Positions 1 to 64,000 of a stretch of 64,000 bases of DNA are shown here, in pieces. The stretch is taken from positions 1 to 64,000 of the IMG/VR virus record IMGVR_UViG_3300035195_000412; one strand, given 5' to 3'. The DNA is from a virus. Within the stretch, counting starts at the first letter, position 1. Every line of letters begins with the position of its first letter. Made by a program: the position numbers and the translations under genes. The notes under the pieces were generated by a model. It was not told where the DNA came from, did not search any database, and saw only the letters and a program-made list of their open reading frames with translations.

Positions 1-145
1 GTGGTAAAGGTTTCTTATCATTTGGGAATGAATCGTTGTGTGCATAGATAGCGTCAACTTCCCTCTGATAATTAGAGGTCAAAAGACCTTCTGCTTGTGA
101 TAATAAGTCGGCTCTGATTTCGAACCCCGATTTTGAATTACTCAT
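1..145 (-). CDS. Hypothetical virion-region protein, N-terminal 48 residues only
   Basis: The open frame runs off the left edge of the window. It starts with ATG at 145 behind a good AGGAG site (151-155) and begins MSNSKSGFEIRADLL. The visible part is a mixed-charge, soluble-looking helix-forming segment without signal peptide. It lies downstream of gp23 and the methyltransferase, and a CATAAATA late-promoter-like box about 45 nt upstream suggests late expression. Small proteins with a similar start are common beside gp23 in marine T4-like phages, but I cannot assign a function. The real end is outside the window. Confidence 0.7.
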   Translation of the reverse strand, partial: MSNSKSGFEIRADLLSQAEGLLTSNYQREVDAIYAHNDSFPNDKKPLP

Positions 146-190
146 ATTTTCTCCTGTGTGTGTATGTGTAATGTACTGTATTGTACCTTG

Positions 191-198
191 TATTTATG
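191..198 (-). promoter_or_regulatory. Late promoter-like box CATAAATA
   Basis: On the minus strand the sequence reads CATAAATA, one mismatch from the T4 late box TATAAATA. It overlaps the end of the methyltransferase gene and lies 45 nt before the start codon at 145, leaving room for the AGGAG site of that gene. Confidence 0.5.
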
Positions 199-985
199 GT
201 GTTTGGATATGCCAGAACCTACGGAAGTGAACATAATTTGGTGGTATGGATGCATGTTTGACTGGTTGGTTTGGGTTTTTAGGATGTACATCTTCCAGTG
301 TCCAATCGTATACATCTCTTCTATACACTTCGTTAGGTACGATTATACCAAAGTCGGTATTCAAATCTTCATCATCGTACCTTGTATAAGTCTTACCTAT
401 CTCGTCTAAGTATGTTTCTACATGAGTATCATTGAACGTAGCTTCCCACATATCAAACCCATTAAATATCCTAGAATTTTTTTTCTGCATGCCTGTATCT
501 ACCCAAACTGTAGACATCTCTTCTTGTCTGAACCACGGTTCAGCTGTTGGTAATGTATTAACTGCAGTTTCCAAAAACATTTCGTCTGCATGATTGAATG
601 CTCTTCTCAAATCATCATATATATTTTGGACATGATATAGAGTACCAAAGTGAATAATCAAATCCCACTTTCTATTAAATGACCACTCTTCATTATGATT
701 GATACACAACTTCTCTGAGTCTGTTTCTATGGAATCCAGTAGTTCTTGTCTTGCATCTGCATAGGAAACCGTTGCACCTAGTTTCTCAAAGTGTCTACCA
801 ATCAATCCATGTGCAGTTCCTAGTTCTAGGATAGTCTTCCCATCAAACCAGTCTTCGCCTTTACAATCAATAACTTTTTGAACTCTTTTTTCTGTTGGTA
901 GGTACATTGTATCTATTTGACCTGTAGTTTCATTCTTCCATTTAAAGAAACCTTCCAACCCTTCACCATACTTAATCATCTTCAT
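194..985 (-). CDS. SAM-dependent class I methyltransferase
   Basis: The 263-residue protein has a Rossmann-type methyltransferase core. The glycine-rich SAM-binding loop ILELGTAHG lies near residue 52, an acidic residue closes the next strand (YADAR), and a WDLIIHFGTLYHV segment matches the motif IV/post-IV region. The substrate cannot be read from sequence; small molecules, sugars or proteins are all possible. A longer open frame extends to 1267 antisense into gp23, but the ATG at 985 (MKMIKYGEG) fits the domain start. This ATG sits 5 nt after a GATAAATA late box with no ribosome binding site, so the mRNA may be leaderless. The gene lies immediately beyond the gp23 terminator. Confidence 0.8.
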   Translation of the reverse strand: MKMIKYGEGLEGFFKWKNETTGQIDTMYLPTEKRVQKVIDCKGEDWFDGKTILELGTAHGLIGRHFEKLGATVSYADARQELLDSIETDSEKLCINHNEEWSFNRKWDLIIHFGTLYHVQNIYDDLRRAFNHADEMFLETAVNTLPTAEPWFRQEEMSTVWVDTGMQKKNSRIFNGFDMWEATFNDTHVETYLDEIGKTYTRYDDEDLNTDFGIIVPNEVYRRDVYDWTLEDVHPKNPNQPVKHASIPPNYVHFRRFWHIQTP

Positions 986-990
986 ACAGG

Positions 991-998
991 TATTTATC
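991..998 (-). promoter_or_regulatory. Late promoter box GATAAATA, 5 nt before ATG
   Basis: The minus strand reads GATAAATA, one mismatch from TATAAATA. Exactly five bases separate it from the ATG at 985. There is no Shine-Dalgarno sequence between them, and the gp23 terminator ends just upstream, so the box probably drives only the methyltransferase unit. Confidence 0.6.
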
Positions 999-1004
999 GC
1001 CAAA

Positions 1005-1030
1005 AAAAACCCCTCGTGAGAGGGGTTTTT
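1005..1030 (-). terminator. Intrinsic terminator after gp23
   Basis: An 11-bp perfect stem (AAAAACCCCTC paired with GAGGGGTTTTT) closes a GTGA loop. On the minus strand the stem is followed by a run of eight T, the normal form of a factor-independent terminator. It stands 32 nt after the gp23 stop codon and would end the head-gene transcript. The symmetric A and T runs could also let it work on the other strand. Confidence 0.9.
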
Positions 1031-1061
1031 AGTATTCCCGAAGGAATTAGAACCGAAGTCC

Positions 1062-2363
1062 TTACAGAATGTTTGACACTGCAAATTTTCTGTAGTACTG
1101 GTTAGTACCTGCTGATGCAAGTCCGTTTGCTGGTGTAGCACCGACAAATGGATTTGAAACCATACCATATCTAGTTTTGAAACCGATTTTTGGTTGGAAT
1201 GTGTTCTCGCCAACTGCACGAACCATTTGTAATGGAACGTAAGGGCAGTAGAACATACCAGCATCATAAGGGTTAGTTCCTCTATAACCTACTGTTAAGT
1301 AGTCAACACCAGCATATGGGTCAACATATACTTTAACTCTTCCGTTTAAGATACCAGCAAATGTATTGCCTGTGTCGTCAACGTTTAAGTTAGTGTTAAG
1401 AGCAGGAGCGTAATCTAATACACCTGCCATAGATAGAGCAGAAGCTACATCAGATGAACATAGGATAAAGTTACCTTTTCCTCTACGTGTATCTTTAGCG
1501 ATGAAGTTGCTTTCTCTTTCTATTTGGAACAATAATCCTTTGAATTTCTCAACTGACCATCTTCCGTTTGCGTCAACGTCTAAGTTGAACGTTCCAGCAA
1601 CAGCTGTTGCAGCTGCACCAGTTTTTGCTTGGATGTTAACATTTCTGATAACTTCACGGTTGATTTCAGCAAGAATTTCTGATGAAAGAATATTTGCTAG
1701 TTCTGATTCTGCATCAAGACCGTGGATTGCTTTGAGGTCTTGTGCTAATTCGAGTGTGTACTCAGCTTTTAATGCTCTGGATTGTGCTGTAACAGTTGCT
1801 TTCTCAATGGTGAATGCCATTTGAGCGAAACCGTTTGATGCTTCAACATCACCAAGTGCTTCTGCACTTGCTGTAGACATTCCCGCACCTGTATCAGACG
1901 CATATGAACCATTGAATGGGTCACTATTACGTGTTGCTAAAGGGCCGTCTGCGACAACTTGGTTGTCATTGGAATATTTAGTATCTGCTTCAGCATGTAA
2001 TGCTTCAGTTTTACCTTCTCTTCCTACAGATGGATAGTCGTTATATCTTGCTTTCATAGCAAATATAAGTCCTGTTGGGCCTGTCATAGGCTGAACACCA
2101 CAAATGTCGTATGCAACGAGATTTGGCATAGCTCTACGTACTAATGAAATCAAGATTGGATTCCAGTTAGCAACTGCAGAACTTCCAGTAGCATTTAAAG
2201 GTGCTGCTTCTTCAAGGGTTTGGCCTTCTTCGAAAAGGGCCTTCTCTTGGTTTTCAAGAATAACAGCAGTAACAGCACGCTTGTAGTTATCTTCGATTTT
2301 TGGTAAATCGGAGTGTTCTAGAATCGGTTGCCACTTCTCTTGTAAGTTTTCTGATAAAAACAT
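1062..2363 (-). CDS. gp23: Major capsid protein, gp23-like
   Basis: This 433-residue protein forms the hexamers of the head shell. It is shorter than T4 gp23 (521) and close to the compact marine versions. The N-terminal segment (about residues 1-60, starting MFLSENLQEKWQPILEH) is the helical arm that the prohead protease should remove. The body contains typical T4-family stretches such as RAMPNLVAYDICGVQPMTGP (about 97-116) and the DPYAGVDYLTVGYRG strand near the C-terminus. Start choice: ATG preceded by AAAGGAAAA. It follows gp22 with a 16-nt gap and ends just before a strong terminator, so head genes 20 to 23 keep the T4 order. Confidence 0.97.
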   Translation of the reverse strand: MFLSENLQEKWQPILEHSDLPKIEDNYKRAVTAVILENQEKALFEEGQTLEEAAPLNATGSSAVANWNPILISLVRRAMPNLVAYDICGVQPMTGPTGLIFAMKARYNDYPSVGREGKTEALHAEADTKYSNDNQVVADGPLATRNSDPFNGSYASDTGAGMSTASAEALGDVEASNGFAQMAFTIEKATVTAQSRALKAEYTLELAQDLKAIHGLDAESELANILSSEILAEINREVIRNVNIQAKTGAAATAVAGTFNLDVDANGRWSVEKFKGLLFQIERESNFIAKDTRRGKGNFILCSSDVASALSMAGVLDYAPALNTNLNVDDTGNTFAGILNGRVKVYVDPYAGVDYLTVGYRGTNPYDAGMFYCPYVPLQMVRAVGENTFQPKIGFKTRYGMVSNPFVGATPANGLASAGTNQYYRKFAVSNIL

Positions 2364-2379
2364 TTTATTTTCCTTTAAA

Positions 2380-3720
2380 TTATCCTAATGGATTTAGTTT
2401 AGTTATTGCTTGAGTGTACTGTTGCATATCGGGAGCAAGTACTGGTTCTTTCTCTTCAGAAATTTCCCCTGTTCCTTCTTCTACAATAGTATCCTCAACT
2501 AGTTTATCAATATCACTTGGGAAGTAAGCTTCAGCGATTTCTGCAATCTTCTCAGCGAAGTCTGCTTCATCTTTGAAGTCTACACCATTTGATAATGATT
2601 CTAGCTTCTCTTTTTGTGATTCAGACAAACTGTCACCAGCAGTCTTTACCACGTTACTTCTCTTGAGGGCATCTAACTCTTCTGTAATGTCAATATTTTT
2701 ACTGACTTCACCATCAAGTTTCTGTTCCATCTCGTCGAGACGATTTGCGAGTTCATCGATAACGTTATACTTATCTTCGGGAACGTCAACATAATGTTCT
2801 GTGAACAATGTTTTCAATCCGTCGATGAAGTTTTCAGTCATCTCAGCTCTCAATCCTCTTTCAATTGCAAGTTCGTTTTCTTTCGTCCACTCTTCCGCAA
2901 CATAAGAAAGATACTTGTCAACGCCTTCTGCGAGGTCGGCTTTGACTTTTTCTACTGAGGATTTTAATTCTTCTGAATATTGATTTTCTAAAGACTCTTT
3001 AATCTCTTCTACTTTAGATGAGACTGCAGCCTTGAAGATAGTTCTAGCTTTATCAGCATTTTCATCTGATAAATCTAATGCTTCTGAGATTTTAGATAGG
3101 TCGTCTTCTACTTCAATCTCGACTAGATTTGCTTCGAGCTCTGCAGAAGTTTCTTCGTCAACGATTTCCTCTTTGACTTCTTCTTCCTCTTCTTCTTCCT
3201 TAGACCACTTCTCAGCAATATCTGATACTGCTTCTTCGTCCATAGACTTTAGTGATTCAACAATTTTTCTAGCTACTTCTGCTTTAGTCAAGGTTTCGTC
3301 AACTTCTTCTTCTGATATAGAACTGAATCTAGTTTGAAGTTCTTCCTTAGTCATTTCCTTCATGTTGTTGACGATAGCTTTGATTGATTCCATTTTTGTT
3401 GCCTTAACAACATCTTTAGAGTCTTCTTCTTCTGAAACTTTTGCAAGTTTAGGTTGACTGTCACCTTTTCCAGCATTCTTTTGATGTGGGTCAGACTTAA
3501 CTGGTTTCACATTTTCTGCTTTCTTCTGTGCATCAACTGCTTTGTCAACAGGATTTTCTTCGGGTTTGACGACTTCAGCTTTACCGCTTTCGATTTTCTC
3601 GGCATCTGATGAACCTTGCTTAACAGGTTTCGCGTCACCTTTTTGAGCACCGTCTGTAGGTTGTTTCGCTTCAGAAACTTCTACTTCTGTACTTTCTAGG
3701 TTATTTTCTAACTCTGCCAT
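2380..3720 (-). CDS. gp22: Prohead core scaffolding protein, gp22-like
   Basis: A 446-residue, highly acidic and helical protein, assigned by its place between gp21 and gp23 and by composition. The first 110 residues are Lys/Glu/Pro-rich and disordered-looking. A Glu run (EEEEEEEVKEE) lies near residue 180, and long coiled-coil-forming segments follow to about residue 380. T4 gp22 (269 residues) forms the internal core around which gp23 assembles and is then degraded by gp21. This version is clearly longer, mainly because of the N-terminal extension. An AGGAG-type site and a perfect late promoter lie upstream. Confidence 0.85.
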   Translation of the reverse strand: MAELENNLESTEVEVSEAKQPTDGAQKGDAKPVKQGSSDAEKIESGKAEVVKPEENPVDKAVDAQKKAENVKPVKSDPHQKNAGKGDSQPKLAKVSEEEDSKDVVKATKMESIKAIVNNMKEMTKEELQTRFSSISEEEVDETLTKAEVARKIVESLKSMDEEAVSDIAEKWSKEEEEEEEVKEEIVDEETSAELEANLVEIEVEDDLSKISEALDLSDENADKARTIFKAAVSSKVEEIKESLENQYSEELKSSVEKVKADLAEGVDKYLSYVAEEWTKENELAIERGLRAEMTENFIDGLKTLFTEHYVDVPEDKYNVIDELANRLDEMEQKLDGEVSKNIDITEELDALKRSNVVKTAGDSLSESQKEKLESLSNGVDFKDEADFAEKIAEIAEAYFPSDIDKLVEDTIVEEGTGEISEEKEPVLAPDMQQYTQAITKLNPLG

Positions 3721-3748
3721 GTTTTTCTCCTGTTTGAGTTTACTTTTT

Positions 3749-3756
3749 TATTTATA
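3749..3756 (-). promoter_or_regulatory. Late promoter TATAAATA for gp22-gp23
   Basis: A perfect T4-type late box on the minus strand, 28 nt before the gp22 start codon. It leaves a normal leader with an AGGAG site and would drive gp22 and gp23 independently of the upstream head genes. Confidence 0.8.
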
Positions 3757-3758
3757 TG

Positions 3759-4412
3759 TTATAGGCTTTCAACAAACCTTTTCCATAGATTTAACTTGGT
3801 TTCTTCTAATTTATTCAGTTTAGCACCCCTTAATTGGGTTCTCATGCTCTCCGAATCAACTGCTTTCAATATACCGTTAGACATAATCCACTCTACACCC
3901 TCGTATATACCTTCAACGAAGGCCTCGGGAGCAGATGGGTCTGCAACTATATCGGCTGCTGTTGCCAATTGGAAGTCACCTTTTACGTATTGAGCACCAC
4001 CTTTTTCTTCTAAGGAACCTAATCCTCTAGATGATACTCCCAATTTGGCACCATCATCGATTAGATTTCTTACAATCTGACCGTTGGGTGTGCTCAAAAT
4101 CTTTGCACGTCCAATATAATTGTTACCATCTTCTTCTAAAGATGTAATTAAATGGGACACTTTGTCAAGATTAATAGTCGGGCCCTCGGGATGTCCGAGT
4201 TCTCCAAATGCTCTATCCTTCTCAACGAATTCTTTTCTATAACGGTTAACTTCTTTTTCCATTATCTCTTTAGGATAAACTCTACCGTTACGGTTTTTAA
4301 TTTCTGACTGCATGAACACTCCTTCTATGAAGTATTCCTTCTGTCCTTTCTCATTTGCTTCAATGATTACTGGTGACATTTGATAGTCATTATATTCAGA
4401 TATTAATTTCAT
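3759..4412 (-). CDS. gp21: Prohead maturation protease, gp21-like
   Basis: The 217-residue protein is close to T4 gp21 (212) and belongs to the herpesvirus-assemblin-like serine proteases that cleave the scaffold and the capsid arm. The expected catalytic pair is visible: His in GELGHPEGP near residue 74 and Ser in LGVSSRGLGSL near residue 127. The start ATG has an AGGAAAT site. It overlaps the preceding small core-protein gene by 17 nt, which suggests translational coupling. Gene order (portal, two small core proteins, protease, scaffold, capsid) equals T4 20-67-68-21-22-23. Confidence 0.95.
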   Translation of the reverse strand: MKLISEYNDYQMSPVIIEANEKGQKEYFIEGVFMQSEIKNRNGRVYPKEIMEKEVNRYRKEFVEKDRAFGELGHPEGPTINLDKVSHLITSLEEDGNNYIGRAKILSTPNGQIVRNLIDDGAKLGVSSRGLGSLEEKGGAQYVKGDFQLATAADIVADPSAPEAFVEGIYEGVEWIMSNGILKAVDSESMRTQLRGAKLNKLEETKLNLWKRFVESL

Positions 4413-4698
4413 TTATAATTTCCTCTATGTTTATACCTTCTTCGGACATGTTTGACATTATTTTTTTAATGTCTTTCATTTCTTTCTCTGCAGCTTTTAA
4501 ATCTTTATATGGTGAATCTCCACTAAAGAGATTACCATCTAGATATACATCTACCTTATTTCTTTTGTTCTGAACATAAGATACAGATATCTTCTTACCA
4601 CCGACCTTTGCAACATCAACTTTAAGTTCTTTGGAACCACTTGGCAATTTAATTTTTGCCTCGTTAAGTTCTAGTTGTACTGTTTTAAAGGACTTCAC
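4396..4698 (-). CDS. Small prohead core protein, gp68 position
   Basis: This 100-residue protein is taken to begin at GTG 4698 (VKSFKTVQLELNEAK) because an AGGAG lies 6 nt upstream. An open frame continues further upstream but without a ribosome site. A basic N-terminal half (KKISVSYVQNKRNKVDVYLD) is followed by an acidic helical tail. No catalytic motif is seen. It occupies the place of T4 gene 68 (141 residues), a minor prohead core component. The assignment rests on position and size, not on recognisable sequence. It overlaps the start of gp21. Confidence 0.65.
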   Translation of the reverse strand: MKSFKTVQLELNEAKIKLPSGSKELKVDVAKVGGKKISVSYVQNKRNKVDVYLDGNLFSGDSPYKDLKAAEKEMKDIKKIMSNMSEEGINIEEIINEINI

Positions 4699-4699
4699 T

Positions 4700-4876
4700 C
4701 TACTCTCCTGTAGGTTCCTGTGGTGCATCCATCCAGTCGACTTGAGCATTAACTCTCTTCATGTCTACTGCATCTGCAGCTGCTTTCTTAATTCCATCAC
4801 CGATAGAACCTTTTGCAGCTTCAAGTTGACCTGCTTCTATTTGGTCAACGATTTGTTTTGCTATTTCGCTACTCAT
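4700..4876 (-). CDS. Small prohead core protein, gp67 position
   Basis: A 58-residue reading frame starts with ATG at 4876 behind TAGGAG and ends at 4700, 1 nt before the next gene's GTG. It begins MSSEIAKQIVDQIEAGQLEA and is helical with alternating Ala, Glu and Lys. It stands directly after the portal gene, where T4 has gene 67 (80 residues, internal core protein). Function is inferred from synteny only. Confidence 0.65.
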   Translation of the reverse strand: MSSEIAKQIVDQIEAGQLEAAKGSIGDGIKKAAADAVDMKRVNAQVDWMDAPQEPTGE

Positions 4877-4885
4877 AATTTACTC

Positions 4886-6421
4886 CTAAAATCCACCGAA
4901 GTCATCTTCGTTATCGTCTCCACCCTCATCACTTCCTTCTTTTTTGATTTGGGCATCAATTATTTTTATGTCTTCTTCTGTTTGTCTTAGTACATACTTT
5001 CTGATATATTCATCTGAGTAGTATTTACCAATGTAATCAGCTGCCTGACCGAGAGTATCTAATCTCTCTCTTAAAATTTCTGCATCTTTCAACTCTGTAA
5101 AGTGGTTGTCTGTTGCATAATCATACAGGAAAAAGTCCTTTATTTTATCGAACTCTTCACCTGTTACGACTTCCTTAAGTACTAATTGTGTCTTAAGAAT
5201 GTCTGTAAAAACTCTTCCAAACTTCTTCTGAAGTCTGTTTGTGAACTTATTAAACTTAAGTTCATCTCTAGAAATCTCTGAAGCACGACCCATGTTAAAC
5301 CCATTGTCTGCTTCCATTCTAGATGAAGGTACGTTTAGAGACTGATATAACTTCTTCTTGAAGTATTCGATATCATCTATATCTGCTAGGTTTTGTCCGC
5401 CTGGCAATGTAGTAATCTCTGTTCCTCTACCACCTTCTCTTCTAGGTAACCAAAAATCTTCTAACATACTCATATGTTTTCTATCATCTTTGATTTCACC
5501 TGTATCTGCATTGTAAACCAACTTGTTCTTGTATCGGTTCATTACATCAGCAAGATACTGTTCTGCTTTTGCTTTTGGAAGGTTACCTACATCGATGTAG
5601 AATATTCTTCTTTCGGGAGCTCTTGAAATCCTGTAGATAACAAGTGCATCTTCCATCATTGATAACTGATTTGCAGTCTTCAATGCCTTGTGCAGATACC
5701 CGATGACTACATTCTTAGTGTAATCAAGTAATCCCGAAGTCGTATATGTAACTGCCTCGGGTGCAATTCGTACAGTGTTTCCTTCCGCTGCACTGGATTT
5801 ATCAAATCCTTTATCATTGAAAACATAGAACTCTTCTATTTTTGAAATCCTTTCGATTTTAGTCTTAGGGTCTCTTTCTTTTTCAATGTTTCTGACCTTC
5901 TTAATCTTAATCGGGTCAATGTTTCTTAAGTCTACTATACCTCTTTTGGTATTTTTAGCGTCAACGACTTTGTGGAAGTATACTCTTCCATCTACGTACC
6001 ATTTTCTGAATAATTCATGAGAGTTCTGATTGAACTTCATCATTGATAGGATGCTGTAAAACTCGTCTTGTATCTTACCTTTGATACTGTCAGAGAGCTT
6101 AACATCTCTGAGGTCGAGTGTGACTATCCTATCAGAACTATCCGATGTGATACACTCATTAACTATATCTTCGATTGCAGAATCACATTCTGGCACCAAA
6201 GACACTTCACGATATCGACGAATGAGTTCTGCCTCGTTCTTGATACCGCCTTCCATATCGACGTATGCACCATATGCTCCGCCACCTATGAATCCACTTT
6301 GTTGTTGTATGACTGGTGTACCGTCATCATCAACTGGTGGAACAAAAGAAGGTGCCTGAGGCAACTCCTTTGTTCTTAAGTCATCCTTTTTACGGGATAT
6401 TTCAAATCCTAAAATTTCCAT
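4886..6421 (-). CDS. gp20: Portal vertex protein, gp20-like
   Basis: A 511-residue portal (T4: 524). The dodecameric ring is the initiator of head assembly and the DNA channel, and it docks the gp17 motor and the neck. Diagnostic stretches include RYREVSLVPECDSAIEDIVN (about 65-84), PSRMEADNGFNMGRASEISRD (about 366-386, a strongly conserved T4-family block) and an acidic C-terminus (DEGGDDNEDDFGGF). The start ATG lies 5 nt behind a perfect TATAAATA box and has no ribosome binding site, so the transcript probably starts at the AUG itself. It is the first gene of the head cluster. Confidence 0.97.
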   Translation of the reverse strand: MEILGFEISRKKDDLRTKELPQAPSFVPPVDDDGTPVIQQQSGFIGGGAYGAYVDMEGGIKNEAELIRRYREVSLVPECDSAIEDIVNECITSDSSDRIVTLDLRDVKLSDSIKGKIQDEFYSILSMMKFNQNSHELFRKWYVDGRVYFHKVVDAKNTKRGIVDLRNIDPIKIKKVRNIEKERDPKTKIERISKIEEFYVFNDKGFDKSSAAEGNTVRIAPEAVTYTTSGLLDYTKNVVIGYLHKALKTANQLSMMEDALVIYRISRAPERRIFYIDVGNLPKAKAEQYLADVMNRYKNKLVYNADTGEIKDDRKHMSMLEDFWLPRREGGRGTEITTLPGGQNLADIDDIEYFKKKLYQSLNVPSSRMEADNGFNMGRASEISRDELKFNKFTNRLQKKFGRVFTDILKTQLVLKEVVTGEEFDKIKDFFLYDYATDNHFTELKDAEILRERLDTLGQAADYIGKYYSDEYIRKYVLRQTEEDIKIIDAQIKKEGSDEGGDDNEDDFGGF

Positions 6422-6426
6422 ACTAA

Positions 6427-6434
6427 TATTTATA
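6427..6434 (-). promoter_or_regulatory. Late promoter TATAAATA, 5 nt before gp20 ATG
   Basis: A perfect late box on the minus strand. Five bases separate it from the ATG of gp20. T4 late transcripts begin about six bases past the box, so the first transcribed base should be at or next to the A of the start codon. Confidence 0.75.
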
Positions 6435-6463
6435 CCACTCTAAAAGTGGGTTTTTCACTTTGT

Positions 6464-6961
6464 TTAAAGAACTCTTTCCCAGTGAGAGAAAGTCAAATCA
6501 ACTGTAAATTCTTCTAATGCATCTACTGTTTCATAGCTTAATGCTATTTCACCGATGTTTTTAGGGAACATGTTGAAGAACTCGTATCTCGCTAGAACTG
6601 AGTCGTCTTTATTTAACTGTTCTACAAATCCTCTTGATAGTAAGTAATCAAGTGTAGTAGACCCTTCACCACTATCCATTGCTTGGATTTCCATCTGCCA
6701 TGCTTCTAAAGCAGTTCTTGCTGAAAATTCCATATCATTGATAATAGTAACTGACCAGTCTGCAAAAGAACGTTCTCCTGCTAACTTTAAGTTTGCTCCT
6801 CTAAAAGGTATTACAACTTCACTTAAGGTTGCAGCTGGGATGTTTGCACCTTTACACATGAACTCGATATTGTTTCCAGCTCTTGGTAAGAATACTCTAA
6901 AACGGTTTGCTCTTGGGCCACCACCGATTAGTTGTGCTTTAAATTGGTCTATTGTTGCCAT
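6464..6961 (-). CDS. gp19: Tail tube protein, gp19-like
   Basis: At 165 residues it is nearly the length of T4 gp19 (163). It polymerises as hexamer rings into the inner tail tube inside the gp18 sheath. The start MATIDQFKAQLIGGGPRANR and the segment NIEFMCKGANIPAATLSEVV (about 30-49) are characteristic of the family, as is the C-terminal TVDLTFSHWERVL. An AGGAG lies 8 nt before the ATG. It follows gp18 with a 12-nt gap and presumably shares its transcript; the order 18-19-20 is as in T4. Confidence 0.95.
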   Translation of the reverse strand: MATIDQFKAQLIGGGPRANRFRVFLPRAGNNIEFMCKGANIPAATLSEVVIPFRGANLKLAGERSFADWSVTIINDMEFSARTALEAWQMEIQAMDSGEGSTTLDYLLSRGFVEQLNKDDSVLARYEFFNMFPKNIGEIALSYETVDALEEFTVDLTFSHWERVL

Positions 6962-6973
6962 GTTTTATACTCC

Positions 6974-8974
6974 TTAAACTGCACCATAAATTTCACTAAA
7001 CTCAACACCCGACCTTGCAGCCACGAAGTTAAGAGTGATAAAGTTAATACTTCTAGAAGGTTTCACAAAGATAGAACATACAAATTCGTTTCTATCGATG
7101 ACTGAATCAGTGTTGTTTGTTTCATCACAAACTACTGAGAAATCTACTAGTCCTCTTCTGTTTTTTACATCTCTTAGGAAAGGTTCTACCGCTGCTCTAA
7201 ACTGAGCTCTTGTGAATGCATCATTGAATTCAAAGAGTTGTGATTTAGCTGCAGTTGATATTGCCTTCTCTAATACTATGAATAATCTTCTGACATTAAT
7301 TCTATCAAATGCTGATGGAGAAGTTAATGCTGTCTTATCACCGTAAAGAATTGTTCCTTGGCCTGGGAATGTTACTACTGGATTAACTCTTGCTCTGTAC
7401 AAGTCATCTCTAGATGCTTGTGAAGGGTTAAACGCAAGTTTAGTAATTCCTAGGTACTGTCCTCTAGAGAATCCTGCTGGTGAGAACCATGCATCTCTTA
7501 GTAGGTCAGACCGTGCCATTATGCCTGCTGTATGTCCGTTAGCAGGTACGTAACAGTACTTATCGTTGTATCTGTCATATTGATATGTCCAACCGCTGTC
7601 AATTACGGCATATGAACTTGAAGACATAGTGTTAGCAGTTGTGATAACGTTAGCTGCTTGTGATGACTCTGAAGTAATACCAACAACGTCTGCACGTCTT
7701 GGAGATATTACTGCAATACAATCCTTTCTACCTTCTGCAATCATAACTGCTTGGTTAGCAAGAGTAGTCCAGTCTGCAAGAATGTCTTGGTCATTACCGC
7801 TTGAATCAGCAGTTCTTGATGAACCTGTAATTAGGAAAGATATATCAGATGTTTCACCATCTTTAAAATGGGTTTCCCATGCACCGTACTTCTGAGCTGC
7901 AGTTGCAGTTTTTCCATTACTACCTTTATCTAAAGATGAAACTTCTGCCAATGTTGGTCTTAAGAATGCTTTACCCGTAGTCGCTGATACTGCGTGTGTT
8001 CTATGTTCCGCTGCACTGTTAACCATTGCAGTTGAATGTTGTCCCCAATATACCCACTCTGAACTGTTTCCTATTACATTTCTGTAGTAGTTAGACTCAC
8101 CACTTGTATCTTTTGCGTCTGAGGCAAGAGAAACAAATCCATAAGTCTCTAACATTGTGTGTGGAACTCCTGTGATTAAACCCTCTTCGTCTACTACGAC
8201 TACGTGAATTTCGTCTGTTGTTCCACTAGCTGTTGTTGCTGATGCAGACTTGCCTGGAGCTTTATCGAATGATGCATAGAATTCCCAGTATCTATTAACT
8301 GCAGTATTGTTTGCAACGGTTGCTACTAGACCTGTTCCTGTTGGTTGTCCTAATGCTTCGATTGTGATATTGTCTGAGTTGATTGCTAGAACTCTATATT
8401 GTTGAGTTGTTGAACCAAATGTGATGATGTCTCTGACTTGTACTAATGCACCGCCACCACTCGAAAGTGTTATAACGGTTTGACCAGCTGCCTCTTCGGC
8501 ACCTGTTGTTGTCGCTGCATCATTGTAATATGCATCTGAGGATGCACATACAGAAACTTTCAATGAATTACCTAAGACGCCAGGGCATCTTGCAATCCAT
8601 TTACCTACTGTTCCACCGAGAGCTCCACTCTCGTATGATTGAACATATTCGTCATGATTCTTTAAAAGTGATGATGTAGAACCACCAGTATTTGCACTAA
8701 ACAAACCTGTGGTGTTAATCCTAACTACTTTAAGAGATGAACCATATCTTAAAAATGCTTCTGCTGAATAAAAGTCTTCTGCTCCTGCAAGTGTATTAGC
8801 TGGTTCGTAAAACTCATCGACTAAACCCTTTGTATCTGAAACTGTCTTAACTTCATCAACAGGGCCCCATTGGAATGAACCAGCGAAAGCACCAGTTGTG
8901 CTTGATACTGCTGGTACAACATTTGTAAGGTCTACCTCTTTGACCTGTACGCCTGGTGATACTTGAAATGCCAT
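6974..8974 (-). CDS. gp18: Contractile tail sheath protein, gp18-like
   Basis: The 666-residue sheath subunit (T4: 659) contracts to drive the tube through the cell envelope. The N-terminus FQVSPGVQVKEVDLTNVVPA and the C-terminal block RAQFRAAVEPFLRDVKNRRG (near 603-622) are the conserved sheath-core segments. The central part, about residues 120-330, is the variable protease-resistant region and is rich in Ser, Thr and Gly. ATG is preceded by AGGAG, and a perfect late box sits 40 nt upstream. The C-terminal arm (FITLNFVAARSGVEFSEIYG) is the strand that links neighbouring subunits. Confidence 0.97.
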   Translation of the reverse strand: MAFQVSPGVQVKEVDLTNVVPAVSSTTGAFAGSFQWGPVDEVKTVSDTKGLVDEFYEPANTLAGAEDFYSAEAFLRYGSSLKVVRINTTGLFSANTGGSTSSLLKNHDEYVQSYESGALGGTVGKWIARCPGVLGNSLKVSVCASSDAYYNDAATTTGAEEAAGQTVITLSSGGGALVQVRDIITFGSTTQQYRVLAINSDNITIEALGQPTGTGLVATVANNTAVNRYWEFYASFDKAPGKSASATTASGTTDEIHVVVVDEEGLITGVPHTMLETYGFVSLASDAKDTSGESNYYRNVIGNSSEWVYWGQHSTAMVNSAAEHRTHAVSATTGKAFLRPTLAEVSSLDKGSNGKTATAAQKYGAWETHFKDGETSDISFLITGSSRTADSSGNDQDILADWTTLANQAVMIAEGRKDCIAVISPRRADVVGITSESSQAANVITTANTMSSSSYAVIDSGWTYQYDRYNDKYCYVPANGHTAGIMARSDLLRDAWFSPAGFSRGQYLGITKLAFNPSQASRDDLYRARVNPVVTFPGQGTILYGDKTALTSPSAFDRINVRRLFIVLEKAISTAAKSQLFEFNDAFTRAQFRAAVEPFLRDVKNRRGLVDFSVVCDETNNTDSVIDRNEFVCSIFVKPSRSINFITLNFVAARSGVEFSEIYGAV

Positions 8975-9013
8975 ACTTTTTCTCCTGTTAATGTAAAAAG
9001 TTGTTTACTGTTT

Positions 9014-9021
9014 TATTTATA
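9014..9021 (-). promoter_or_regulatory. Late promoter TATAAATA for gp18-gp19
   Basis: A perfect late box on the minus strand, 39 nt before the gp18 ATG, between the gp17 stop and gp18. It leaves a normal leader with an AGGAG site. Confidence 0.8.
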
Positions 9022-9053
9022 ACTTTTAATTTCCTAACTTAATAGCTTTATTA

Positions 9054-10643
9054 CTATTCCATGTTTTTGTGATACCATCTATCACCTTGATTATCAACAA
9101 ATGATGTTTCCTGTTGTGAAACATCTCCAAAGACTCCCGCTGGTAGCAAGTCGTCTTGAATTATCTTCTGTTGTTCTGCATACAACAAGTCTTTGACTTG
9201 TGTATCAGTCAAGTGATAAAAGTATTCTGTGGTGATAAACCAACTGAACATTACGACATTCATTACCATGTCGTCGTGATATCCTCTATCAGCCTCGAAA
9301 CTAGTACCTTTATTTATGAAGGTCATAAGCTCCGTGATTGTAGGTCTATCCACTAACTCTAATCTGTGTTCTTCCAACAACTCTTTCATTGTAGAACAAC
9401 CGATACGTTTAATCTTTCTCGACATCGTAACTCCAATGTCTTCTGCTTTTGCAAAACCTTGAGTAAAGACGTTTTCGTACTCTATATCATAGTGTAGTTG
9501 ATTAGCCACCATAGCACCTTCGTTATTATTCTCAATTATTACAATTGGCTTATTGTAAGGTGTTACAAACTTATTTATAATATCGGGGAAGAGAAGGGGA
9601 CTTATCATGTTATCTCTGTACACAGCCACTTGTTTAAAGGGTTGTGTAGACACATCGAAGATAGTAAACGTCGACCAATCCATCCCTCTACCCTTTGCCA
9701 CGTCGACTGTTACTATGTACTCATGACCTTCTATTGGTTTATTATACATTGTGAAACCGTCTCTCATCCATTCACCGTCTACTGCTTTCATCTCTAATAG
9801 TGTGTTACTATTAATAAGAGTATTACCAGTTCCTAAGAACGAGTTACCATACTCTTGTTCAAACTGTGCTTCCGATGTATTTGCAATGGTTTGTTTTTTC
9901 CATTCTTCATCTCTGCCTGGCACATCAAACCAATTAATAAGGAAGTCTTTGTACTCTGATTGTCCGTGTACTGCACTCTCATATATCTTATGAAACATAT
10001 TACCTACACCGTTTGCAGTAGAGGTAATAATAACCTTTGAATCTTTACCCGATGTTACCACTGGATATGTTGCAGTATAGAATGTTGCAGCGTCTTCTAC
10101 GAATGCAAACTCATCCAAATATAGTAGGTTGATAGACATACCACGAATGGATGATGAGGACGTTGCAGCTGCAACAACCTTCGAGTCGTTTGCAAATTCT
10201 ATCGAACCTTTGTTGAGAATCTTAACGCCCGGCTGTAAAAAGAACGGAACTGATTCTAACATGGTAACAATACGTGCAATCATCTCCCTTGCAATTGCAC
10301 CTTTGTTTGCAAGAACTGCTACAGTAACCTCGGGATGAAACACTAGATACCACAATAAGTATGCACATGATGTGATTGATTTACCACTCTGTCTTGATGC
10401 AAGTACTACATTAAAACGATTACTATCGTAATGTTTTATAAGTTTATCTTGATATCCACGAAGCTTAAAAGGTACCATACCTTCATCTAGTGATATAATT
10501 TGTGTGTAATTTTCAATGAAATGACATGGGTCTTCAGAACACTTCATGTATTCTGCAAGCTCTTTTTCGGTATATTGATGTTCTATACCCGAACGTTTGA
10601 TGAGGTTGTTACCTAAGTATCCCTCGTTTGTAGGTTGTACCAT
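9054..10643 (-). CDS. gp17: Terminase large subunit, gp17-like
   Basis: A 529-residue DNA packaging ATPase and nuclease (T4: 610). The Walker A variant VVLASRQSGKSITS lies near residues 80-93. Walker B with the catalytic Glu follows as INLLYLDEFAFVED near 170. The coupling motif is seen in KVIITSTANGVGN. The C-terminal RNase H-like nuclease starts with IVTVDVAKGRGMDWSTF near 310, with further acidic residues downstream (IIENNNEGA; YHDDMVMNV). It docks on the gp20 portal and cuts concatemers. The start overlaps the gp16 stop by one base (TAATG), so translation is probably coupled. Confidence 0.97.
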   Translation of the reverse strand: MVQPTNEGYLGNNLIKRSGIEHQYTEKELAEYMKCSEDPCHFIENYTQIISLDEGMVPFKLRGYQDKLIKHYDSNRFNVVLASRQSGKSITSCAYLLWYLVFHPEVTVAVLANKGAIAREMIARIVTMLESVPFFLQPGVKILNKGSIEFANDSKVVAAATSSSSIRGMSINLLYLDEFAFVEDAATFYTATYPVVTSGKDSKVIITSTANGVGNMFHKIYESAVHGQSEYKDFLINWFDVPGRDEEWKKQTIANTSEAQFEQEYGNSFLGTGNTLINSNTLLEMKAVDGEWMRDGFTMYNKPIEGHEYIVTVDVAKGRGMDWSTFTIFDVSTQPFKQVAVYRDNMISPLLFPDIINKFVTPYNKPIVIIENNNEGAMVANQLHYDIEYENVFTQGFAKAEDIGVTMSRKIKRIGCSTMKELLEEHRLELVDRPTITELMTFINKGTSFEADRGYHDDMVMNVVMFSWFITTEYFYHLTDTQVKDLLYAEQQKIIQDDLLPAGVFGDVSQQETSFVDNQGDRWYHKNME

Positions 10644-11059
10644 TACTTATTCTTCTTTAGAAATTTCTGCAACTCAGATGTTGAACCGACATAGAGATGA
10701 TTGTGTTGTGTTCCAATCCTTTTTTCTTCGTCGTCTTTTTCTAATTCTTTTAATTTCTTCTGCACGTCTAATAATTTTTCTGCAGTATCACCAACCGTTT
10801 TAAGTAGTTGTCCAGCAACTTCATATGCACGAGGATGTTCTGTTTCCTTTGCAACATCTAAGATACCTTCAATTGCATCTTGCCCACGCTCTACAAGACC
10901 ATAGAGATTTTCTCTTGCATATTTGTAGTCGTTTACTATTGATTCACCCCTGTCTTTAACAGTAGGTAATTTTTTGGGAAGTATTTCTACTTCTGTTTTG
11001 ATTTCAGTATGAATGTCTAAGACATCATCTAACTGTTTATCTATCGTGTCTTTTGTCAT
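10643..11059 (-). CDS. gp16: Terminase small subunit, gp16-like
   Basis: A 138-residue helical protein (T4 gp16: 164) directly before gp17, as in T4. The centre (KDRGESIVNDYKYARENLYG, about 36-55) matches the family core, and a coiled coil fills about residues 60-115 (VAKETEHPRAYEVAGQLLKT then LDVQKKLKELEKDDEEKR). It recognises phage DNA and stimulates the gp17 ATPase. It lies 3 nt after gp15 and overlaps gp17, so it is part of a neck-packaging operon. Confidence 0.9.
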   Translation of the reverse strand: MTKDTIDKQLDDVLDIHTEIKTEVEILPKKLPTVKDRGESIVNDYKYARENLYGLVERGQDAIEGILDVAKETEHPRAYEVAGQLLKTVGDTAEKLLDVQKKLKELEKDDEEKRIGTQHNHLYVGSTSELQKFLKKNK

Positions 11060-11061
11060 TA

Positions 11062-12138
11062 TTAACTCGCATCTGTAGTCCTATCGTCTGCAAAGCTTCT
11101 TGTAGAACCATCATCATAAAATGTTACCGTTTCTGCAACGACGAATGTATCAGTTGGGTCAACCGAACCAACAAATTTAAGTTTAGTTTTTGCATCTAAT
11201 GTCACTGCACTTGATACAACAATACTCTTTTTATCCTCAGCAATCGAAGCTATAGTTGGATTCGTTGCTAAGTTCGTACCGAATACTTCATCGTTTGCAC
11301 TTATCTTAGTATTTATAGCCGTTGCAAAAGAGATTGTAGTGGATGAAGATACTGCAGTTGAGGTTGTTTCTCCAAAGGCTGGTTCGTAATGTTTGACTTC
11401 TTTAACCAGTCCACTACCGTCTATCTCACTGGTAGTGAATAGACCACTTGCAGTCTTAACTTGACCTTGCACTCCGTCTGATATGTATGTTCTTTCAATA
11501 ACATTCTTAATAACTTCACCAGTATATACTGGGCCGAAGAAATATAACTTCATAGTAAACTCTAATGTGTACTCAATCACACGTCTTTCTTCGAATGAAC
11601 CTTCGTATTGGTCTTCCATTGTTACAGAACCTAGAATGATAGGTACGTCTCTGTAATCAACCATAGAGTCAATCATCTTCATGGTAACTGTGTATTCGGG
11701 TTGGAAATATGGTAGTATTTGTTCTACTATTTGTAGTGCATCGTTCATGTTCTTTGCAAGAATCGATAGACTAAATGTTAAATTATATGGTGCTGGTTGA
11801 TACTGGAATCCTCTCTTTCCTGTATCTGCACTCTCTAGTTGTGATTTAGAACTTCTAATTAGTTTGTTTTGTTGTCTTGTTGCATCGTATTCAAACCCTG
11901 TAAGTTCGAATGCAAGTCTAGGCATACTGATTGCAGTTCTCATACCATCACCAAGGTCAGCATCTTCTGCTAGTCTTTGTAGGAACTTTTGTTTCGGCCC
12001 ATAACTTATGGGTACCTTTTGTTCCGTGAGTACAGTTCCATCTGCCTTGACTTTCTTAACAGTTATGTTATTAAAAAGAGTACCAAAAATTGATACAGCT
12101 CTCTTCATTGTTTCATTATAAAAATATGTACCAAACAT
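11062..12138 (-). CDS. gp15: Tail terminator / sheath stabiliser, gp15-like
   Basis: The 358-residue protein caps the finished tail and binds the neck. Its N-terminal 250 residues match T4 gp15 (272): the start MFGTYFYNETMKRAVSIFGTLF and the block IVEQILPYFQPEYTVTMKM (about 136-154) are nearly the T4 wording. About 100 extra C-terminal residues (from KEVKHYEPAFGETT) are Ser/Thr/Val-rich and look like a small beta domain. A similar strand pattern (AINTKISANDEVFGTNL) recurs near the end of the gp7-position protein. The start ATG overlaps the gp14 stop by one base. Confidence 0.93.
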   Translation of the reverse strand: MFGTYFYNETMKRAVSIFGTLFNNITVKKVKADGTVLTEQKVPISYGPKQKFLQRLAEDADLGDGMRTAISMPRLAFELTGFEYDATRQQNKLIRSSKSQLESADTGKRGFQYQPAPYNLTFSLSILAKNMNDALQIVEQILPYFQPEYTVTMKMIDSMVDYRDVPIILGSVTMEDQYEGSFEERRVIEYTLEFTMKLYFFGPVYTGEVIKNVIERTYISDGVQGQVKTASGLFTTSEIDGSGLVKEVKHYEPAFGETTSTAVSSSTTISFATAINTKISANDEVFGTNLATNPTIASIAEDKKSIVVSSAVTLDAKTKLKFVGSVDPTDTFVVAETVTFYDDGSTRSFADDRTTDAS

Positions 12139-13001
12139 TATGTGACCTCACCAAATGGATTTGTCTCTGAGAAGTCTAGGTATCCATCTGCTTTATCTTC
12201 GAAGTCTTTATTCTGTGCATCACCATCATTTGCAAACGTTAGAACGTCTGTAATGGATTCTATGACCACTGTCTTACCACTTGATGCACCAACTAAGGTA
12301 TCACCAACTGCAAGGGTTCTTGTAACATCCTTGATAGTAAGTTTACGTATCTCGTCTGATGCGCCTGGCGTCCAACCAATAACTTCACCAGTTGCAGCTC
12401 CACTGTATTTTATAGCTTCTTGAATTGTAAATTCTCCACTTGTATTTGAAACAACCATTTCGATTGTATATGCCTGTTCGTTTTCTACTAAGTCTACTAC
12501 TGTTCCAGTATCGAAATCCTCTCCACTGTATTCGAACAACTCACATTGTAATTTGAATACAAATAATTTTCCGACTTGATAGAATGGGTTCTCATGTTCT
12601 ACAAATTTGATTTCAAACATTGAACCACTCATAGGGAAGTAAATTAAATCTCCCTCGTTAGGTCTTAATGATGTTGTAAGGTTCGAATCAAGAGAAATGA
12701 ATCTTTCCCATGTTCTTAGCGATATTACAAAGGTTGCAGTATCCCTAACTGAGACACCAAACTTAGACATTAAATCCCCATCACCTTCAAATCCATCTGT
12801 ATTTTCTAGGTACATTTCTACTGAGTATGCATCTCCAAATTTAGATTGCACATCTTCACCAAGGATAGTATCTTCCTCTACAATTTCTCTTGGTAGGTAA
12901 AATGTTTCGTGTCCATACATTCTAAGTGACTCAACAACGATGTCTTCAAATAACATCTGTTCAGTACTAACTGCATGGTTAAAAAATACATTTGTTGGCA
13001 T
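12138..13001 (-). CDS. gp14: Neck protein, gp14-like
   Basis: A 287-residue neck component (T4: 256) that with gp13 seals the packaged head and joins head to tail. Family stretches are VFFNHAVSTEQMLFEDIVVE (about 4-23), FYLPREIVEEDTILGED, and GDLIYFPMSGSMFEIKFVEH with NPFYQVGKLFVFKLQCELFE. The order gp13-gp14-gp15 is as in T4. The last 100 residues (Ser/Thr/Gly with short strands) extend beyond the T4 length and end in FSETNPFGEVT, matching the conserved ESNPFD tail of T4 gp14. Confidence 0.93.
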   Translation of the reverse strand: MPTNVFFNHAVSTEQMLFEDIVVESLRMYGHETFYLPREIVEEDTILGEDVQSKFGDAYSVEMYLENTDGFEGDGDLMSKFGVSVRDTATFVISLRTWERFISLDSNLTTSLRPNEGDLIYFPMSGSMFEIKFVEHENPFYQVGKLFVFKLQCELFEYSGEDFDTGTVVDLVENEQAYTIEMVVSNTSGEFTIQEAIKYSGAATGEVIGWTPGASDEIRKLTIKDVTRTLAVGDTLVGASSGKTVVIESITDVLTFANDGDAQNKDFEDKADGYLDFSETNPFGEVT

Positions 13002-13005
13002 GTTT

Positions 13006-13821
13006 TTATCCCATTAAGTCCATGACTGGCATTTCAAAATTCAGTCTAGACTCTTCTTCTAATCTTGTAATTTCCTCTTGAGCTTCGGACTTCATTTGTG
13101 CAGCGTCTAATGTGACTCCGCCAGGTAATGCAATTCCCGAAAACTTAGATAGGTTTTCACCCCACTGATACTTAACTAATGCAGTACAATATTTCTTCAA
13201 CCATATATCGTCATAGACATCTGTCATATCTGTTGGGTCAATCTTTCTGTAACATTCAATGATTAAGTATTCACCAGCTGTTAAACTAGATGCATCTAAA
13301 TCTAGATATAATCTATTAGAATGCATGTTGTATCTTATAGGTGTTCTTCCAACTAGAATATTATTCATCATTGAAAGGTTCTGTTGCACCATTTCATAAT
13401 GTAAAACATTAGTTGAAGATAAGTCGTACATGTCATTCAATCTTAATTGATATCTCAAATCAAACATATTAAGATTTGATTTGTCGTTGAATGGTAAAAT
13501 GTTTAAAACAGATAGCACATGTTCGGGTAGAGTGAGATAGTTTTGTTGTTCTTTGTAAGTTTGTCCACTTATTACTTGACCACCAGCTGTGGCAGCTGAA
13601 TGTGATTCATCTGACTTGAATGAATCTATCTGATTTTGTGTAAGTTGATGTTTTAAATAGGTTTTGATACTACCATCATAGCAGTATTCTCTAAAGTATT
13701 GAAGACCTTCATCAAGCCTATCATCAAACTGGTCGTCATCAACGTTGATTTCCAACACAGGTGCGCCTAGTTTTCTCTTGACATACTCCTTGAGGGTTGC
13801 TTTTGAATTGGGTTGTGCCAT
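13006..13821 (-). CDS. gp13: Neck protein, gp13-like
   Basis: The 271-residue protein (T4: 309) binds the portal after packaging. Recognisable parts are TLKEYVKRKLGAPVLEINVD (9-28), a pattern shared by T4 gp13 relatives, the LDEGLQYFREYCYDG helix and the C-terminal KKYCTALVKYQWGENLSKF. The ATG has an AGGAAA site and a CATAAATA late box further upstream. It heads the run gp13 to gp17. Confidence 0.92.
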   Translation of the reverse strand: MAQPNSKATLKEYVKRKLGAPVLEINVDDDQFDDRLDEGLQYFREYCYDGSIKTYLKHQLTQNQIDSFKSDESHSAATAGGQVISGQTYKEQQNYLTLPEHVLSVLNILPFNDKSNLNMFDLRYQLRLNDMYDLSSTNVLHYEMVQQNLSMMNNILVGRTPIRYNMHSNRLYLDLDASSLTAGEYLIIECYRKIDPTDMTDVYDDIWLKKYCTALVKYQWGENLSKFSGIALPGGVTLDAAQMKSEAQEEITRLEEESRLNFEMPVMDLMG

Positions 13822-13843
13822 AATAGTATTTCCTGTTTAATAC

Positions 13844-13851
13844 TATTTATG
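13844..13851 (-). promoter_or_regulatory. Late promoter-like CATAAATA for gp13
   Basis: The minus strand reads CATAAATA (one mismatch), 22 nt before the gp13 ATG, in the short gap before the membrane-protein gene. The spacing leaves space for the AGGAAA ribosome site. Confidence 0.6.
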
Positions 13852-13857
13852 CGTTTT

Positions 13858-14118
13858 TTATTCTTGGAAATAAGTCTTTGTGGTAAGTTTGTCTATTTTG
13901 TCTGAGATACGGTTTAATTGGTCTATCAACTTTGCCATGTCTCTCTCAATCTCTTCACGTGTGACATAGTCTTTTGCTATCTCTTCACGAGTCTTGTTGA
14001 GTAGAATACCCTGTCGTGACACCTCTTGAAGTGTGTTTCTAAGAAGAAAGCCAATAGGTACGATAACAAATACTGTAACGATATTCCAAAGTATGTAAGG
14101 TGTGATAGTAAGTTCCAT
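13858..14118 (-). CDS. Small single-span membrane protein with coiled coil
   Basis: An 86-residue protein. One membrane helix (YILWNIVTVFVIVPIGFLL, about 8-26) is followed by a charged coiled coil to the end (EEIERDMAKLIDQLNRISD). No signal cleavage site is seen. Proteins of this size and shape in late regions can be holins, spanins or membrane anchors, but no motif decides. Its ATG is 5 nt after a TCTAAATA box and lacks a ribosome site, so the mRNA may be leaderless. It separates the neck operon from the oxygenase block. Confidence 0.7.
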   Translation of the reverse strand: MELTITPYILWNIVTVFVIVPIGFLLRNTLQEVSRQGILLNKTREEIAKDYVTREEIERDMAKLIDQLNRISDKIDKLTTKTYFQE

Positions 14119-14123
14119 ACTAC

Positions 14124-14131
14124 TATTTAGA
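14124..14131 (-). promoter_or_regulatory. Late promoter-like TCTAAATA, 5 nt before ATG
   Basis: One mismatch from TATAAATA on the minus strand, with the same 5-nt distance to an ATG (14118) as six other genes of the window and no Shine-Dalgarno sequence. Confidence 0.5.
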
Positions 14132-14135
14132 GATT

Positions 14136-14843
14136 TTAGTTCAGTGTGGGGTTGCCTAATTCATCTAATTCAAAAGTAAATTCATTCTCATGAGGTGGAT
14201 TCCCTTGAGGGTCTCTTCTTTCACGACTATTTGTTATTTGTTGTACTCTACAATTGAATGAAATTGAGTATCTTTCTTTGTCTGTAGGATTGGGTTCTAC
14301 CATATGCATTGCACCACTAGGAAACATTATAAGTCTTCCAGTAACAGGCCCATATCCCATACTCTCGTGCATTCTAGCGTTAGTAGGATGGTCTGCAACT
14401 ACCTTCGGGTCTGTATTGATTAGTTGAAGGTTACCTTCATCACCGTCTCCATGTACGTAAAAGACTCCACTATACCAACAACCATTGTGTAAATGTGGTG
14501 TATTCCATGCACCTTTATCATTTATGTTTGCCCATGTATTATCTATTTTGATTTGTGAATCGTCGGGATGAACTCTAAAGAATTGTTGCACTTCATCTCT
14601 CAATGCAGCTTCAATACATCTAATAATCTTTTGAAAGGCTGGATGTTTTTCTACACCATCTTGAGACTGCCAACCAGTATATCTGTTTGATATTTGTCTA
14701 CCTTTTGGGTCTCTTTGTCTCCATGCATCCATCTCATTCTTAAGGGATGTTAAGTATTCTTTTGATACTGAAGCATTACCATACTTTTTGTCAAGTACAT
14801 CTCTTTCAAATATAAATGTAGGGAATGCTAATCTAACTGTCAT
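14136..14843 (-). CDS. Putative 2-oxoglutarate/Fe(II) oxygenase, type 2OG-FeII_Oxy_5
   Basis: A 235-residue protein. Two histidines near 118-120 (NTPHLHNGCWYSG) and one near 183 (PSGAMHMVEPNPTDKERYS), with Arg and Ser after it, fit the iron and 2-oxoglutarate sites of a double-stranded beta-helix dioxygenase. The blocks GRLIMFPSGAMH and RYSISFNCRV are typical of the marine-phage family. The exact residue replacing the usual Asp is probably Asn121. The substrate is unknown. The start at ATG 14843 is chosen because GGAGA lies 7 nt upstream; it overlaps the upstream gene by 11 nt. Confidence 0.8.
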   Translation of the reverse strand: MTVRLAFPTFIFERDVLDKKYGNASVSKEYLTSLKNEMDAWRQRDPKGRQISNRYTGWQSQDGVEKHPAFQKIIRCIEAALRDEVQQFFRVHPDDSQIKIDNTWANINDKGAWNTPHLHNGCWYSGVFYVHGDGDEGNLQLINTDPKVVADHPTNARMHESMGYGPVTGRLIMFPSGAMHMVEPNPTDKERYSISFNCRVQQITNSRERRDPQGNPPHENEFTFELDELGNPTLN

Positions 14844-15732
14844 CTTGGTCTCCAAATAAATCCAACTGCACTTCTGCTTTATGTTCTACTAAATCGGGAT
14901 TATGCATAGGACACTCGGGTGGTGGATTCTCTTCTTTAAACATTCTTCCCTTCTCATTCCAATACTTAATTCTTCTATAGGCACCTGCCATTCCTTCGAT
15001 ATGCCTCTTCTCTTCTCTAAGTTCGGGTGACCTATTCCACTCATCCATTGTTTTTAACTTACCACCATCTTCACCTACTCTATGAGTAGTTCTAACTGAC
15101 CTATTTTCTTGCCACGATTTATTGTCATAAGTTATATATGATGCTGTCCAATCTTCTCTTCTGTATGGAATGATTTGAACCAATGGTGTTCCAGCTTTAA
15201 TTGTAAAGTCTTTATTCGTTTTAGGATAGAAAATAATCTGAGAGTTATCCATATTCACATTAAATGCATCTGTATCAATCATACCTTGCCATGTTGCAAA
15301 ATACTTATTTTGAAATAGAAAGGGGTCTAGGTATAGACAAGAATAGCCTGGCGGAGTAATAATATTCCATGGTGCTTTCATTTTGAATGCATCTTTTGTT
15401 GGTGCATCTTCTTTAGATAAGTAAGTAAATTGATGACCTGCTTGTCCAGCTGGATGTGTTGGTGATGAAAGTCTGTCTTGTGGGTCTGTTCTTGATTTAC
15501 TAGAATGTTCACTTACAAATACTTTCATGTCTTTCTTTGCACAAAGATACCACCCAGTCTTTAACCAGTCATCCATAGCAGGACATGACCTTATAGTCTG
15601 AGTTTTATGACCACGAACATTCTCTTGAACTTTCATAGTCTTCCACCAATCGGGAACTAGTTTCTTTGCTAGAACTGGTTTCCAATTCTCTGTGGTTTCT
15701 TTATCATAACATGTAAATTCAATCGTAGGCAT
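14833..15732 (-). CDS. DUF6065-like protein of unknown function
   Basis: A 299-residue protein starting MPTIEFTCYDKETTENWKPV. It contains VPDWWKTMK near residue 30, a TIRSCPAMDDWLKTGWYL block near 48 and TPLVQIIPYRREDW near 197. This arrangement resembles the DUF6065-type proteins of marine phages and bacteria. Family membership is my recollection, not a search. Four cysteines are scattered and form no clear metal site. A GTG 6 nt upstream (15738) could also start it. It is wedged with overlaps between two oxygenase-like genes, so the three are probably translated together and may act in one modification pathway. Confidence 0.65.
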   Translation of the reverse strand: MPTIEFTCYDKETTENWKPVLAKKLVPDWWKTMKVQENVRGHKTQTIRSCPAMDDWLKTGWYLCAKKDMKVFVSEHSSKSRTDPQDRLSSPTHPAGQAGHQFTYLSKEDAPTKDAFKMKAPWNIITPPGYSCLYLDPFLFQNKYFATWQGMIDTDAFNVNMDNSQIIFYPKTNKDFTIKAGTPLVQIIPYRREDWTASYITYDNKSWQENRSVRTTHRVGEDGGKLKTMDEWNRSPELREEKRHIEGMAGAYRRIKYWNEKGRMFKEENPPPECPMHNPDLVEHKAEVQLDLFGDQDDS

Positions 15733-16423
15733 CTTCACCCCATAAAGTCCTTAGACTAATTTCGTCCCCTCTTATAACCAAAGAACGTCTATCCATATAC
15801 TTTGCAGCTGGTTTGGGTGCGTCTGCACCATGTGGTATTCTTCCATCAAATATTAATAATCTATTAGGTTTAAAATACACTTCTGCAACTTGATGATTTT
15901 TAATATGGTCTGCTCTTCCGTGTATTCCTTGTTGCATTTTATCATACATTCTTAAAGAACCCCCCCAAGAATCATTCCAAAATTTATTTGGATAATATAA
16001 AAATGAAAGATTCCAATCATCTTGAGGTTCACAATCTGCATGTGTTGTTCCCTCTAGTCCTTGAGTCTGAGAATTCAAACCAAAGTATTGAAATCTCTCC
16101 CACATAAATCCAAAGTCGGTTTGTAACTTTCTATTAAACCATCTCATAAGATATGTTTTTTTGGGTTCCATATCATGTTCTATTTCTTGGTCATGGCCTC
16201 TGAAGAAACCTGCTCCCCAAAAACTATGATGAGGTAATCCTGTAGGACTGTTTGAGTTTACTTGATTACTTTTTCCCCAAAAAGCATTTCTAGTTATTTT
16301 ATCATCAATACAATGATGCATTGTTGTAGATAAGTAATCGTCTAAAACGTATACTTTTTTCAAAGGCATATCTTTGATATGGAAAGGTTCTTTGATGAAC
16401 TCTAACTCAACGTTTAAATCCAT
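15719..16423 (-). CDS. 2-oxoglutarate/Fe(II) oxygenase, prolyl 4-hydroxylase type
   Basis: A 234-residue protein with the complete iron and co-substrate signature: HxD in GTTHADCEPQDDWNLSFLYY (about 127-146), distal His in IFDGRIPHGADAP (about 193-205) and the 2-oxoglutarate Arg in RRSLVIRGDE. GGSLRMYD matches the conserved strand between them. Prolyl hydroxylase-like enzymes oxidise proline or other residues in proteins, and some act on small molecules. No signal peptide, so it acts in the cytoplasm. Possible protein substrates lie downstream in transcription logic: the Pro-rich repeat proteins at 18679-21579 and 29376-32293. That link is an inference. Confidence 0.85.
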   Translation of the reverse strand: MDLNVELEFIKEPFHIKDMPLKKVYVLDDYLSTTMHHCIDDKITRNAFWGKSNQVNSNSPTGLPHHSFWGAGFFRGHDQEIEHDMEPKKTYLMRWFNRKLQTDFGFMWERFQYFGLNSQTQGLEGTTHADCEPQDDWNLSFLYYPNKFWNDSWGGSLRMYDKMQQGIHGRADHIKNHQVAEVYFKPNRLLIFDGRIPHGADAPKPAAKYMDRRSLVIRGDEISLRTLWGEDAYD

Positions 16424-16426
16424 TGA

Positions 16427-16984
16427 CTATGGCCTAGTATCTTCTGGCGTATATGGACTAGGTAATTCACTCTCATAAGAATCATATTCCTTTAAGAAGT
16501 CTTCTCTAGTAGATTGGATTTCTTGAACTAGTTGGTCTAGAACAGAATTAACTGCATCTGCAAACTCCATTGCTCTTCGAGCATTATTTCTATGTGGATG
16601 ATTTGAACCTTCCCTACCAGCATATGTAACTTCAGATAAACTATCAAAGTTATATTGTTGACATTCTTGGTCGATGAATTCTTTAGTTGTTCTATAAAGA
16701 TTGTTTATGTATTGTGCATTAAGACTGTGACCTATAGGCGGTTCACTATTCTCAATATATTGTTCAATCATTTCACACTCTTCTTTTGTAAGTGCAGTTT
16801 TTTGTTGACGGTCAAAGTCTAGACCATCTTCGTAGTTTAATATTTTAACTTCTATATCATCATAAATGATAACATCAAAATCGAAATCAAAAGCTGGTTT
16901 GTCTACAGAATCGTAATTGTATTCAAGTCCGTTTGGTTTACGGATGAATAAAGTTCCCTCACTGTCGTATATAAATGCGTTCAT
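16427..16984 (-). CDS. Hypothetical acidic protein, perhaps a tail-fibre assembly factor
   Basis: A 185-residue acidic protein. The N-terminal half is beta-rich with many Asp and Tyr (YDSEGTLFIRKPNGLEYNYD). The C-terminal half is helical and contains AGREGSNHPHRNNARRAMEF near 128, then a coiled segment (VNSVLDQLVQEIQSTRED). This helical end with small residues and Arg/His resembles fibre-assembly chaperones in outline, but I cannot identify the family. A GAGGAAC ribosome site precedes the ATG; the downstream oxygenase starts 4 nt after its stop region. Confidence 0.6.
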   Translation of the reverse strand: MNAFIYDSEGTLFIRKPNGLEYNYDSVDKPAFDFDFDVIIYDDIEVKILNYEDGLDFDRQQKTALTKEECEMIEQYIENSEPPIGHSLNAQYINNLYRTTKEFIDQECQQYNFDSLSEVTYAGREGSNHPHRNNARRAMEFADAVNSVLDQLVQEIQSTREDFLKEYDSYESELPSPYTPEDTRP

Positions 16985-17014
16985 AATTTAGTTCCTCGGT
17001 AATATTATATCATA

Positions 17015-18592
17015 CTAATCGCCAATTGGCAATGTTCTTTTCACTTTTAAAAAGTCTTCAAGATTATTTATGGTTGAATAATCCATCCCTTTTACCCATG
17101 GGCCACCACGTGTATAATGTATACCACTGTAGTTGTACTTTTCTTCATGGTTATCATATCCTTCTACAAAGATATAATGTTCGGGTATTTTAGAGATTTT
17201 ATCTGTCCACTCAAATTGATGTAGCTGTTTTCCTGTCCAAGTGTTAACAACTTCGGGTGTTAGCTTCTTACAGTCTTCATGTCCATTATTGAATACCATC
17301 ATACTAGACCAAAGCTTCTTAGGGTAATCTATATTAACTTCACCATCAAACTTTGTTTCATCATGTTTGTATTGTGGATATTGTATACATGCAACAGCAT
17401 CATTAGGGTTTAAGTAGTAAAACATAGGTAATATACTTTTCTTAAAGATGAAATCGTCATCAATAAAGATACTAAATCCTTCATAGTTCTCTAGATAAGG
17501 TATTAAGAATCTACTGTATGTAAATTCAGTACTTTGATTTGCATATTCTCTAGTATACTCGGGAATCTCAGCAATGTCAAGTATTTTAACTTCGGGTTGC
17601 CATCTGATTTGGTCATGCATCCATCCATTACCAAATCCGCTTTTAATACTTTCTAGGATTGCAAACTTAGAAAGCTTAGACAAATCTCCATGTCTACTAT
17701 CATGTCCGATATAGATTGTTAGAGGTTTACCTTTTGCAAGTTCATAAACTTGTTTGTTAAATGCATGTACTTCATCTCTAAAATCTAAGTCCATTAATGC
17801 AGTATTGTATTCAATACAACCATCTACATATGTAAATGAACAATGAAATGGTTTATTAAGTCTTTGTAACTTATTATACCACATCTGTAATACGCTGTCA
17901 AGGCTTGATGGTTCCACTTTCACAACATCAAAATTATCTATTACCATAATTTCCATATCATTATCTTGCATCTCTTCAAAGACACCCGAACGAATAGAGC
18001 CTGGGTGTATTCTAAATGTGTAACTAGATTCAGTACTCATACCACTGGAACCATTATCTACAACATACCCTTGAATAGGAGCTCTTAAACCTTCCTCTTG
18101 AATACTTTGAATTAACCAATGTGCTTTTGCACCGTGATAGTACATAGACAATAGTGACCCTTCTGCATGTTCGTCTCTGTTTTCAACTGAGTCCCAATCA
18201 ATTAATGTATCTATATTAACATATCCATCGGAATCTTTCATGTCCATACCTGCTACGCCTGGAATAGGTTTTCTAGGTTTCTCTGCATAACCGACTGGTA
18301 AAAATTTATGATATGTTACTGACTCATTTCTTAACCCATTGAACCCACCAAATCTATTTTCCTTTCTTAGATATTCAAAGTCTTTCCACTTTGCAATCTT
18401 TACTGGTGGTAAAATTTCTTCAAACATCCATTCAAGTATTTTATAACTTTCTGAGGTTTTTGAATAGCCTGGTTCTATATTAAATGCACCTAGATGAAAA
18501 TTGCCTATGGCCTGTCTCTCTTGTGAGGTTATCTTAGGGTCGTAAGGTTTTATTAATTCTTTTGCTTGTTCTAGGGTTTCAATTTTCTGCAT
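17015..18592 (-). CDS. Glycosyltransferase with N-terminal HPGS domain
   Basis: A 525-residue two-domain protein. The N-terminal part (about 140-215) has WLIQSIQEEGLRAPIQGYVV and then RIHPGSIRSGVFEEMQ. This pattern recalls the ParB/sulfiredoxin fold and is shared with the protein at 56481. The C-terminal part (about 290-525) is a GT-A glycosyltransferase: IYIGHDSRHG, then STEFTYSRFLIPYL, the acidic metal motif FIDDDF near 380, KKLWSSMMVFNNGHEDCKKL and the closing GIHYTRGGPWVKG. It probably transfers a sugar from a nucleotide donor to an unknown acceptor, perhaps virion protein or host glycan. GGAG lies before the ATG. Confidence 0.8.
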   Translation of the reverse strand: MQKIETLEQAKELIKPYDPKITSQERQAIGNFHLGAFNIEPGYSKTSESYKILEWMFEEILPPVKIAKWKDFEYLRKENRFGGFNGLRNESVTYHKFLPVGYAEKPRKPIPGVAGMDMKDSDGYVNIDTLIDWDSVENRDEHAEGSLLSMYYHGAKAHWLIQSIQEEGLRAPIQGYVVDNGSSGMSTESSYTFRIHPGSIRSGVFEEMQDNDMEIMVIDNFDVVKVEPSSLDSVLQMWYNKLQRLNKPFHCSFTYVDGCIEYNTALMDLDFRDEVHAFNKQVYELAKGKPLTIYIGHDSRHGDLSKLSKFAILESIKSGFGNGWMHDQIRWQPEVKILDIAEIPEYTREYANQSTEFTYSRFLIPYLENYEGFSIFIDDDFIFKKSILPMFYYLNPNDAVACIQYPQYKHDETKFDGEVNIDYPKKLWSSMMVFNNGHEDCKKLTPEVVNTWTGKQLHQFEWTDKISKIPEHYIFVEGYDNHEEKYNYSGIHYTRGGPWVKGMDYSTINNLEDFLKVKRTLPIGD

Positions 18593-18636
18593 GATGTCTC
18601 CATAATATCTGTCCTATATTTAGTAAGATAAAAAAA

Positions 18637-18654
18637 ACCCCTCTTTCGAGGGGT
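18637..18654 (-). terminator. Intrinsic terminator after repeat protein 1
   Basis: A 7-bp stem ACCCCTC/GAGGGGT with loop TTTC. On the minus strand a run of eight T follows the stem. It lies 25 nt after the stop codon of the repeat gene at 18679 and separates it from the glycosyltransferase gene. Confidence 0.85.
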
Positions 18655-18678
18655 CTTTGTTCACTGTCGGGTAGGTTC

Positions 18679-20037
18679 CTATGACGTAATTGGTGTTGCA
18701 GGCCACTGTTGTGATACCACTCCATCCCATCTTGCTTCAGGCGTTTGACCAGTTCTATTATATGTAAACGGACTTCTATGTTGATAAGTCGTTGGTGTTT
18801 GACCAGTTCTTTGATACGTGAACGGACTTCTATGGTTATAAGTCGTTGGTGTTTGACCTTGTCTAGCATACGTAAATGGTGACCTGTGAGAATATATTAC
18901 AGGTGACTGACCAGTTCTTTGATATGTGAACGGTGTTTGTGCATTCCTTATATTAGGTTCTTGGGCTACTGCGATGTAAGGGAATGTAGTATCTCTGTTT
19001 CTAATATTAGGCTCTTGTGCATTTACAGGATTCCTATAAGTGAACGGCGACCTATGTTGATACGTAGAAGGTTGACGTGCATTACTAGGATTCTGATAAG
19101 TAAACGGTGACCTATGACTATACGTAAACGGTGTCTGATTGTTTCTAATATTAGGCTCTTGTTGACTTCTAATATTAGGTTGTTGTGCAGAACGAATATT
19201 AGGTTCCTGTGCATTACTAGGATTCTGATAAGTAGACGGTGACCTATGATTGTACGTAAATGGTGCTTGATTGTTTCTAATATTAGGTTCTTGCTGATTT
19301 CTTATATTAGGTTCTTGTTGGTTTCTAATATTAGGCTCTTGTGCAGATACAGGATTCCTATAAGTGAACGGACTTCTATGGTTATATGTAAACGCTGCTT
19401 GTGCATTTCTAATATTAGGTTCTTGTTGACTTCTAATGTTAGGTTGCTGATTGCTTCTAATATTAGGTTCTTGTGCATTTACTGGATTTCTGTAAGTGAA
19501 TGGTGACCTATGATTATAAGTAAACGGTGTTTGACCTTGCCTAGCATACGTAAATGGTGACCTATGACTATACGTAAACGGTGACCTGTGTGAATACGTC
19601 AAAGGACTTCTATGTTGATATGAACTCGGTTGTCTTGCAGAACGAATATTAGGTTCTTGTGCAGATACAGGAACCCTATATGTAAATGGAGACCCATAAC
19701 TGTACGTAAATGGTGACCTATGTTGGTATGAATTAGGTTGCCTTGCATTTGCAATGTACGGTTGTCTATATGTAAATGGGTTCCTTGCACTATTTGGTTG
19801 TCTTGCGTTAGTAGGGTTCCTATACGTAAATGGTGCTTGGAATGTGAACGGTTGTTGTGCATTCGCTGGATATCTAGCATTATACGTAAATGGTGCTTGG
19901 AATGTAAAAGGTTGCTGTGCATTCGCTGGATATCTTGCACTATATGTAAACGGTTGTTGCACAATCGAAGGCGTCTGTACATTGACAGATGTTTGAGCAA
20001 ATCTGCTAGCGGGTTGCTGTCTATTACCTATAGGCAT
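18679..20037 (-). CDS. Pro/Tyr repeat protein 1
   Basis: A 452-residue protein made almost completely of short units that start with Pro and recur every 6 or 8 residues. Common units are PFTYNHRS, PFTYRN, PVNAQE and PNIRNAQ. Pro, Tyr, Arg, Gln and Asn dominate; Cys is absent. Even spacing with aromatic residues at alternating positions suits an extended beta or solenoid fibre. The start is ATG at 20037 with AGGAAT upstream; the unique ends are short (MPIGNRQQPASRFAQ and RWDGVVSQQWPATPITS). No signal peptide. Location among fibre genes suggests a virion adhesin or fibre. I recognise no characterised family. Confidence 0.75.
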   Translation of the reverse strand: MPIGNRQQPASRFAQTSVNVQTPSIVQQPFTYSARYPANAQQPFTFQAPFTYNARYPANAQQPFTFQAPFTYRNPTNARQPNSARNPFTYRQPYIANARQPNSYQHRSPFTYSYGSPFTYRVPVSAQEPNIRSARQPSSYQHRSPLTYSHRSPFTYSHRSPFTYARQGQTPFTYNHRSPFTYRNPVNAQEPNIRSNQQPNIRSQQEPNIRNAQAAFTYNHRSPFTYRNPVSAQEPNIRNQQEPNIRNQQEPNIRNNQAPFTYNHRSPSTYQNPSNAQEPNIRSAQQPNIRSQQEPNIRNNQTPFTYSHRSPFTYQNPSNARQPSTYQHRSPFTYRNPVNAQEPNIRNRDTTFPYIAVAQEPNIRNAQTPFTYQRTGQSPVIYSHRSPFTYARQGQTPTTYNHRSPFTYQRTGQTPTTYQHRSPFTYNRTGQTPEARWDGVVSQQWPATPITS

Positions 20038-20088
20038 CTTAGATTATTCCTGTTAAATTTTATATTACTATTCATATGTATCATCAGC

Positions 20089-21579
20089 TTATGGTTCATA
20101 AAAATTCTGCCCTCCGCCACCGTAAGCAAAGTAGTATGTAAATGGACTTCTGTGCTGGTACGTTGAGGGTTGTTGTGCAATACTTGGTGACCTAGCGGGT
20201 GTTCCAGTTCTTGCGTTTGCAATGTACGGTACTCTATATGTGAATGGGTTCCTTGCACTATTTGGTTGTCTTCCATTCGCTATATAAGGTTGTCTATATG
20301 TGAATGGGTTCCTTGCACTGTTAGGTTGCCTTGCGTTAGTAGGGTTCCTGTACGTAAATGGTGCTTGGAATGTAAAAGGTTGCTGTGCATTCGCTGGATA
20401 CCTTGCACTATATGTAAATGGTGTTTGTGAACTTCTAATATTAGGTTCTTGTGCAGAACGAATATTAGGTTGTTGTGCAGATACAGGATTCCTATAAGTG
20501 AACGGTGACCTATGATTGTACGTAAATGGTGCCTGATTATTTCTAATATTAGGTTCCTGTTGGTTCTTAATAGTAGGTTGTTGTGCAGCACGAATATTAG
20601 GTTGTTGTGCAGCTGCAATATAAGGATACGGTTGTTGTGCAGAACGAATATTAGGTTCTTGTGCAGATACAGGACTTCTATATGTAAATGGTGACCTATG
20701 TTGGTAAATAGACGGTGACCTATGACTATATGTTAAAGGACTTCTATGTTGATACGTAGAAGGTTGTCTTGCTTCTCTTATGTTAGGCTCTTGTGCAGAT
20801 ACAGGACTTCTATATGTAAATGGTGACCTATGAGTATACGTTAAAGGACTTCTATGACTATATGTTAACGGTGACCTATGTTGATACGTAGAAGGTTGTC
20901 TTGCATTTCTAATATTAGGTTCTTGTGCATTCACTGGATTTCTATATGTGAATGGAGACCTATGTTGATAGGTAAATGGTGACCTATGTGAGTATGTTAA
21001 AGGAGACCTATGTTGATAAGTTGCAGGCTGTCTTGCATCTCTAATATTAGGTTCTTGTCCATTCACTGGATTTCTGTAAGTGAACGGTGTTTGTGCATTC
21101 CTTATATTAGGCTCTTGTGCATTTACAGGATTCCTATAAGTGAACGGTGACCTATGTTGATAAGTAGTAGGTTGTTGACCAACATTACTATATGTAAATG
21201 GACTTCTATGTTGGTATGTACTAGGTTGTCTTGCTTGTGCTATATAAGGATACGGTTGTTGTTGGCTTCTTATATTAGGTTCTTGTGCATTTGCAATGTA
21301 TGGATAAGGATTCTGTTTGTTCCTTATGTTAGGCTCTTGTGCATTTGCAATATAAGGATACGGATTCTGTTTGTTTCTTATATTGGGTTCTTGTCCATTT
21401 GCAATGTATGGGTAAGGAACTTGAGTTGCAGTCTGCCCTGACGCATTATTCCATCCTGTAGGAGTTTTAATATAGATTTGGTCAACTGCTTTCCATGTGG
21501 AACTAGCTGTTTTTACCCATGCACCTTGAGTTGAATTCCAACCTGCTGGTGTTTTGACCTTTTGTGAACCTGTTGCCAT
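20089..21579 (-). CDS. Pro/Tyr repeat protein 2 with N-terminal Trp/Gly domain
   Basis: A 496-residue protein. The first 55 residues (TPAGWNSTQGAWVKTASSTW, then AVDQIYIKTPTGWNNAS) form a small Trp-rich duplicated motif like those found in marine phage fibres, possibly an attachment or capping domain. The rest is the same 6/8-residue repeat as protein 1, here with extra NPYPYIANAQEPNIR units near the start and NARQPNSARNPFTYR units near the end. It closes with Gly-rich AYGGGGQNFYEP. GGAT precedes the ATG and an AATAAATA box is further upstream. Likely exposed on the virion; function not known. Confidence 0.78.
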   Translation of the reverse strand: MATGSQKVKTPAGWNSTQGAWVKTASSTWKAVDQIYIKTPTGWNNASGQTATQVPYPYIANGQEPNIRNKQNPYPYIANAQEPNIRNKQNPYPYIANAQEPNIRSQQQPYPYIAQARQPSTYQHRSPFTYSNVGQQPTTYQHRSPFTYRNPVNAQEPNIRNAQTPFTYRNPVNGQEPNIRDARQPATYQHRSPLTYSHRSPFTYQHRSPFTYRNPVNAQEPNIRNARQPSTYQHRSPLTYSHRSPLTYTHRSPFTYRSPVSAQEPNIREARQPSTYQHRSPLTYSHRSPSIYQHRSPFTYRSPVSAQEPNIRSAQQPYPYIAAAQQPNIRAAQQPTIKNQQEPNIRNNQAPFTYNHRSPFTYRNPVSAQQPNIRSAQEPNIRSSQTPFTYSARYPANAQQPFTFQAPFTYRNPTNARQPNSARNPFTYRQPYIANGRQPNSARNPFTYRVPYIANARTGTPARSPSIAQQPSTYQHRSPFTYYFAYGGGGQNFYEP

Positions 21580-21603
21580 TTAGTTATCCATTAATAATAC
21601 TGT

Positions 21604-21611
21604 TATTTATT
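21604..21611 (-). promoter_or_regulatory. Late promoter-like AATAAATA for the repeat genes
   Basis: One mismatch from TATAAATA on the minus strand, 24 nt before the start of repeat protein 2 and in the gap after the 963-residue fibre gene. It would drive repeat proteins 2 and 1 up to the terminator at 18637. Confidence 0.5.
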
Positions 21612-21630
21612 AGAATTCTAAACCCCTGTA

Positions 21631-24522
21631 TTAGGAGTAAAGAATCCACATATCACCAACTGCACCTTGCCCACCTGTTGGAGCCGATGTTGATTGGTAA
21701 ACATTTCTTGCAGTTCCACCACTGTTGGATGCATTTGTTATTGTCAATGCACCTGTAGATACCGCTGCTGGTGTCACTGTTAATGCACCAGTTGAAGAAC
21801 CTGTTGCAGTAGTTGTTCCGAATGCAAAACTTGATGCACTGTCGTCCCAACCCATAAACACGTTACTTTCATCACCTCTTTCAATGACAATACCTGCGTC
21901 ACCCGATGGAGAACCAGTTGTTCCACTTCCTAACTCAATCAATGAATCTTCGATTGTTGTGTTAGTTGAACTATTTGTTACTGTTGAACCGTTAACTGTC
22001 AAGTTACCTGTAACTACAAGGTTACCACTTGCAGATACGTCTGCAAAGGTAACATCACTAGTTGTTGCAACTGCCTGTCCAATACTGAATTCACCACCAC
22101 TGTATGCAACACCAGTACCACCACTTAGTTGAGCTCTTACTTCTGTTGCAGAAGGCCCTGTGTAAGTATATGCACCTGTCGAAGTACTATATGCTAGTCC
22201 ACCAATTCCGTTTGAAACTGCAGAGTGTTTTGCTCTGATTGTTGCATCTGTAATTGAAAGGTCAATTGCACCGTCACCAGCATCATCGTATGTTGCAGTT
22301 ATGTTTGTGTGTGAACCGTTTGTAGCAAATTGAGTTCCAACTGTGTCTTGAATGTTTTCGTAAGGTACTCTAATTTCTAGTGTTCCAGCTGAATCATCGT
22401 ATGTTGTTGCAACGTTTACACCAGCAGTAATTAAAGCGTTAACTCTATCGTCAACTCTTTCATCTGTGAAGTATAAGTTACCACTCTCACCAATGTGAGA
22501 TGTGTTTAAAGTAACTGAAGCACCTAAGTCTACTGACTGTGAGTTAATTGTTACACTGTCATTTGCAAGTTTACTGTTTGCAATTGAACCTGCTAACATG
22601 GCATTAGTAACACCAAGTGCTTTAACTCTTAATGCATCTGAATTTGTTTCGATTGAACTATCGTCTACTCCGACTGATAGAACACCACTTGAATGTGCAA
22701 GACCGTCACCTGCTACTGAAGCATCTAGGTTTAAAGTAACTGTACCACTTGAACCACCACCCGATAAACCGTCTCCAGCTGTAACACCTGTGATGTCCGC
22801 TGCGTTACCGTCAATTGTAAGTGTTCCAGCTGAATCATCGTATGTTGCAGTTATGTTTGTTCCGCCAACAATTAATGCATTAACTCTGTCATCCACTCTT
22901 TCGTTTGTAAAGTAAAGGTTACCACTCTCTGTGATTCCACCAGTGTTTAGTGTGATGTTTGCTGTACCGTCAAATGAAACACCCGAGATAGTTCTTGCAC
23001 TTGCAAGTGCTGTAGCAGTTCCTGCTAATCCTGTTGTATCTTGGTTAAGTGTTCCGACTGCAAAGTCTAAAGTGTTATCTGCATCTTGATACGTAACTGT
23101 AAGACCACTTTCTGTATTAGAAGTGACCATGTTACCAACTGTATCTGAAATAAATTCTGCGTCTACTGCAAGGTCTATTGTTCCGTCTGCATCGTCATAT
23201 GTTACTGCAATACCTGTTTCAGTATTTGAACTGAACATTGCTCCAGCAATATCTTGAACTCTTTCTGTAGTGTGATATAGATTAGTTGAGCCTTCGTTTA
23301 AGTCATCTGAATCAAATGCACCCATATTAACTGCAACGTTAGTTGAGTTAACTGTAATACCTGTACCAGCACCAACCGTCAAGGTTGCGTCACCAGTAGT
23401 TGCACCACCAGTTAAACCGTTACCAGCAACTACTGAAGAAATATCTCCAGCATCGTTTGTGAAACTCATTACACCAGTTGTACTGTTGTATGCTAAGTCA
23501 CCACCAGCACTTATAGATGCTCTTGCTCTTGCAGTGGTGTGATAAAGGTTACTTGAACCTTCTGTAATTTCGTCTGAATTATCTTTAGTTGCAATCTGTG
23601 TAGCAATATATGCTTTTGTAGATTGTTGTGAAGGAATCTTAGTAGCACTATTGGATGAGAAATCGTCTTCATCTATAAGTGCATTTGTAATCCTTGCATC
23701 TGCTCTTGCATCTGTATAATACAGGTTTGTGTTTTCTGTTAAGTTTGCAGTTGTTGAACTAGACTCATCTAGTAATTTTTTCCATGCACCAGCATGAGCA
23801 AAATAACCTGCTCCTGTTCCATGTACATGTGCAAACATACCATGATATGTACTTGCACTTGGTAAGTCTGCTTCTTGAGCATACATGTTACCAAATAATA
23901 CTTTGTTACCACTCATATCAAGGTCTGCACCATCGATACTTGCTCTAATTGCAGTCATATCAGCTTCAATACTATCTGCATTAACTGTGATACCTGTTCC
24001 AGCAATAGCATTTACTGTTACATCACCACTTGTTCCACCACCTGTTAAACCTGCTCCAGCAACAACACTTGTTATGTCTCCAACTGGAACTGTTGCAACT
24101 TGAGTGTCAACATATGCTTTAATTGATTGTTGAGTAGCTGCATGTACGGCACTATCTGATGCCATATTATCTTCGTCTTTAAAGTTGATTGCAATGTCAT
24201 CTGCATTTACAGTTATACCTGTACCAGCACCAATGTTTAATGTTGCATCTCCACTAGTTGCAGTACCAGTTAAACCAAGTCCTGCGTTAACTCCTGTAAT
24301 ATCACCAACTTGTCCTGTGATTGTAAGTGTTCCAGCAGAGTCATCATATGCAAGCCCAATGCCTGCACCTGCTGTTAGTAAGGTATTTGCAACGTGGTCA
24401 TCGATGACCTCTATAGCTGCAGTACCAAATGCACCTGCTACTAAGTCACCCGAACTATCTAGAACATCATTTGTTCCTACGGATAAACCGTTCTTCAGTA
24501 TAAAATTCTTTTCTCCTGCCAT
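21631..24522 (-). CDS. Large tail-fibre-type structural protein
   Basis: A 963-residue, Gly/Thr/Asn/Asp-rich protein without catalytic motif. It is built from imperfect repeats: GAGTGITVNADDIAI-type strands, EGSSNLYHTTARARASIS and similar ESGNLYFTNERVDDRV blocks, and QQSIKAYVDTQV helices. A unique insert near 210-250 contains YHGMFAHVHGTGAGYFAHAG. The C-terminus (GGQGAVGDMWILYS) is of a type common at ends of marine phage fibre proteins. All this fits a trimeric fibre or fibre shaft. The start overlaps the preceding 72-residue gene by one base. Confidence 0.8.
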   Translation of the reverse strand: MAGEKNFILKNGLSVGTNDVLDSSGDLVAGAFGTAAIEVIDDHVANTLLTAGAGIGLAYDDSAGTLTITGQVGDITGVNAGLGLTGTATSGDATLNIGAGTGITVNADDIAINFKDEDNMASDSAVHAATQQSIKAYVDTQVATVPVGDITSVVAGAGLTGGGTSGDVTVNAIAGTGITVNADSIEADMTAIRASIDGADLDMSGNKVLFGNMYAQEADLPSASTYHGMFAHVHGTGAGYFAHAGAWKKLLDESSSTTANLTENTNLYYTDARADARITNALIDEDDFSSNSATKIPSQQSTKAYIATQIATKDNSDEITEGSSNLYHTTARARASISAGGDLAYNSTTGVMSFTNDAGDISSVVAGNGLTGGATTGDATLTVGAGTGITVNSTNVAVNMGAFDSDDLNEGSTNLYHTTERVQDIAGAMFSSNTETGIAVTYDDADGTIDLAVDAEFISDTVGNMVTSNTESGLTVTYQDADNTLDFAVGTLNQDTTGLAGTATALASARTISGVSFDGTANITLNTGGITESGNLYFTNERVDDRVNALIVGGTNITATYDDSAGTLTIDGNAADITGVTAGDGLSGGGSSGTVTLNLDASVAGDGLAHSSGVLSVGVDDSSIETNSDALRVKALGVTNAMLAGSIANSKLANDSVTINSQSVDLGASVTLNTSHIGESGNLYFTDERVDDRVNALITAGVNVATTYDDSAGTLEIRVPYENIQDTVGTQFATNGSHTNITATYDDAGDGAIDLSITDATIRAKHSAVSNGIGGLAYSTSTGAYTYTGPSATEVRAQLSGGTGVAYSGGEFSIGQAVATTSDVTFADVSASGNLVVTGNLTVNGSTVTNSSTNTTIEDSLIELGSGTTGSPSGDAGIVIERGDESNVFMGWDDSASSFAFGTTTATGSSTGALTVTPAAVSTGALTITNASNSGGTARNVYQSTSAPTGGQGAVGDMWILYS

Positions 24523-24740
24523 TAGATTGTACCCCCATCAATAACTGCATTTGATAATCTAGTATCGAATGAAGTGTTAAATCTACTTGAAGTAAAGTAT
24601 TGGTTCGAAGAACCTTCCGTTAAGTTATCTGAAGTAAGTAAAGATATTGCTGATACAGCTAGTTTTCCTGCAGAGGAAATAACTTCTGTTGAACCAACTG
24701 TAAGTCCGTACTCAATTACGAATGTATTTTGTGTTGCCAT
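24522..24740 (-). CDS. Short fibre-like structural protein
   Basis: A 72-residue protein starting MATQNTFVIEYGLTVGSTEV, very like the start of the following gene (NFILKNGLSVGTNDVLDSSG). It contains TEGSSNQYFTSSRF, a fragment of the fibre repeat, and ends in DGGTI, a tail shared with two other genes here (DGGTF). It looks like a free-standing N-terminal module or a trimmed fibre gene. AAGGA lies before the ATG. One base overlap with the 963-residue gene suggests coupling. Confidence 0.65.
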   Translation of the reverse strand: MATQNTFVIEYGLTVGSTEVISSAGKLAVSAISLLTSDNLTEGSSNQYFTSSRFNTSFDTRLSNAVIDGGTI

Positions 24741-24781
24741 TTATGTGTCCTTTTAAGGTTTACCTTGAGGGGTGATACATT

Positions 24782-24789
24782 TATTTATC
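24782..24789 (-). promoter_or_regulatory. Late promoter-like GATAAATA
   Basis: One mismatch from TATAAATA on the minus strand, 41 nt before the ATG at 24740. The leader between them contains the AAGGA ribosome site. Confidence 0.55.
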
Positions 24790-24817
24790 GATTCTGCCCA
24801 CTCATAAGTATCGTATT

Positions 24818-25651
24818 TTATACATCTACTAAAATCTTTTTAAATTTATAGACGGTTGAATTTGAAGAAGCAGAAGTTGCTCTAATTCTTAGAGTTCCTA
24901 TATTGATATCTACTCCAAATGTTGCAAGTTCTGAATTCCCTGTAAGGACTGTACCGTACTGAGACACACTTGCAGTTGTTCCATTATGAACTATTGAAAG
25001 TTCTGTGAACTGATACGTTCCACTTGTTGAATCTGATATAGATACTTCATACTTTGCACTTCTATAAGAGCCAGTTGCAAAGGTATCCATAGTTGCTTCA
25101 GAGGTTGATGTAGTCGTTACTGTTCCACCTTCTAAACCTGTAGGTGTTGCAAAGGTTAGTGTTCCACTACCATTTGTAGTTAATACTTGACCACTACTTC
25201 CATCTGAAGTTGGGTAAGTAATACTTGCACCTGTTAAACTATTTGTTGCAGTCAATGTTGTTGCAACTAAGTCACCAACATGTAAGTCTGCTAATGCATA
25301 ACCACTACCACTCATATTAACTGTGGTAGAAGGTTCTACTTCTAGACCATCAAATAACTTCCATGTGGAGTCTGACGCGTCTCTAAATAGACCTGTATAT
25401 TCACTTGCACCACCCTCTCCACTTAGACCGTCATTATAGTTACCATATATACCAATGTCAATAGTATCTGCAGTTGTATTACCACTTGCAAGTTCTATCA
25501 ATGAATCTGTAACCGATTGGGTTGTAGAATCAATAATTGTATTGGTTCCGTTAACAGTTAGGTCACCAGTAACAACAAGATTCCCACCTATGGATGTATC
25601 TCCTGCTGTTTGTATCCCTACATCTGCTAAAAATTTAGATTGAGTTGCCAT
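24818..25651 (-). CDS. Fibre-type structural protein with shared C-terminal beta domain
   Basis: A 277-residue protein. The N-terminal half has fibre repeats (GNLVVTGDLTVNGTNTIIDS; SDGSSGQVLTTNGSGTL). The last 90 residues (SYRSAKYEVSISDS ... LSIVHNGTTASVSQYGTVLT ... KFKKILVDV) are a beta domain repeated in the next two genes upstream (25715 and 26143). The start is ATG 5 nt after a perfect late box with no ribosome site. It is preceded by a terminator, so it forms its own transcription unit. Probably a fibre or baseplate decoration protein. Confidence 0.78.
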   Translation of the reverse strand: MATQSKFLADVGIQTAGDTSIGGNLVVTGDLTVNGTNTIIDSTTQSVTDSLIELASGNTTADTIDIGIYGNYNDGLSGEGGASEYTGLFRDASDSTWKLFDGLEVEPSTTVNMSGSGYALADLHVGDLVATTLTATNSLTGASITYPTSDGSSGQVLTTNGSGTLTFATPTGLEGGTVTTTSTSEATMDTFATGSYRSAKYEVSISDSTSGTYQFTELSIVHNGTTASVSQYGTVLTGNSELATFGVDINIGTLRIRATSASSNSTVYKFKKILVDV

Positions 25652-25656
25652 AGTTC

Positions 25657-25664
25657 TATTTATA
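25657..25664 (-). promoter_or_regulatory. Late promoter TATAAATA, 5 nt before ATG
   Basis: A perfect box on the minus strand between a terminator (25673-25694) and the ATG at 25651. Five bases separate box and ATG and no Shine-Dalgarno is present. Confidence 0.75.
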
Positions 25665-25672
25665 GCTAAAAA

Positions 25673-25694
25673 AAGGGGAACCGAAGTTCCCCTT
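25673..25694 (-). terminator. Intrinsic terminator
   Basis: A 9-bp perfect stem AAGGGGAAC/GTTCCCCTT with loop CGAA (read on the plus strand). On the minus strand a T run follows. It is 21 nt after the stop of the gene at 25715 and directly upstream of the next late promoter. Confidence 0.9.
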
Positions 25695-25714
25695 AAAAGA
25701 TTTTGGTCTTTTGT

Positions 25715-26128
25715 TTATGCGTCTACTGTTGTTCTATCAAATTTAGTAACGGTTGATGAAGTTGTAGCAGGTGTGATTCTCAATCTGAGGTCACTCCCAC
25801 TTATATCTGCATCAAAGGTTGCCAGAACAGAACCACTTTTTAACGTGCCGTAAGCTGTTAATGTTACATTGGTACCATCATGAACTAACATTAGTTCGGT
25901 ACTATGAAAATCACCCCCTTCAGTCATTGCAATAACATATCGTGCAGCTCTATAACTTGCTTTTGCAAACGTATCCAAGTTAACTTGGGTAGTTGCAGTA
26001 GTAGTTAAATCGCCTTTACTTCTGTTTGCATCTAAAAGGGTCTTACTTGTACTGATTTTATCTGACGATGTATCGTACTGGAAGACACGGATTAATTCTG
26101 CTAATTTAAAACTATTTGATTTTGCCAT
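25715..26128 (-). CDS. Small structural protein, shared beta domain
   Basis: A 137-residue protein. A short N-terminal part (KLAELIRVFQYDTSSDKIS) precedes the 90-residue beta domain also found in both neighbours. Conserved points are YRAARYVI, the acidic-hydrophobic strand TELMLVHDGTNV, YGTL, LATFDADISGSDLRLRITPA and the closing strand KFDRTTVDA. It is essentially one copy of this domain and nothing more. GGGGG precedes the ATG. A strong terminator follows. Likely virion surface component. Confidence 0.72.
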   Translation of the reverse strand: MAKSNSFKLAELIRVFQYDTSSDKISTSKTLLDANRSKGDLTTTATTQVNLDTFAKASYRAARYVIAMTEGGDFHSTELMLVHDGTNVTLTAYGTLKSGSVLATFDADISGSDLRLRITPATTSSTVTKFDRTTVDA

Positions 26129-26142
26129 TAGTTAATCCCCCC

Positions 26143-26970
26143 TTAAGAATGTCTAATTTGGAATGTATCAATTGTAGTGTTTGTATTGGCTGGAGTAACG
26201 AGTAATCTCATTGCCCCCGAGTCAACGTCTGCACTCAATGTAAACAAACTTGCTGTTGAATACACATCACCATATTGCGTGAAGTATGCATTCGAGCCGT
26301 TATTAATAAGTAATACTTCACTTGCATGTGTCCCTGCCGAAGCATGAGTTGCATTAATGACATATTTAACTGCCTTTATTGCAACTGCATTTGAAGATAA
26401 TACTTGGTCTGCTGTTGTTGCTGTTAAAACACTTGCAGTAAAGAACCCTTGTACAAGGTTCGCTGCAGCTGTGATTGCAACTATTTCTAACACATCACCA
26501 CTTAAAGCATTTGCTTGAAGGGTAATGACCGAACTGGATGTCGTTGCATAGTCAATGCCACCACCAATTAGTTTTACACCATTTAAGTAAACTTGTTCAC
26601 TACCTGCTTGATAAACTAACGAGTTACTATCATCATCGTTTCCAGTGATGACTGTTGTCGTTGAGCCTATAGTGTAGGTAAATGTTACAACTCCACTTGA
26701 TGGTTGATTACTAAATGAAAGTGTGCCTGAGCCATTCGTTGACAATACTTGGTTCGATGTTCCGTCACTTGATGGAAAGGAGTAGGCGTCATTAACAGTA
26801 AGAGTTTTAGGATTAGAACCGATTTCAGAAACCGCTGCTGACCCATCGTTCTTTTCAGTATACATTCTACCATGATAGGTATTAATCGCGACTTCACCTA
26901 GTGATAAATCACTAGTAGTCGGGACTGCATTCTGAGTCGAACTTCTTTTAAAATTAATAACTGTTGCCAT
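26143..26970 (-). CDS. Structural protein, fibre head plus shared beta domain
   Basis: A 275-residue protein. The first part (INFKRSSTQNAVPTTSDLSL, then GEVAINTYHGRMYTEKNDGS) is the common N-terminus of marine phage fibre proteins. The middle (VTFTYTIGSTTTVITGNDDD) is beta-rich. The last 90 residues form the third copy of the domain seen at 24818 and 25715 (AVKYVINAT, VLLINNGSNAYFTQYGDV, RLLVTPANTNTT). AGGAG lies before the ATG. Three tandem genes sharing one C-terminal domain suggest duplication. Confidence 0.75.
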   Translation of the reverse strand: MATVINFKRSSTQNAVPTTSDLSLGEVAINTYHGRMYTEKNDGSAAVSEIGSNPKTLTVNDAYSFPSSDGTSNQVLSTNGSGTLSFSNQPSSGVVTFTYTIGSTTTVITGNDDDSNSLVYQAGSEQVYLNGVKLIGGGIDYATTSSSVITLQANALSGDVLEIVAITAAANLVQGFFTASVLTATTADQVLSSNAVAIKAVKYVINATHASAGTHASEVLLINNGSNAYFTQYGDVYSTASLFTLSADVDSGAMRLLVTPANTNTTIDTFQIRHS

Positions 26971-27008
26971 GTTACTCTCCTAGTATTGATTGATTGATGA
27001 AATATTAA

Positions 27009-28616
27009 TTAAAATGTTCCGCCGTCAATACCAGTGATTGAAACTGCACCACTTGATACTGTAAAGTTTGCTGTAGCAAAACTTGCAATACCTTTATTGG
27101 ATGTTGTTGCATCTTCACCACTTACAGTTGCTGTTCCGCTTGAGTATGATACGTCCATACCATCTCCAGCTGCTACAATTACAACACCTAAATTAGATGC
27201 AGTAGATTGCTCAGAACTGATTGTAATGCTTCCACTTCCGTTAGTAACATCAATTCCATCACCAGCAGTAATAGTTCCAACTGCAAAGTCTGAACCAGTA
27301 CCCATCATTATTTGACCAGCTGTTGGAGCAGCACCGTCTACAGAAGTGATTGAACCACTTAATGCAAGACCACTTGCTTCTAATCCACCGAATACACCGT
27401 CCATCGCTGTACCACTGAATACTGAAGAAGAATCTGTTGCAGCTTTAAGAGCAACAAATTTCTGATTATTTTCGTCCATACCGAAGAAACCGAGTTTAGC
27501 AGCTCCATCGTTATATTTGAATTTAATACCACGGTCTAAGTTATCGTCTGAACTATCTGAACCAATTTCAAACACTGGGTCTGCGATAGAAACAGTTGTA
27601 CTATTTACTGTTGTAGTAGTACCGTTAACACTTAAGTTACCTGTTACAACAACGTTACCACTTGCAGTCAATGTTGTTGCAGTGATATCGTCTGAGTTTA
27701 GTGTTCCGCCAACTGTTACGTTACCGAATGATACGTTGTCTGAAGTTCCAACTGCCTGACCAATAGCGAAAGTCGCTGCTTGACCTGAAACAGAAGTTGT
27801 TACACCAGTTCCACCAGTAAATGTGATTGACTGAGAGTCTAAGTCGACTGCACCAGTTCCACTATCACCAGCCATATCTAAGTCTGAAGCGGTTACACTA
27901 CTGTCTACATATGCTTTAACAGATTGCTGAGAAGGAACTTTGACTGCAGAGTTAGAAGCCATATTGTCTTCGTCTACTAAGAAGTCGATTTTTCCTACTG
28001 TTACATTACTGTCTGCAATCATTGCTGTTTCTACAGCATCGTTTGCGATTGTTACAGCACCACTAGATGCCATAGTAACATCACCACTTATTGGTTTGTT
28101 GTCAAAAGAGTTACTTCCGTCATGAACAAGAACGTGTCCTGCTGCTGGAGAAGAAATATCTGAATCCGTTGCACCTGCTAGGGTTGATGTTGTTGATAAG
28201 AATGCAAGTTGACCCGAACCATCTGTACCGATGACTTGGTTTGCACTACCGTCTGTTGAAGGAAGAGTCCACGTTACTGAAGAACCTAAAGTGTTTGGAG
28301 ATTTAAGGGCAACGAAGTTTGTTCCGTTGTCTGTGTCTTCCATTAACTTTAAACTACCACCTGTACTTGCACTATTACCAACCTTAAGGTCGGCAGGAGT
28401 TGCACTTGTACCAGCAAGCATATCTGTATAGTACTTACCACCAATTGCTTGGATTAACGGTGTACTATTATCAGAATCTACTGATTCGATGAATAGTTTT
28501 GCTCCAGCACCCGAATTCGACCTATCCTGTACGTACGCTAATTCACCTTCCGCTAAGTCGGAGATAGCTGGTGCAGATACACCTGTACTTCTTTTAATCT
28601 GAATTACTGTTGCCAT
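27009..28616 (-). CDS. Tail-fibre-type structural protein ending in DGGTF
   Basis: A 535-residue protein. The start VIQIKRSTGVSAPAISDLAE and GELAYVQDRSNSG is the typical marine phage fibre N-terminus. It has SSNQ/LPSTDGSANQVIGTDGSGQL strands, a QQSVKAYVDSSV helix near 225, and a DIGIK-like block (FEIGSDSSDDNLDRGIKFKY) near 365. The C-terminus is SGAVSITGIDGGTF. A similar last pentapeptide ends the genes at 28760 and 24522. AAAGGA precedes the ATG. Probably a distal or side fibre protein. Confidence 0.78.
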   Translation of the reverse strand: MATVIQIKRSTGVSAPAISDLAEGELAYVQDRSNSGAGAKLFIESVDSDNSTPLIQAIGGKYYTDMLAGTSATPADLKVGNSASTGGSLKLMEDTDNGTNFVALKSPNTLGSSVTWTLPSTDGSANQVIGTDGSGQLAFLSTTSTLAGATDSDISSPAAGHVLVHDGSNSFDNKPISGDVTMASSGAVTIANDAVETAMIADSNVTVGKIDFLVDEDNMASNSAVKVPSQQSVKAYVDSSVTASDLDMAGDSGTGAVDLDSQSITFTGGTGVTTSVSGQAATFAIGQAVGTSDNVSFGNVTVGGTLNSDDITATTLTASGNVVVTGNLSVNGTTTTVNSTTVSIADPVFEIGSDSSDDNLDRGIKFKYNDGAAKLGFFGMDENNQKFVALKAATDSSSVFSGTAMDGVFGGLEASGLALSGSITSVDGAAPTAGQIMMGTGSDFAVGTITAGDGIDVTNGSGSITISSEQSTASNLGVVIVAAGDGMDVSYSSGTATVSGEDATTSNKGIASFATANFTVSSGAVSITGIDGGTF

Positions 28617-28759
28617 TTTTATTTCCTTTAAATAAAATTATTAGTTATGTTTCTCGTTCACTATCCCGAGAAGTTGAGTTCATTATATAGTCTGTCCACT
28701 CACAATGTGGGTCGTTGTCTCACTGTCGACAACCTTGATTTGTACACTTATTTAGTGTT
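28617..28759 (-). other. Intergenic leader with three small hairpins
   Basis: The 143 bases between two fibre genes hold no convincing reading frame and no perfect late box. Three short inverted repeats are visible: ACACT/AGTGT (28744-28758) just after the upstream stop, GTTGTC/GACAAC (28714-28733) and TTCTCG/CGAGAA (28651-28672). A structured 5' leader or an attenuator is possible; no T run follows any stem. Confidence 0.45.
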
Positions 28760-29005
28760 TTAGAATGTCCCACCGTCTAAAACGGTAGTTGTAGTCCATT
28801 TGTCTGATGCTTGGTCATATGATAGTAATCCATCATCTGTTTCCGAAGCATTTACGTCTGCAAGTTCATTGATTGATTTTGCAGTGATGTCTGTTTGGGC
28901 TGCAGAAGTTCCACCCATAGCAACCTGTGTTGCTTTGATGTTTCCACCACCAGTGACTTTACCACCGACGGTTACAACTCTACTTAATGTTCCTCTAATT
29001 GCCAT
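28760..29005 (-). CDS. Small structural protein ending in DGGTF
   Basis: An 81-residue protein: MAIRGTLSRVVTVGGKVTGG, then SINELADVNASETDDGLLSY and a C-terminal TVLDGGTF. The segment DGLLSYDQASDKW is a fibre-repeat element found in larger marine phage structural proteins. It is probably a small virion protein. GAGGT lies before the ATG and the gene starts 4 nt from the stop of the 109-residue gene. Confidence 0.7.
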   Translation of the reverse strand: MAIRGTLSRVVTVGGKVTGGGNIKATQVAMGGTSAAQTDITAKSINELADVNASETDDGLLSYDQASDKWTTTTVLDGGTF

Positions 29006-29009
29006 ATTA

Positions 29010-29339
29010 TTACCTCGTCACACTTGGGGTTACGATGGCTTGTCCTTCTATTACTCTAGTCGTTGTTGAACCACTAGTTACAGTCATATCGTAAACATAC
29101 CTGCCTGGCTCCAATGCACCAGTAACAGTATCGGTTAATAATAAAGTTACCTTACCATCAGGCGCTGATACTACAGTACTGAATGTTGCACTTGCATTTG
29201 TTGAAGTATATGTCTTTCTCATTTGTGCAGCTGCAGTATAACCTGTTAAGTTAAGAACATTTCCAGTTGCATCGGTGACATCTACAGTAATGCTGAAGTC
29301 TGTATGTTGGTCGATAAATATGTTTGCAAGAATAGCCAT
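29010..29339 (-). CDS. Small Ig-like virion protein
   Basis: A 109-residue all-beta protein. DFSITVDVTDATGNVLNLTG (14-33), AAQMRKTY and LEPGRYVYDMTVTSG (76-90), with the C-terminal EGQAIVTPSVTR, are hallmarks of a small immunoglobulin-like protein conserved in marine T4-like phages, probably at the baseplate or fibres. A perfect late box lies 5 nt before the ATG, without ribosome site, so a leaderless mRNA is predicted. It seems to be the first gene of a unit reading on into 28760 and 27009. Confidence 0.75.
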   Translation of the reverse strand: MAILANIFIDQHTDFSITVDVTDATGNVLNLTGYTAAAQMRKTYTSTNASATFSTVVSAPDGKVTLLLTDTVTGALEPGRYVYDMTVTSGSTTTRVIEGQAIVTPSVTR

Positions 29340-29344
29340 ATATC

Positions 29345-29352
29345 TATTTATA
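29345..29352 (-). promoter_or_regulatory. Late promoter TATAAATA, 5 nt before ATG
   Basis: A perfect box on the minus strand, 5 nt before the ATG at 29339. The closest purine run (AAAAAGG) lies upstream of the box and cannot serve as a ribosome site if transcription starts normally. Confidence 0.75.
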
Positions 29353-29375
29353 CCTTTTTAAGTTTTACTTATGAA

Positions 29376-30548
29376 TTAAGCACCAAACTCACCAAATGGG
29401 AACTGAGCAGTCGGTACAGATTGATGTGTTTTCTTTGCAGTTCCACCATCATTTACATAAGCTTCTTCTACCTTTTTCAGAGTTCCATTATCATTAATGA
29501 ATACACCTTTAACTTTTGCATATCTAGGTATGACTCTTTGATGTGAGTAAGTCACTTGATAGGTAAACGGACTTTGATGTTGATATGATATCTGAGAACC
29601 AGCATTATAGAAGAAAGGTGATTGTGTATTTCTTATATTAGGTTCTTGTCCTTGTACTGTGCTTTGATATGTGAACGGACTTCTATGGTTATACGTTGAC
29701 GGAGTTTGTCCAGCTGCAATATATGGATAAGGTAATTGCTTATCCCTAGCAACAGGTTGATTTCCAATTGCAATATATGGATAAGGTACATCACGGTTAC
29801 CAATAGCTGGTTGTTGACCTTGTCTAGCATACGTAAATGGACTTCTATGTTGATAGATACTTGGTTGTTGACCAGTTCTTTGATACGTAAATGGTGTTTG
29901 ATTTGCCTTTACAACATTTGTTTGTGCATTACTAGATTTCTGATAAGTGAACGGACTTTGATGTTGATATGCAACTTGTCTTATTGCTTGTCTTGCATAT
30001 GTAAATGGACTTCTTGTCTCATAGGTGAACGGTGACCTATGTTCATACGAACTAGGTTGTCTTGCACCTCTTATGTTTGGTTGCTGTGCATCCACTGGAC
30101 TTCTATATGTGAGTGGACTTTGATGTTGATACGTAGACGGTGACCTGTGACTATATGTTAAAGGACTTCTATGGTTATATGTATTAGGTTGTCTTGCCTC
30201 TCTTATGTTTGGTTCCTGTGCATCCACTGGACTTCTATAAGTGAACGGTGACCTATGTTGATAGGTAAATGGTGACCTGTGACTATATGTTAAAGGACTT
30301 CTATGTTGGTATGTACTAGGTTGTCTTGCTTCTCTAATATTAGGTTCTTGTGCATTCACTGGATTTCTATATGTAGTAGGTGTCTGTCCTTGTCTATCAT
30401 ATGTAGAAGGCTGTCTTGCTTCTCTAATATGAGGTGCTCTTGCAGCTGCAATATATGGATAAGGATTCTGTTTACTTGCTATAGAAGGCATCCTATATGA
30501 AACTATAGTAGGTTGTTGTAAACTATATGGTTGTTGAGCAATAGCCAT
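29376..30548 (-). CDS. Pro/Tyr repeat protein 3 with C-terminal Gly/Lys domain
   Basis: A 390-residue protein. Residues 1 to about 335 are Pro-led 6/8-residue repeats (PFTYQHRS, PNIREARQ, PVDAQE), with more variable units than in proteins 1 and 2 (IGNRDVPYPYIAIGNQ). The last 55 residues (YAKVKGVFINDNGTLKKVEE, then AYVNDGGTAKKTHQ) form a small motif like the Trp/Gly domain at the N-terminus of repeat protein 2, but at the opposite end. It overlaps the stop of repeat protein 4 by one base (TAATG), so the two are likely made together. Probable fibre or adhesin. Confidence 0.75.
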   Translation of the reverse strand: MAIAQQPYSLQQPTIVSYRMPSIASKQNPYPYIAAARAPHIREARQPSTYDRQGQTPTTYRNPVNAQEPNIREARQPSTYQHRSPLTYSHRSPFTYQHRSPFTYRSPVDAQEPNIREARQPNTYNHRSPLTYSHRSPSTYQHQSPLTYRSPVDAQQPNIRGARQPSSYEHRSPFTYETRSPFTYARQAIRQVAYQHQSPFTYQKSSNAQTNVVKANQTPFTYQRTGQQPSIYQHRSPFTYARQGQQPAIGNRDVPYPYIAIGNQPVARDKQLPYPYIAAGQTPSTYNHRSPFTYQSTVQGQEPNIRNTQSPFFYNAGSQISYQHQSPFTYQVTYSHQRVIPRYAKVKGVFINDNGTLKKVEEAYVNDGGTAKKTHQSVPTAQFPFGEFGA

Positions 30549-32293
30549 TATAATAATGCCCCCGAACCTTTAGCCATGGACAATCGAATCATTTGATTCG
30601 TTGGGTTTGTTGTATAGATAGTAGGATTACCCGAATCATTACCATTCACAACTTTTAATTGTATTGAAACGTTTGAAGACTGCAAATAACCTAAAGAACC
30701 CGATTGGTTACTATTGCCAGAATTTGCAGACCACTTAAACCCTACCGCTGTTGCACTATCACTATTTTGTTCTCCATCCCAAATCATATAGTATTGGTTT
30801 TTAACTTTTGCACCAGTTTCGTTAGCTGAATCATTTGGAAATTCAACTGAACCACTAAAATTACTGTCATCAAAGTCAGAACTAGAATTCCATTTAGCAG
30901 ATATCTCTATACCATCTCCATCTTGACTATCACCTTGGAAGTCTCCATAGAAGTTAATATAGTCTTCATAAACTGGGCCCATTGCTGCGCTATCGACTGC
31001 ATACCATTTTGCTTTAACTGAATATGCATTGGTACCACTGGATTGCCAATCGAATCGCATTAAGCAACTGCCACTTGTTTCACTAGCTGAAGAATGAGTT
31101 CTTACTGTTTCCCAAGTTCTATTTGTTGTTGTGAGGCCTGACTGAGATTGACCCGCGTTAATATGAATCGCTGCACTGTTGCCTGGGCCCCAAGTAGTGT
31201 TGCCTGCATTGTTTGGTGCATCCTCTCCATCCACTCCATCATATATGGAAGGTTGTTGGGCAATTATTGGAGTTGATGAACTTGTAGTTGCTGGTGTCTG
31301 TACATTATAAGTCGTTGGTGTTTGACCCTGTCTTGCATAAGTAAATGGTGACCTATGTTGATATGTAAAAGCAGTCTGAGAATTTGCACTATAGGGATAA
31401 GGATTTTGTTTATTAACAGGAGTCTGATAAGTAGACGGTGACCTATGATTATAATTAAACGCTGCTTGTGCATTTCTAATATTAGGTTCCTGTTGGTTCT
31501 TAATAGTAGGCTGTTGTGCATTCTTAATAGTAGGTTGTTGTGCAGATACAGGATTCCTATATGTAAATGGTGACCTATGATTATAAGTAAACGCTGTTTG
31601 ACTGTTTCTAATATTAGGTTCTTGCTGATTTCTTATATTAGGTTCTTGTTGGTTTCTAATATTAGGTTCTTGTTTATTCACTGGATTTCTGTAAGTGAAT
31701 GGTGACCTATGATTATAAGTAAACGGTGTCTGCTTATTACGTATATTAGGTTCTTGTGCAGCTACTTGATTTGCTTCTTGAGCAACTGCAATATAAGGAT
31801 ATGGTTGTTGTGTATCTCTTATGTTTGGTTCTTGGGCATTTACAGGGTTTTGATATATGAATGGACTAGGGTGTTGGTAGAACCCAGGCTGTCTAGCATT
31901 TGCAATATAAGGATAAGAAGTTTGTAAAGACCTTGCATTTGGTTCTTGAGCAGTTGCAATATAGGGATATGGTTGCTGAAAATCATATGTTGCTGGTTGC
32001 AGTGCTTGTCTTGCATATGTGAATGGACTTTGATGTTGATAGATTGTAGGTGTCTGACCCTGTCTTGCATAAGTAAAGGGTGACCTTGCATTCCTTATGT
32101 TTGGTTCTTGTGCAGAAACAGGCCTAGTGTATATATGTGGAGACCTGTATTGATATGTTGAGGGCTGACGAGATTCAGCTGTATAGATAGACTGTGTCTG
32201 TCTAATGTTTGGTTCTTGACCATTTACTGGAACTCGAGCATTGTACGGTTGCTGGATTTCCGTTTCTATATTTACAAATATTTCTTCAGACAT
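30548..32293 (-). CDS. Pro/Tyr repeat protein 4 with C-terminal globular domain
   Basis: A 581-residue protein. Residues 15 to about 355 are Pro-led repeats (PNIRNQQE, PFTYNHRS, PVSAQE; also IYTAESRQPSTYQYRS). The last 220 residues are different: Ser/Asn/Asp-rich and Trp-containing (TWGPGNSAAIHINAGQ, MRFDWQSSGTNAY, NQYYMIWDGEQNSD). They look like a jelly-roll-type beta domain that could bind a ligand or cap the fibre. No signal peptide. It is the only family member with a large globular domain, which suggests a receptor-binding tip. The function is unproven. Confidence 0.75.
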   Translation of the reverse strand: MSEEIFVNIETEIQQPYNARVPVNGQEPNIRQTQSIYTAESRQPSTYQYRSPHIYTRPVSAQEPNIRNARSPFTYARQGQTPTIYQHQSPFTYARQALQPATYDFQQPYPYIATAQEPNARSLQTSYPYIANARQPGFYQHPSPFIYQNPVNAQEPNIRDTQQPYPYIAVAQEANQVAAQEPNIRNKQTPFTYNHRSPFTYRNPVNKQEPNIRNQQEPNIRNQQEPNIRNSQTAFTYNHRSPFTYRNPVSAQQPTIKNAQQPTIKNQQEPNIRNAQAAFNYNHRSPSTYQTPVNKQNPYPYSANSQTAFTYQHRSPFTYARQGQTPTTYNVQTPATTSSSTPIIAQQPSIYDGVDGEDAPNNAGNTTWGPGNSAAIHINAGQSQSGLTTTNRTWETVRTHSSASETSGSCLMRFDWQSSGTNAYSVKAKWYAVDSAAMGPVYEDYINFYGDFQGDSQDGDGIEISAKWNSSSDFDDSNFSGSVEFPNDSANETGAKVKNQYYMIWDGEQNSDSATAVGFKWSANSGNSNQSGSLGYLQSSNVSIQLKVVNGNDSGNPTIYTTNPTNQMIRLSMAKGSGALL

Positions 32294-32299
32294 ATCATA

Positions 32300-33931
32300 T
32301 TATACCACGAACCATAAGTGTCCCACTTTTGTACTACCTACACTCGAAGGTGCATTAGAAACCACTTCATAATCCAATTTAATTTTATCTGATACTCCAC
32401 TACCACTATGTATCAATCCATCGCCTGGGTCTGTAGCAAATGTCAAAGAGTTTCCATCTCCAGTATATGTTTCAGTAATACCAGTACCGCCAACTGTCAA
32501 TGCAGCGACATCGTTATCCCCATATGTAGGAACTCCAGTAAGTAGAATCTTATCAGCTGCATCGTCATAAGTTGCAGTGATGTTTGTATGAGAACCATGG
32601 TTTAATAGACCCGATACTTTGTCCTGTGCGTATTCTTGGAAAGTTACACCATTGAATGTTAAGTTACCACCTACATCTAAGTTACCATCGATATCTGCAT
32701 TACCACTGATATCTAAAGAACCACCGTCTAGTTCACTACTAGTTGATATGGTACCTGTTGCAGTAATGTTTCTAAATCCAGTGATATCTTTATCTGAAGA
32801 TACTGCAACTGCTTTACTAGCAACAACGTTTCCTAATGTAGTTCCGTCAAGATAGTTAATCTCTGTAGTAGATAAAGTTGCACCGTCTAGTATTTCTAGT
32901 TCGGCCTCACTTACTCTTGCACTTCCGATTACGAATTCACTACCAGCAATTATATCTGTAGATGAAGTAATGTCTCCACCAGCAGTAATGGTACCTGTTG
33001 CACCAACGTTTCTGAATCCAGTGATATCTTTATTTGAATCTACTACAACTACTTTACTAGCACTTACAGTTCCGTTTACTAGGTCATCGATTTTTTCTAA
33101 ATCTGTTTGGTCTATTCTTGCATTTCCGATTACAAATTCACTTCCAGCAATTATGTCTGTAGATGAAGTAATGTCTCCACCAGCAGTTACCGTTGAACTC
33201 AAAGCTGCAGTTGTACCACTTAAGTTACCAATGAATATTGTTGAGGTTATAGTATTAAAACCTGTACCCACACCGCCTGTAATCGTTGCTGTAGAGTCCG
33301 TAAAGGTTGGTGCGGTGATTGTATGTCCAGTGTCTACTGTAAAGTCGCCATCATGGAAGGTCTTACCATACATTTCAATTGTATTTGTACCAGTAAGAGT
33401 AGTTACCCTGCTAGCATCATCTGCAAAATTACCATTTAAAATTAATCCACTATCGTTATTATTAAAAATTGTATTTGCAGCGGTCTCTGTAAAGAAACCA
33501 ACTGATTGACCACCGATTGTAGATGTTCCTAAGTATGAACCTGTGAAGGAATATATAACAACCTTGTCACCTGCTGATGCACCACTAGTTAGAACTAATC
33601 TAAAGTAGATGTTTCCAGTTACTTGGGATATAGAATAGTCTGCACCCTCTAGTAATAGAGTTGAATTTTTAAATACTTGGAATCTATCTTGTCTTAATCT
33701 AAGTACATTAGCAAAATCGTCACCACCAGTGTATGTTGTCTGACCAGCTGTTGCAGTATAGATGAACTCTTGGAAAAAGAATGACTTATCTTCCAAACTA
33801 TTAAGTGCATCTATTACAGTTTGAGTATTTTCTGTTCTTAGGCCAGACTTATCACCAACATCAACAGCTAATTCGTTGTATTTGGTTCTAAACTGTTCAA
33901 TAGTTGAGTATGTGTCTACTGTTTTTGCCAT
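32300..33931 (-). CDS. Tail-fibre-type structural protein with internal duplication
   Basis: A 543-residue protein starting KTVDTYSTIEQFRTKYNELA, the classic start of a marine phage fibre. TYTGGDDFANVLRLRQDRFQ and VFKNSTLLLEGADYSIS (about 65-100) follow. Residues around 245-375 contain two copies of a block with GGDITSSTDIIAGSEFVIG and SKDITGFRNV-type strands. It ends in TKVGHLWFVV. Elongated trimeric fibre is the most likely role. It overlaps the stop of the 66-residue gene upstream. Confidence 0.8.
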   Translation of the reverse strand: MAKTVDTYSTIEQFRTKYNELAVDVGDKSGLRTENTQTVIDALNSLEDKSFFFQEFIYTATAGQTTYTGGDDFANVLRLRQDRFQVFKNSTLLLEGADYSISQVTGNIYFRLVLTSGASAGDKVVIYSFTGSYLGTSTIGGQSVGFFTETAANTIFNNNDSGLILNGNFADDASRVTTLTGTNTIEMYGKTFHDGDFTVDTGHTITAPTFTDSTATITGGVGTGFNTITSTIFIGNLSGTTAALSSTVTAGGDITSSTDIIAGSEFVIGNARIDQTDLEKIDDLVNGTVSASKVVVVDSNKDITGFRNVGATGTITAGGDITSSTDIIAGSEFVIGSARVSEAELEILDGATLSTTEINYLDGTTLGNVVASKAVAVSSDKDITGFRNITATGTISTSSELDGGSLDISGNADIDGNLDVGGNLTFNGVTFQEYAQDKVSGLLNHGSHTNITATYDDAADKILLTGVPTYGDNDVAALTVGGTGITETYTGDGNSLTFATDPGDGLIHSGSGVSDKIKLDYEVVSNAPSSVGSTKVGHLWFVV

Positions 33932-34131
33932 TATGTCCTATCCAATAATTGTTGAAGCATCAATTTCATCTCTGTTACTTCACTTTTAAGAGTATTTATC
34001 TCATCTTTTTGATTTAAAAACCTCTGTTTTCTAACTTTATGTAATCTATATTGTTCTATATCTGTATTTATAATAGCATGAGAAGTTTCTTCTCTGTAAA
34101 GATGACTATGTCCTTCGACTTTAATACCCAT
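33931..34131 (-). CDS. Small coiled-coil virion-region protein
   Basis: A 66-residue protein starting MGIKVEGHSHLYREETSHAI at ATG 34131, which directly follows the stop codon of the giant protein (TAAG ATG). The last 30 residues form a coiled coil (INTLKSEVTEMKLMLQQLL). Similar short proteins stand beside fibre genes in marine T4-like phages, and one is often found in this place. It might be an assembly factor or a trimerising linker. An upstream TTG start would add three residues and is not preferred. Confidence 0.7.
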   Translation of the reverse strand: MGIKVEGHSHLYREETSHAIINTDIEQYRLHKVRKQRFLNQKDEINTLKSEVTEMKLMLQQLLDRT

Positions 34132-34132
34132 C

Positions 34133-37100
34133 TTATGCAAGTGCCATACATCTTAGTGCCGTTACCGCTGGTACTATTGCTGTACTTGTTCCTTGTCCTA
34201 CTATTTTAACAACGAATCCACTAAACTCGGGTAAATTATCTGCAGTGAACTCATATTCTTTAAAGTTTCTTGCATCTGCTTCTGTTGAGACATCGGGTGA
34301 ACCATCTGTATTGAAATATTCAAATCCGACATCATCTAGTAAAGTTTCTTCATCATTCTTGATGATTTTAAACATCAATTTAAGTTCTGTTGTTGGTGGT
34401 CTATACATATCTGCAATAACTTTTAAAGATGTTGCTGGAGTTTTAAGATTCACCTTCCTTGTTACATAGACCATTGCATTATTATCACCCTCTGATTCAG
34501 TTGATGGAACGAATGTTGAACCAGCTGGTAGAGAGTTTGTACTACCATTGTTTTTCTTACTAGTTGCACTGTCTATATTGTTAATTCTGTTTGCAATTGC
34601 TAAACAACCCGCTGCTTGTACATCAATCATAGGTGATATGTTAGGGTTGAATGACATTAATTGTAATTGTAAATTGAAAGATTTCTGTGATGACATCTCT
34701 CTAGATTCATTGTCACTTGAAGCTATAATTGATGGGGCATCAAAGAACACGTTATCATTCAATGTTACAAATTTGTTTGTTGAACGTCTTTGATATGCAG
34801 TACCACTTATTATTCCCTCGGGTGAATACTGAGGAGTTGTAAGAACGTTTGCACTAATAATAGTTCCTTGCAATTGAACTGAAGGAATCATTGTATGAAT
34901 TGAATCAAAATAATAGTTTCTTGTTGCAGTTGCATTTGCACCACCACCGACTGTTGATTCGAATGCATAAAGACTTGAGAATGAGTATCCGCTGAGAGAT
35001 GGAGTAAATCTAAATGAATCTATTCCTCTATCTGCAAGAGTGCTATGTAATCTATTAATTACATCAATAGGACATCCACCTAAAGTATCTTCGGGTGTTC
35101 CTAATACTACAGTTACATCTGCATTTGAACTTCCAATATTTGTAATTGTAATGACATCACCAGTAGTATAGTTCTGTCCAACTTTTAAAATGTTTACATC
35201 TGTAATTGCACCACTTGCTATGATAACTTCACATTTGATTCCACTACCGTTCCCAGTGGCCACAGTATGAGTATCAGCTGTACAATCGATTGTTCCATCT
35301 GCTGGTAATGCATCACTACCACTCTGTGAGAAACTTGCTACTATCACTGCAGAATTTTTCTTGTCTCCAACAACACCAGCTATTGTTACGTTATCTTTAT
35401 TACTGGTGTCGTCATAGAAACCATGATTATAAGAATACACTTTAATTTTTTTATCTGCAAAAGTTTCTATCGGATTTGTTTGTAGGTTAGTGTATGGTAA
35501 AGAATCATTTTCAAAATTAACATTACCGACTTTATCAATCTCATATTTTGCAACCTTCATGTTAAATTTAAGGTCGTCTGTTTGTTCTGCAGTCCAAGTA
35601 GAAGCATTCTGTGACATGAATAATGAACCAGCATATGGTTGTCCACTTATAACTTCTGCAGTTGTTAAATCTGTTTCACCCATTCTAGAAATAAAGCACT
35701 CATACTCATTTGAGTTAGAGTAAACAACAAAACAGTATTCCATATCTTGTTCTAAATGAACCATTGATTCAAATGTAAATGTTGTTGAAACTGTACCGTC
35801 TGCAGATATATTAATGTCCTCGGGATTCTTAGTAACATCTGAGAAAGGTAATACTATCTGGCCTGGATATCCATTAACCATGTTTCTAATTTGTACTGAA
35901 CAAGGCATGAATGTATCTTTCTTTGCAAAGAATAAGTCGATTGAAGTCATATCCATACCACCTTGTGCATCAACCAAGAATGATTGTGCAAGTGGGTCAC
36001 CCCAACCTCTAGTCTCCCCACCATTTAAAGCAAAGATTAAAGGTCTAGTTATTGGTCGTTGTACAACATCTCTTCTATCAATCTGTGGCACTGCTATCGG
36101 TAGGATTGGCGGTGTTGGAAGAGTTATAACTGGTGGTATAAATCTAATATCGGGCATGATGTTAGGTATTGTAATGTTAAGCTCTGGAATTATAGGTTCG
36201 GGTATATCAATTATTTGAATAGAGTTATCGACTGGTATCTCGTTTACTGGTGGGAAAACTGGGCCAGTCTCATGTATTTCAGAGTTTAATCTTTCACCTC
36301 TTCTTGAGAAGTCTCTTGTTGCTGAGTGGTCTTCTCTAATTACTCTACCATTTCTTGTTGATACAACTTCTGTTTGAGTCGCTTGTAAAATACCTTGTGC
36401 AGAGTACATTCCATTTCCCTGTGAAGCAGGGTTTGCCATATTGTAGAAACTTGAAGTAATTCTTAAGTCTCTTTGACCTGTTGGGAATCTTTGAGCTGCA
36501 CTGTTAGGCAATTCAAAGTATGCTCTTAGTCTTCCATTACCATCTGTTTTACATTCTGAAGTAACTGTTGTTCCACCGTCTTGTGAATACGTTGCATTGA
36601 AAGGTCTTACAAATTTGTTAACATTGATGTTATCGAAATAGAAGTAATGGTTTGAATTTGGTTTTAAATTTGTTGCATCAATTTCAATTGTTCTTGAACG
36701 AATAAATGGTATCAATGACATTGATACAATTCTATCGTTTCTTGTTTCTACAAAATCTTCAACTACACTTGTTGTTACACCAGTTCTTGTTTGAATTTCG
36801 GGTGTCTCTGTAATTTCTCTACTAACAGTTATTCCTGCTACCCATTCTCCACCTTGTAATGGGTCTCCACTCCATGAACCATTTGAAGTTGATTGAACTT
36901 CTGTTGATACACCTGTAGGTTCTCCAACCCATGTTGTTTGCCATGAGTTCCAAACTGTTCCTAGTGAGTTTGCATTCTCAGCCATAACAGCATCAAAGTT
37001 ACCTTCACGGTTAACTCTCACATCTGGCAGTCTGTCTGTGTCTTGCCAAATATCTGTATCGGGTGTTAACTTAACAACACCAATAAATGCAAATACATGA

Positions 37101-40100
37101 TAAGGGTTGACATTAATTGAACGAGAAGCTTTATCTTGATTAACATAACTAACTTCACTATATGGTAAAGTAATTATATCACCAGTCTTTGTAAAGTTTG
37201 ATGACCCACCTACGTTTTGTGTAATACCAAAGAATTGAGTAAATGACTTAGGTCTTAACATACCCATCTTGGTATCAATAGCACAGTTGTAATCGGGATG
37301 ATTTACATCACCAATTTTATGACCTCTGAAGTTATCTACTAAGAAGCCTGATTTGAATCTATCAAATCCTTCGGCATCTAAAATCTGTTTTGTTTGTGTA
37401 TCTTTTTCTAATAAAGAAAGAGATGTAATTCTTTCAAGGTTAGTAACCCTATTGTTTATCTTACCGATATCCTTCATGGTATATCGTCTATGGTCAAAAC
37501 TTCTTATTTGAATATCACTTAACCTATTGGTATACGGTGGTATTCTCATTTCAAATAATTGTATACTATCATCCAGAGCTGTAGGTTTAGTTGGAGATAA
37601 TGCTGGAGTTCCTTGAGATATTTCGAACTTACCTTTCTTATGCAAGAATACTTTATCTATTCTTCCAACATAGAATTTAATGTTACCTTTAAGAGATGAA
37701 CCACTTACTGGAACATCTACTGAGTTAGCACCTGTATCTGTAATTTGAGAACCTCTTGCATCAGCGAAAGAACGACCACTCTCATAACCAAATGGTGCAA
37801 ATACAGCTCCACTGGTTGAGTTCGATAAATCTACTGGAGATGCTACGTTCTGAGAAACAGTAGATGAAAATGAAACTGTTCCTAAAATCTGTCCTACTAC
37901 TGGTCTAAAGTCAACACAATCTGAAAGTTCAAATGTTCCATCGGGTTCTAGTCCACCTAAGTCTACCTTGTTTGGTGAGTAAACTGGAATGTCTTTATAA
38001 TCGATTGATGAATAAGAACTTACATCAAAGAAGTCTCCACCACCCGATACTGTAAAGGAATCAAACACTAGTAAAAGTGGATTACTTGGTTTAGGTTGGC
38101 CAGGTTTTAATGTTAGTTTGGATAAGTCATAGTATCCATCTCTTTGACCATTGTCAAAGAAGTATCTGTCTTTAATGTCGGGGGAACCTGCGTTAACTCC
38201 ACCACTTTCTGAAGTCGGCATTGTACCACTTGCAAGTGATGTTTGTCCTACTACAGTTTCATTTGGTAAGAATACTTCACCATCTGTTGATGTGTAATAC
38301 CAATATGAGAGATTACCACCACCAAAATTAATAAGACTTGCTCTTGCACCCGAAGTCTGACCAATGATTATTTCATGGTTAACAAATGTATCACTTGTGG
38401 TTATAATTGCATTTGGAGTAATTGGTGTCCCATCAATTCCTTCGAATACTCCAATAACTTTGTGTACGTCTGCAACACCTAATGTAATATCTTTGTCATC
38501 GTATGCAGTTCCATAGAAACCATTATCACTTCTAGGTTTTGATACTTTTAAAACTCTTGCTTTGGATAATGATTTACCTCTTGAAACGACACCACTAGTT
38601 TTTGTTACTGTATATGTTACATCAACAAAGGCACCATTGTTACCTGTAAGAGTCAAAGTTAATACTTCTGTATTGCCAGAAACACCTACACTTGGGTTTA
38701 AATCTTCAACATTAATTAATGCACCAGCTCCATAACCACTGCCTGCTTCTCTTACTGAGATTGCAAAGTTGTCTGTATTTCGTGCATTGAATGTCTCATG
38801 GGCTCCAGTAGTTATACGTATCTGATTAGATGCAACTTCTTTAACTATTTGTCTTCTTACTGTTACAGATTGTGGAGTATGACTTTCAACAAAATCTCTT
38901 GGGAATGCATGTATGTTTGCAGTCTGATTTTGGTCAAATAGTTTTGCACGTCTTCGAGTTGCTTTAAAACTTCCTGCCCCAGTATTATTTGCTGTAAGGG
39001 TCATTGCTGTTTCTGTTTCGACTGAGGCAACGGTATTAATATCACCAGCAAGGTCTAGTACTAGGTCACCCTCTTTCAGTTCTTTTACAAATTGAGTTCC
39101 AAAACCTGTGACTTTTGTGAGGTCACCTGTGCCTGGGAATATTAATGTTCCAGTTAGGGTATTGTCTAATGTTAATGAAACATCTGCAGTGAAAATTTCT
39201 CTGTTAGTATTGTTAGGTTTTTGTGCAATTGCTCTTGCACGGTCAATGTTGTAAGTTCTAATTGCACTACAAGATGTAAGTGTTGCAGTGTTTCCACTAC
39301 CTTCTGCTGATATATTATCAGAAGTTGTAAATGCACCTTGTACATCATGTACAAAGAGATTACTTCCCTCGACATGGTGAACGATAGCACTTGTACCAGT
39401 TGAACTACCAGTAACTTTATCACCTGCTACGAATGTGTTTGCAATCGTACCAGTAAGTTTAGTAAACATCTTGATATCAAATAGATATAAATTCCAAAGA
39501 GCTGTGTCTGTATAGACATCACTTGAGTCGATACCTTCATGAAGGTCTACGTTTCTAATTCTACATGTTCCAATATTACCAGTTGCACTTAAGGCTCCAT
39601 CTGTATCTGATATACCTAAAGCTGTTACTAGTTTATCATATAACAATGATGGATTGTGTGGGTCAATAGTATCTGAACCAGTTTCGTTACCGAACTCGGG
39701 TAGACCATGAGCATTATATACTCTTAATTTATTTCCTAATCTGATTGGTGCTGATACACCATTCAATGATTCTGTTGTTCTTGCTTTTTGAATGTTTAGA
39801 GTAGTTGTTCCAACTTTATCAATTTCGAAACCTTTAACATATGCCTTGCCCGGCGATACCATGAATACGAATCTTCCTTCGTCTCCACCATTATTCTTCG
39901 TATAGAAACCTAAATTAGTTCCGTCATCTAAATGTTGTCTTAATGATGCAGTAAATTGTGTGACTACGAAGTCTCCGTTTGCATCGAATGTTCTTCGTGC
40001 AAGGGTATTTTCTATTTCTGCATATTTTGTTTTGTCTATTTTAAGTGTGATAACACCTGCGTTAACTCTTGATAGTTCAACGAAAGATGTACCCAATACC

Positions 40101-40912
40101 GAGTCTAATTTATGTTTTGCTAATGTTAAACTGAATTTTAAACGGTCTGCACCAGCTGCGTTTTCATTTGATGTACCCGCTGCATTATCTTCTAATGAGT
40201 CATCTGCAGCTGATGTCACTAAAGATTCGACAATATCTAAACCTATTCTGTATGAAGGAGCTCCATTATATTTTTCTAATATAAGAGTTTGTTTATCTAC
40301 CTTTGTAAAGAATCCTCTAGTGAATATAACACCTTCTGTTATCTCTGTAAGAGATGCTCTACCTGTTGGTGTCTCGGAAGAAGGTTGTATTTCGAAATCA
40401 TTCTTGGAAGATGAATCTGCAGAAACAGTACCACTTGAATCATATCCAACTAACTCTAATGTTTCTCCTGCTGAGAACATAAAGTCATTAGTAGAATTGG
40501 TACCTTGTTGTACTGGTCTAACAAATAATGTTAGTTTGTCTGCAGTAGTTTCTGCAGTTGATGTTACTACCTTTGCAACAACACCAGTTGTTTGTCCTCT
40601 TACGTACTTATCATGGAATGATTCTCTGTATGTTTCTACTGCAGTATCACCATCTACGTTTGGATTGGCTGCTTTTACTTTGACAAAGTAAACATCCATA
40701 TCGATGTTCGTTTGAGCACCTTGGATAATAGTACCTTCTTCAAAAAAATGGTCTCCCATTCTTTCGATTTGGTTTTGTAAAATAGATTGAGACTGTGTTA
40801 ATTCCCTTGCTTGCAAAGGACGACCAGCCCTATAAAGAACTTTATGGAACTTCTTATCTTCGGAATAATCGTCGTAATAGGGTGATATATTTAAGTCTGT
40901 CTTCTCTGCCAT
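34133..40912 (-). CDS. Giant structural protein, DUF4815 type
   Basis: A 2259-residue protein, the largest of the window. The N-terminus (YRAGRPLQARELTQSQSILQ, near 28-47, with MGDHFFEEGTIIQGA) is the DUF4815 signature of marine T4-like phages. The middle is beta-rich. A Pro/Ile-rich linker near 1560-1620 (EPIIPELNITIPNIMPDIRF) precedes DPLAQSFLVDAQGGMDMTSI, a strand set resembling carbohydrate-binding fibre modules. It stands between gp8 and the fibre genes, where T4 has genes 9 to 12, so it probably links fibres to the baseplate. No protease or lyase motif was seen. Confidence 0.8.
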   Translation of the reverse strand: MAEKTDLNISPYYDDYSEDKKFHKVLYRAGRPLQARELTQSQSILQNQIERMGDHFFEEGTIIQGAQTNIDMDVYFVKVKAANPNVDGDTAVETYRESFHDKYVRGQTTGVVAKVVTSTAETTADKLTLFVRPVQQGTNSTNDFMFSAGETLELVGYDSSGTVSADSSSKNDFEIQPSSETPTGRASLTEITEGVIFTRGFFTKVDKQTLILEKYNGAPSYRIGLDIVESLVTSAADDSLEDNAAGTSNENAAGADRLKFSLTLAKHKLDSVLGTSFVELSRVNAGVITLKIDKTKYAEIENTLARRTFDANGDFVVTQFTASLRQHLDDGTNLGFYTKNNGGDEGRFVFMVSPGKAYVKGFEIDKVGTTTLNIQKARTTESLNGVSAPIRLGNKLRVYNAHGLPEFGNETGSDTIDPHNPSLLYDKLVTALGISDTDGALSATGNIGTCRIRNVDLHEGIDSSDVYTDTALWNLYLFDIKMFTKLTGTIANTFVAGDKVTGSSTGTSAIVHHVEGSNLFVHDVQGAFTTSDNISAEGSGNTATLTSCSAIRTYNIDRARAIAQKPNNTNREIFTADVSLTLDNTLTGTLIFPGTGDLTKVTGFGTQFVKELKEGDLVLDLAGDINTVASVETETAMTLTANNTGAGSFKATRRRAKLFDQNQTANIHAFPRDFVESHTPQSVTVRRQIVKEVASNQIRITTGAHETFNARNTDNFAISVREAGSGYGAGALINVEDLNPSVGVSGNTEVLTLTLTGNNGAFVDVTYTVTKTSGVVSRGKSLSKARVLKVSKPRSDNGFYGTAYDDKDITLGVADVHKVIGVFEGIDGTPITPNAIITTSDTFVNHEIIIGQTSGARASLINFGGGNLSYWYYTSTDGEVFLPNETVVGQTSLASGTMPTSESGGVNAGSPDIKDRYFFDNGQRDGYYDLSKLTLKPGQPKPSNPLLLVFDSFTVSGGGDFFDVSSYSSIDYKDIPVYSPNKVDLGGLEPDGTFELSDCVDFRPVVGQILGTVSFSSTVSQNVASPVDLSNSTSGAVFAPFGYESGRSFADARGSQITDTGANSVDVPVSGSSLKGNIKFYVGRIDKVFLHKKGKFEISQGTPALSPTKPTALDDSIQLFEMRIPPYTNRLSDIQIRSFDHRRYTMKDIGKINNRVTNLERITSLSLLEKDTQTKQILDAEGFDRFKSGFLVDNFRGHKIGDVNHPDYNCAIDTKMGMLRPKSFTQFFGITQNVGGSSNFTKTGDIITLPYSEVSYVNQDKASRSINVNPYHVFAFIGVVKLTPDTDIWQDTDRLPDVRVNREGNFDAVMAENANSLGTVWNSWQTTWVGEPTGVSTEVQSTSNGSWSGDPLQGGEWVAGITVSREITETPEIQTRTGVTTSVVEDFVETRNDRIVSMSLIPFIRSRTIEIDATNLKPNSNHYFYFDNINVNKFVRPFNATYSQDGGTTVTSECKTDGNGRLRAYFELPNSAAQRFPTGQRDLRITSSFYNMANPASQGNGMYSAQGILQATQTEVVSTRNGRVIREDHSATRDFSRRGERLNSEIHETGPVFPPVNEIPVDNSIQIIDIPEPIIPELNITIPNIMPDIRFIPPVITLPTPPILPIAVPQIDRRDVVQRPITRPLIFALNGGETRGWGDPLAQSFLVDAQGGMDMTSIDLFFAKKDTFMPCSVQIRNMVNGYPGQIVLPFSDVTKNPEDINISADGTVSTTFTFESMVHLEQDMEYCFVVYSNSNEYECFISRMGETDLTTAEVISGQPYAGSLFMSQNASTWTAEQTDDLKFNMKVAKYEIDKVGNVNFENDSLPYTNLQTNPIETFADKKIKVYSYNHGFYDDTSNKDNVTIAGVVGDKKNSAVIVASFSQSGSDALPADGTIDCTADTHTVATGNGSGIKCEVIIASGAITDVNILKVGQNYTTGDVITITNIGSSNADVTVVLGTPEDTLGGCPIDVINRLHSTLADRGIDSFRFTPSLSGYSFSSLYAFESTVGGGANATATRNYYFDSIHTMIPSVQLQGTIISANVLTTPQYSPEGIISGTAYQRRSTNKFVTLNDNVFFDAPSIIASSDNESREMSSQKSFNLQLQLMSFNPNISPMIDVQAAGCLAIANRINNIDSATSKKNNGSTNSLPAGSTFVPSTESEGDNNAMVYVTRKVNLKTPATSLKVIADMYRPPTTELKLMFKIIKNDEETLLDDVGFEYFNTDGSPDVSTEADARNFKEYEFTADNLPEFSGFVVKIVGQGTSTAIVPAVTALRCMALA

Positions 40913-40930
40913 AGTCTTTTAGCCTTTTAA

Positions 40931-40965
40931 AAATGTAAAGGGGATTTCTCCCCGATATTACATTT
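40931..40965 (-). terminator. Stem-loop at the gp8 end, terminator-like
   Basis: An inner stem GGGGA/TCCCC (loop TTTC) is extended, after a small internal loop, by AAATGTAA/TTACATTT. On the minus strand the inner stem is followed by TTTACATTTTTA, an imperfect T run. The structure includes the gp8 stop codon and separates gp8 from the giant gene. Confidence 0.6.
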
Positions 40966-42427
40966 CAATAATTAATTTAATGTCTTCGATTTGGTCAGCA
41001 GCTCTAGAAACAGCACCACGGTTCTCAATGTACATGATGTTGCCTGAGTAGTGTTCCACTTCGGGGTGTGAAGCATTTACTGCTGATACAGTTCCAATAT
41101 TTGCACCTGCTTTAAAAACTACATCTGCAGCTGCAAAGTTGGCATAACCACCTTCACTATTTGCGACTGGTATATGAGAAATTACTGTTCCGTTTACAGA
41201 AACAATTCTTGATACTGCAACACCAACACCGTCTGAACTTGTATCCATGATGATGTCGTCGGGAGCAAGACCAGCTGCACCCGATAATGTCATTTGTGAA
41301 TATGCAGTCATCGACGTTGCAGAACCAACTGTTGTAGTTCCTTTTGCAAATGGGTCTTGACATAAACCTATTCTTCTGAAATCGTTATCTGTTGGGAAGT
41401 CTCCACCACCTTCACCAAACTCAAATCTTGAGTTGATGATAATGTAGTTTCCACCCAATTCTTCTACTGGGTCTGCACCGTGTCCAACAATTGGTGATAG
41501 GATAGGTTTAATTACACTACCACTTCCACCAAGACCACTGATTCCTGCTGTGTCTATAGAAGCTCTTCTATAACCAGAGCCTGGAGTTGTAACTGTTACG
41601 TGAGTGATTTTACCACCCGATACGTGTACTGAACACTTGCCATTTATACCATCTCCATCGATGTTAACACCTGCGTATGTACCAGTTCCGTTTGTATGTC
41701 CACTTCCACCTTCAGTTACTTCTATATGTAAAATTGAACCGTCTACTGCATCTGCTTCAACGTCCCACTGTGCAGTACTATCATTAGTTGCTTGTGTGCC
41801 TAATCCACCGTTAGTACCATTACCAAATATTTCTGTTTGAGCACCAATTGTTTTGACTGGAATAAAGTCATTAGTTACGAATTTGATTACATCTGAAGCT
41901 GAGATTGAATACATATATTTCCATATATATCCTCTACCTGTTCCAACATTCGCATCAGCAGTTTGAATAAGTGTAGTTGAAGATGTACCAACTGGTTTAA
42001 CAGTAGAAGCAACGACAGCACCGTTTCCATCTCTTCCTGTTCTTATACATTTGTATACGTTATACTCTTCTGTCATCACATAAAATCTAGAATCGTAAAT
42101 ATTTGAGGCACTAGTTGCTGTTGAAGTGTTTGATGCACTTACATCGTGTTGATATTCATCATAGACTACATTTTCTGTCCAGTTGTATCTAACTAGACCA
42201 TGAGTTACGTCGCCAGTAGGCACTTTCTTTAGTGCAATCATATCTGACCATGCGTCTAACTCTTCACCAACTGAATTTGCTGGTGCAGTAGGAACTGCAT
42301 CGTTCGGCCATGGAAATGACCTTCCTATGAATATATAAGTTGAAGAAGCTCCTTCTGCTGCTGAGAAGTCTTCTTTAAATTGTTTCGCATTATGTGTACG
42401 AAACTTCTCTGTGATTATTGCTGCCAT
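40958..42427 (-). CDS. gp8: Baseplate wedge protein, gp8-like
   Basis: A 489-residue protein, longer than T4 gp8 (334). The start IITEKFRTHNAKQFKEDF, the block STYIFIGRSFPWPND (about 29-43), GYIWKYMYSISASDV near 170 and the end YSGNIMYIENRGAVSRAADQ follow T4 gp8 closely. gp8 forms dimers in the wedge next to gp7 and gp10. The extra length is in the middle (about 235-330), Gly-rich with SGGKITHVTVTTPGSGYRR, a strand repeat common in marine phage baseplates. GGAGA precedes the ATG. Confidence 0.92.
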   Translation of the reverse strand: MAAIITEKFRTHNAKQFKEDFSAAEGASSTYIFIGRSFPWPNDAVPTAPANSVGEELDAWSDMIALKKVPTGDVTHGLVRYNWTENVVYDEYQHDVSASNTSTATSASNIYDSRFYVMTEEYNVYKCIRTGRDGNGAVVASTVKPVGTSSTTLIQTADANVGTGRGYIWKYMYSISASDVIKFVTNDFIPVKTIGAQTEIFGNGTNGGLGTQATNDSTAQWDVEADAVDGSILHIEVTEGGSGHTNGTGTYAGVNIDGDGINGKCSVHVSGGKITHVTVTTPGSGYRRASIDTAGISGLGGSGSVIKPILSPIVGHGADPVEELGGNYIIINSRFEFGEGGGDFPTDNDFRRIGLCQDPFAKGTTTVGSATSMTAYSQMTLSGAAGLAPDDIIMDTSSDGVGVAVSRIVSVNGTVISHIPVANSEGGYANFAAADVVFKAGANIGTVSAVNASHPEVEHYSGNIMYIENRGAVSRAADQIEDIKLIIEM

Positions 42428-42457
42428 TTTTATTTCTCTCCCGAAATTATATAATAC

Positions 42458-42465
42458 TATTTATA
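42458..42465 (-). promoter_or_regulatory. Late promoter TATAAATA for gp8
   Basis: A perfect box on the minus strand, 30 nt before the gp8 ATG, in the gap after the gp7-position gene. The leader keeps the GGAGAG ribosome site. Confidence 0.8.
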
Positions 42466-42468
42466 ACA

Positions 42469-45400
42469 CTAACCCGACCTAACGTAGGCGGAATATGTTA
42501 AATTTGTTCTTTTGTTTGCAAAACTCTTTTCATATTCATCTGTATATCGATGTGGGAAGTAAGTTTCAAACTCTGACATTCTCAGTCCTTCATATTTAGG
42601 TGTTTCAAGCATGACCATATCTGAGCTATTTGGATTGTATTTTGAATTTGCCGAACCGCCAATCTCTTTTGGTTCTCCATTCTCTAAACAGATACCATCA
42701 TGTCCTTCAAAAGTTAAAGCTTTACTTGTTATCGTAATTGCATGACTCAAAGTGATTTGAGTACTACTAACTATGGTTGCAATTGTAGGAGCGGTATCTA
42801 AATTAGTTCCTAACACCTCGTCACCAACTTCAATCCTTGAGTTGATTGCTGAACCAAAGTTTACAGTGGTAGAATTGTTTACTGCATTTGCAGTTTCTTG
42901 TATCAATGTTCCATCTGAGTCACGATGACCTTCACCTTTCATATATAAAGATATATCATATGACTGTTGACTTGATAACATATTTAGTCGTCTTAATGTT
43001 GTTCCAAAACCATAATTTTGTTCTACTCTTGCATATGATTGACTTCTTTCTGTCACAAAATATTCTTCTTCTCTGACTATGGTTGCGTCTTCTATATGCA
43101 TAGCTTTATTACCTATTGATACTGGTGAACCATCTACCAAGACTTCAGTTGCAGCTTCAAATTGAACGAAGTCTCCTTCCTCTGCATTTGTATTTTGTGT
43201 ATGAGTAGGTTCCATTCTCATGAAGTTATCAACTTGTTCTTGTACAATCTTATGACCAGTTTCTAATAATAGTCCTTCGTCATTAAGTGTTTGTACTGAA
43301 GTCTGTACTTTACCATCCATAGAAGTTCTTGTTGGTAATGGTATAAGATTTGGCGGGTCTGTTTGGTCGAAAATAGATTCTGTTCCGTTACCACCAATGC
43401 CTGAAATTTCTACATGGTCTCCGTACTGGTCTGTTGGGTATAATGACAATACAGTATCAAAGGATGGAACAATTTTAGCTGCTCTTCCACCCATTCCAGC
43501 ATGTTGTGTACAATAATAGTAAAGAGTAGAAGGTGTTGAACCATCTACAATTAACTGAGTCATGTTGTATAAATCAGCTGAGTTATTATGAGTGTAGTTT
43601 ATAACACCAGTTGTATAGATAGTTCCACCACCGTGAGTACCATCTTTAACTGTTGAGAATTTAAGTATATGTGTTTTAGGTACTGTAAAGAAGTATTGAT
43701 AACCTTGTTGGACTTCTATTGTTCCAGCTCCATCTGCAATTCCCATTACAAACTTACCACTTGAAACTGTTACAGGAACAGCAACCTTCTTCGGATTACC
43801 ATCTGTTCTAGTTGTTTTTCTTTCTATTGGTTCTGATTTAGAAACAATTCTTTGGATATTTACGTGTCTTGATTGTAATCTAGTAGATTTTTGTACTGGG
43901 TCTGTTATGACTATTGCTTCTGAATCGTTACTACCATCACCGTCACTATCTTGGATTGCTGTAACTCTAAGTGATTCTGTATCAAAAACCCCATCTGAGG
44001 TTGGTGAACCAGCATCTTTATAGAATGTTATTGGTGCATTAACCCTAGCAGCTGGGATGAATCTTTCATCGTTAATCTTACTCTCGGGTCTCGATAATTC
44101 ATGGAGAACCTTAGTGCCGTCTTCAAATAGTATGTGATGGTCTTCGTAAATCTTACCATCTACTTTACTCTCAAGAACCATATAGTCTGTAAGATATTGT
44201 TGTATGATTCTTAGTTTTTCTGCAGAAGTATGTGCAAAATTATCTCTAGAGTTTTCGTTCTCTAGTAGATGTATGTTTGATGTTGTGTATAAGTCATGGT
44301 CGATTGCAAAACCGTCTTCTAATGCTAGATGGTCTTCATTGTTTCTATCTGAGGTTTCTAACAATACATTATCTGTAGGATGTAGTTGCATGATAACCAT
44401 AGGAACAAATGATGATGTGAGTGCCATTGCATTTTCGGGGTTGAGTTCTTCATTGGAAAATCTACCATCATAGATAGGCAAGTCTGTAGATTTTACAACG
44501 TTTTCAATTGCAACTTCACCAAAGAAGATATGACCAGCTGGATGTAGTAAGTCTTTGACTATACTTCTCCATTTATTAATAGACTCACCAACTCTAACTA
44601 CATAAGAGTGAGATTGATATCTAAAACTATCATGTATGTTGGCTGCAGTTGTATCTAACCAAGACTTGTCTCCTAGGAATTGTTCTTGTATTACACCTTC
44701 ACCACCAAACGTACCACGACCATTATAAGGGTCATCGAACATTACGGTAAATGAATCTATGTTTTCATATGCAACTCTTTCGTTCTGTAGAAAGGAACCT
44801 TTTAAATTTGTATACTTAAGAATGTGTCTGTCTTGGTCATAATTAACTACGGTTGCAGTTGCACGTGAAATATCACCAACAATCTTTGTTCCACTGTTTA
44901 TTGATGATGTTGGAGTTGTAATCAACATAGGGAAAATAGATGTAGGACTTACGACTGCATCTGAAGTAAATCTATTACCTTGGTCTAGAATGTTTAATTC
45001 TTGAATTGCACCGATATCATCTGAGTATACAAATAGTTTTGCTCCAGCTCCAGTTGCAACATTGTTATTCAGAATAGTTGCAGTTACTAAAGAGTCATTA
45101 CCTCTAATTAATTTATCGTTAACAAATATACCTGTATGTGTATTGTTTCTTAAAACTGTAATTCTATTTAATCTTTTATCTATTTCTAAAATTATTGCGT
45201 TTGCAGTTGTACTACCACTCTCTCTTTGTTCTAATAATTCACCTTCTACAAAACCTGTAACATCTTTAACAAAAATATGTCCGCCTGGATAGCATTTAGG
45301 AAGAGTGTGATAACCAGCACCACCGTCTGTAATTATGACTTCTCTGATTCTTCCATCGGTAGAATTATAGTTTATAACTCTGCCATCTTCATAAACTATT

Positions 45401-47181
45401 CTGTAGTATTCTATAACAATCTCAATTACATCACCAGCACTACATGGTTCTGTGAATACTACTCTATCGTTTTTATGTGAATAGTCATGAATTGTATGTG
45501 AAGTATTAGCCTTTCTTTCTATACCATTCTTAAATACTGTGATTGAGTTATCATTAAAGAAAAGACTCTTTCCATGAATGTCATCACCATTGAAAAGTGT
45601 TTGATTTGCAGCTGCAATGTATTCATACTGACCGAATGTCTCATGGTTTTCTTGAATGACCTCGTCACCTACTGAACCTAGAATACCAGCTGCACCCGAA
45701 CCACCAGTGGCAAAGTTATCAAAGACAACCATCTCTCCACCTTCATAATTGGTTCCACCAGTTTCAATAAATATTTTTTGAACACCACCTAAAGATAATC
45801 CACTTATCGTGGATACTGCTTCTATAGTGTTGGAGTTGTCTTTTGCACCAGTAAAATTAATTCTATCAGCAAAACTGTACATAGAACCAGCATTACCACC
45901 TTCGAGTAGAACACCACCACCATCTTCAAATAGTAGGTCGAACTCTACAGCTTCTTGTAGTATATTTCCACCTATTCCTGCTTCTGCATTTACACCACCA
46001 ACATTATTGGCTGCATTACCCGATTCTAATCCTGCTTTATCACCAGCCTCGGTTAGTATCATACCATCTTCTGAATCTACACTAACATAAGTTGCCGATG
46101 CATCGTGGTTTATAGAATGCACTAGACCTTGAATAGTTGCAGTCTCGATGGTTATCCCATCTCTATCAATTAAGTCTACTGTACCATCTTGAGTAAAGGT
46201 ACCTTTATGATTGTCTGTAATCTCTAATGAATATTCGTCTAGACCTAAATCTGTAACAAAGACTGTTTCAACAACTGATTCAGCGTGAACTTGTATTTTT
46301 GAAGAGTCTGTATATTGAACTATCTTATCTGTGGCAACTGGTACACTACCAAGCTTTGTCATCTTTACATTTACTCTTCTCTTCTGAGAGTAATTAGAAT
46401 CGGATGCAAATATTGTTTCGTTGTAAGGGTAACGCACCTCTGCATCTTGACCATAGACAAGTCTCATTAAAAACTTTAATGAATCTTCTGTACCCTTTTG
46501 TTGATATAGGTCTTTGATGTTTTTGATTGTAAGTCTTTTGTTTACTGTAAGACCCAAATCAAAAGATGGTGCTAAATCTGTTTGGAAGTAATTTAAAAAA
46601 TCTTCCGTTGTATGGTCGATATCAGAATAATCTAATAGTCGATTGTTTGCGAGAATTGTATTCTCTTTATAGGACTTTACTGTGGCTGTTTGCCTTCCTT
46701 CTCGTCCAGTAATGGTTTCACCTTTGGCAAAACCTGTTCCCGATATTGTCTTTAGATATAAACAATTCCCAGTAGGTTTATTGTTTATAACTTTAATTTC
46801 TGCAACTGTTTTACTATTTGTACCAACAATATACTCGCCTACCTTTAAGGGGTTTGCAACAATCTGATTGTTGTTTGAATCATTAATGTTTTGTTTGTCA
46901 ACAAAGTTAGAATCAGTTTTTTCAAGTTTTATAAATGAGTTATCTTGGTCGGGTGATGGCGAGACGGTACCAGCTTCCAATAACATGGAACCTGTACCGT
47001 CTTCATTTAAAATACCATCTATGTCGCTCTCTACATCGAGAACCAAGATTTCTGCTTCTAGATATTCAAAGTATGCATTGAGGAAAGCCTCAAACATCGG
47101 AGATTCATTTTTCAAGTACTCGGGAAGTAATGAAGGAAGTCTCTGACTTAACTTATCTATAGTATAATCTTGGTGGGACAT
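42469..47181 (-). CDS. Large baseplate wedge protein, gp7 position
   Basis: A 1570-residue protein between gp6 and gp8, the place of T4 gp7 (1032). The N-terminus (LPSLLPEYLKNESPMFEAFL, then NAYFEYLE) is the conserved wedge start, and KRLTIKNIKDLYQQKGTEDS near 210 is also typical. Short LLExG-type motifs recur (SMLLEAGT, GVLLEGGN, LLLETGHK, MVLESK). Near residues 1150-1235 lies a cupredoxin-like segment with KTHILKFST and LYYYCTQHAGMGGRAAKI, the Cys-His-Met loop pattern of plastocyanin. The assignment to gp7 is by position and size. No ribosome site is visible before the ATG. Confidence 0.8.
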   Translation of the reverse strand: MSHQDYTIDKLSQRLPSLLPEYLKNESPMFEAFLNAYFEYLEAEILVLDVESDIDGILNEDGTGSMLLEAGTVSPSPDQDNSFIKLEKTDSNFVDKQNINDSNNNQIVANPLKVGEYIVGTNSKTVAEIKVINNKPTGNCLYLKTISGTGFAKGETITGREGRQTATVKSYKENTILANNRLLDYSDIDHTTEDFLNYFQTDLAPSFDLGLTVNKRLTIKNIKDLYQQKGTEDSLKFLMRLVYGQDAEVRYPYNETIFASDSNYSQKRRVNVKMTKLGSVPVATDKIVQYTDSSKIQVHAESVVETVFVTDLGLDEYSLEITDNHKGTFTQDGTVDLIDRDGITIETATIQGLVHSINHDASATYVSVDSEDGMILTEAGDKAGLESGNAANNVGGVNAEAGIGGNILQEAVEFDLLFEDGGGVLLEGGNAGSMYSFADRINFTGAKDNSNTIEAVSTISGLSLGGVQKIFIETGGTNYEGGEMVVFDNFATGGSGAAGILGSVGDEVIQENHETFGQYEYIAAANQTLFNGDDIHGKSLFFNDNSITVFKNGIERKANTSHTIHDYSHKNDRVVFTEPCSAGDVIEIVIEYYRIVYEDGRVINYNSTDGRIREVIITDGGAGYHTLPKCYPGGHIFVKDVTGFVEGELLEQRESGSTTANAIILEIDKRLNRITVLRNNTHTGIFVNDKLIRGNDSLVTATILNNNVATGAGAKLFVYSDDIGAIQELNILDQGNRFTSDAVVSPTSIFPMLITTPTSSINSGTKIVGDISRATATVVNYDQDRHILKYTNLKGSFLQNERVAYENIDSFTVMFDDPYNGRGTFGGEGVIQEQFLGDKSWLDTTAANIHDSFRYQSHSYVVRVGESINKWRSIVKDLLHPAGHIFFGEVAIENVVKSTDLPIYDGRFSNEELNPENAMALTSSFVPMVIMQLHPTDNVLLETSDRNNEDHLALEDGFAIDHDLYTTSNIHLLENENSRDNFAHTSAEKLRIIQQYLTDYMVLESKVDGKIYEDHHILFEDGTKVLHELSRPESKINDERFIPAARVNAPITFYKDAGSPTSDGVFDTESLRVTAIQDSDGDGSNDSEAIVITDPVQKSTRLQSRHVNIQRIVSKSEPIERKTTRTDGNPKKVAVPVTVSSGKFVMGIADGAGTIEVQQGYQYFFTVPKTHILKFSTVKDGTHGGGTIYTTGVINYTHNNSADLYNMTQLIVDGSTPSTLYYYCTQHAGMGGRAAKIVPSFDTVLSLYPTDQYGDHVEISGIGGNGTESIFDQTDPPNLIPLPTRTSMDGKVQTSVQTLNDEGLLLETGHKIVQEQVDNFMRMEPTHTQNTNAEEGDFVQFEAATEVLVDGSPVSIGNKAMHIEDATIVREEEYFVTERSQSYARVEQNYGFGTTLRRLNMLSSQQSYDISLYMKGEGHRDSDGTLIQETANAVNNSTTVNFGSAINSRIEVGDEVLGTNLDTAPTIATIVSSTQITLSHAITITSKALTFEGHDGICLENGEPKEIGGSANSKYNPNSSDMVMLETPKYEGLRMSEFETYFPHRYTDEYEKSFANKRTNLTYSAYVRSG

Positions 47182-47196
47182 ATTTTTAGTTTAACC

Positions 47197-47670
47197 TTAA
47201 GTTAAAGTTGTACCAGTATTTGCAACGACAAACCACTTAGTACCGTTCCACATTAACACGATTGCTTCACCACGAGTGTCCAATTTAATTTGACCACTTG
47301 CAGTGCCTGAGTAACCCCAGTTGTCTACATTAATGATAGCTTTATGAGTTGAAGCTGGTTCGGTTGAAGCAAGGATAATTTTTAACTGACCTACGTCTGT
47401 TCCGTTATCCAAAGTAAAGGTAATATCACCACCAAATCCAGTACCATCAATAAACGTTGCAAAAGTTGATGCAAGGTTTGATGCTGATGCTGTCAATGTA
47501 GCGATATCATCTACTGCTAAGTGAGTTGGAATGTTTTCAAACATCTGACCAATGGTCATCTTTTTGTTTACAGGAGTTCCGCCTGGGTTGTCTACAATGT
47601 GCAATAAATCATCAGCACCGATTTCTGAATCGGCAACTGCTGTTAATGCTGTTATCTTCTTATCTGCCAT
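47197..47670 (-). CDS. Small virion protein (DKKITALTA family)
   Basis: A 157-residue protein starting MADKKITALTAVADSEIGAD, with DLLHIVDNPGGTPVNKKMTI near 21-40 and a C-terminal EAIVLMWNGTKWFVVANTGT. This is a widespread start-and-end combination in marine phage structural proteins, usually found beside fibre and baseplate genes. The fold is probably all-beta. It lies between gp6 and the gp7-position protein with an AGGAG before its ATG. Confidence 0.7.
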   Translation of the reverse strand: MADKKITALTAVADSEIGADDLLHIVDNPGGTPVNKKMTIGQMFENIPTHLAVDDIATLTASASNLASTFATFIDGTGFGGDITFTLDNGTDVGQLKIILASTEPASTHKAIINVDNWGYSGTASGQIKLDTRGEAIVLMWNGTKWFVVANTGTTLT

Positions 47671-47768
47671 TTTTATTTCTCCTAAAATTGACTAATTTAA
47701 TTAAAACCCCTTTCGAGGAATGCTACTCTAAGCACTGAACCTACAGTCTTAGACCACTCTATGCATAA

Positions 47769-49640
47769 TTAATATGACGAGGTTGATGTTGATGAATAAC
47801 CAACTCCAGCACTCGACTCACCACTTGCAATGGTGTCTACTTCACCTGTTACCTTAACATCTAGAGGGTCAATGTCAACTAAGTTACCTAAGTTTGCGAC
47901 CACATCATTACCTGCTGGGATAACTGTGAAATCAATCGTTGAATCAGTATTACTTGTTGAAGTAATATTGATGGCATTGATTGTTATTTTCCCATTTGTA
48001 TAATCCACTATACCAGCTGTATTATCCAAATAAACTCTTGCACCACTTGATAAGTAGTACCTTCTTAGAATACCGTTACCATCATCATCGAAATAATGAA
48101 TGTTAACTGCGTCCCCTTGAGTATAGAAACCTGTTGTTTGGGTGATACCACCACCCGCTGCATTATACCCAATGTTTGGATTATAAAATGCATTACCAAA
48201 AGAACTTGTATAACCTGTTTCTTGACCAGTCTTTATAGTAGTTCTTTTTCTTAATCTGATATTACATGTATTAGATAGAATTGTACTATCTGTTTCATCG
48301 ACTGCCTTAACAAGATTTGAATGTCTGAATACTGCATCAAAGTTTGCAAGGTTAGTATTATCAAATGTATTGATTGCACTTGTAACTAATGTCACCAATT
48401 CTCCATTAGAGTATTGTGTTGCATTCTCATTGTATTTGAATATACATGTAATTAAAATTTTAACTATGTCTGCATCTACGATGGTAGGTCTTACCGTCAT
48501 CATATTCAATGCATTTAGTTTTGTTTGTACTGAAGCCTTTTCTGTATCTGATAGATAGTCTGAGTTCTTAGGTTTTAGTGCAATGAACACCTTTCCATAT
48601 TCAGGCGGGTCATTGTCTTCACCACCCCATACTGCAACTGCATCTGCGTTCGGGTAATACTCACTGACCTTTGCTTTGTAGTCATTCAGTGTTACCAGTC
48701 TGTTCTGAGATGTATAGAACTTTGTTGCTTTAAATTTGATTGAGTCTATAGATTCTTTCTCTGCACCACCTGTGGATGCAATAACTCTTGTAGTTCTTAT
48801 GTCTGAGAATCCGTTGATACTTCCCACCATTGCGAATTGATTAGCCCCATCTGCATGATTTTCATCTACCACAATATAAGTTACTGCAATTGAATCACCG
48901 TCTTTAAGAGCTGCACCAAGAACACCATCACCAAAATACAATTCAACAAATCCCTCTTCATTTTCTTGAGTATAATATACTTTAGAGCTTGTAGTAATTG
49001 CAGAAATGTTTGTTGACAATGCATATGTGCTTGTAGTACCATTTGATGTAACTGTAACAGATACCTTAGATTTGTCAACCCTTGAATTTGATAGTACGAA
49101 TTTTGGATTTGCAACTTGACTATCAAAAATGTATATGTCTGTTGCATAAGTTCCTTGTACAAGGTTTACGTCCGTGTAATTGTAAGTAGTTCCATTCTGA
49201 CTAGGTCTTACTGTTGATGTCACTACATAATTAAAATTAGTTCCATCATATACTGTCTGAAATACTGTTCCTCTCAACAATTGCATTTCTGCTGTTGTAG
49301 GAGATGTTCCATTTGCATTAATTACATTAGAACATGCAACATCAATTGTTGCTTCAGAAGCTGATTCAGACGCTGGAATGAATCCTAAATCCTTTGCACG
49401 AGATACTACATTCTTTCTCATTTGTGCAGAGTCTAGGAATAATTCCGAAGCTGCTATGTTTGTATTGATTGCACCAATGTGTGATGAGTATGCAAGAAGG
49501 TCAATCAAGACCGACATATTTGACCCTTCAAAATCATAATCTTTAAATTGGTTTTGACCCTTTAAATAATTTTTTAGATTTTCTGCAATCGAATCAAAGT
49601 CTAAATCTGTGACGTTTATTTGTGAACTATTTGTTGCCAT
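47769..49640 (-). CDS. gp6: Baseplate wedge protein, gp6-like (Baseplate_J)
   Basis: A 623-residue protein (T4 gp6: 660) that forms the iris ring of the baseplate and triggers sheath contraction. The N-terminus (DFDSIAENLKNYLKGQNQFK, then DYDFEGSNMSVLIDLLAYSS) and FIPASESASEA are the standard signature of this family. The middle carries the Baseplate_J-like core (FVELYFGDGVLGAALKDGDS near 232-251). It overlaps nothing and begins 1 nt after the gp25 stop region, as in the conserved gp25-gp6 pair. Confidence 0.95.
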   Translation of the reverse strand: MATNSSQINVTDLDFDSIAENLKNYLKGQNQFKDYDFEGSNMSVLIDLLAYSSHIGAINTNIAASELFLDSAQMRKNVVSRAKDLGFIPASESASEATIDVACSNVINANGTSPTTAEMQLLRGTVFQTVYDGTNFNYVVTSTVRPSQNGTTYNYTDVNLVQGTYATDIYIFDSQVANPKFVLSNSRVDKSKVSVTVTSNGTTSTYALSTNISAITTSSKVYYTQENEEGFVELYFGDGVLGAALKDGDSIAVTYIVVDENHADGANQFAMVGSINGFSDIRTTRVIASTGGAEKESIDSIKFKATKFYTSQNRLVTLNDYKAKVSEYYPNADAVAVWGGEDNDPPEYGKVFIALKPKNSDYLSDTEKASVQTKLNALNMMTVRPTIVDADIVKILITCIFKYNENATQYSNGELVTLVTSAINTFDNTNLANFDAVFRHSNLVKAVDETDSTILSNTCNIRLRKRTTIKTGQETGYTSSFGNAFYNPNIGYNAAGGGITQTTGFYTQGDAVNIHYFDDDGNGILRRYYLSSGARVYLDNTAGIVDYTNGKITINAINITSTSNTDSTIDFTVIPAGNDVVANLGNLVDIDPLDVKVTGEVDTIASGESSAGVGYSSTSTSSY

Positions 49641-49641
49641 C

Positions 49642-50061
49642 TTATCTTGCCCTCGTTACGGTGAACGTTAAATCTTGATTTTTTACACCGTCGGTTATGT
49701 TATAAAAGACAGTTACTTCCATCTCGTTTCTTTCTACTTCACCAAATAAAACTGTTACATTTTTGACTCTTGGTTCGAAAGTCTCTATTACTTCTTTCAT
49801 AGTAGACTTCATTCTATTTACTTTTCTATCGGTGTCTAATTCGAATAACAGGTTTCTGATAGACCCACCAAAGTTTGGTTTGAAAGGTCTTTCATATTTG
49901 TTGGTAAGAACTATATTTCTTACTGCTCTACGAATTGCATCTGTATCTGTTTTGGTTGTAATGTCGCCAGTAACAGGATGTGGTTTCAACGCAATATCCA
50001 TATCAGAATAGAGATTTTTTGTTGCAACTGTTTTTCCGTTATTTATTAGTGTCTTTGCCAT
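49642..50061 (-). CDS. gp25: Baseplate wedge protein, gp25-like
   Basis: A 139-residue protein (T4: 132) of the GPW/gp25 family, conserved in all contractile injection systems; it nucleates the sheath. The signature stretches are KPHPVTGDITTKTDTDAIRR (about 27-46), VLTNKYERPFKPNFGG with the conserved ERPF element, and FEPRVKNVTVLFGEVERNEM. A perfect late box is 5 nt before the ATG and no ribosome site exists, so a leaderless transcript is expected. gp6 follows at once. Confidence 0.95.
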   Translation of the reverse strand: MAKTLINNGKTVATKNLYSDMDIALKPHPVTGDITTKTDTDAIRRAVRNIVLTNKYERPFKPNFGGSIRNLLFELDTDRKVNRMKSTMKEVIETFEPRVKNVTVLFGEVERNEMEVTVFYNITDGVKNQDLTFTVTRAR

Positions 50062-50066
50062 GTATC

Positions 50067-50074
50067 TATTTATA
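50067..50074 (-). promoter_or_regulatory. Late promoter TATAAATA, 5 nt before gp25 ATG
   Basis: A perfect box on the minus strand with the recurring 5-nt distance to the ATG at 50061. It would start a transcript for gp25, gp6 and the genes after them. Confidence 0.75.
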
Positions 50075-50089
50075 CTCGCTTACTTATTA

Positions 50090-51388
50090 CTAACTTGGTT
50101 TAACGGAACTATATGTTCCCGAACTAGAACCACCACTCACAGTTGTTTTATGTGTATGAGATGAAAGCTTAGGTTTATTACCTTTCTTAGTTTGTATCTC
50201 GCCATCTGCAACAATACCTTTCTTATTTGTTTGTTCTCCAGTGATATGAACTGTTCCATCGACTGTTAAGTTTGTAGTCATTGTTGTTGCTGGTGAAGTG
50301 AGTGTTGTGTTACCCACTACGTCTGCGTTTAGTGTTCCACCAATCTGTGCATCTACGTTACCTTCGGTCACATCTAGATTGACATTACCTTTTGATACTG
50401 TTGTAAGAACATTTCCTTCTGACACTGTCGTTGTCATGTCTCCCTTCAATATGTTTGTTGTTACATTTCCTGTATTCACATTGATAGTTACGTTACCTTT
50501 CTCTACGGTTATGTCTGCATTACCAGCGATGTAAATCTTGTCATCCTTACATACTACTTGATAGTGGTCATTAACTATTCTAGAAACTTCTGAACCATCG
50601 GGATGTATCTCATGAAACGTTCCCGACCTATGGTGTAAATTGATTCTTTCTTTAGTTGGGGTATCATCTATTTCTATTAAATGACCCGACTCTGTTTGAG
50701 TAACTTTATTATATGGATAGACTGGTTCCTCTGCACTGTCTAGGAATCCCTCTAGATTGTCTGATAATTTATGGTCATATAAAGTTCCAGTTTTTAGTGT
50801 TCCTCTTGCAAAGGTTGACAAATCGGATTGGTCGGTGTATAATGGATAGAAGGGTAAATCACTTTCAGTAAGTTCTGTCTCTGTAATCTTAGAACCAGTT
50901 GCATCATACATGACTGTAATTTCTTTTGGTGTTTTTGGTGCAGTATCTAATGCAGTTGTTATTCCGAATCCTCGTCTAACATCTTGTTTTGGATTAGGCC
51001 CATCGGGGGTGTCTTTATAATCTTCAACGGTTAATTTTCTTGGGTCATTGAAACCTCTTTCAACTGACCTAGTAACCTGTTCATCGGTCACAGTTTCCTT
51101 ATAACCTTTTTGTGGGATACCTGCTGATGTTCCAAGAATGATAGGGTCTTGTTTTAAATCACCATCTCTGTAATGTCCAAATACTGTACAACCTTCTATA
51201 AGTCCATGTTGAGTTCCTATACCCGAGAGTCCAGCTGCAGTTGTAGGTAGAATTACTTGACACCAAGGTAAGTCGGGTGTTGCAATCCATTGTTTATTAT
51301 CAGTGTGGATTCCATGTATACGTACACGTACTCGACCTATCTTTAAAGGGTCTTGTCTATCTTCAACTATACCATAAAAGTAATCCAT
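50090..51388 (-). CDS. gp5: Baseplate hub spike, gp5-like without lysozyme domain
   Basis: A 432-residue protein (T4 gp5: 575). The N-terminal OB fold is clear (MDYFYGIVEDRQDPLKIGRV, 1-20, and PWCQVILPTTAAGLSGIG). The T4 lysozyme domain is missing. A middle region with VTQTESGHLIEIDDTPTKER and DKIYIAGNADITVEKGNVTI leads to a triple-helical needle with 8-residue periodicity (GNVTTNILKGDMTTTVSEGN). The C-terminus has SSHTHKTTVSGGSSSG, an HxH motif like the iron-binding tips of other spikes. It sits in the hub with the gp27-like protein. The start overlaps that gene's stop (TAATG). Confidence 0.92.
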   Translation of the reverse strand: MDYFYGIVEDRQDPLKIGRVRVRIHGIHTDNKQWIATPDLPWCQVILPTTAAGLSGIGTQHGLIEGCTVFGHYRDGDLKQDPIILGTSAGIPQKGYKETVTDEQVTRSVERGFNDPRKLTVEDYKDTPDGPNPKQDVRRGFGITTALDTAPKTPKEITVMYDATGSKITETELTESDLPFYPLYTDQSDLSTFARGTLKTGTLYDHKLSDNLEGFLDSAEEPVYPYNKVTQTESGHLIEIDDTPTKERINLHHRSGTFHEIHPDGSEVSRIVNDHYQVVCKDDKIYIAGNADITVEKGNVTINVNTGNVTTNILKGDMTTTVSEGNVLTTVSKGNVNLDVTEGNVDAQIGGTLNADVVGNTTLTSPATTMTTNLTVDGTVHITGEQTNKKGIVADGEIQTKKGNKPKLSSHTHKTTVSGGSSSGTYSSVKPS

Positions 51389-52842
51389 TATGTTGTCTCC
51401 TTGGGTGGTTTCTCACTATCTGCTAAACCTGGCGCATCCACAATCTTCATTGTGTAACTTTCTTTTGCACACTCTAAATGCATATGCCCTGTTGCAGAAG
51501 TTATTTCCATGTTACAACTAAGGTCGGTTATTAGATATCTATCATCATTCAATGTATCACTAACATTACCATCTATTGTTTCTGCACTTGGAATGTTTAG
51601 TTTAATAACTGTCCCTACTGAGATGTCTGTTCTTAATGGTATCGTTACAACTATTCTTTGTTGTGATAAAATTTCTAGTAAAGCTCTTCTTTCTAGTCTT
51701 GCATTATCTTTGGTTTTACTTCCACTAAAAATTTCATTGGTTGAAATATCATCTGCATTATCAAATGAATGATTTGACGTATAACCATATTCCACTCTAG
51801 TGTCAAATTGTTTATTCATTGCAATGTCTACATCAAGTTCAATTATACTTGGTGCTTCTCTCTCATCTATCTGATTGTTAGCAGATAACATAATTTCTTC
51901 GTCATCTGTTATTATCAATGGAAAGCCTGAGACATGCTTTTGACCTTTAGACATTGATTCTTGGTAATCATAAACAATATCTTCTTCTAGTTTTCTAACT
52001 GGGTCATATATTTTCATGGATGAACCGTATGCACCACCAATCAATCCAGCAAGTGTGTCAAACTCTTGAGGTTTATAGTAACTTAGTATAACACTATTAA
52101 GACCGCCCGGCGCATTCAAATCGACTTTGTCTGTGTCTAAATCACTCTGAGTTGGTTTGTAGGTAAACTCCATTGGGAATTCTCTTTGCATCATTCCTTC
52201 TACTGAACCAAATCTAAATCCACCATTAAGAGTCTGATAGAAGAACATTGAGTTTTTCCATCCTTCACTTACTTCTGAGTTTGCAGTGTTGATAATGTAA
52301 TCCATAAATCTATTCACTGACCAATTAGGACAAATGAATTGATGGTTTGCTGTTTCAGTACTTTCCCATAAATCAAATTCTTCGGGTTGGAAGTTTGCTT
52401 CGTCTAATAACGCATCCTGTAACATTTGACCTCTAGAACCTCTGAAAACTCTACTAAGTCTTTTCTTTTGAACATAGAACTGTCTAGGGTCAACAAACTT
52501 TAATACATAAGACATAGTAGACTCTTTAGGTCTTTGAGTGTTTTCTACTTTGTATATTCTAAAAGTCTTATCAATAGTAAACTCTTTGTCAGCTTCTTCA
52601 TCAAATCCTTCTTTTTGTTTTATAGATATACGAATAAACTCTTGTCCAGTAAAACGATAATTTTTAAGTAACCCCAATCCATCGATGAATGATGCTTGAC
52701 CCGAACAGAATTTGGTAAAGATTGATTCGTATAAAGTTATACCAATGCATACACTATCAACCACGACTGTCTCACCATGTTGGTTTATAATTGTAAGTGC
52801 TTCGATGGAAAATCCACCTGCGATAAAATTGCCTTCGGCCAT
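51388..52842 (-). CDS. Baseplate hub protein, gp27-like
   Basis: A 484-residue protein beside gp5. The first 200 residues (FSIEALTIINQHGETVVVDS, FRIYKVENTQRPKESTMSYV) have the strand order of hub proteins that form the torus under the tube. SVNRFMDYIINTANSEVSEG near 174-193 and a late beta barrel (VVTIPLRTDISVGTVIKLNI) fit the gp27/gpD fold. T4 gp27 is 391 residues and sits elsewhere in T4, so the call is from fold logic and the partnership with gp5. One-base overlap with gp53 upstream. Confidence 0.75.
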   Translation of the reverse strand: MAEGNFIAGGFSIEALTIINQHGETVVVDSVCIGITLYESIFTKFCSGQASFIDGLGLLKNYRFTGQEFIRISIKQKEGFDEEADKEFTIDKTFRIYKVENTQRPKESTMSYVLKFVDPRQFYVQKKRLSRVFRGSRGQMLQDALLDEANFQPEEFDLWESTETANHQFICPNWSVNRFMDYIINTANSEVSEGWKNSMFFYQTLNGGFRFGSVEGMMQREFPMEFTYKPTQSDLDTDKVDLNAPGGLNSVILSYYKPQEFDTLAGLIGGAYGSSMKIYDPVRKLEEDIVYDYQESMSKGQKHVSGFPLIITDDEEIMLSANNQIDEREAPSIIELDVDIAMNKQFDTRVEYGYTSNHSFDNADDISTNEIFSGSKTKDNARLERRALLEILSQQRIVVTIPLRTDISVGTVIKLNIPSAETIDGNVSDTLNDDRYLITDLSCNMEITSATGHMHLECAKESYTMKIVDAPGLADSEKPPKETT

Positions 52843-53558
52843 TATGAACTCATTATTCTATCAAACTCTTGTACTACTTTTCTTATGTACGTTGGTCTAA
52901 TAATTTTTATTAATCTTTTTTCATCATTTCTATCAAACTCATCTTGCCATAGTGATACTGAAGTGTATCCATTTTCAAAATAGTTTTTTCTTAATCCGTT
53001 ATTATCTTTATAATATGCAATGCCATCTATTTGATTAATTGCATTCAAAACTGTGGCGGACTTTCTAGAGATGTCACCAGTAATAGTATCATTGCCCTCA
53101 AAATCTAGTGTACCTTCTACTCCGATTCTATTATATGTAGGTTGCACTTTAATGACGTGTCCTTTGTTACCATCATTAGATGTAATTTGTTCACCCAATA
53201 GAAACTTCGAGGTTTGGTCTATCATATCAGAAGTATTACTGAAAATTAACCATTGGCCTGGATATTTTTGTTTTAAATATGTTTCAAATGTTTGTGTGTC
53301 TTTATGCCAGTCAAAATACGATTCCATTTGATTGACTAATAATAAAGTCCAATGTAGGTCACCGTTACCATAAATCTTACTTGCAACGATATCGGGTCTT
53401 TCACCATCTTCTAATTCATAGTACTCATAATCAACAATACTATTAATTGCATTTTGTTCTATTGTAGACTTTCTAAAGAAGTCTTTAATTGTAATCCATT
53501 TACCATTTGGTAATTTGTAATTGGTTGTAGGAAAGTTCTTGAAAAATTGGTTTGCCAT
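52842..53558 (-). CDS. gp53: Baseplate wedge protein, gp53-like
   Basis: A 238-residue protein (T4 gp53: 196). ELEDGERPDIVASKIYGNGD (about 51-70) with LHWTLLLVNQMES and YFDWHK is the gp53 core, which closes the ring of wedges. The C-terminal 100 residues (GHVIKVQPTYNRIGVEGTLD) are extra and beta-rich. GTTAATAATGG places the start right after the gp48 stop. Confidence 0.93.
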   Translation of the reverse strand: MANQFFKNFPTTNYKLPNGKWITIKDFFRKSTIEQNAINSIVDYEYYELEDGERPDIVASKIYGNGDLHWTLLLVNQMESYFDWHKDTQTFETYLKQKYPGQWLIFSNTSDMIDQTSKFLLGEQITSNDGNKGHVIKVQPTYNRIGVEGTLDFEGNDTITGDISRKSATVLNAINQIDGIAYYKDNNGLRKNYFENGYTSVSLWQDEFDRNDEKRLIKIIRPTYIRKVVQEFDRIMSS

Positions 53559-53560
53559 TA

Positions 53561-54697
53561 TTAACCACCATCTCCACTAGCATTGGTAGCTGCTATTGTT
53601 TCTGACCTTCTCATTGCAAGAGATGTATTACCACTACCGATACTCTTATCTGCTTTGCTCGATTTAGATATCTGTTGATAATTTTCTTGAGTGAGTATTT
53701 TAATTTCTGTAAATGATATACCCATTGTTGTAGATACAGGGTATCCATCTTGAAACAGTTTAGTTGAATGACTAGTAGACACACTTGTACAAACCATAGG
53801 TAAGAAATCATCAAACTGTTTTGCAATCGGGCCCTCCCAACTTAGCTTGAAAATATTCGGATAGTTGAAGTAGTTTTCTACTGCAGTATCCCCTTCTGCA
53901 TTACTATATGTATCGGGTAACATTGCTGTTTTAAAGTGATGTACAATATCTTGAACTGCTTTTGCTTCATCTGCATTTCTAGGATAAAACTCATAGTCAA
54001 AACTAAAGTCTCTAAATCCTACTCCTTGAAACATCTGTTCTTCCATAGGATTGACTGCTCTTCCAGCAAGGAAGTTACTTGCATCGCCAACTATCATTGA
54101 TGCAATAGAATCTATACCTGTTTGTATTGCATTTTCTAATGCAGTTCCCATTGCTTGCATTGTGGAACCATCCATTTTACCATTGAAAGAATCTTTTATT
54201 TCTAATGCACTTCTAATACCTTTACCAACTCCAGTTGCTGAGTATTCTGCTTTAACGTCATCTCCAATTTCAGTTGGAACATATAAATATATGTTGGTTG
54301 ACTCCTTACCACTAAGCATATTCCTGTTGTTTTCCCCTTCTCTTTTCTGCCTTGGTAATGTTTCGAAAACAAGAAAGTTTTCTACCCCATCCCCAATTGG
54401 ATATTGCAACTCTCTGTAACTTTGTTCGGGGCTATGTTTTGCGTAAGCTTTTGATTTAACTGATTCACGAGACTTTTGTAAACTTGCACGTCTATTGTTG
54501 AGTGTATTTTCAGCTTCTAATTTTTGTTGTGCTAATTTATCTGCAACACCACCAAAAGCAGTTCCTTCAATCCCCTTGGTTGCCATGTCTTTTATGTCGT
54601 AACCTGTCCCACTGATTTTTGCTTGTATTCCCTTAAGAGATTTAATTGCTTGTTTCCCTTGGTTTACTTTGTTTAGTATTTTGTTGATATTCGGCAT
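53561..54697 (-). CDS. gp48: Baseplate tail-tube initiator, gp48-like
   Basis: A 378-residue protein (T4 gp48: 364) that sits on the hub and starts the tube. The first 110 residues are helical and basic. The C-terminal half has the tube fold: FRDFSFDYEFYPRNADEAKA (about 222-241), then VQDIVHHFKTAML, which matches the TPRSTEDL block of T4 gp48. AGGG lies 7 nt before the ATG. It is the first gene of the large minus-strand block and faces gp4 across a divergent promoter region. Confidence 0.88.
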   Translation of the reverse strand: MPNINKILNKVNQGKQAIKSLKGIQAKISGTGYDIKDMATKGIEGTAFGGVADKLAQQKLEAENTLNNRRASLQKSRESVKSKAYAKHSPEQSYRELQYPIGDGVENFLVFETLPRQKREGENNRNMLSGKESTNIYLYVPTEIGDDVKAEYSATGVGKGIRSALEIKDSFNGKMDGSTMQAMGTALENAIQTGIDSIASMIVGDASNFLAGRAVNPMEEQMFQGVGFRDFSFDYEFYPRNADEAKAVQDIVHHFKTAMLPDTYSNAEGDTAVENYFNYPNIFKLSWEGPIAKQFDDFLPMVCTSVSTSHSTKLFQDGYPVSTTMGISFTEIKILTQENYQQISKSSKADKSIGSGNTSLAMRRSETIAATNASGDGG

Positions 54698-54707
54698 TTA
54701 GAATCCC

Positions 54708-54715
54708 TATAAATA
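54708..54715 (+). promoter_or_regulatory. Late promoter TATAAATA for gp4 (plus strand)
   Basis: A perfect late box on the plus strand, 29 nt before the gp4 ATG. It lies between the start codons of the divergent genes gp48 and gp4. Confidence 0.75.
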
Positions 54716-54739
54716 GTTCTTGTTAATTATGGTTACTGT

Positions 54740-54747
54740 TATTTATG
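54740..54747 (-). promoter_or_regulatory. Late promoter-like CATAAATA for gp48 (minus strand)
   Basis: One mismatch from TATAAATA on the minus strand, 42 nt before the gp48 ATG. It overlaps the gp4 start codon, so the divergent promoters are interleaved. Confidence 0.55.
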
Positions 54748-55194
54748 GCATATTCGGGTAAGTTCAAACCAAAGAACTACAAAAAATACAAAGGAGACCC
54801 CACTAAAATCTATTATAGGTCTTTATGGGAGCGTAGATTCATGGTTTACTGTGATGAAAACAGCAATGTATTAGAATGGGGTAGTGAAGAAATCATTATA
54901 CCATACATTTCACCCTTAGACAAAAGACCACATAGATATTTTCCCGACTTTTACATAAAGTATAAGAATGCATCGGGTCAAATACTTCGAGAAATCATTG
55001 AGGTCAAACCTAAGAAACAAACTAGGCCCCCAAAACAACCAAAACGTAAGACACAACGTTACTACAAAGAGGTTGCAACCTATGTAGTCAATGAAGCAAA
55101 GTTTAAAGCTGCAGAAAGCTTCTGCAAAGATAGAAAATTTGGATTCCGTATACTAACCGAAGACCACTTACTCCCAAAAAAGGTAAAAAAATGA
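54745..55194 (+). CDS. gp4: Head completion nuclease-like protein, gp4
   Basis: A 149-residue protein (T4 gp4: 150) needed to finish the head and allow tail joining. It has the TnsA-like restriction-endonuclease fold: YYRSLWERRFMVYCDENSNV (27-46), then the catalytic-type HRYFPDFYIKY and EIIEVKPKKQ, giving the E...D...ExK set. A late box and a 29-nt leader without a clear ribosome site precede the ATG. It overlaps the HAD gene by 4 nt. Confidence 0.92.
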   Translation: MAYSGKFKPKNYKKYKGDPTKIYYRSLWERRFMVYCDENSNVLEWGSEEIIIPYISPLDKRPHRYFPDFYIKYKNASGQILREIIEVKPKKQTRPPKQPKRKTQRYYKEVATYVVNEAKFKAAESFCKDRKFGFRILTEDHLLPKKVKK

Positions 55195-55793
55195 AGAAAT
55201 TATATGTATTTGATTTGGATGGAGTCTTGATTGACTCAAAAGCAAACATGGAACTGGCATTCAACAAGTTAGACACTGGTAAACCTTTTGAAGATACCAC
55301 TAATACGTTCCCAAGTTATTTTAAACACATTGGTAAACCGTTCAAGGATATCTTAACTGAGATGGGTATACTTACTGACCAAGATGAGTTGATGAGAAGA
55401 TACAATAGATACTCTGCAGCGAATTCTAACTTGATAAAGTTTTACGATGGTGTAGAAAAACACCTTCAATCATTGGAGCGTGATGGTAAGAAATTAGCCG
55501 TGGTAACTTCGAAGTCGAAATTACGAGCTGATGCTATTCTTGCTGAGATTAATGTCAATTTTGAAATCATATGTTGTCCCACTGAAGGATTGAGAGGGAA
55601 ACCATCCCCCGACCAACTACTATATACCCTTGCATATTGTAATACTGACCCAAGTGATGCAGTTTATGTTGGGGATATGCAAGTAGATATGGATTGTGCA
55701 AACAGAGCTGGGGTAGATTTCATCTATGCAGAATATGGATATGGAGATATAGAATGTTGTTGGAACAGAGCAAATTCAATCGAGTCGGTTTAA
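55191..55793 (+). CDS. HAD-family phosphatase beside CMP-KDO synthetase
   Basis: A 200-residue hydrolase with all HAD motifs: FDLDGVLIDS (8-17; catalytic Asp pair), AVVTSKSK (motif II), the lysine region EGLRGKPSPDQ (motif III) and YVGDMQVDMDCANRAG (motif IV). The cap domain between motifs I and II is alpha-helical, as in phosphoglycolate phosphatase relatives. Overlap with the kdsB-like gene by 40 nt suggests they work together. KDO-8-phosphate phosphatase is therefore possible, although classical KdsC proteins lack a cap of this kind, so the substrate remains open. Confidence 0.82.
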   Translation: MKKLYVFDLDGVLIDSKANMELAFNKLDTGKPFEDTTNTFPSYFKHIGKPFKDILTEMGILTDQDELMRRYNRYSAANSNLIKFYDGVEKHLQSLERDGKKLAVVTSKSKLRADAILAEINVNFEIICCPTEGLRGKPSPDQLLYTLAYCNTDPSDAVYVGDMQVDMDCANRAGVDFIYAEYGYGDIECCWNRANSIESV

Positions 55794-56494
55794 TACCTGC
55801 TCGTTGGGGTTCATCTAGATTTGAGGGTAAACCCCTTGCATTAATCTGTGGTGAATCTATGATTAAAAGAACCTATGACCGTGCATCGGCTTCGAAGAAA
55901 CTAGACAAGGTCTACGTGGTTACGGATGATAACAGAATTGAATACCATTGTGAGATATTCAATATACCTGTGATAAGAGTTGATGATGATTGTGAAACTG
56001 GTACCGATAGATGTGCAATTGCATCTGAACAAATAGATGCAGATATCTATGTTAATATTCAAGGTGACGAACCCTTGATTGACCCCGAAGCAATTGATAG
56101 ACTATGTGATTATTTTAATCCTAATCTTGGTGTTGCAAATGCATATGTTACAATCGAGGAACCTTACAAGGTCATGGACAACGATGTAGTAAAGGTTGTG
56201 TTTGATTCACATCATTGTGCAATGTATTACTCACGTCTTGGTATACCTTTCCCACGAGGTGAGGATGCAAGGGTACATCAACAACTTGGTTTATATGCAT
56301 TCACTAAAGAACGTCTACAAGAATTTTCTGCATTACCTATGCAGACTTTAGAGAGAGCTGAAAGGGTTGAGATGTTGAGATTCTTAGAACATGGATATAA
56401 GGTTCTAATGATTCATGTAGAAGATGATGGTCTATCAGTAGACACACCTAAAGATATCAAACTAGTAGAGGATAGAATAAATGCATATAACTGA
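55754..56494 (+). CDS. kdsB: 3-deoxy-manno-octulosonate cytidylyltransferase (CMP-KDO synthetase)
   Basis: A 246-residue protein, close to bacterial KdsB in length. It activates KDO with CTP to CMP-KDO for lipopolysaccharide. LIPARWGSSRFEGKPLALIC (about 13-32) is the CTP-binding loop, followed by IKRTYDRA, VVTDDNRI, ETGTDRCAIA and NIQGDEPLI, which are all family hallmarks, and IPFPRGED near 165. Start: ATG 55754; an upstream in-frame start at 55694 would add 20 unrelated residues. It overlaps the end of the HAD gene. CMP-KDO could modify host LPS, or supply KDO for a phage glycan. Confidence 0.93.
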   Translation: MLLEQSKFNRVGLIPARWGSSRFEGKPLALICGESMIKRTYDRASASKKLDKVYVVTDDNRIEYHCEIFNIPVIRVDDDCETGTDRCAIASEQIDADIYVNIQGDEPLIDPEAIDRLCDYFNPNLGVANAYVTIEEPYKVMDNDVVKVVFDSHHCAMYYSRLGIPFPRGEDARVHQQLGLYAFTKERLQEFSALPMQTLERAERVEMLRFLEHGYKVLMIHVEDDGLSVDTPKDIKLVEDRINAYN

Positions 56495-57197
56495 AGACCG
56501 CCTACGAGAGGCCTTCGAAAATAAATCTAGAGTATCAATACCAAAGATAGCGACTCTAGCTGAATGTAAACATTGGCATCCATATCACCCTAAGATGTTT
56601 GGAAAGAATTTGTTGGAGTATATCCATCATATCAATGTTGCAGAGAATAAGACCGACGATGATTCACTGAGAAACGAAGCACAGAAACTAGTTTGGTTAA
56701 TAGACCAATACAAAACAGTAGGGTTTTATTCTACACCACAAGCATGGATTAAACCAAACGGTAGATGGAGAGTACATCCAGGCTCCGTTCGTGTAAATGC
56801 TCTGATACAATGTAAAGCTTATGAAACAAAATTTGTTGTTTGGGATGACTCCAATTACTTACCCAACAATAAACAAATCACTTATGATGATTGGATAAAT
56901 GAATTCCCTATCCCCGAGGGTAGAGATACTAGGTTCTTTGATGTTGAGGGTATGATTGAGTTTCATATATCTGAAGACCGTCCCGAAATGTATGAGTACT
57001 ACTATAGACTTAGAGAATTATATGAGGGTAAGAAACCTAGACTCATAGGAACCTGTGATGAAAGTATAAAACATCTATTCGGAAATGGTAGAGTTACCGT
57101 TACTGGTCATATAACTGAAGAAGACCTCGGGTCATTCCTAGAAATAAATCCATCTAATCGAAAAGTTATAGAAACTAATTTTAGTATTGTAGCCTAG
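56481..57197 (+). CDS. Hypothetical protein with HPGS motif
   Basis: A 238-residue protein of unknown function. WLIDQYKTVGFYSTPQAWIK (about 74-93) and RWRVHPGSVRVNALIQCKAY (about 98-117) align with WLIQSIQEEGLRAPIQGYVV and RIHPGSIR in the glycosyltransferase fusion at 17015. The pattern (helix, PIxxx, hydrophobic strand, GxxR) recalls the ParB/sulfiredoxin fold, but the catalytic role is unknown. It overlaps kdsB by 14 nt, so it probably belongs to the same sugar-related operon. Confidence 0.65.
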   Translation: MHITEDRLREAFENKSRVSIPKIATLAECKHWHPYHPKMFGKNLLEYIHHINVAENKTDDDSLRNEAQKLVWLIDQYKTVGFYSTPQAWIKPNGRWRVHPGSVRVNALIQCKAYETKFVVWDDSNYLPNNKQITYDDWINEFPIPEGRDTRFFDVEGMIEFHISEDRPEMYEYYYRLRELYEGKKPRLIGTCDESIKHLFGNGRVTVTGHITEEDLGSFLEINPSNRKVIETNFSIVA

Positions 57198-57201
57198 AAT
57201 A

Positions 57202-57209
57202 CATAAATA
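57202..57209 (+). promoter_or_regulatory. Late promoter-like CATAAATA, 5 nt before ATG
   Basis: One mismatch from TATAAATA on the plus strand. Five bases separate it from the ATG at 57215 and no ribosome site is present. It is the only plus-strand case of the 5-nt pattern. Confidence 0.6.
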
Positions 57210-57214
57210 GTTAT

Positions 57215-57802
57215 ATGGTATCAAGAGTCTTATTGTCAGCAGTAGCAAAAATGTTACCCGAAGATATAGAATCGGGAACTGAAGATAGTCTTGAATGGTT
57301 TAGAACTAACGTAAGAGATATTAAACTAAGACCCGATAGATTAATGGGTGGACTGAGTGCAGTTACATCTAGTAGTTTTAAGCAGGGTAAAGTATACATG
57401 TTTCACTACGATGCTAAATGGCAAGATGAATTGCCTTACTGGGATAAGTACCCAATAGTGATACCAATAGAACAATATAAAGATGGGTTCTTAGGTATTA
57501 ATACACATTACATTGCACCTAGACATAGAACTGCATTACTCAGACCCTTATTAGAAGAGCTAAGAGGCAATACAATAGAGGGTGATGGAGATACTAGAAT
57601 GGAAGTTGATTACAACATCATTCAGTACAATAATGATTTAAGGTTTGCAAAACCTTGTATCAAAAGATATTTAACAACACACATAGGTGCAAGAATAGTG
57701 GAAGTACCTTACCAACAATGGGAAGCAATATTGATGTTACCACTTGCAAAATTTAACGTCAACGCAAATACTGTGTATGCAGAGAGTCAAAGGAAATTCT
57801 AA
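57215..57802 (+). CDS. Probable DNA end protector, gp2-like
   Basis: A 195-residue protein. VYMFHYDAKWQDELPYWDKY (about 52-71), then PIVIPIEQYKDGFLGINTHY with LRPLLEEL, is a block I associate with gp2-type end protectors of T4-like phages (T4 gp2 binds the DNA ends in the head). The rest is not distinctive. Position next to gp4 and a tail-tube-fold gene agrees with T4 order 3-2-4, but the identification is tentative. A leaderless start is likely (promoter 5 nt upstream). Confidence 0.55.
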   Translation: MVSRVLLSAVAKMLPEDIESGTEDSLEWFRTNVRDIKLRPDRLMGGLSAVTSSSFKQGKVYMFHYDAKWQDELPYWDKYPIVIPIEQYKDGFLGINTHYIAPRHRTALLRPLLEELRGNTIEGDGDTRMEVDYNIIQYNNDLRFAKPCIKRYLTTHIGARIVEVPYQQWEAILMLPLAKFNVNANTVYAESQRKF

Positions 57803-58611
57803 TGAGTATAACAATAGATACGTTTAAAGCAAATTTTGATGTAGGTGCAAGAGGAGACCATTATGATGTTGCTATTATAGCACCTGCTGGATTAGGATTT
57901 CAGTTCGCTGCAGAAGACATGCTTAGATGTAGAAGTGTAGATATGGAAGGTTCATCTTTAGGAACTAATACAAGAGACCAATACAATTCGGGATATGAAA
58001 TCCCCGACGGAACTGTAGACCAAGGTGGGTTTGTTGACTTAACCTTTATATGTGACCAATCATTTCATGACCGTGCATTAATTGAAGCATGGCATCGATG
58101 GATTTACGAAGCACCATACACAGGTGGTGCTGGTGGAACTCAAGGTTCTGCACAAATACCAGTCATGAAATATCTTGATGAATACATCGGACAACTTGAA
58201 GTGTATGCACTGAGAAAGGACGAAACTAAGTCTTTAAAATATTGTTACTATGACGTATATCCATCATCATTCGATACTCAAAGTTTTGGTGCAGACTCAA
58301 GTGGTATACTAGAAATTAGTATGTCATTCCAATACAGACATTACGATACAGAATACATGGTAGAAGATAGGAAGCCAAATAGAAATTACACTGAGATATA
58401 TGATGGTATGCTAGCAAAGCAACCAAAACTTCCCGAAGCTTCTGCACTAAATACTGGAAGAAAGATTTTAGATTCTACTTTAGACGCATTAAAAGTCGGA
58501 AGTAGATTTAACGATAAAGTTGGTGGTTACCTTAATAAGTTATCATCACTTGACACCGCTGCCACTAAGTACAAAAACCTAGGAATAGGAAAGTTACTGG
58601 GTGGTGGTTAA
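57802..58611 (+). CDS. Tail-tube-fold protein, gp54- or gp3-like
   Basis: A 269-residue protein. HYDVAIIAPAGLGFQFAAED (20-39), FHDRALIEAWHRWIYEAPYT and YYDVYPSSFDTQSFGADSSG have the strand-helix-strand order of the tube superfamily (gp19, gp3, gp48, gp54). The C-terminal 80 residues are helical. It could be the baseplate tube initiator gp54 or the tail completion protein gp3; I cannot separate them. The start overlaps the previous stop (TAATG). Confidence 0.65.
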   Translation: MSITIDTFKANFDVGARGDHYDVAIIAPAGLGFQFAAEDMLRCRSVDMEGSSLGTNTRDQYNSGYEIPDGTVDQGGFVDLTFICDQSFHDRALIEAWHRWIYEAPYTGGAGGTQGSAQIPVMKYLDEYIGQLEVYALRKDETKSLKYCYYDVYPSSFDTQSFGADSSGILEISMSFQYRHYDTEYMVEDRKPNRNYTEIYDGMLAKQPKLPEASALNTGRKILDSTLDALKVGSRFNDKVGGYLNKLSSLDTAATKYKNLGIGKLLGGG

Positions 58612-58630
58612 TTAATTATGGAGTATAATT

Positions 58631-59335
58631 ATGGCCTTACCAATTCAAGCAACCCCCACATATACATGTGAATTGCCATCAACTGGTACTGAAGTAAAAT
58701 TCAGACCGTTCCTAGTAAAGGAACAAAAGATTCTTGTCATTGCACAAGAAAGTGAAGACCCGAAAACTACACTTAGTGCAGTTAAGGATTTGATTAATAA
58801 TGTGACGTTTGAGAAAGTCAATGCAAATGAATTGACTATGTTTGACCTAGAGTACTTGTTCTGTAAAATCAGAGCAGTATCAGTAGGTGAAACGATTCCA
58901 TTAAAGTTGGCTTGCATGTCAACTGACTGTAATGGAACTGGTGAAACAGTAGTTAACTTAGATGACCTAACAGTAACAGAAGATACTGGTGGTGACCCTA
59001 AGATAATGATATCAGATGACGTTGGTATTATATTAAGATATCCAAAGGTTAAAGATATGGAACAAATTACTACTGCTTCTGAAGACCAACAATCGATAGA
59101 AGTTCTTAAGGCATCAATCACACAAATTTTTGATGCAGAGAATGTCTACGATGAGGCTGATATGTCAGCTGACGATAAATCAGAGTTTGTAGAAAGTTTA
59201 ACCTTTCCACAGATTGAGAAGTTGAGTGCATTCTTTAACGGTATGCCCAAACTTCAAGGTAAGATTGAATACAAGTGTAACACTTGTGGTAAGTTGAATG
59301 AGAGAGTATTAGAAGGACTACAAAGTTTTTTTTAA
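58631..59335 (+). CDS. gp26: Baseplate hub / tail assembly chaperone-type protein, gp26-like
   Basis: A 234-residue protein (T4 gp26: 208). EVKFRPFLVKEQKILVIAQE (21-40) is the family start, ELTMFDLEYLFCKIRAVSVG follows, and Cys pairs CMSTDC and KCNTCGK suggest a zinc site. It ends QSFF then TAA inside a run of eight T. The sequence T TTT TTT before the stop is a canonical -1 slippery heptamer leading into the next frame. GGAG lies 7 nt before the ATG. Confidence 0.88.
   Translation: MALPIQATPTYTCELPSTGTEVKFRPFLVKEQKILVIAQESEDPKTTLSAVKDLINNVTFEKVNANELTMFDLEYLFCKIRAVSVGETIPLKLACMSTDCNGTGETVVNLDDLTVTEDTGGDPKIMISDDVGIILRYPKVKDMEQITTASEDQQSIEVLKASITQIFDAENVYDEADMSADDKSEFVESLTFPQIEKLSAFFNGMPKLQGKIEYKCNTCGKLNERVLEGLQSFF
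59326..59332 (+). promoter_or_regulatory. Predicted -1 ribosomal frameshift site, T TTT TTT
   Basis: In the gp26 frame the codons are AGT TTT TTT TAA. The heptamer T TTT TTT lies directly before the stop and fits the X XXY YYZ rule. A -1 slip leads into the open frame ending at 59529. The slip is predicted, not shown. Confidence 0.6.
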
Positions 59336-59529
59336 TAACCCTTTCTCATGAGTCGGTGTTTAATTTTTATAGCACCAACTTTCAACTAATGCAACACCAC
59401 AAATACTCGTTAGACGAATTAGATTCAATGATACCTTGGGAAAGGGAAATCTATATTAAATTGCTCATGCAACATCTAGAAGAAGAAAAAGAACGTCAGA
59501 AGGCAGAACAAGCCAAAATGAGAAGATAA
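59332..59529 (+). CDS. gp51-position C-terminal extension reached by -1 frameshift
   Basis: An open frame of 65 residues in -1 relation to gp26. It reads LITLSHESVFNFYSTNFQLM and continues MQHHKYSLDELDSMIPWERE, then a Glu/Lys-rich helix ending KMRR. No start codon has a ribosome site: candidate ATG 59389 would give 46 residues and cut off conserved-looking FNFYSTNFQL. Translation as a gp26 fusion (299 residues) is therefore most likely, as with lambda G-GT before the tape measure. The place is that of T4 gene 51. Confidence 0.65.
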   Translation, partial: LITLSHESVFNFYSTNFQLMQHHKYSLDELDSMIPWEREIYIKLLMQHLEEEKERQKAEQAKMRR

Positions 59530-59557
59530 CGTTTAATTTAAACTAGAGGATACAAAA

Positions 59558-59938
59558 ATGAGCGACATGGAAAAATTTCAAGGCGACATGAGTCGTAACG
59601 AAGTAGAAATTGACTTGAAAAAGTTTATGAGTATGGTTTCTGAAATCGGTGATTTGAAACAGGAAATCTTTGAACTAACTCAAGAAGATAGAAAGAACCC
59701 TTGGCAGAAATGGATATTTGCAGCTAAGACAATTGATGCATGGAGAATTATACCTCGTGCATTCCTAGGTATTTACATGTACCTATTATATTATGCGACT
59801 TTTTGGTTTATGGACTTAACAGACCCAACACTAGAACAATCGGGATTGATTTCCGTATTGGTTGGTGCTGGTGCAGCTTGGTTTGGTCTATACACTTCAA
59901 GTGCAGCGAAAGAACACGCAGATACAAACCCTAATTAG
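59558..59938 (+). CDS. Small membrane protein before the tape measure
   Basis: A 126-residue protein. The first 60 residues are soluble and acidic-helical (NEVEIDLKKFMSMVSEIGDL). Two membrane segments follow: PRAFLGIYMYLLYYATFWFM (about 67-86) and SGLISVLVGAGAAWFGLY (about 98-115). The tail is short and polar. Two spans with a charged N-terminal arm could be a holin or an inner-membrane partner for the tail tip. No diagnostic motif. AGAGGA precedes the ATG. Confidence 0.7.
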   Translation: MSDMEKFQGDMSRNEVEIDLKKFMSMVSEIGDLKQEIFELTQEDRKNPWQKWIFAAKTIDAWRIIPRAFLGIYMYLLYYATFWFMDLTDPTLEQSGLISVLVGAGAAWFGLYTSSAAKEHADTNPN

Positions 59939-59948
59939 GAAAACATAA

Positions 59949-62216
59949 ATGGCTGAGACCAACGCAGATATAAAGAATTTTACAGAAGGTTTAATTGGAA
60001 GCTTGAACAGGGTAACAACTGGTCTTGCTTTCAAGCAGTCTGCTGAAATAATTAAAGCAAACGAAAGAATGAAAGAGTCTCAAGAAAGACTCGCTCGTAG
60101 GCAAGAAACACATCAAGGAAAGGTCGAAGCACAACAAGAAAAATTCGATAAGTCTCGTGAGAAGATTATGCAAAAACACGCAAATAATCAAACTCAACGA
60201 GACATAGAATTATACAAACTAGACAATAGAAGAAATGATGCAACTAAAGAATTGGTTGACGATTTTGATAAGTTTAAAAAATCATTAAGTGAAGGTAACG
60301 ACTTAGAGAAAGACCACATCGAAAACCTTAAATCTCAAGGTAGTATGAATACTGGTATAGACGGAATGTCTTCTGGCATTGATGATATGGTTAAAGGTAT
60401 TGAAGGTTTGACATTTGGTTTGATAGACTTAAGTGGTAAGTCTAGTAAACTAACTAATTTCTTTAAAGGGATTGTTAGTTTAGGTGTTGGTTTAATAAGT
60501 TTCTTAGGAAGTCTAGGTGAGACTGTTGTACTATTAACAGACCACTTAAAAGTCTTTGATAGAAAAATAAAAATTACTAGAACAGGGGGAGCGCCAGGTA
60601 CAGTACCTAGTGGTATCGCTGGCATGGGTGAAGATTTTGTTGGCCCTGTTAAAGATGTTAGTTCTGCATATGCAGCTACATCATCAGAAGATATTATTGA
60701 ATCATCGGTTGTTGATTTTGCAACCCCATTAGGTAAGAAAGCAGGCAGTTTCTTTAAAGGCATCAAAGATGGAATCGGTGGTGTCCTTGATACAGTAAGT
60801 CCACAAAACATCAAAAAGCAATTTGATGTTGCAACCAAGACATTTGCTAAAGGAGCAAACATTGTTGCAAATGTAACACCTACTGAAAGTGTAGAACGAA
60901 GACCTCTCCAAGAAACATTGCCGGGCATGGAGAAATCACCCCAAGATAAATCAGCTGAGTTCCTATCTACATACAAAAGTGATTCTGTTCCAATAGAAGC
61001 AGCTGGTGCAATATCTGATATGTTAAATGGAATTAAAAATTCTCTTAGAAGTTCATTTTCGTTTGGTGATACAGACAAACAAGCAGAAGCTGGTGAGATG
61101 ATGGAAGAAAATTTCTCACAGATGAAAGGTCATGCTGAAAACTTTAGAGGCTTAGTGTTTGGTGAAGGTTCTATGTTTGGTAAAATTACTGGTGGATTTG
61201 GAGATGCATTAAATTTCTATGGTGAGAGTGTTAATAAGGTAGGCAATACGGTTATTGGATTTGGAAAATCAGTTGGCCAGTTCTTCAGTAGTGGAGAAAA
61301 TATGAAAGCTGGGGTGATGTCTTTCTTAGCATCTTCATGGTCATTTGTTAAATCTGCATTAAAGTTTGTTCCTGCTGTATTAGGATTCGTTGTTGCAACC
61401 ACTATGTTTGTGGGTTCAATGATTGTAGCAGCCTTACCATTCATTGCAATGGGATTATTAATTGCAGTTGGAGTTGCTTTACTCGTTGGAGCTGTAGTTG
61501 CAGTATTTAATAAGTTCCCTATCATAGGTGAGACTTTATCTACAGTATTTGGTTTTGTATTTGATACCATTAGTGGTATAGTCAATGTTATTATGGATGT
61601 CTTCAGCAATATATGGGGAGCCATAACAAACATCTTCGGTGGATTCATCGATATGTTTAGCGCTGCATTCAGTGGTGATTTTGGTGGTATTTTTGATGGT
61701 CTAATGAAGATAATAGGTGGAGTCTTTGATTTATTCTTAGCACCATTTAGAGCAATCTTCGATGGTATAGCAGGATTTGTTAATTCACTATTACCCGATT
61801 GGGCAAAAGGTATAATGGCTGATACTGGTTCTGCAGAAGAGAGTGGTCTCTACGATAAAAATAGAGTAGGTAAATCTACTGTAGATGCATCTATGATATC
61901 TGGCGCTCCAACTAAAGACTTAATGGCCATTGTTTCACACAATGATTTAACTGAAGAAGACATGGCACTAGTTAAGGCAGAACTTGATTCAAGGAATCTA
62001 GGTCTTGAAGGTACTCCTATGACTGGTGATGAGTTAAAGCAACAAAGAGAAGCAACCAAAGCTGCAATGAACGGTGGTGGTCAAGGAAGTAATACCACTG
62101 GAGTTGGTATAAGCAATTCTACTAACAATGTGACTCATAATGCAATCTCATCTTCACCCAACCCTAGACCAACTGACCCTACAATCGGAAGAACTTCCCA
62201 ACTACTGTTAGATTAG
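59949..62216 (+). CDS. gp29: Tail length tape measure protein, gp29-like
   Basis: A 755-residue protein (T4 gp29: 590), the ruler for tail length. The first 130 residues are a coiled coil (RMKESQERLARRQETHQGKV, REKIMQKHANNQTQRDIELY). The middle is amphipathic. A strongly hydrophobic region near 450-600 (GFVVATTMFVGSMIVAALPF, IAMGLLIAVGVALLVGAVVA) may insert into the host membrane during DNA transfer. The Gly/Ser/Asn-rich end is flexible. It follows the gp26-gp51 chaperone genes, the usual place of a tape measure. Its last 9 bases overlap the convergent gene at 62208. Confidence 0.85.
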   Translation: MAETNADIKNFTEGLIGSLNRVTTGLAFKQSAEIIKANERMKESQERLARRQETHQGKVEAQQEKFDKSREKIMQKHANNQTQRDIELYKLDNRRNDATKELVDDFDKFKKSLSEGNDLEKDHIENLKSQGSMNTGIDGMSSGIDDMVKGIEGLTFGLIDLSGKSSKLTNFFKGIVSLGVGLISFLGSLGETVVLLTDHLKVFDRKIKITRTGGAPGTVPSGIAGMGEDFVGPVKDVSSAYAATSSEDIIESSVVDFATPLGKKAGSFFKGIKDGIGGVLDTVSPQNIKKQFDVATKTFAKGANIVANVTPTESVERRPLQETLPGMEKSPQDKSAEFLSTYKSDSVPIEAAGAISDMLNGIKNSLRSSFSFGDTDKQAEAGEMMEENFSQMKGHAENFRGLVFGEGSMFGKITGGFGDALNFYGESVNKVGNTVIGFGKSVGQFFSSGENMKAGVMSFLASSWSFVKSALKFVPAVLGFVVATTMFVGSMIVAALPFIAMGLLIAVGVALLVGAVVAVFNKFPIIGETLSTVFGFVFDTISGIVNVIMDVFSNIWGAITNIFGGFIDMFSAAFSGDFGGIFDGLMKIIGGVFDLFLAPFRAIFDGIAGFVNSLLPDWAKGIMADTGSAEESGLYDKNRVGKSTVDASMISGAPTKDLMAIVSHNDLTEEDMALVKAELDSRNLGLEGTPMTGDELKQQREATKAAMNGGGQGSNTTGVGISNSTNNVTHNAISSSPNPRPTDPTIGRTSQLLLD

Positions 62217-62426
62217 AGGGCCCTTAAGCATTTCTGCTTTAGTCATTGCCTTTCTGTTATATTTTGTTTTATCTTTTTGGACTTGAGTAAGTCCATGTGA
62301 AGGTGTAACCTTTCTAACTTTTACTTCAGTTTTTTTACCAAAGATATTATCCCAGTTGTCTGAGTATAACTTCTCGTTAGAGTTTCTACGTTTAGAACCT
62401 TTGCCACCGTGCCATTGATTTGCCAT
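62208..62426 (-). CDS. Small basic hypothetical protein
   Basis: A 72-residue Lys/Asn-rich protein: MANQWHGGKGSKRRNSNEKL, then YSDNWDNIFGKK and a C-terminal KAEMLKGPLI. It resembles short basic proteins found near gp32 in marine T4-like phages, but I cannot name its role; nucleic acid binding is possible. TTAGG precedes the ATG, 5 nt after the S21 gene. Its stop lies inside the end of the convergent tape measure gene. Confidence 0.65.
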   Translation of the reverse strand: MANQWHGGKGSKRRNSNEKLYSDNWDNIFGKKTEVKVRKVTPSHGLTQVQKDKTKYNRKAMTKAEMLKGPLI

Positions 62427-62430
62427 CTTA

Positions 62431-62676
62431 TCAACCTAACGGCCCTCTGAATCCACGTCTACCCATTGATGCTCTTTTTGCATCTAACTTCTTACGTCTC
62501 TTTAAGTCTTGATTTCTTTGGTTCTTAATTGTATTAGGTTTGATGTGATACTTTCTATCACGACATTCTTGAACTATACCTGCTTTCTCACAATCCTTTT
62601 TAAATCTGCGAAGTAGTTGGTCGAACCCTTCTACGTTCCGATTCTTTGGATTTATTTTTGGTGTTACACTAGGCAT
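62431..62676 (-). CDS. rpsU: Ribosomal protein bS21 (phage-encoded)
   Basis: An 81-residue protein. NVEGFDQLLRRFKKDCEKAG (13-32), IVQECRDRKYHIKPNTIK and a basic end KRRKKLDAKRASMGRRGFRG follow bacterial S21, which binds the small subunit near the mRNA entry and helps initiation. It is longer than the bacterial protein at the C-terminus. Phage bS21 is known from marine phages including SAR11 phages; it may enter host ribosomes and favour phage mRNAs. AGAGAAAA lies before the ATG, and a 198-nt structured leader precedes it. Confidence 0.9.
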   Translation of the reverse strand: MPSVTPKINPKNRNVEGFDQLLRRFKKDCEKAGIVQECRDRKYHIKPNTIKNQRNQDLKRRKKLDAKRASMGRRGFRGPLG

Positions 62677-62874
62677 AATTTTTCTCTAATAGATGTGAAG
62701 TCACCCCACGCCTTACAGCAACCCGTTCTTCACCGACCAATCCGCTATATGCTATTGACCTTTCCCTTACTGAGTACCCCCAATCATTTTCCACGGTCTC
62801 AGTGATGCAGTCGTCTTATTTTCAAGGACACATTTTGAATAAACACGACTGCCCCATTGTAAGAAATCTAACTA
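62677..62874 (-). ncRNA. Structured leader between gp32 and S21
   Basis: No reading frame of note is seen. Three stem-loops tile the region: GCAGTCGT/ACGACTGC with an inner A/T stem (62807-62852), ACTGAG/CTCAGT with an inner ACC/GGT (62769-62803), and GTGAAG/CTTCAC (62695-62733), the last ending near the S21 ribosome site. There is no T run after any of them. A regulatory leader (for example S21 autocontrol), an RNA-processing site or a stable small RNA are possible. I could not match it to a known riboswitch or tRNA. Confidence 0.5.
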
Positions 62875-63774
62875 CTAACTATCAGCAGCAAGTTTCTTAA
62901 AGTAGTCCATCGCATCGTCTTCTTCCACTTGGGGTGCTGACTCTGCTGATGCAACTACAGGTTCTTCTGCAACTGGAGACGTGTTAACATCTGACCATGG
63001 AAGTTCTTCCATATCATCTGCAACTGACTCAGCTGTAGAGTTAGTTACCGCACCTGTTAATCCGAGAACTCTATCGAGTTTCTCTTTTAACTCTTCGTAA
63101 GATTTAAACTCACTAGGTGCAATAATTCCACTTAAGCTATGTAGGTTGTTTACCACATCTACAAGCTTTTGCTCATCATCAAATAAAGGTGCAACTGAAT
63201 CAAATTCAGATTTGTCATAATTCCAGTAACCATCAACCTTACGGATTTTGATTTTGAAATTAGCACCTTCGTCTCTGAGGTCAAAAGGATTGATTGCTTT
63301 CTCATCTTCAAATGCTGGTGAGATTGCTTCCTTGAGTGCTTCAAAGATTTTTTTACCATATCTATATTTGAATACTTGACCTTCGTTAGCAGGATTTTTA
63401 GGGTCTGATATAACAAGGATGTTAGACACATAATGTAAACGTCTTTTCTGTTTACGTGCTTGGTCTTTGTTTGCCTCAACACCTGTATTCCATAACTGGG
63501 TATTGTATTCAGAGACAGGGTCTTGTTTATTAAGAGTCGTTAAAGACTTCTCAATATACCATCCACCTGGCCCTTGGAAACCGTGGTCGAAGTATGATAC
63601 CCATGGCATCTCTTCACCCTCGGGGGTTGGTAAGAAACGAACTACAGCGTAACCGTTACCACTCTTATCGAGTTCGGGTTTCCACATAGTATCGTCATTA
63701 AAGGATTTTTTTTCTCCGCCTGTTGGGGAAGCTGATTCCATTGCAGCTCTTAGTTTATCTAAACTACTTGACAT
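62875..63774 (-). CDS. gp32: Single-stranded DNA-binding protein, gp32-like
   Basis: A 299-residue protein (T4 gp32: 301) for replication and recombination. SSLDKLRAAMESASPTGGEK is the N-terminal self-association arm. The OB-fold core runs from about 25 to 215 (NGYAVVRFLPTPEGEEMPWV; HYVSNILVISDPKNP), and the C-terminus is acidic (EEDDAMDYFKKLAADS), used to recruit partners. The T4 zinc ligands are missing: the CPVC-like place reads DPVSEYN. AGGAG precedes the ATG. Confidence 0.95.
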   Translation of the reverse strand: MSSSLDKLRAAMESASPTGGEKKSFNDDTMWKPELDKSGNGYAVVRFLPTPEGEEMPWVSYFDHGFQGPGGWYIEKSLTTLNKQDPVSEYNTQLWNTGVEANKDQARKQKRRLHYVSNILVISDPKNPANEGQVFKYRYGKKIFEALKEAISPAFEDEKAINPFDLRDEGANFKIKIRKVDGYWNYDKSEFDSVAPLFDDEQKLVDVVNNLHSLSGIIAPSEFKSYEELKEKLDRVLGLTGAVTNSTAESVADDMEELPWSDVNTSPVAEEPVVASAESAPQVEEDDAMDYFKKLAADS

Positions 63775-63820
63775 TGTATTCTCCTATTTTATTACAATTA
63801 TATCGCATTTTATTACAATT

Positions 63821-64000
63821 TTATATTTCGGACTTCAGGCCTTGACCTAAAATCCATTCTTCACTTATTTCATAATAAGGTAGTTCATTATATCGTATTG
63901 CACCTTCTTTGTCTAGAGGGTTTTTGAAATATACTGAACAATCATTGAACTCCTTTAAGAGTGCAATGAACTGACTCCTTTGTGCGTTAAGCACTTTAGA
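63821..64000 (-). CDS. Partial hypothetical protein, C-terminal 59 residues
   Basis: An open frame enters from the right edge and stops at 63821. The visible end contains QRSQFIALLKEFNDCSVYFK and then DKEGAIRYNELPYYEISEEW. It is mixed alpha/beta without known motif. In T4 the genes upstream of 32 are 59 and 33, but nothing in this fragment confirms either. Codon use is like the neighbours. Confidence 0.65.
   Translation of the reverse strand, partial: SKVLNAQRSQFIALLKEFNDCSVYFKNPLDKEGAIRYNELPYYEISEEWILGQGLKSEI

Follow-up and report, generated by a model that had tools for sequence, protein, structure and literature searches.

The window, by which we mean the whole 64,000-nt stretch of DNA analysed here, derives from an uncultivated marine phage and carries a series of tail genes whose order (tail tube-like gene, putative chaperone locus, one small ORF, tape measure gene) agrees with a frameshifted tail chaperone of the lambda G/GT type (Table 1). 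No tRNA genes were found within these 64,000 nt. The gp26 product scores 195.8 bits against PF12322, for which the curated cut-off is 24.5, and its best PHROG, number 150, bears the label 'baseplate hub'. Its ORF ends with the codons CAA AGT TTT TTT TAA TAA, and in the -1 frame 65 open codons (59332-59526; translation past the predicted slip, LITLSHESVFNFY..., also given as LITLSHESVFNFYSTNFQLMQHHKYSLDELDSMIPWERE...) lead to a TAA at 59527-59529. A fusion of gp26 with this frame is predicted to be 299 aa long. The PHROGs matched by the 65-aa frame are 634, 'baseplate hub assembly catalyst' (E=4e-27), and, at its C-terminal end, 150 (positions 236-280 of 282, E=5e-7); the latter suggests that both parts reside in one chain in some phages.

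Table 1. Features of the putative chaperone locus and its neighbours, in window coordinates
Feature	Position	Strand	Match or remark
Tail-tube-like protein, upstream neighbour	57802..58611	+	phrog_45, E=7e-16
gp26, candidate tail assembly chaperone (short form), 234 aa	58631..59335	+	PF12322 T4_baseplate, E=1e-57; phrog_150, E=4e-63
Shine-Dalgarno-like GAAGGA (AGGA at 59314-59317)	59312..59317	+	8 nt before the slippery run
Putative slippery heptamer T TTT TTT	59326..59332	+	inside the T8 run 59326-59333
Frame-0 stop TAA directly 3' of the heptamer, then a second in-frame TAA	59333..59338	+	
-1 frame, putative C-terminal domain of the long form, 65 codons + TAA	59332..59529	+	phrog_634; end of phrog_150
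Predicted RNA hairpin, 10 bp, one internal mismatch, 10-nt loop	59350..59381	+	17 nt after the heptamer
Small ORF (126 aa) separating chaperone locus and tape measure gene	59558..59938	+	phrog_10198, E=3e-19, no assigned function
Probable tail tape measure protein, 755 aa	59949..62216	+	several tape measure PHROGs, weak, best E=6e-8

The first-pass annotation had described the end of the gp26 frame, AGT TTT TTT TAA, and the 65-codon open frame at -1, and both descriptions are exact to the base. Its statement that no start codon in the -1 frame has a ribosome site likewise holds: the possible starts near the front are limited to GTG 59356 and ATG 59389, and neither is preceded by a clear ribosome site. 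It had further placed this frame before the tape measure gene. The order is right, but the two are not directly adjacent, as the 126-aa ORF intervenes, just as in HTVC008M, where the gene annotated as tape measure occupies the same position as the one assigned here. The intervening ORF encodes hydrophobic stretches, and an ORF of similar size lies at the same place in HTVC008M and Melnitz.

On its own, the heptamer stands out only slightly within the window and constitutes weak evidence. In-frame heptamers of the A/T type, ten in all, occur within the last 15 codons of 8 of the 118 stop-to-stop ORFs, and two of these eight (gp26 and 54745-55194) run on for at least 50 codons in the -1 frame. 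The second candidate, in which an A-rich run is coupled to a long -1 frame, proved to be an ordinary 4-nt ATGA overlap with a downstream gene that has its own start at 55191. This downstream ORF (55191-55793, +) resembles a HAD hydrolase by eye (MKKLYVFDLDGVLIDSK). It is followed by a cytidylyltransferase gene (55775-56491, +; PF02348, E=4e-43), possibly an auxiliary metabolic gene; enzymes like it activate sugars destined for surface polysaccharides. Given how little the heptamer says by itself, the decision rests on comparison with relatives.

For this comparison, viral contigs and phage records supplied 222 loci, all ORFs of which were searched with profiles of the gp26 part and of the domain encoded in the -1 frame (hereafter C-domain). 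In 203 of the 222 loci, a lone gp26 domain is accompanied by the C-domain in the -1 frame. At 11 loci, which are T4-type, there are at least two gp26 domains and the C-domain is in frame with one of them; the C-domain profile was unmatched in eight partial or distant loci. Both arrangements together were seen in none of the 222. The heptamer T TTT TT[T/C/A] sits at the junction in 182 of the 203 -1 loci, all outside the Ackermannviridae, and is kept in every non-Ackermannviridae -1 locus that is readable across the junction (182/182). The remaining -1 loci are 20 from Ackermannviridae and one fragment, L099, that is not judgeable; because its best matches lie in non-overlapping ORFs, it is counted among the 203 but left out of the 182. 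The Ackermannviridae loci (L094, L095 and L195-L212) show GA[AG] or CAG, then ATT TTC AT[TC] TAA, with no canonical heptamer. Since their frames overlap by only about 10-22 nt, an unusual slip would be pinned to A TTT TC. Among named phages, TTTTTT[C/T] near the end of gp26 together with an open -1 frame was present in P-SSM2, S-CAM4, Mosig, HTVC008M, Melnitz, pf16, Moby, ACP17 and Aeromonas CC2, and in two of the three Vibrio phages examined.

Two proposals of the first-pass annotation are borne out here: the phase of T TTT TTT in the window is that of the canonical -1 rule X XXY YYZ, and the heptamer and frame relation, which it had suggested comparing in T4-like genomes, recur in 182 loci. 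It had also named a sequencing error in the T8 run as a possible refutation. Such an error is ruled out, because T8 is kept in 71 distinct sequences from separate assemblies and the same frame relation accompanies TTTTTTC or TTTTTTA in most of the other loci.

Statistics were calculated on 67 clusters below 90% nucleotide identity. A stop follows the heptamer directly in 16 of the 17 TTTTTTT clusters and mostly one to two codons later in the TTTTTTC/A clusters. In all 67, the pair of Phe codons begins with TTT (background 75%, nominal probability 3e-9) and the codon preceding the pair ends in T (nominal probability 1.5e-8), although these values are too optimistic because the clusters share ancestry and are not independent. 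E. coli ribosomes slip at both U_UUU_UUU and U_UUU_UUC (PMC4066793).

The -1 frame itself is under purifying selection from its first codon onward. Its codons 1-16 have a dN/dS of 0.15, compared with 1.4 and 2.2 for the other two frames, and its first 45 codons are free of stops in all 67 clusters, where the other frames average about five. The same applies to loci with no start there, the ratio being 0.13 in the 30 clusters that lack ATG, GTG and TTG in codons 1-18 of the frame.

While the heptamer and frame of the first-pass annotation stand, two flanking elements that had gone unnoticed refine the signal. The consensus of relatives at -15 to -10 before the heptamer is GGAGGG, of which GAAGGA in the window is a weaker form. 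Where this Shine-Dalgarno (SD)-like site includes a Glu codon, it is GAG in 47 of 55 clusters, as against a background of 24% over the rest of these genes (P=2e-21); synonymous shuffles pair far less strongly with the anti-SD sequence than the site itself is predicted to do (z -11, 67 clusters). Its spacing, 9-10 nt upstream, fits published -1 stimulators, for which SD-like elements 9-14 nt upstream (PMC5009743) and distances of 6-17 nt with motifs including AGGA (PMC4066793) have been reported.

On the downstream side, the stretch from +12 to +60 forms more stable structure than its synonymous shuffles do (z -3.25 +- 0.21), a signal that fades further along; the hairpin predicted in the window has -9.5 kcal/mol and z -2.5. 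RNAalifold yielded no single consensus structure across all 67 clusters, as the position of the stem differs between clades, and covariation was therefore tested in one clade. In this clade, that of the window, 13 cells changed on both sides of the hairpin versus 4.2 in shuffles, none of 500 of which reached as high a value. These two-sided substitutions (G-C to C-G or U-A and G-C to A-U) fall on wobble positions of the -1 frame. The hairpin signal is weaker (z -1.28) when the T8 clade is taken as a whole. The 17-nt spacing in the window is beyond the usual; in P-SSM2-like loci about 5 nt separate the heptamer from the stem. By these comparisons, the SD-like stretch and the hairpin are both kept at synonymous sites, and both probably raise the rate of slipping.

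The two products can be compared with those of T4 itself. T4 gp26 (208 aa) consists of the PF12322 domain only, and T4 gp51 (249 aa) has a PF12322 domain (1-201) followed by the C-domain. In profile comparisons, gp26 aligns with residues 5-200 of T4-type gp51 (E=5e-11) and the -1 frame with residues 203-244 (E=7e-7). T4 gp26 and gp51 are therefore paralogues, the short and the long form encoded as two genes. These genes are divergently transcribed, and a slippery site is absent from the end of T4 gp26; in the window, by contrast, one gene is continued by the C-domain in the -1 frame. No second PF12322 gene with the C-domain in frame was found in the 70.3-kb contig, a partial genome with one PF12322 match. 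T4 and its close relatives have two genes in place of the frameshift predicted here, and the broad spread of the frameshift favours a duplication later than frameshifting. The proposal that gp26 and gp51 are the T4-type counterparts of lambda G and GT is thus supported, with the correction that the -1 frame corresponds to no more than the final ~45 residues of T4 gp51, whose remaining part is paralogous to gp26; T4 gp26 is the short form and T4 gp51 the long form. T4 gp26 also shows a weak match to the family of gp28 (PHROG 1140, E=9e-4; T4 gp28 is L084:9349-9882), so that gp28, encoded just before the T4 tape measure gene, may be a distant relative.

Most public records that we saw annotate the -1 frame as a separate gene or leave it out, and an ATG at its codon 4, near the gp26 stop, occurs in 28 of the 67 clusters and likewise in P-SSM2. 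This would suit a separate small gene ('gp51') that uses its own start or coupled re-initiation at the gp26 stop. Relatives do not consistently share this start, however, 20 of the 67 clusters having no ATG, GTG or TTG before codon 17, and a separately started gene would not protect the stretch of codons 1-18 ahead of it; codons 1-17 are under purifying selection even in the 30 start-less clusters. Moreover, the conserved SD-like site lies about 25 nt from the codon-4 ATG, too far to serve it yet suited to a -1 stimulator, and a separate gene leaves the invariant T6 run, the forced synonymous choices and the in-frame fusion in T4-type gp51 unexplained. We regard this explanation as extremely unlikely. 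It is just as hard to believe that RNA polymerase rather than the ribosome slips on T8, joining the frames through an extra U in some mRNAs. Eight Ts are near the length at which polymerase slippage begins, which may be why E. coli genes avoid UUUUUUU (PMC4066793). Most relatives, however, have the same frame relation with just T6 followed by C or A, and it is the ribosome that responds to X XXY YYZ phasing, an SD-like element and a hairpin.

A frameshift might also be real and its products be structural parts of the baseplate hub, as the Pfam and PHROGs labels of the family (baseplate or hub protein) imply and as some T4 genetics, which place gp26 in the hub, would have it (PMC3004832). The same review gives T4 gp26 and gp51 as hub assembly chaperones, with gp51 absent from the virion, and short and long forms encoded near a tape measure gene are a mark of tail chaperones. 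The predicted structure of gp26 (pLDDT 86) is supportive, though no more than that: among solved structures it comes closest to gp13, the tail assembly chaperone of HK97 (2ob9; Z 7.2, 83 residues, rmsd 3.9; next match 3.6), a similarity that is limited to gp26 residues 1-85, with a Z under 8, within the chance range, and a Foldseek E of 3.0. A sequence search of gp26 against solved structures gave no match, and the model of T4-type gp51 is without a clear solved match, the HK97 chaperone not being listed for it. A chaperone identification by Vladimirov et al. in 2022, as far as its title and citing papers tell, points the same way. Purely structural hub parts therefore strike us as rather unlikely.

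Taken together, we are highly confident that a tail assembly chaperone is encoded at this locus of a marine T4-type phage and that its expression involves programmed -1 ribosomal frameshifting. The junction of gp26 with the downstream frame by a -1 shift, as the first-pass annotation had predicted, is very probable in light of the 203 of 222 loci, the 182 heptamers and the selection on the -1 frame, and two chaperone lengths very probably arise from the one gene by a -1 slip on the eight Ts. From the anatomy of the site, its conservation, the selection from the first codon of the -1 frame and the homologies, all read in the sequence, we infer the slippage, its rate, the effects of the stimulators and the chaperone function. 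Most ribosomes would stop at the TAA at 59333 and release the short chaperone, gp26. A smaller share, while two Phe-tRNAs occupy UUU UUU, would slip back by one base on U8 and add 65 residues to give the 299-aa long form, an event whose rate the upstream SD-like pairing and the downstream hairpin probably increase. By analogy with lambda gpG/gpGT, many short and few long chaperones may coat the tape measure protein, and the added domain may recruit tail tube subunits. T4 would obtain the same two forms from its paralogous genes 26 and 51.

The likeness to lambda gpG/gpGT lies in one gene giving two products by a -1 frameshift near its 3' end, before the tape measure gene (PMC5009743); the window differs in its slippery site, T TTT TTT, and in the extra 126-aa ORF. 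A 2016 review still treated T4 as an exception to the conserved G-T frameshift (PMC5009743). Chaperones of T4-like phages have since been identified by Vladimirov, Gautam and Davidson (Virology 2022, 566:9-15), known to us via PMC10885494 and PMC12846349. Of the papers citing this study, that on PRFect mentions some T4-like phages with a short gene and a separate fused long gene (PMC10885494), and that on Adele mentions poly-T -1 signals in T4-like chaperone genes (PMC12846349). As cited there, those chaperones share with our locus a gp26-type short form and a long form with an added C-terminal domain, the difference being that the window stems from an uncultivated marine phage. With T4-like tail chaperones named in 2022, the frameshifted chaperone described here is therefore, as far as these citations go, not a new kind. 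In Vandenendeviridae and Andersonviridae (PMC12846349), a conserved poly-T -1 site also ends the short chaperone gene; these are other phage families, and the printed GTTTTT is not a full T TTT TTN heptamer. No earlier description of a conserved SD-like element plus hairpin at this locus was found in a literature coverage that is incomplete.

The combination of upstream SD-like pairing, slippery heptamer and downstream hairpin recalls the E. coli dnaX cassette, which has an A-rich heptamer in another gene, so that the resemblance is mechanistic only. The ribosomal protein bS21 helps mRNA to pair with 16S rRNA, and a link between such a protein and the SD-like stimulator is conceivable. A bS21 gene is present in the window at 62434-62676 on the minus strand (PF01165, E=3e-12), and one has also been reported for the Pelagibacter phage HTVC008M (PMC6375957). 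It seems very unlikely, nonetheless, that we are looking at a dnaX-like three-part cassette, undescribed for T4-like phages, whose SD arm is tuned by the phage bS21 encoded 3 kb away.

As to annotation, the C-terminal frame is a separate gene with varying starts, or missing, in public records of cyanophages and pelagiphages, and no joined frameshift CDS was seen among those opened. Hundreds of database records contain the locus, and as the examined ones split off 'gp51' or miss it, the two frames ought to be annotated as joined. For measuring how phages control the short-to-long ratio, the conserved SD-like site and hairpin would offer a ready cassette. Finally, a very common group of marine phages, the relatives of cyanophages and pelagiphages, would rely for its tail chaperones on the classic frameshift, which T4 lacks, and T4 gp26 and gp51 would be explained as descendants of one ancestral gene, standing for its short and its long form.
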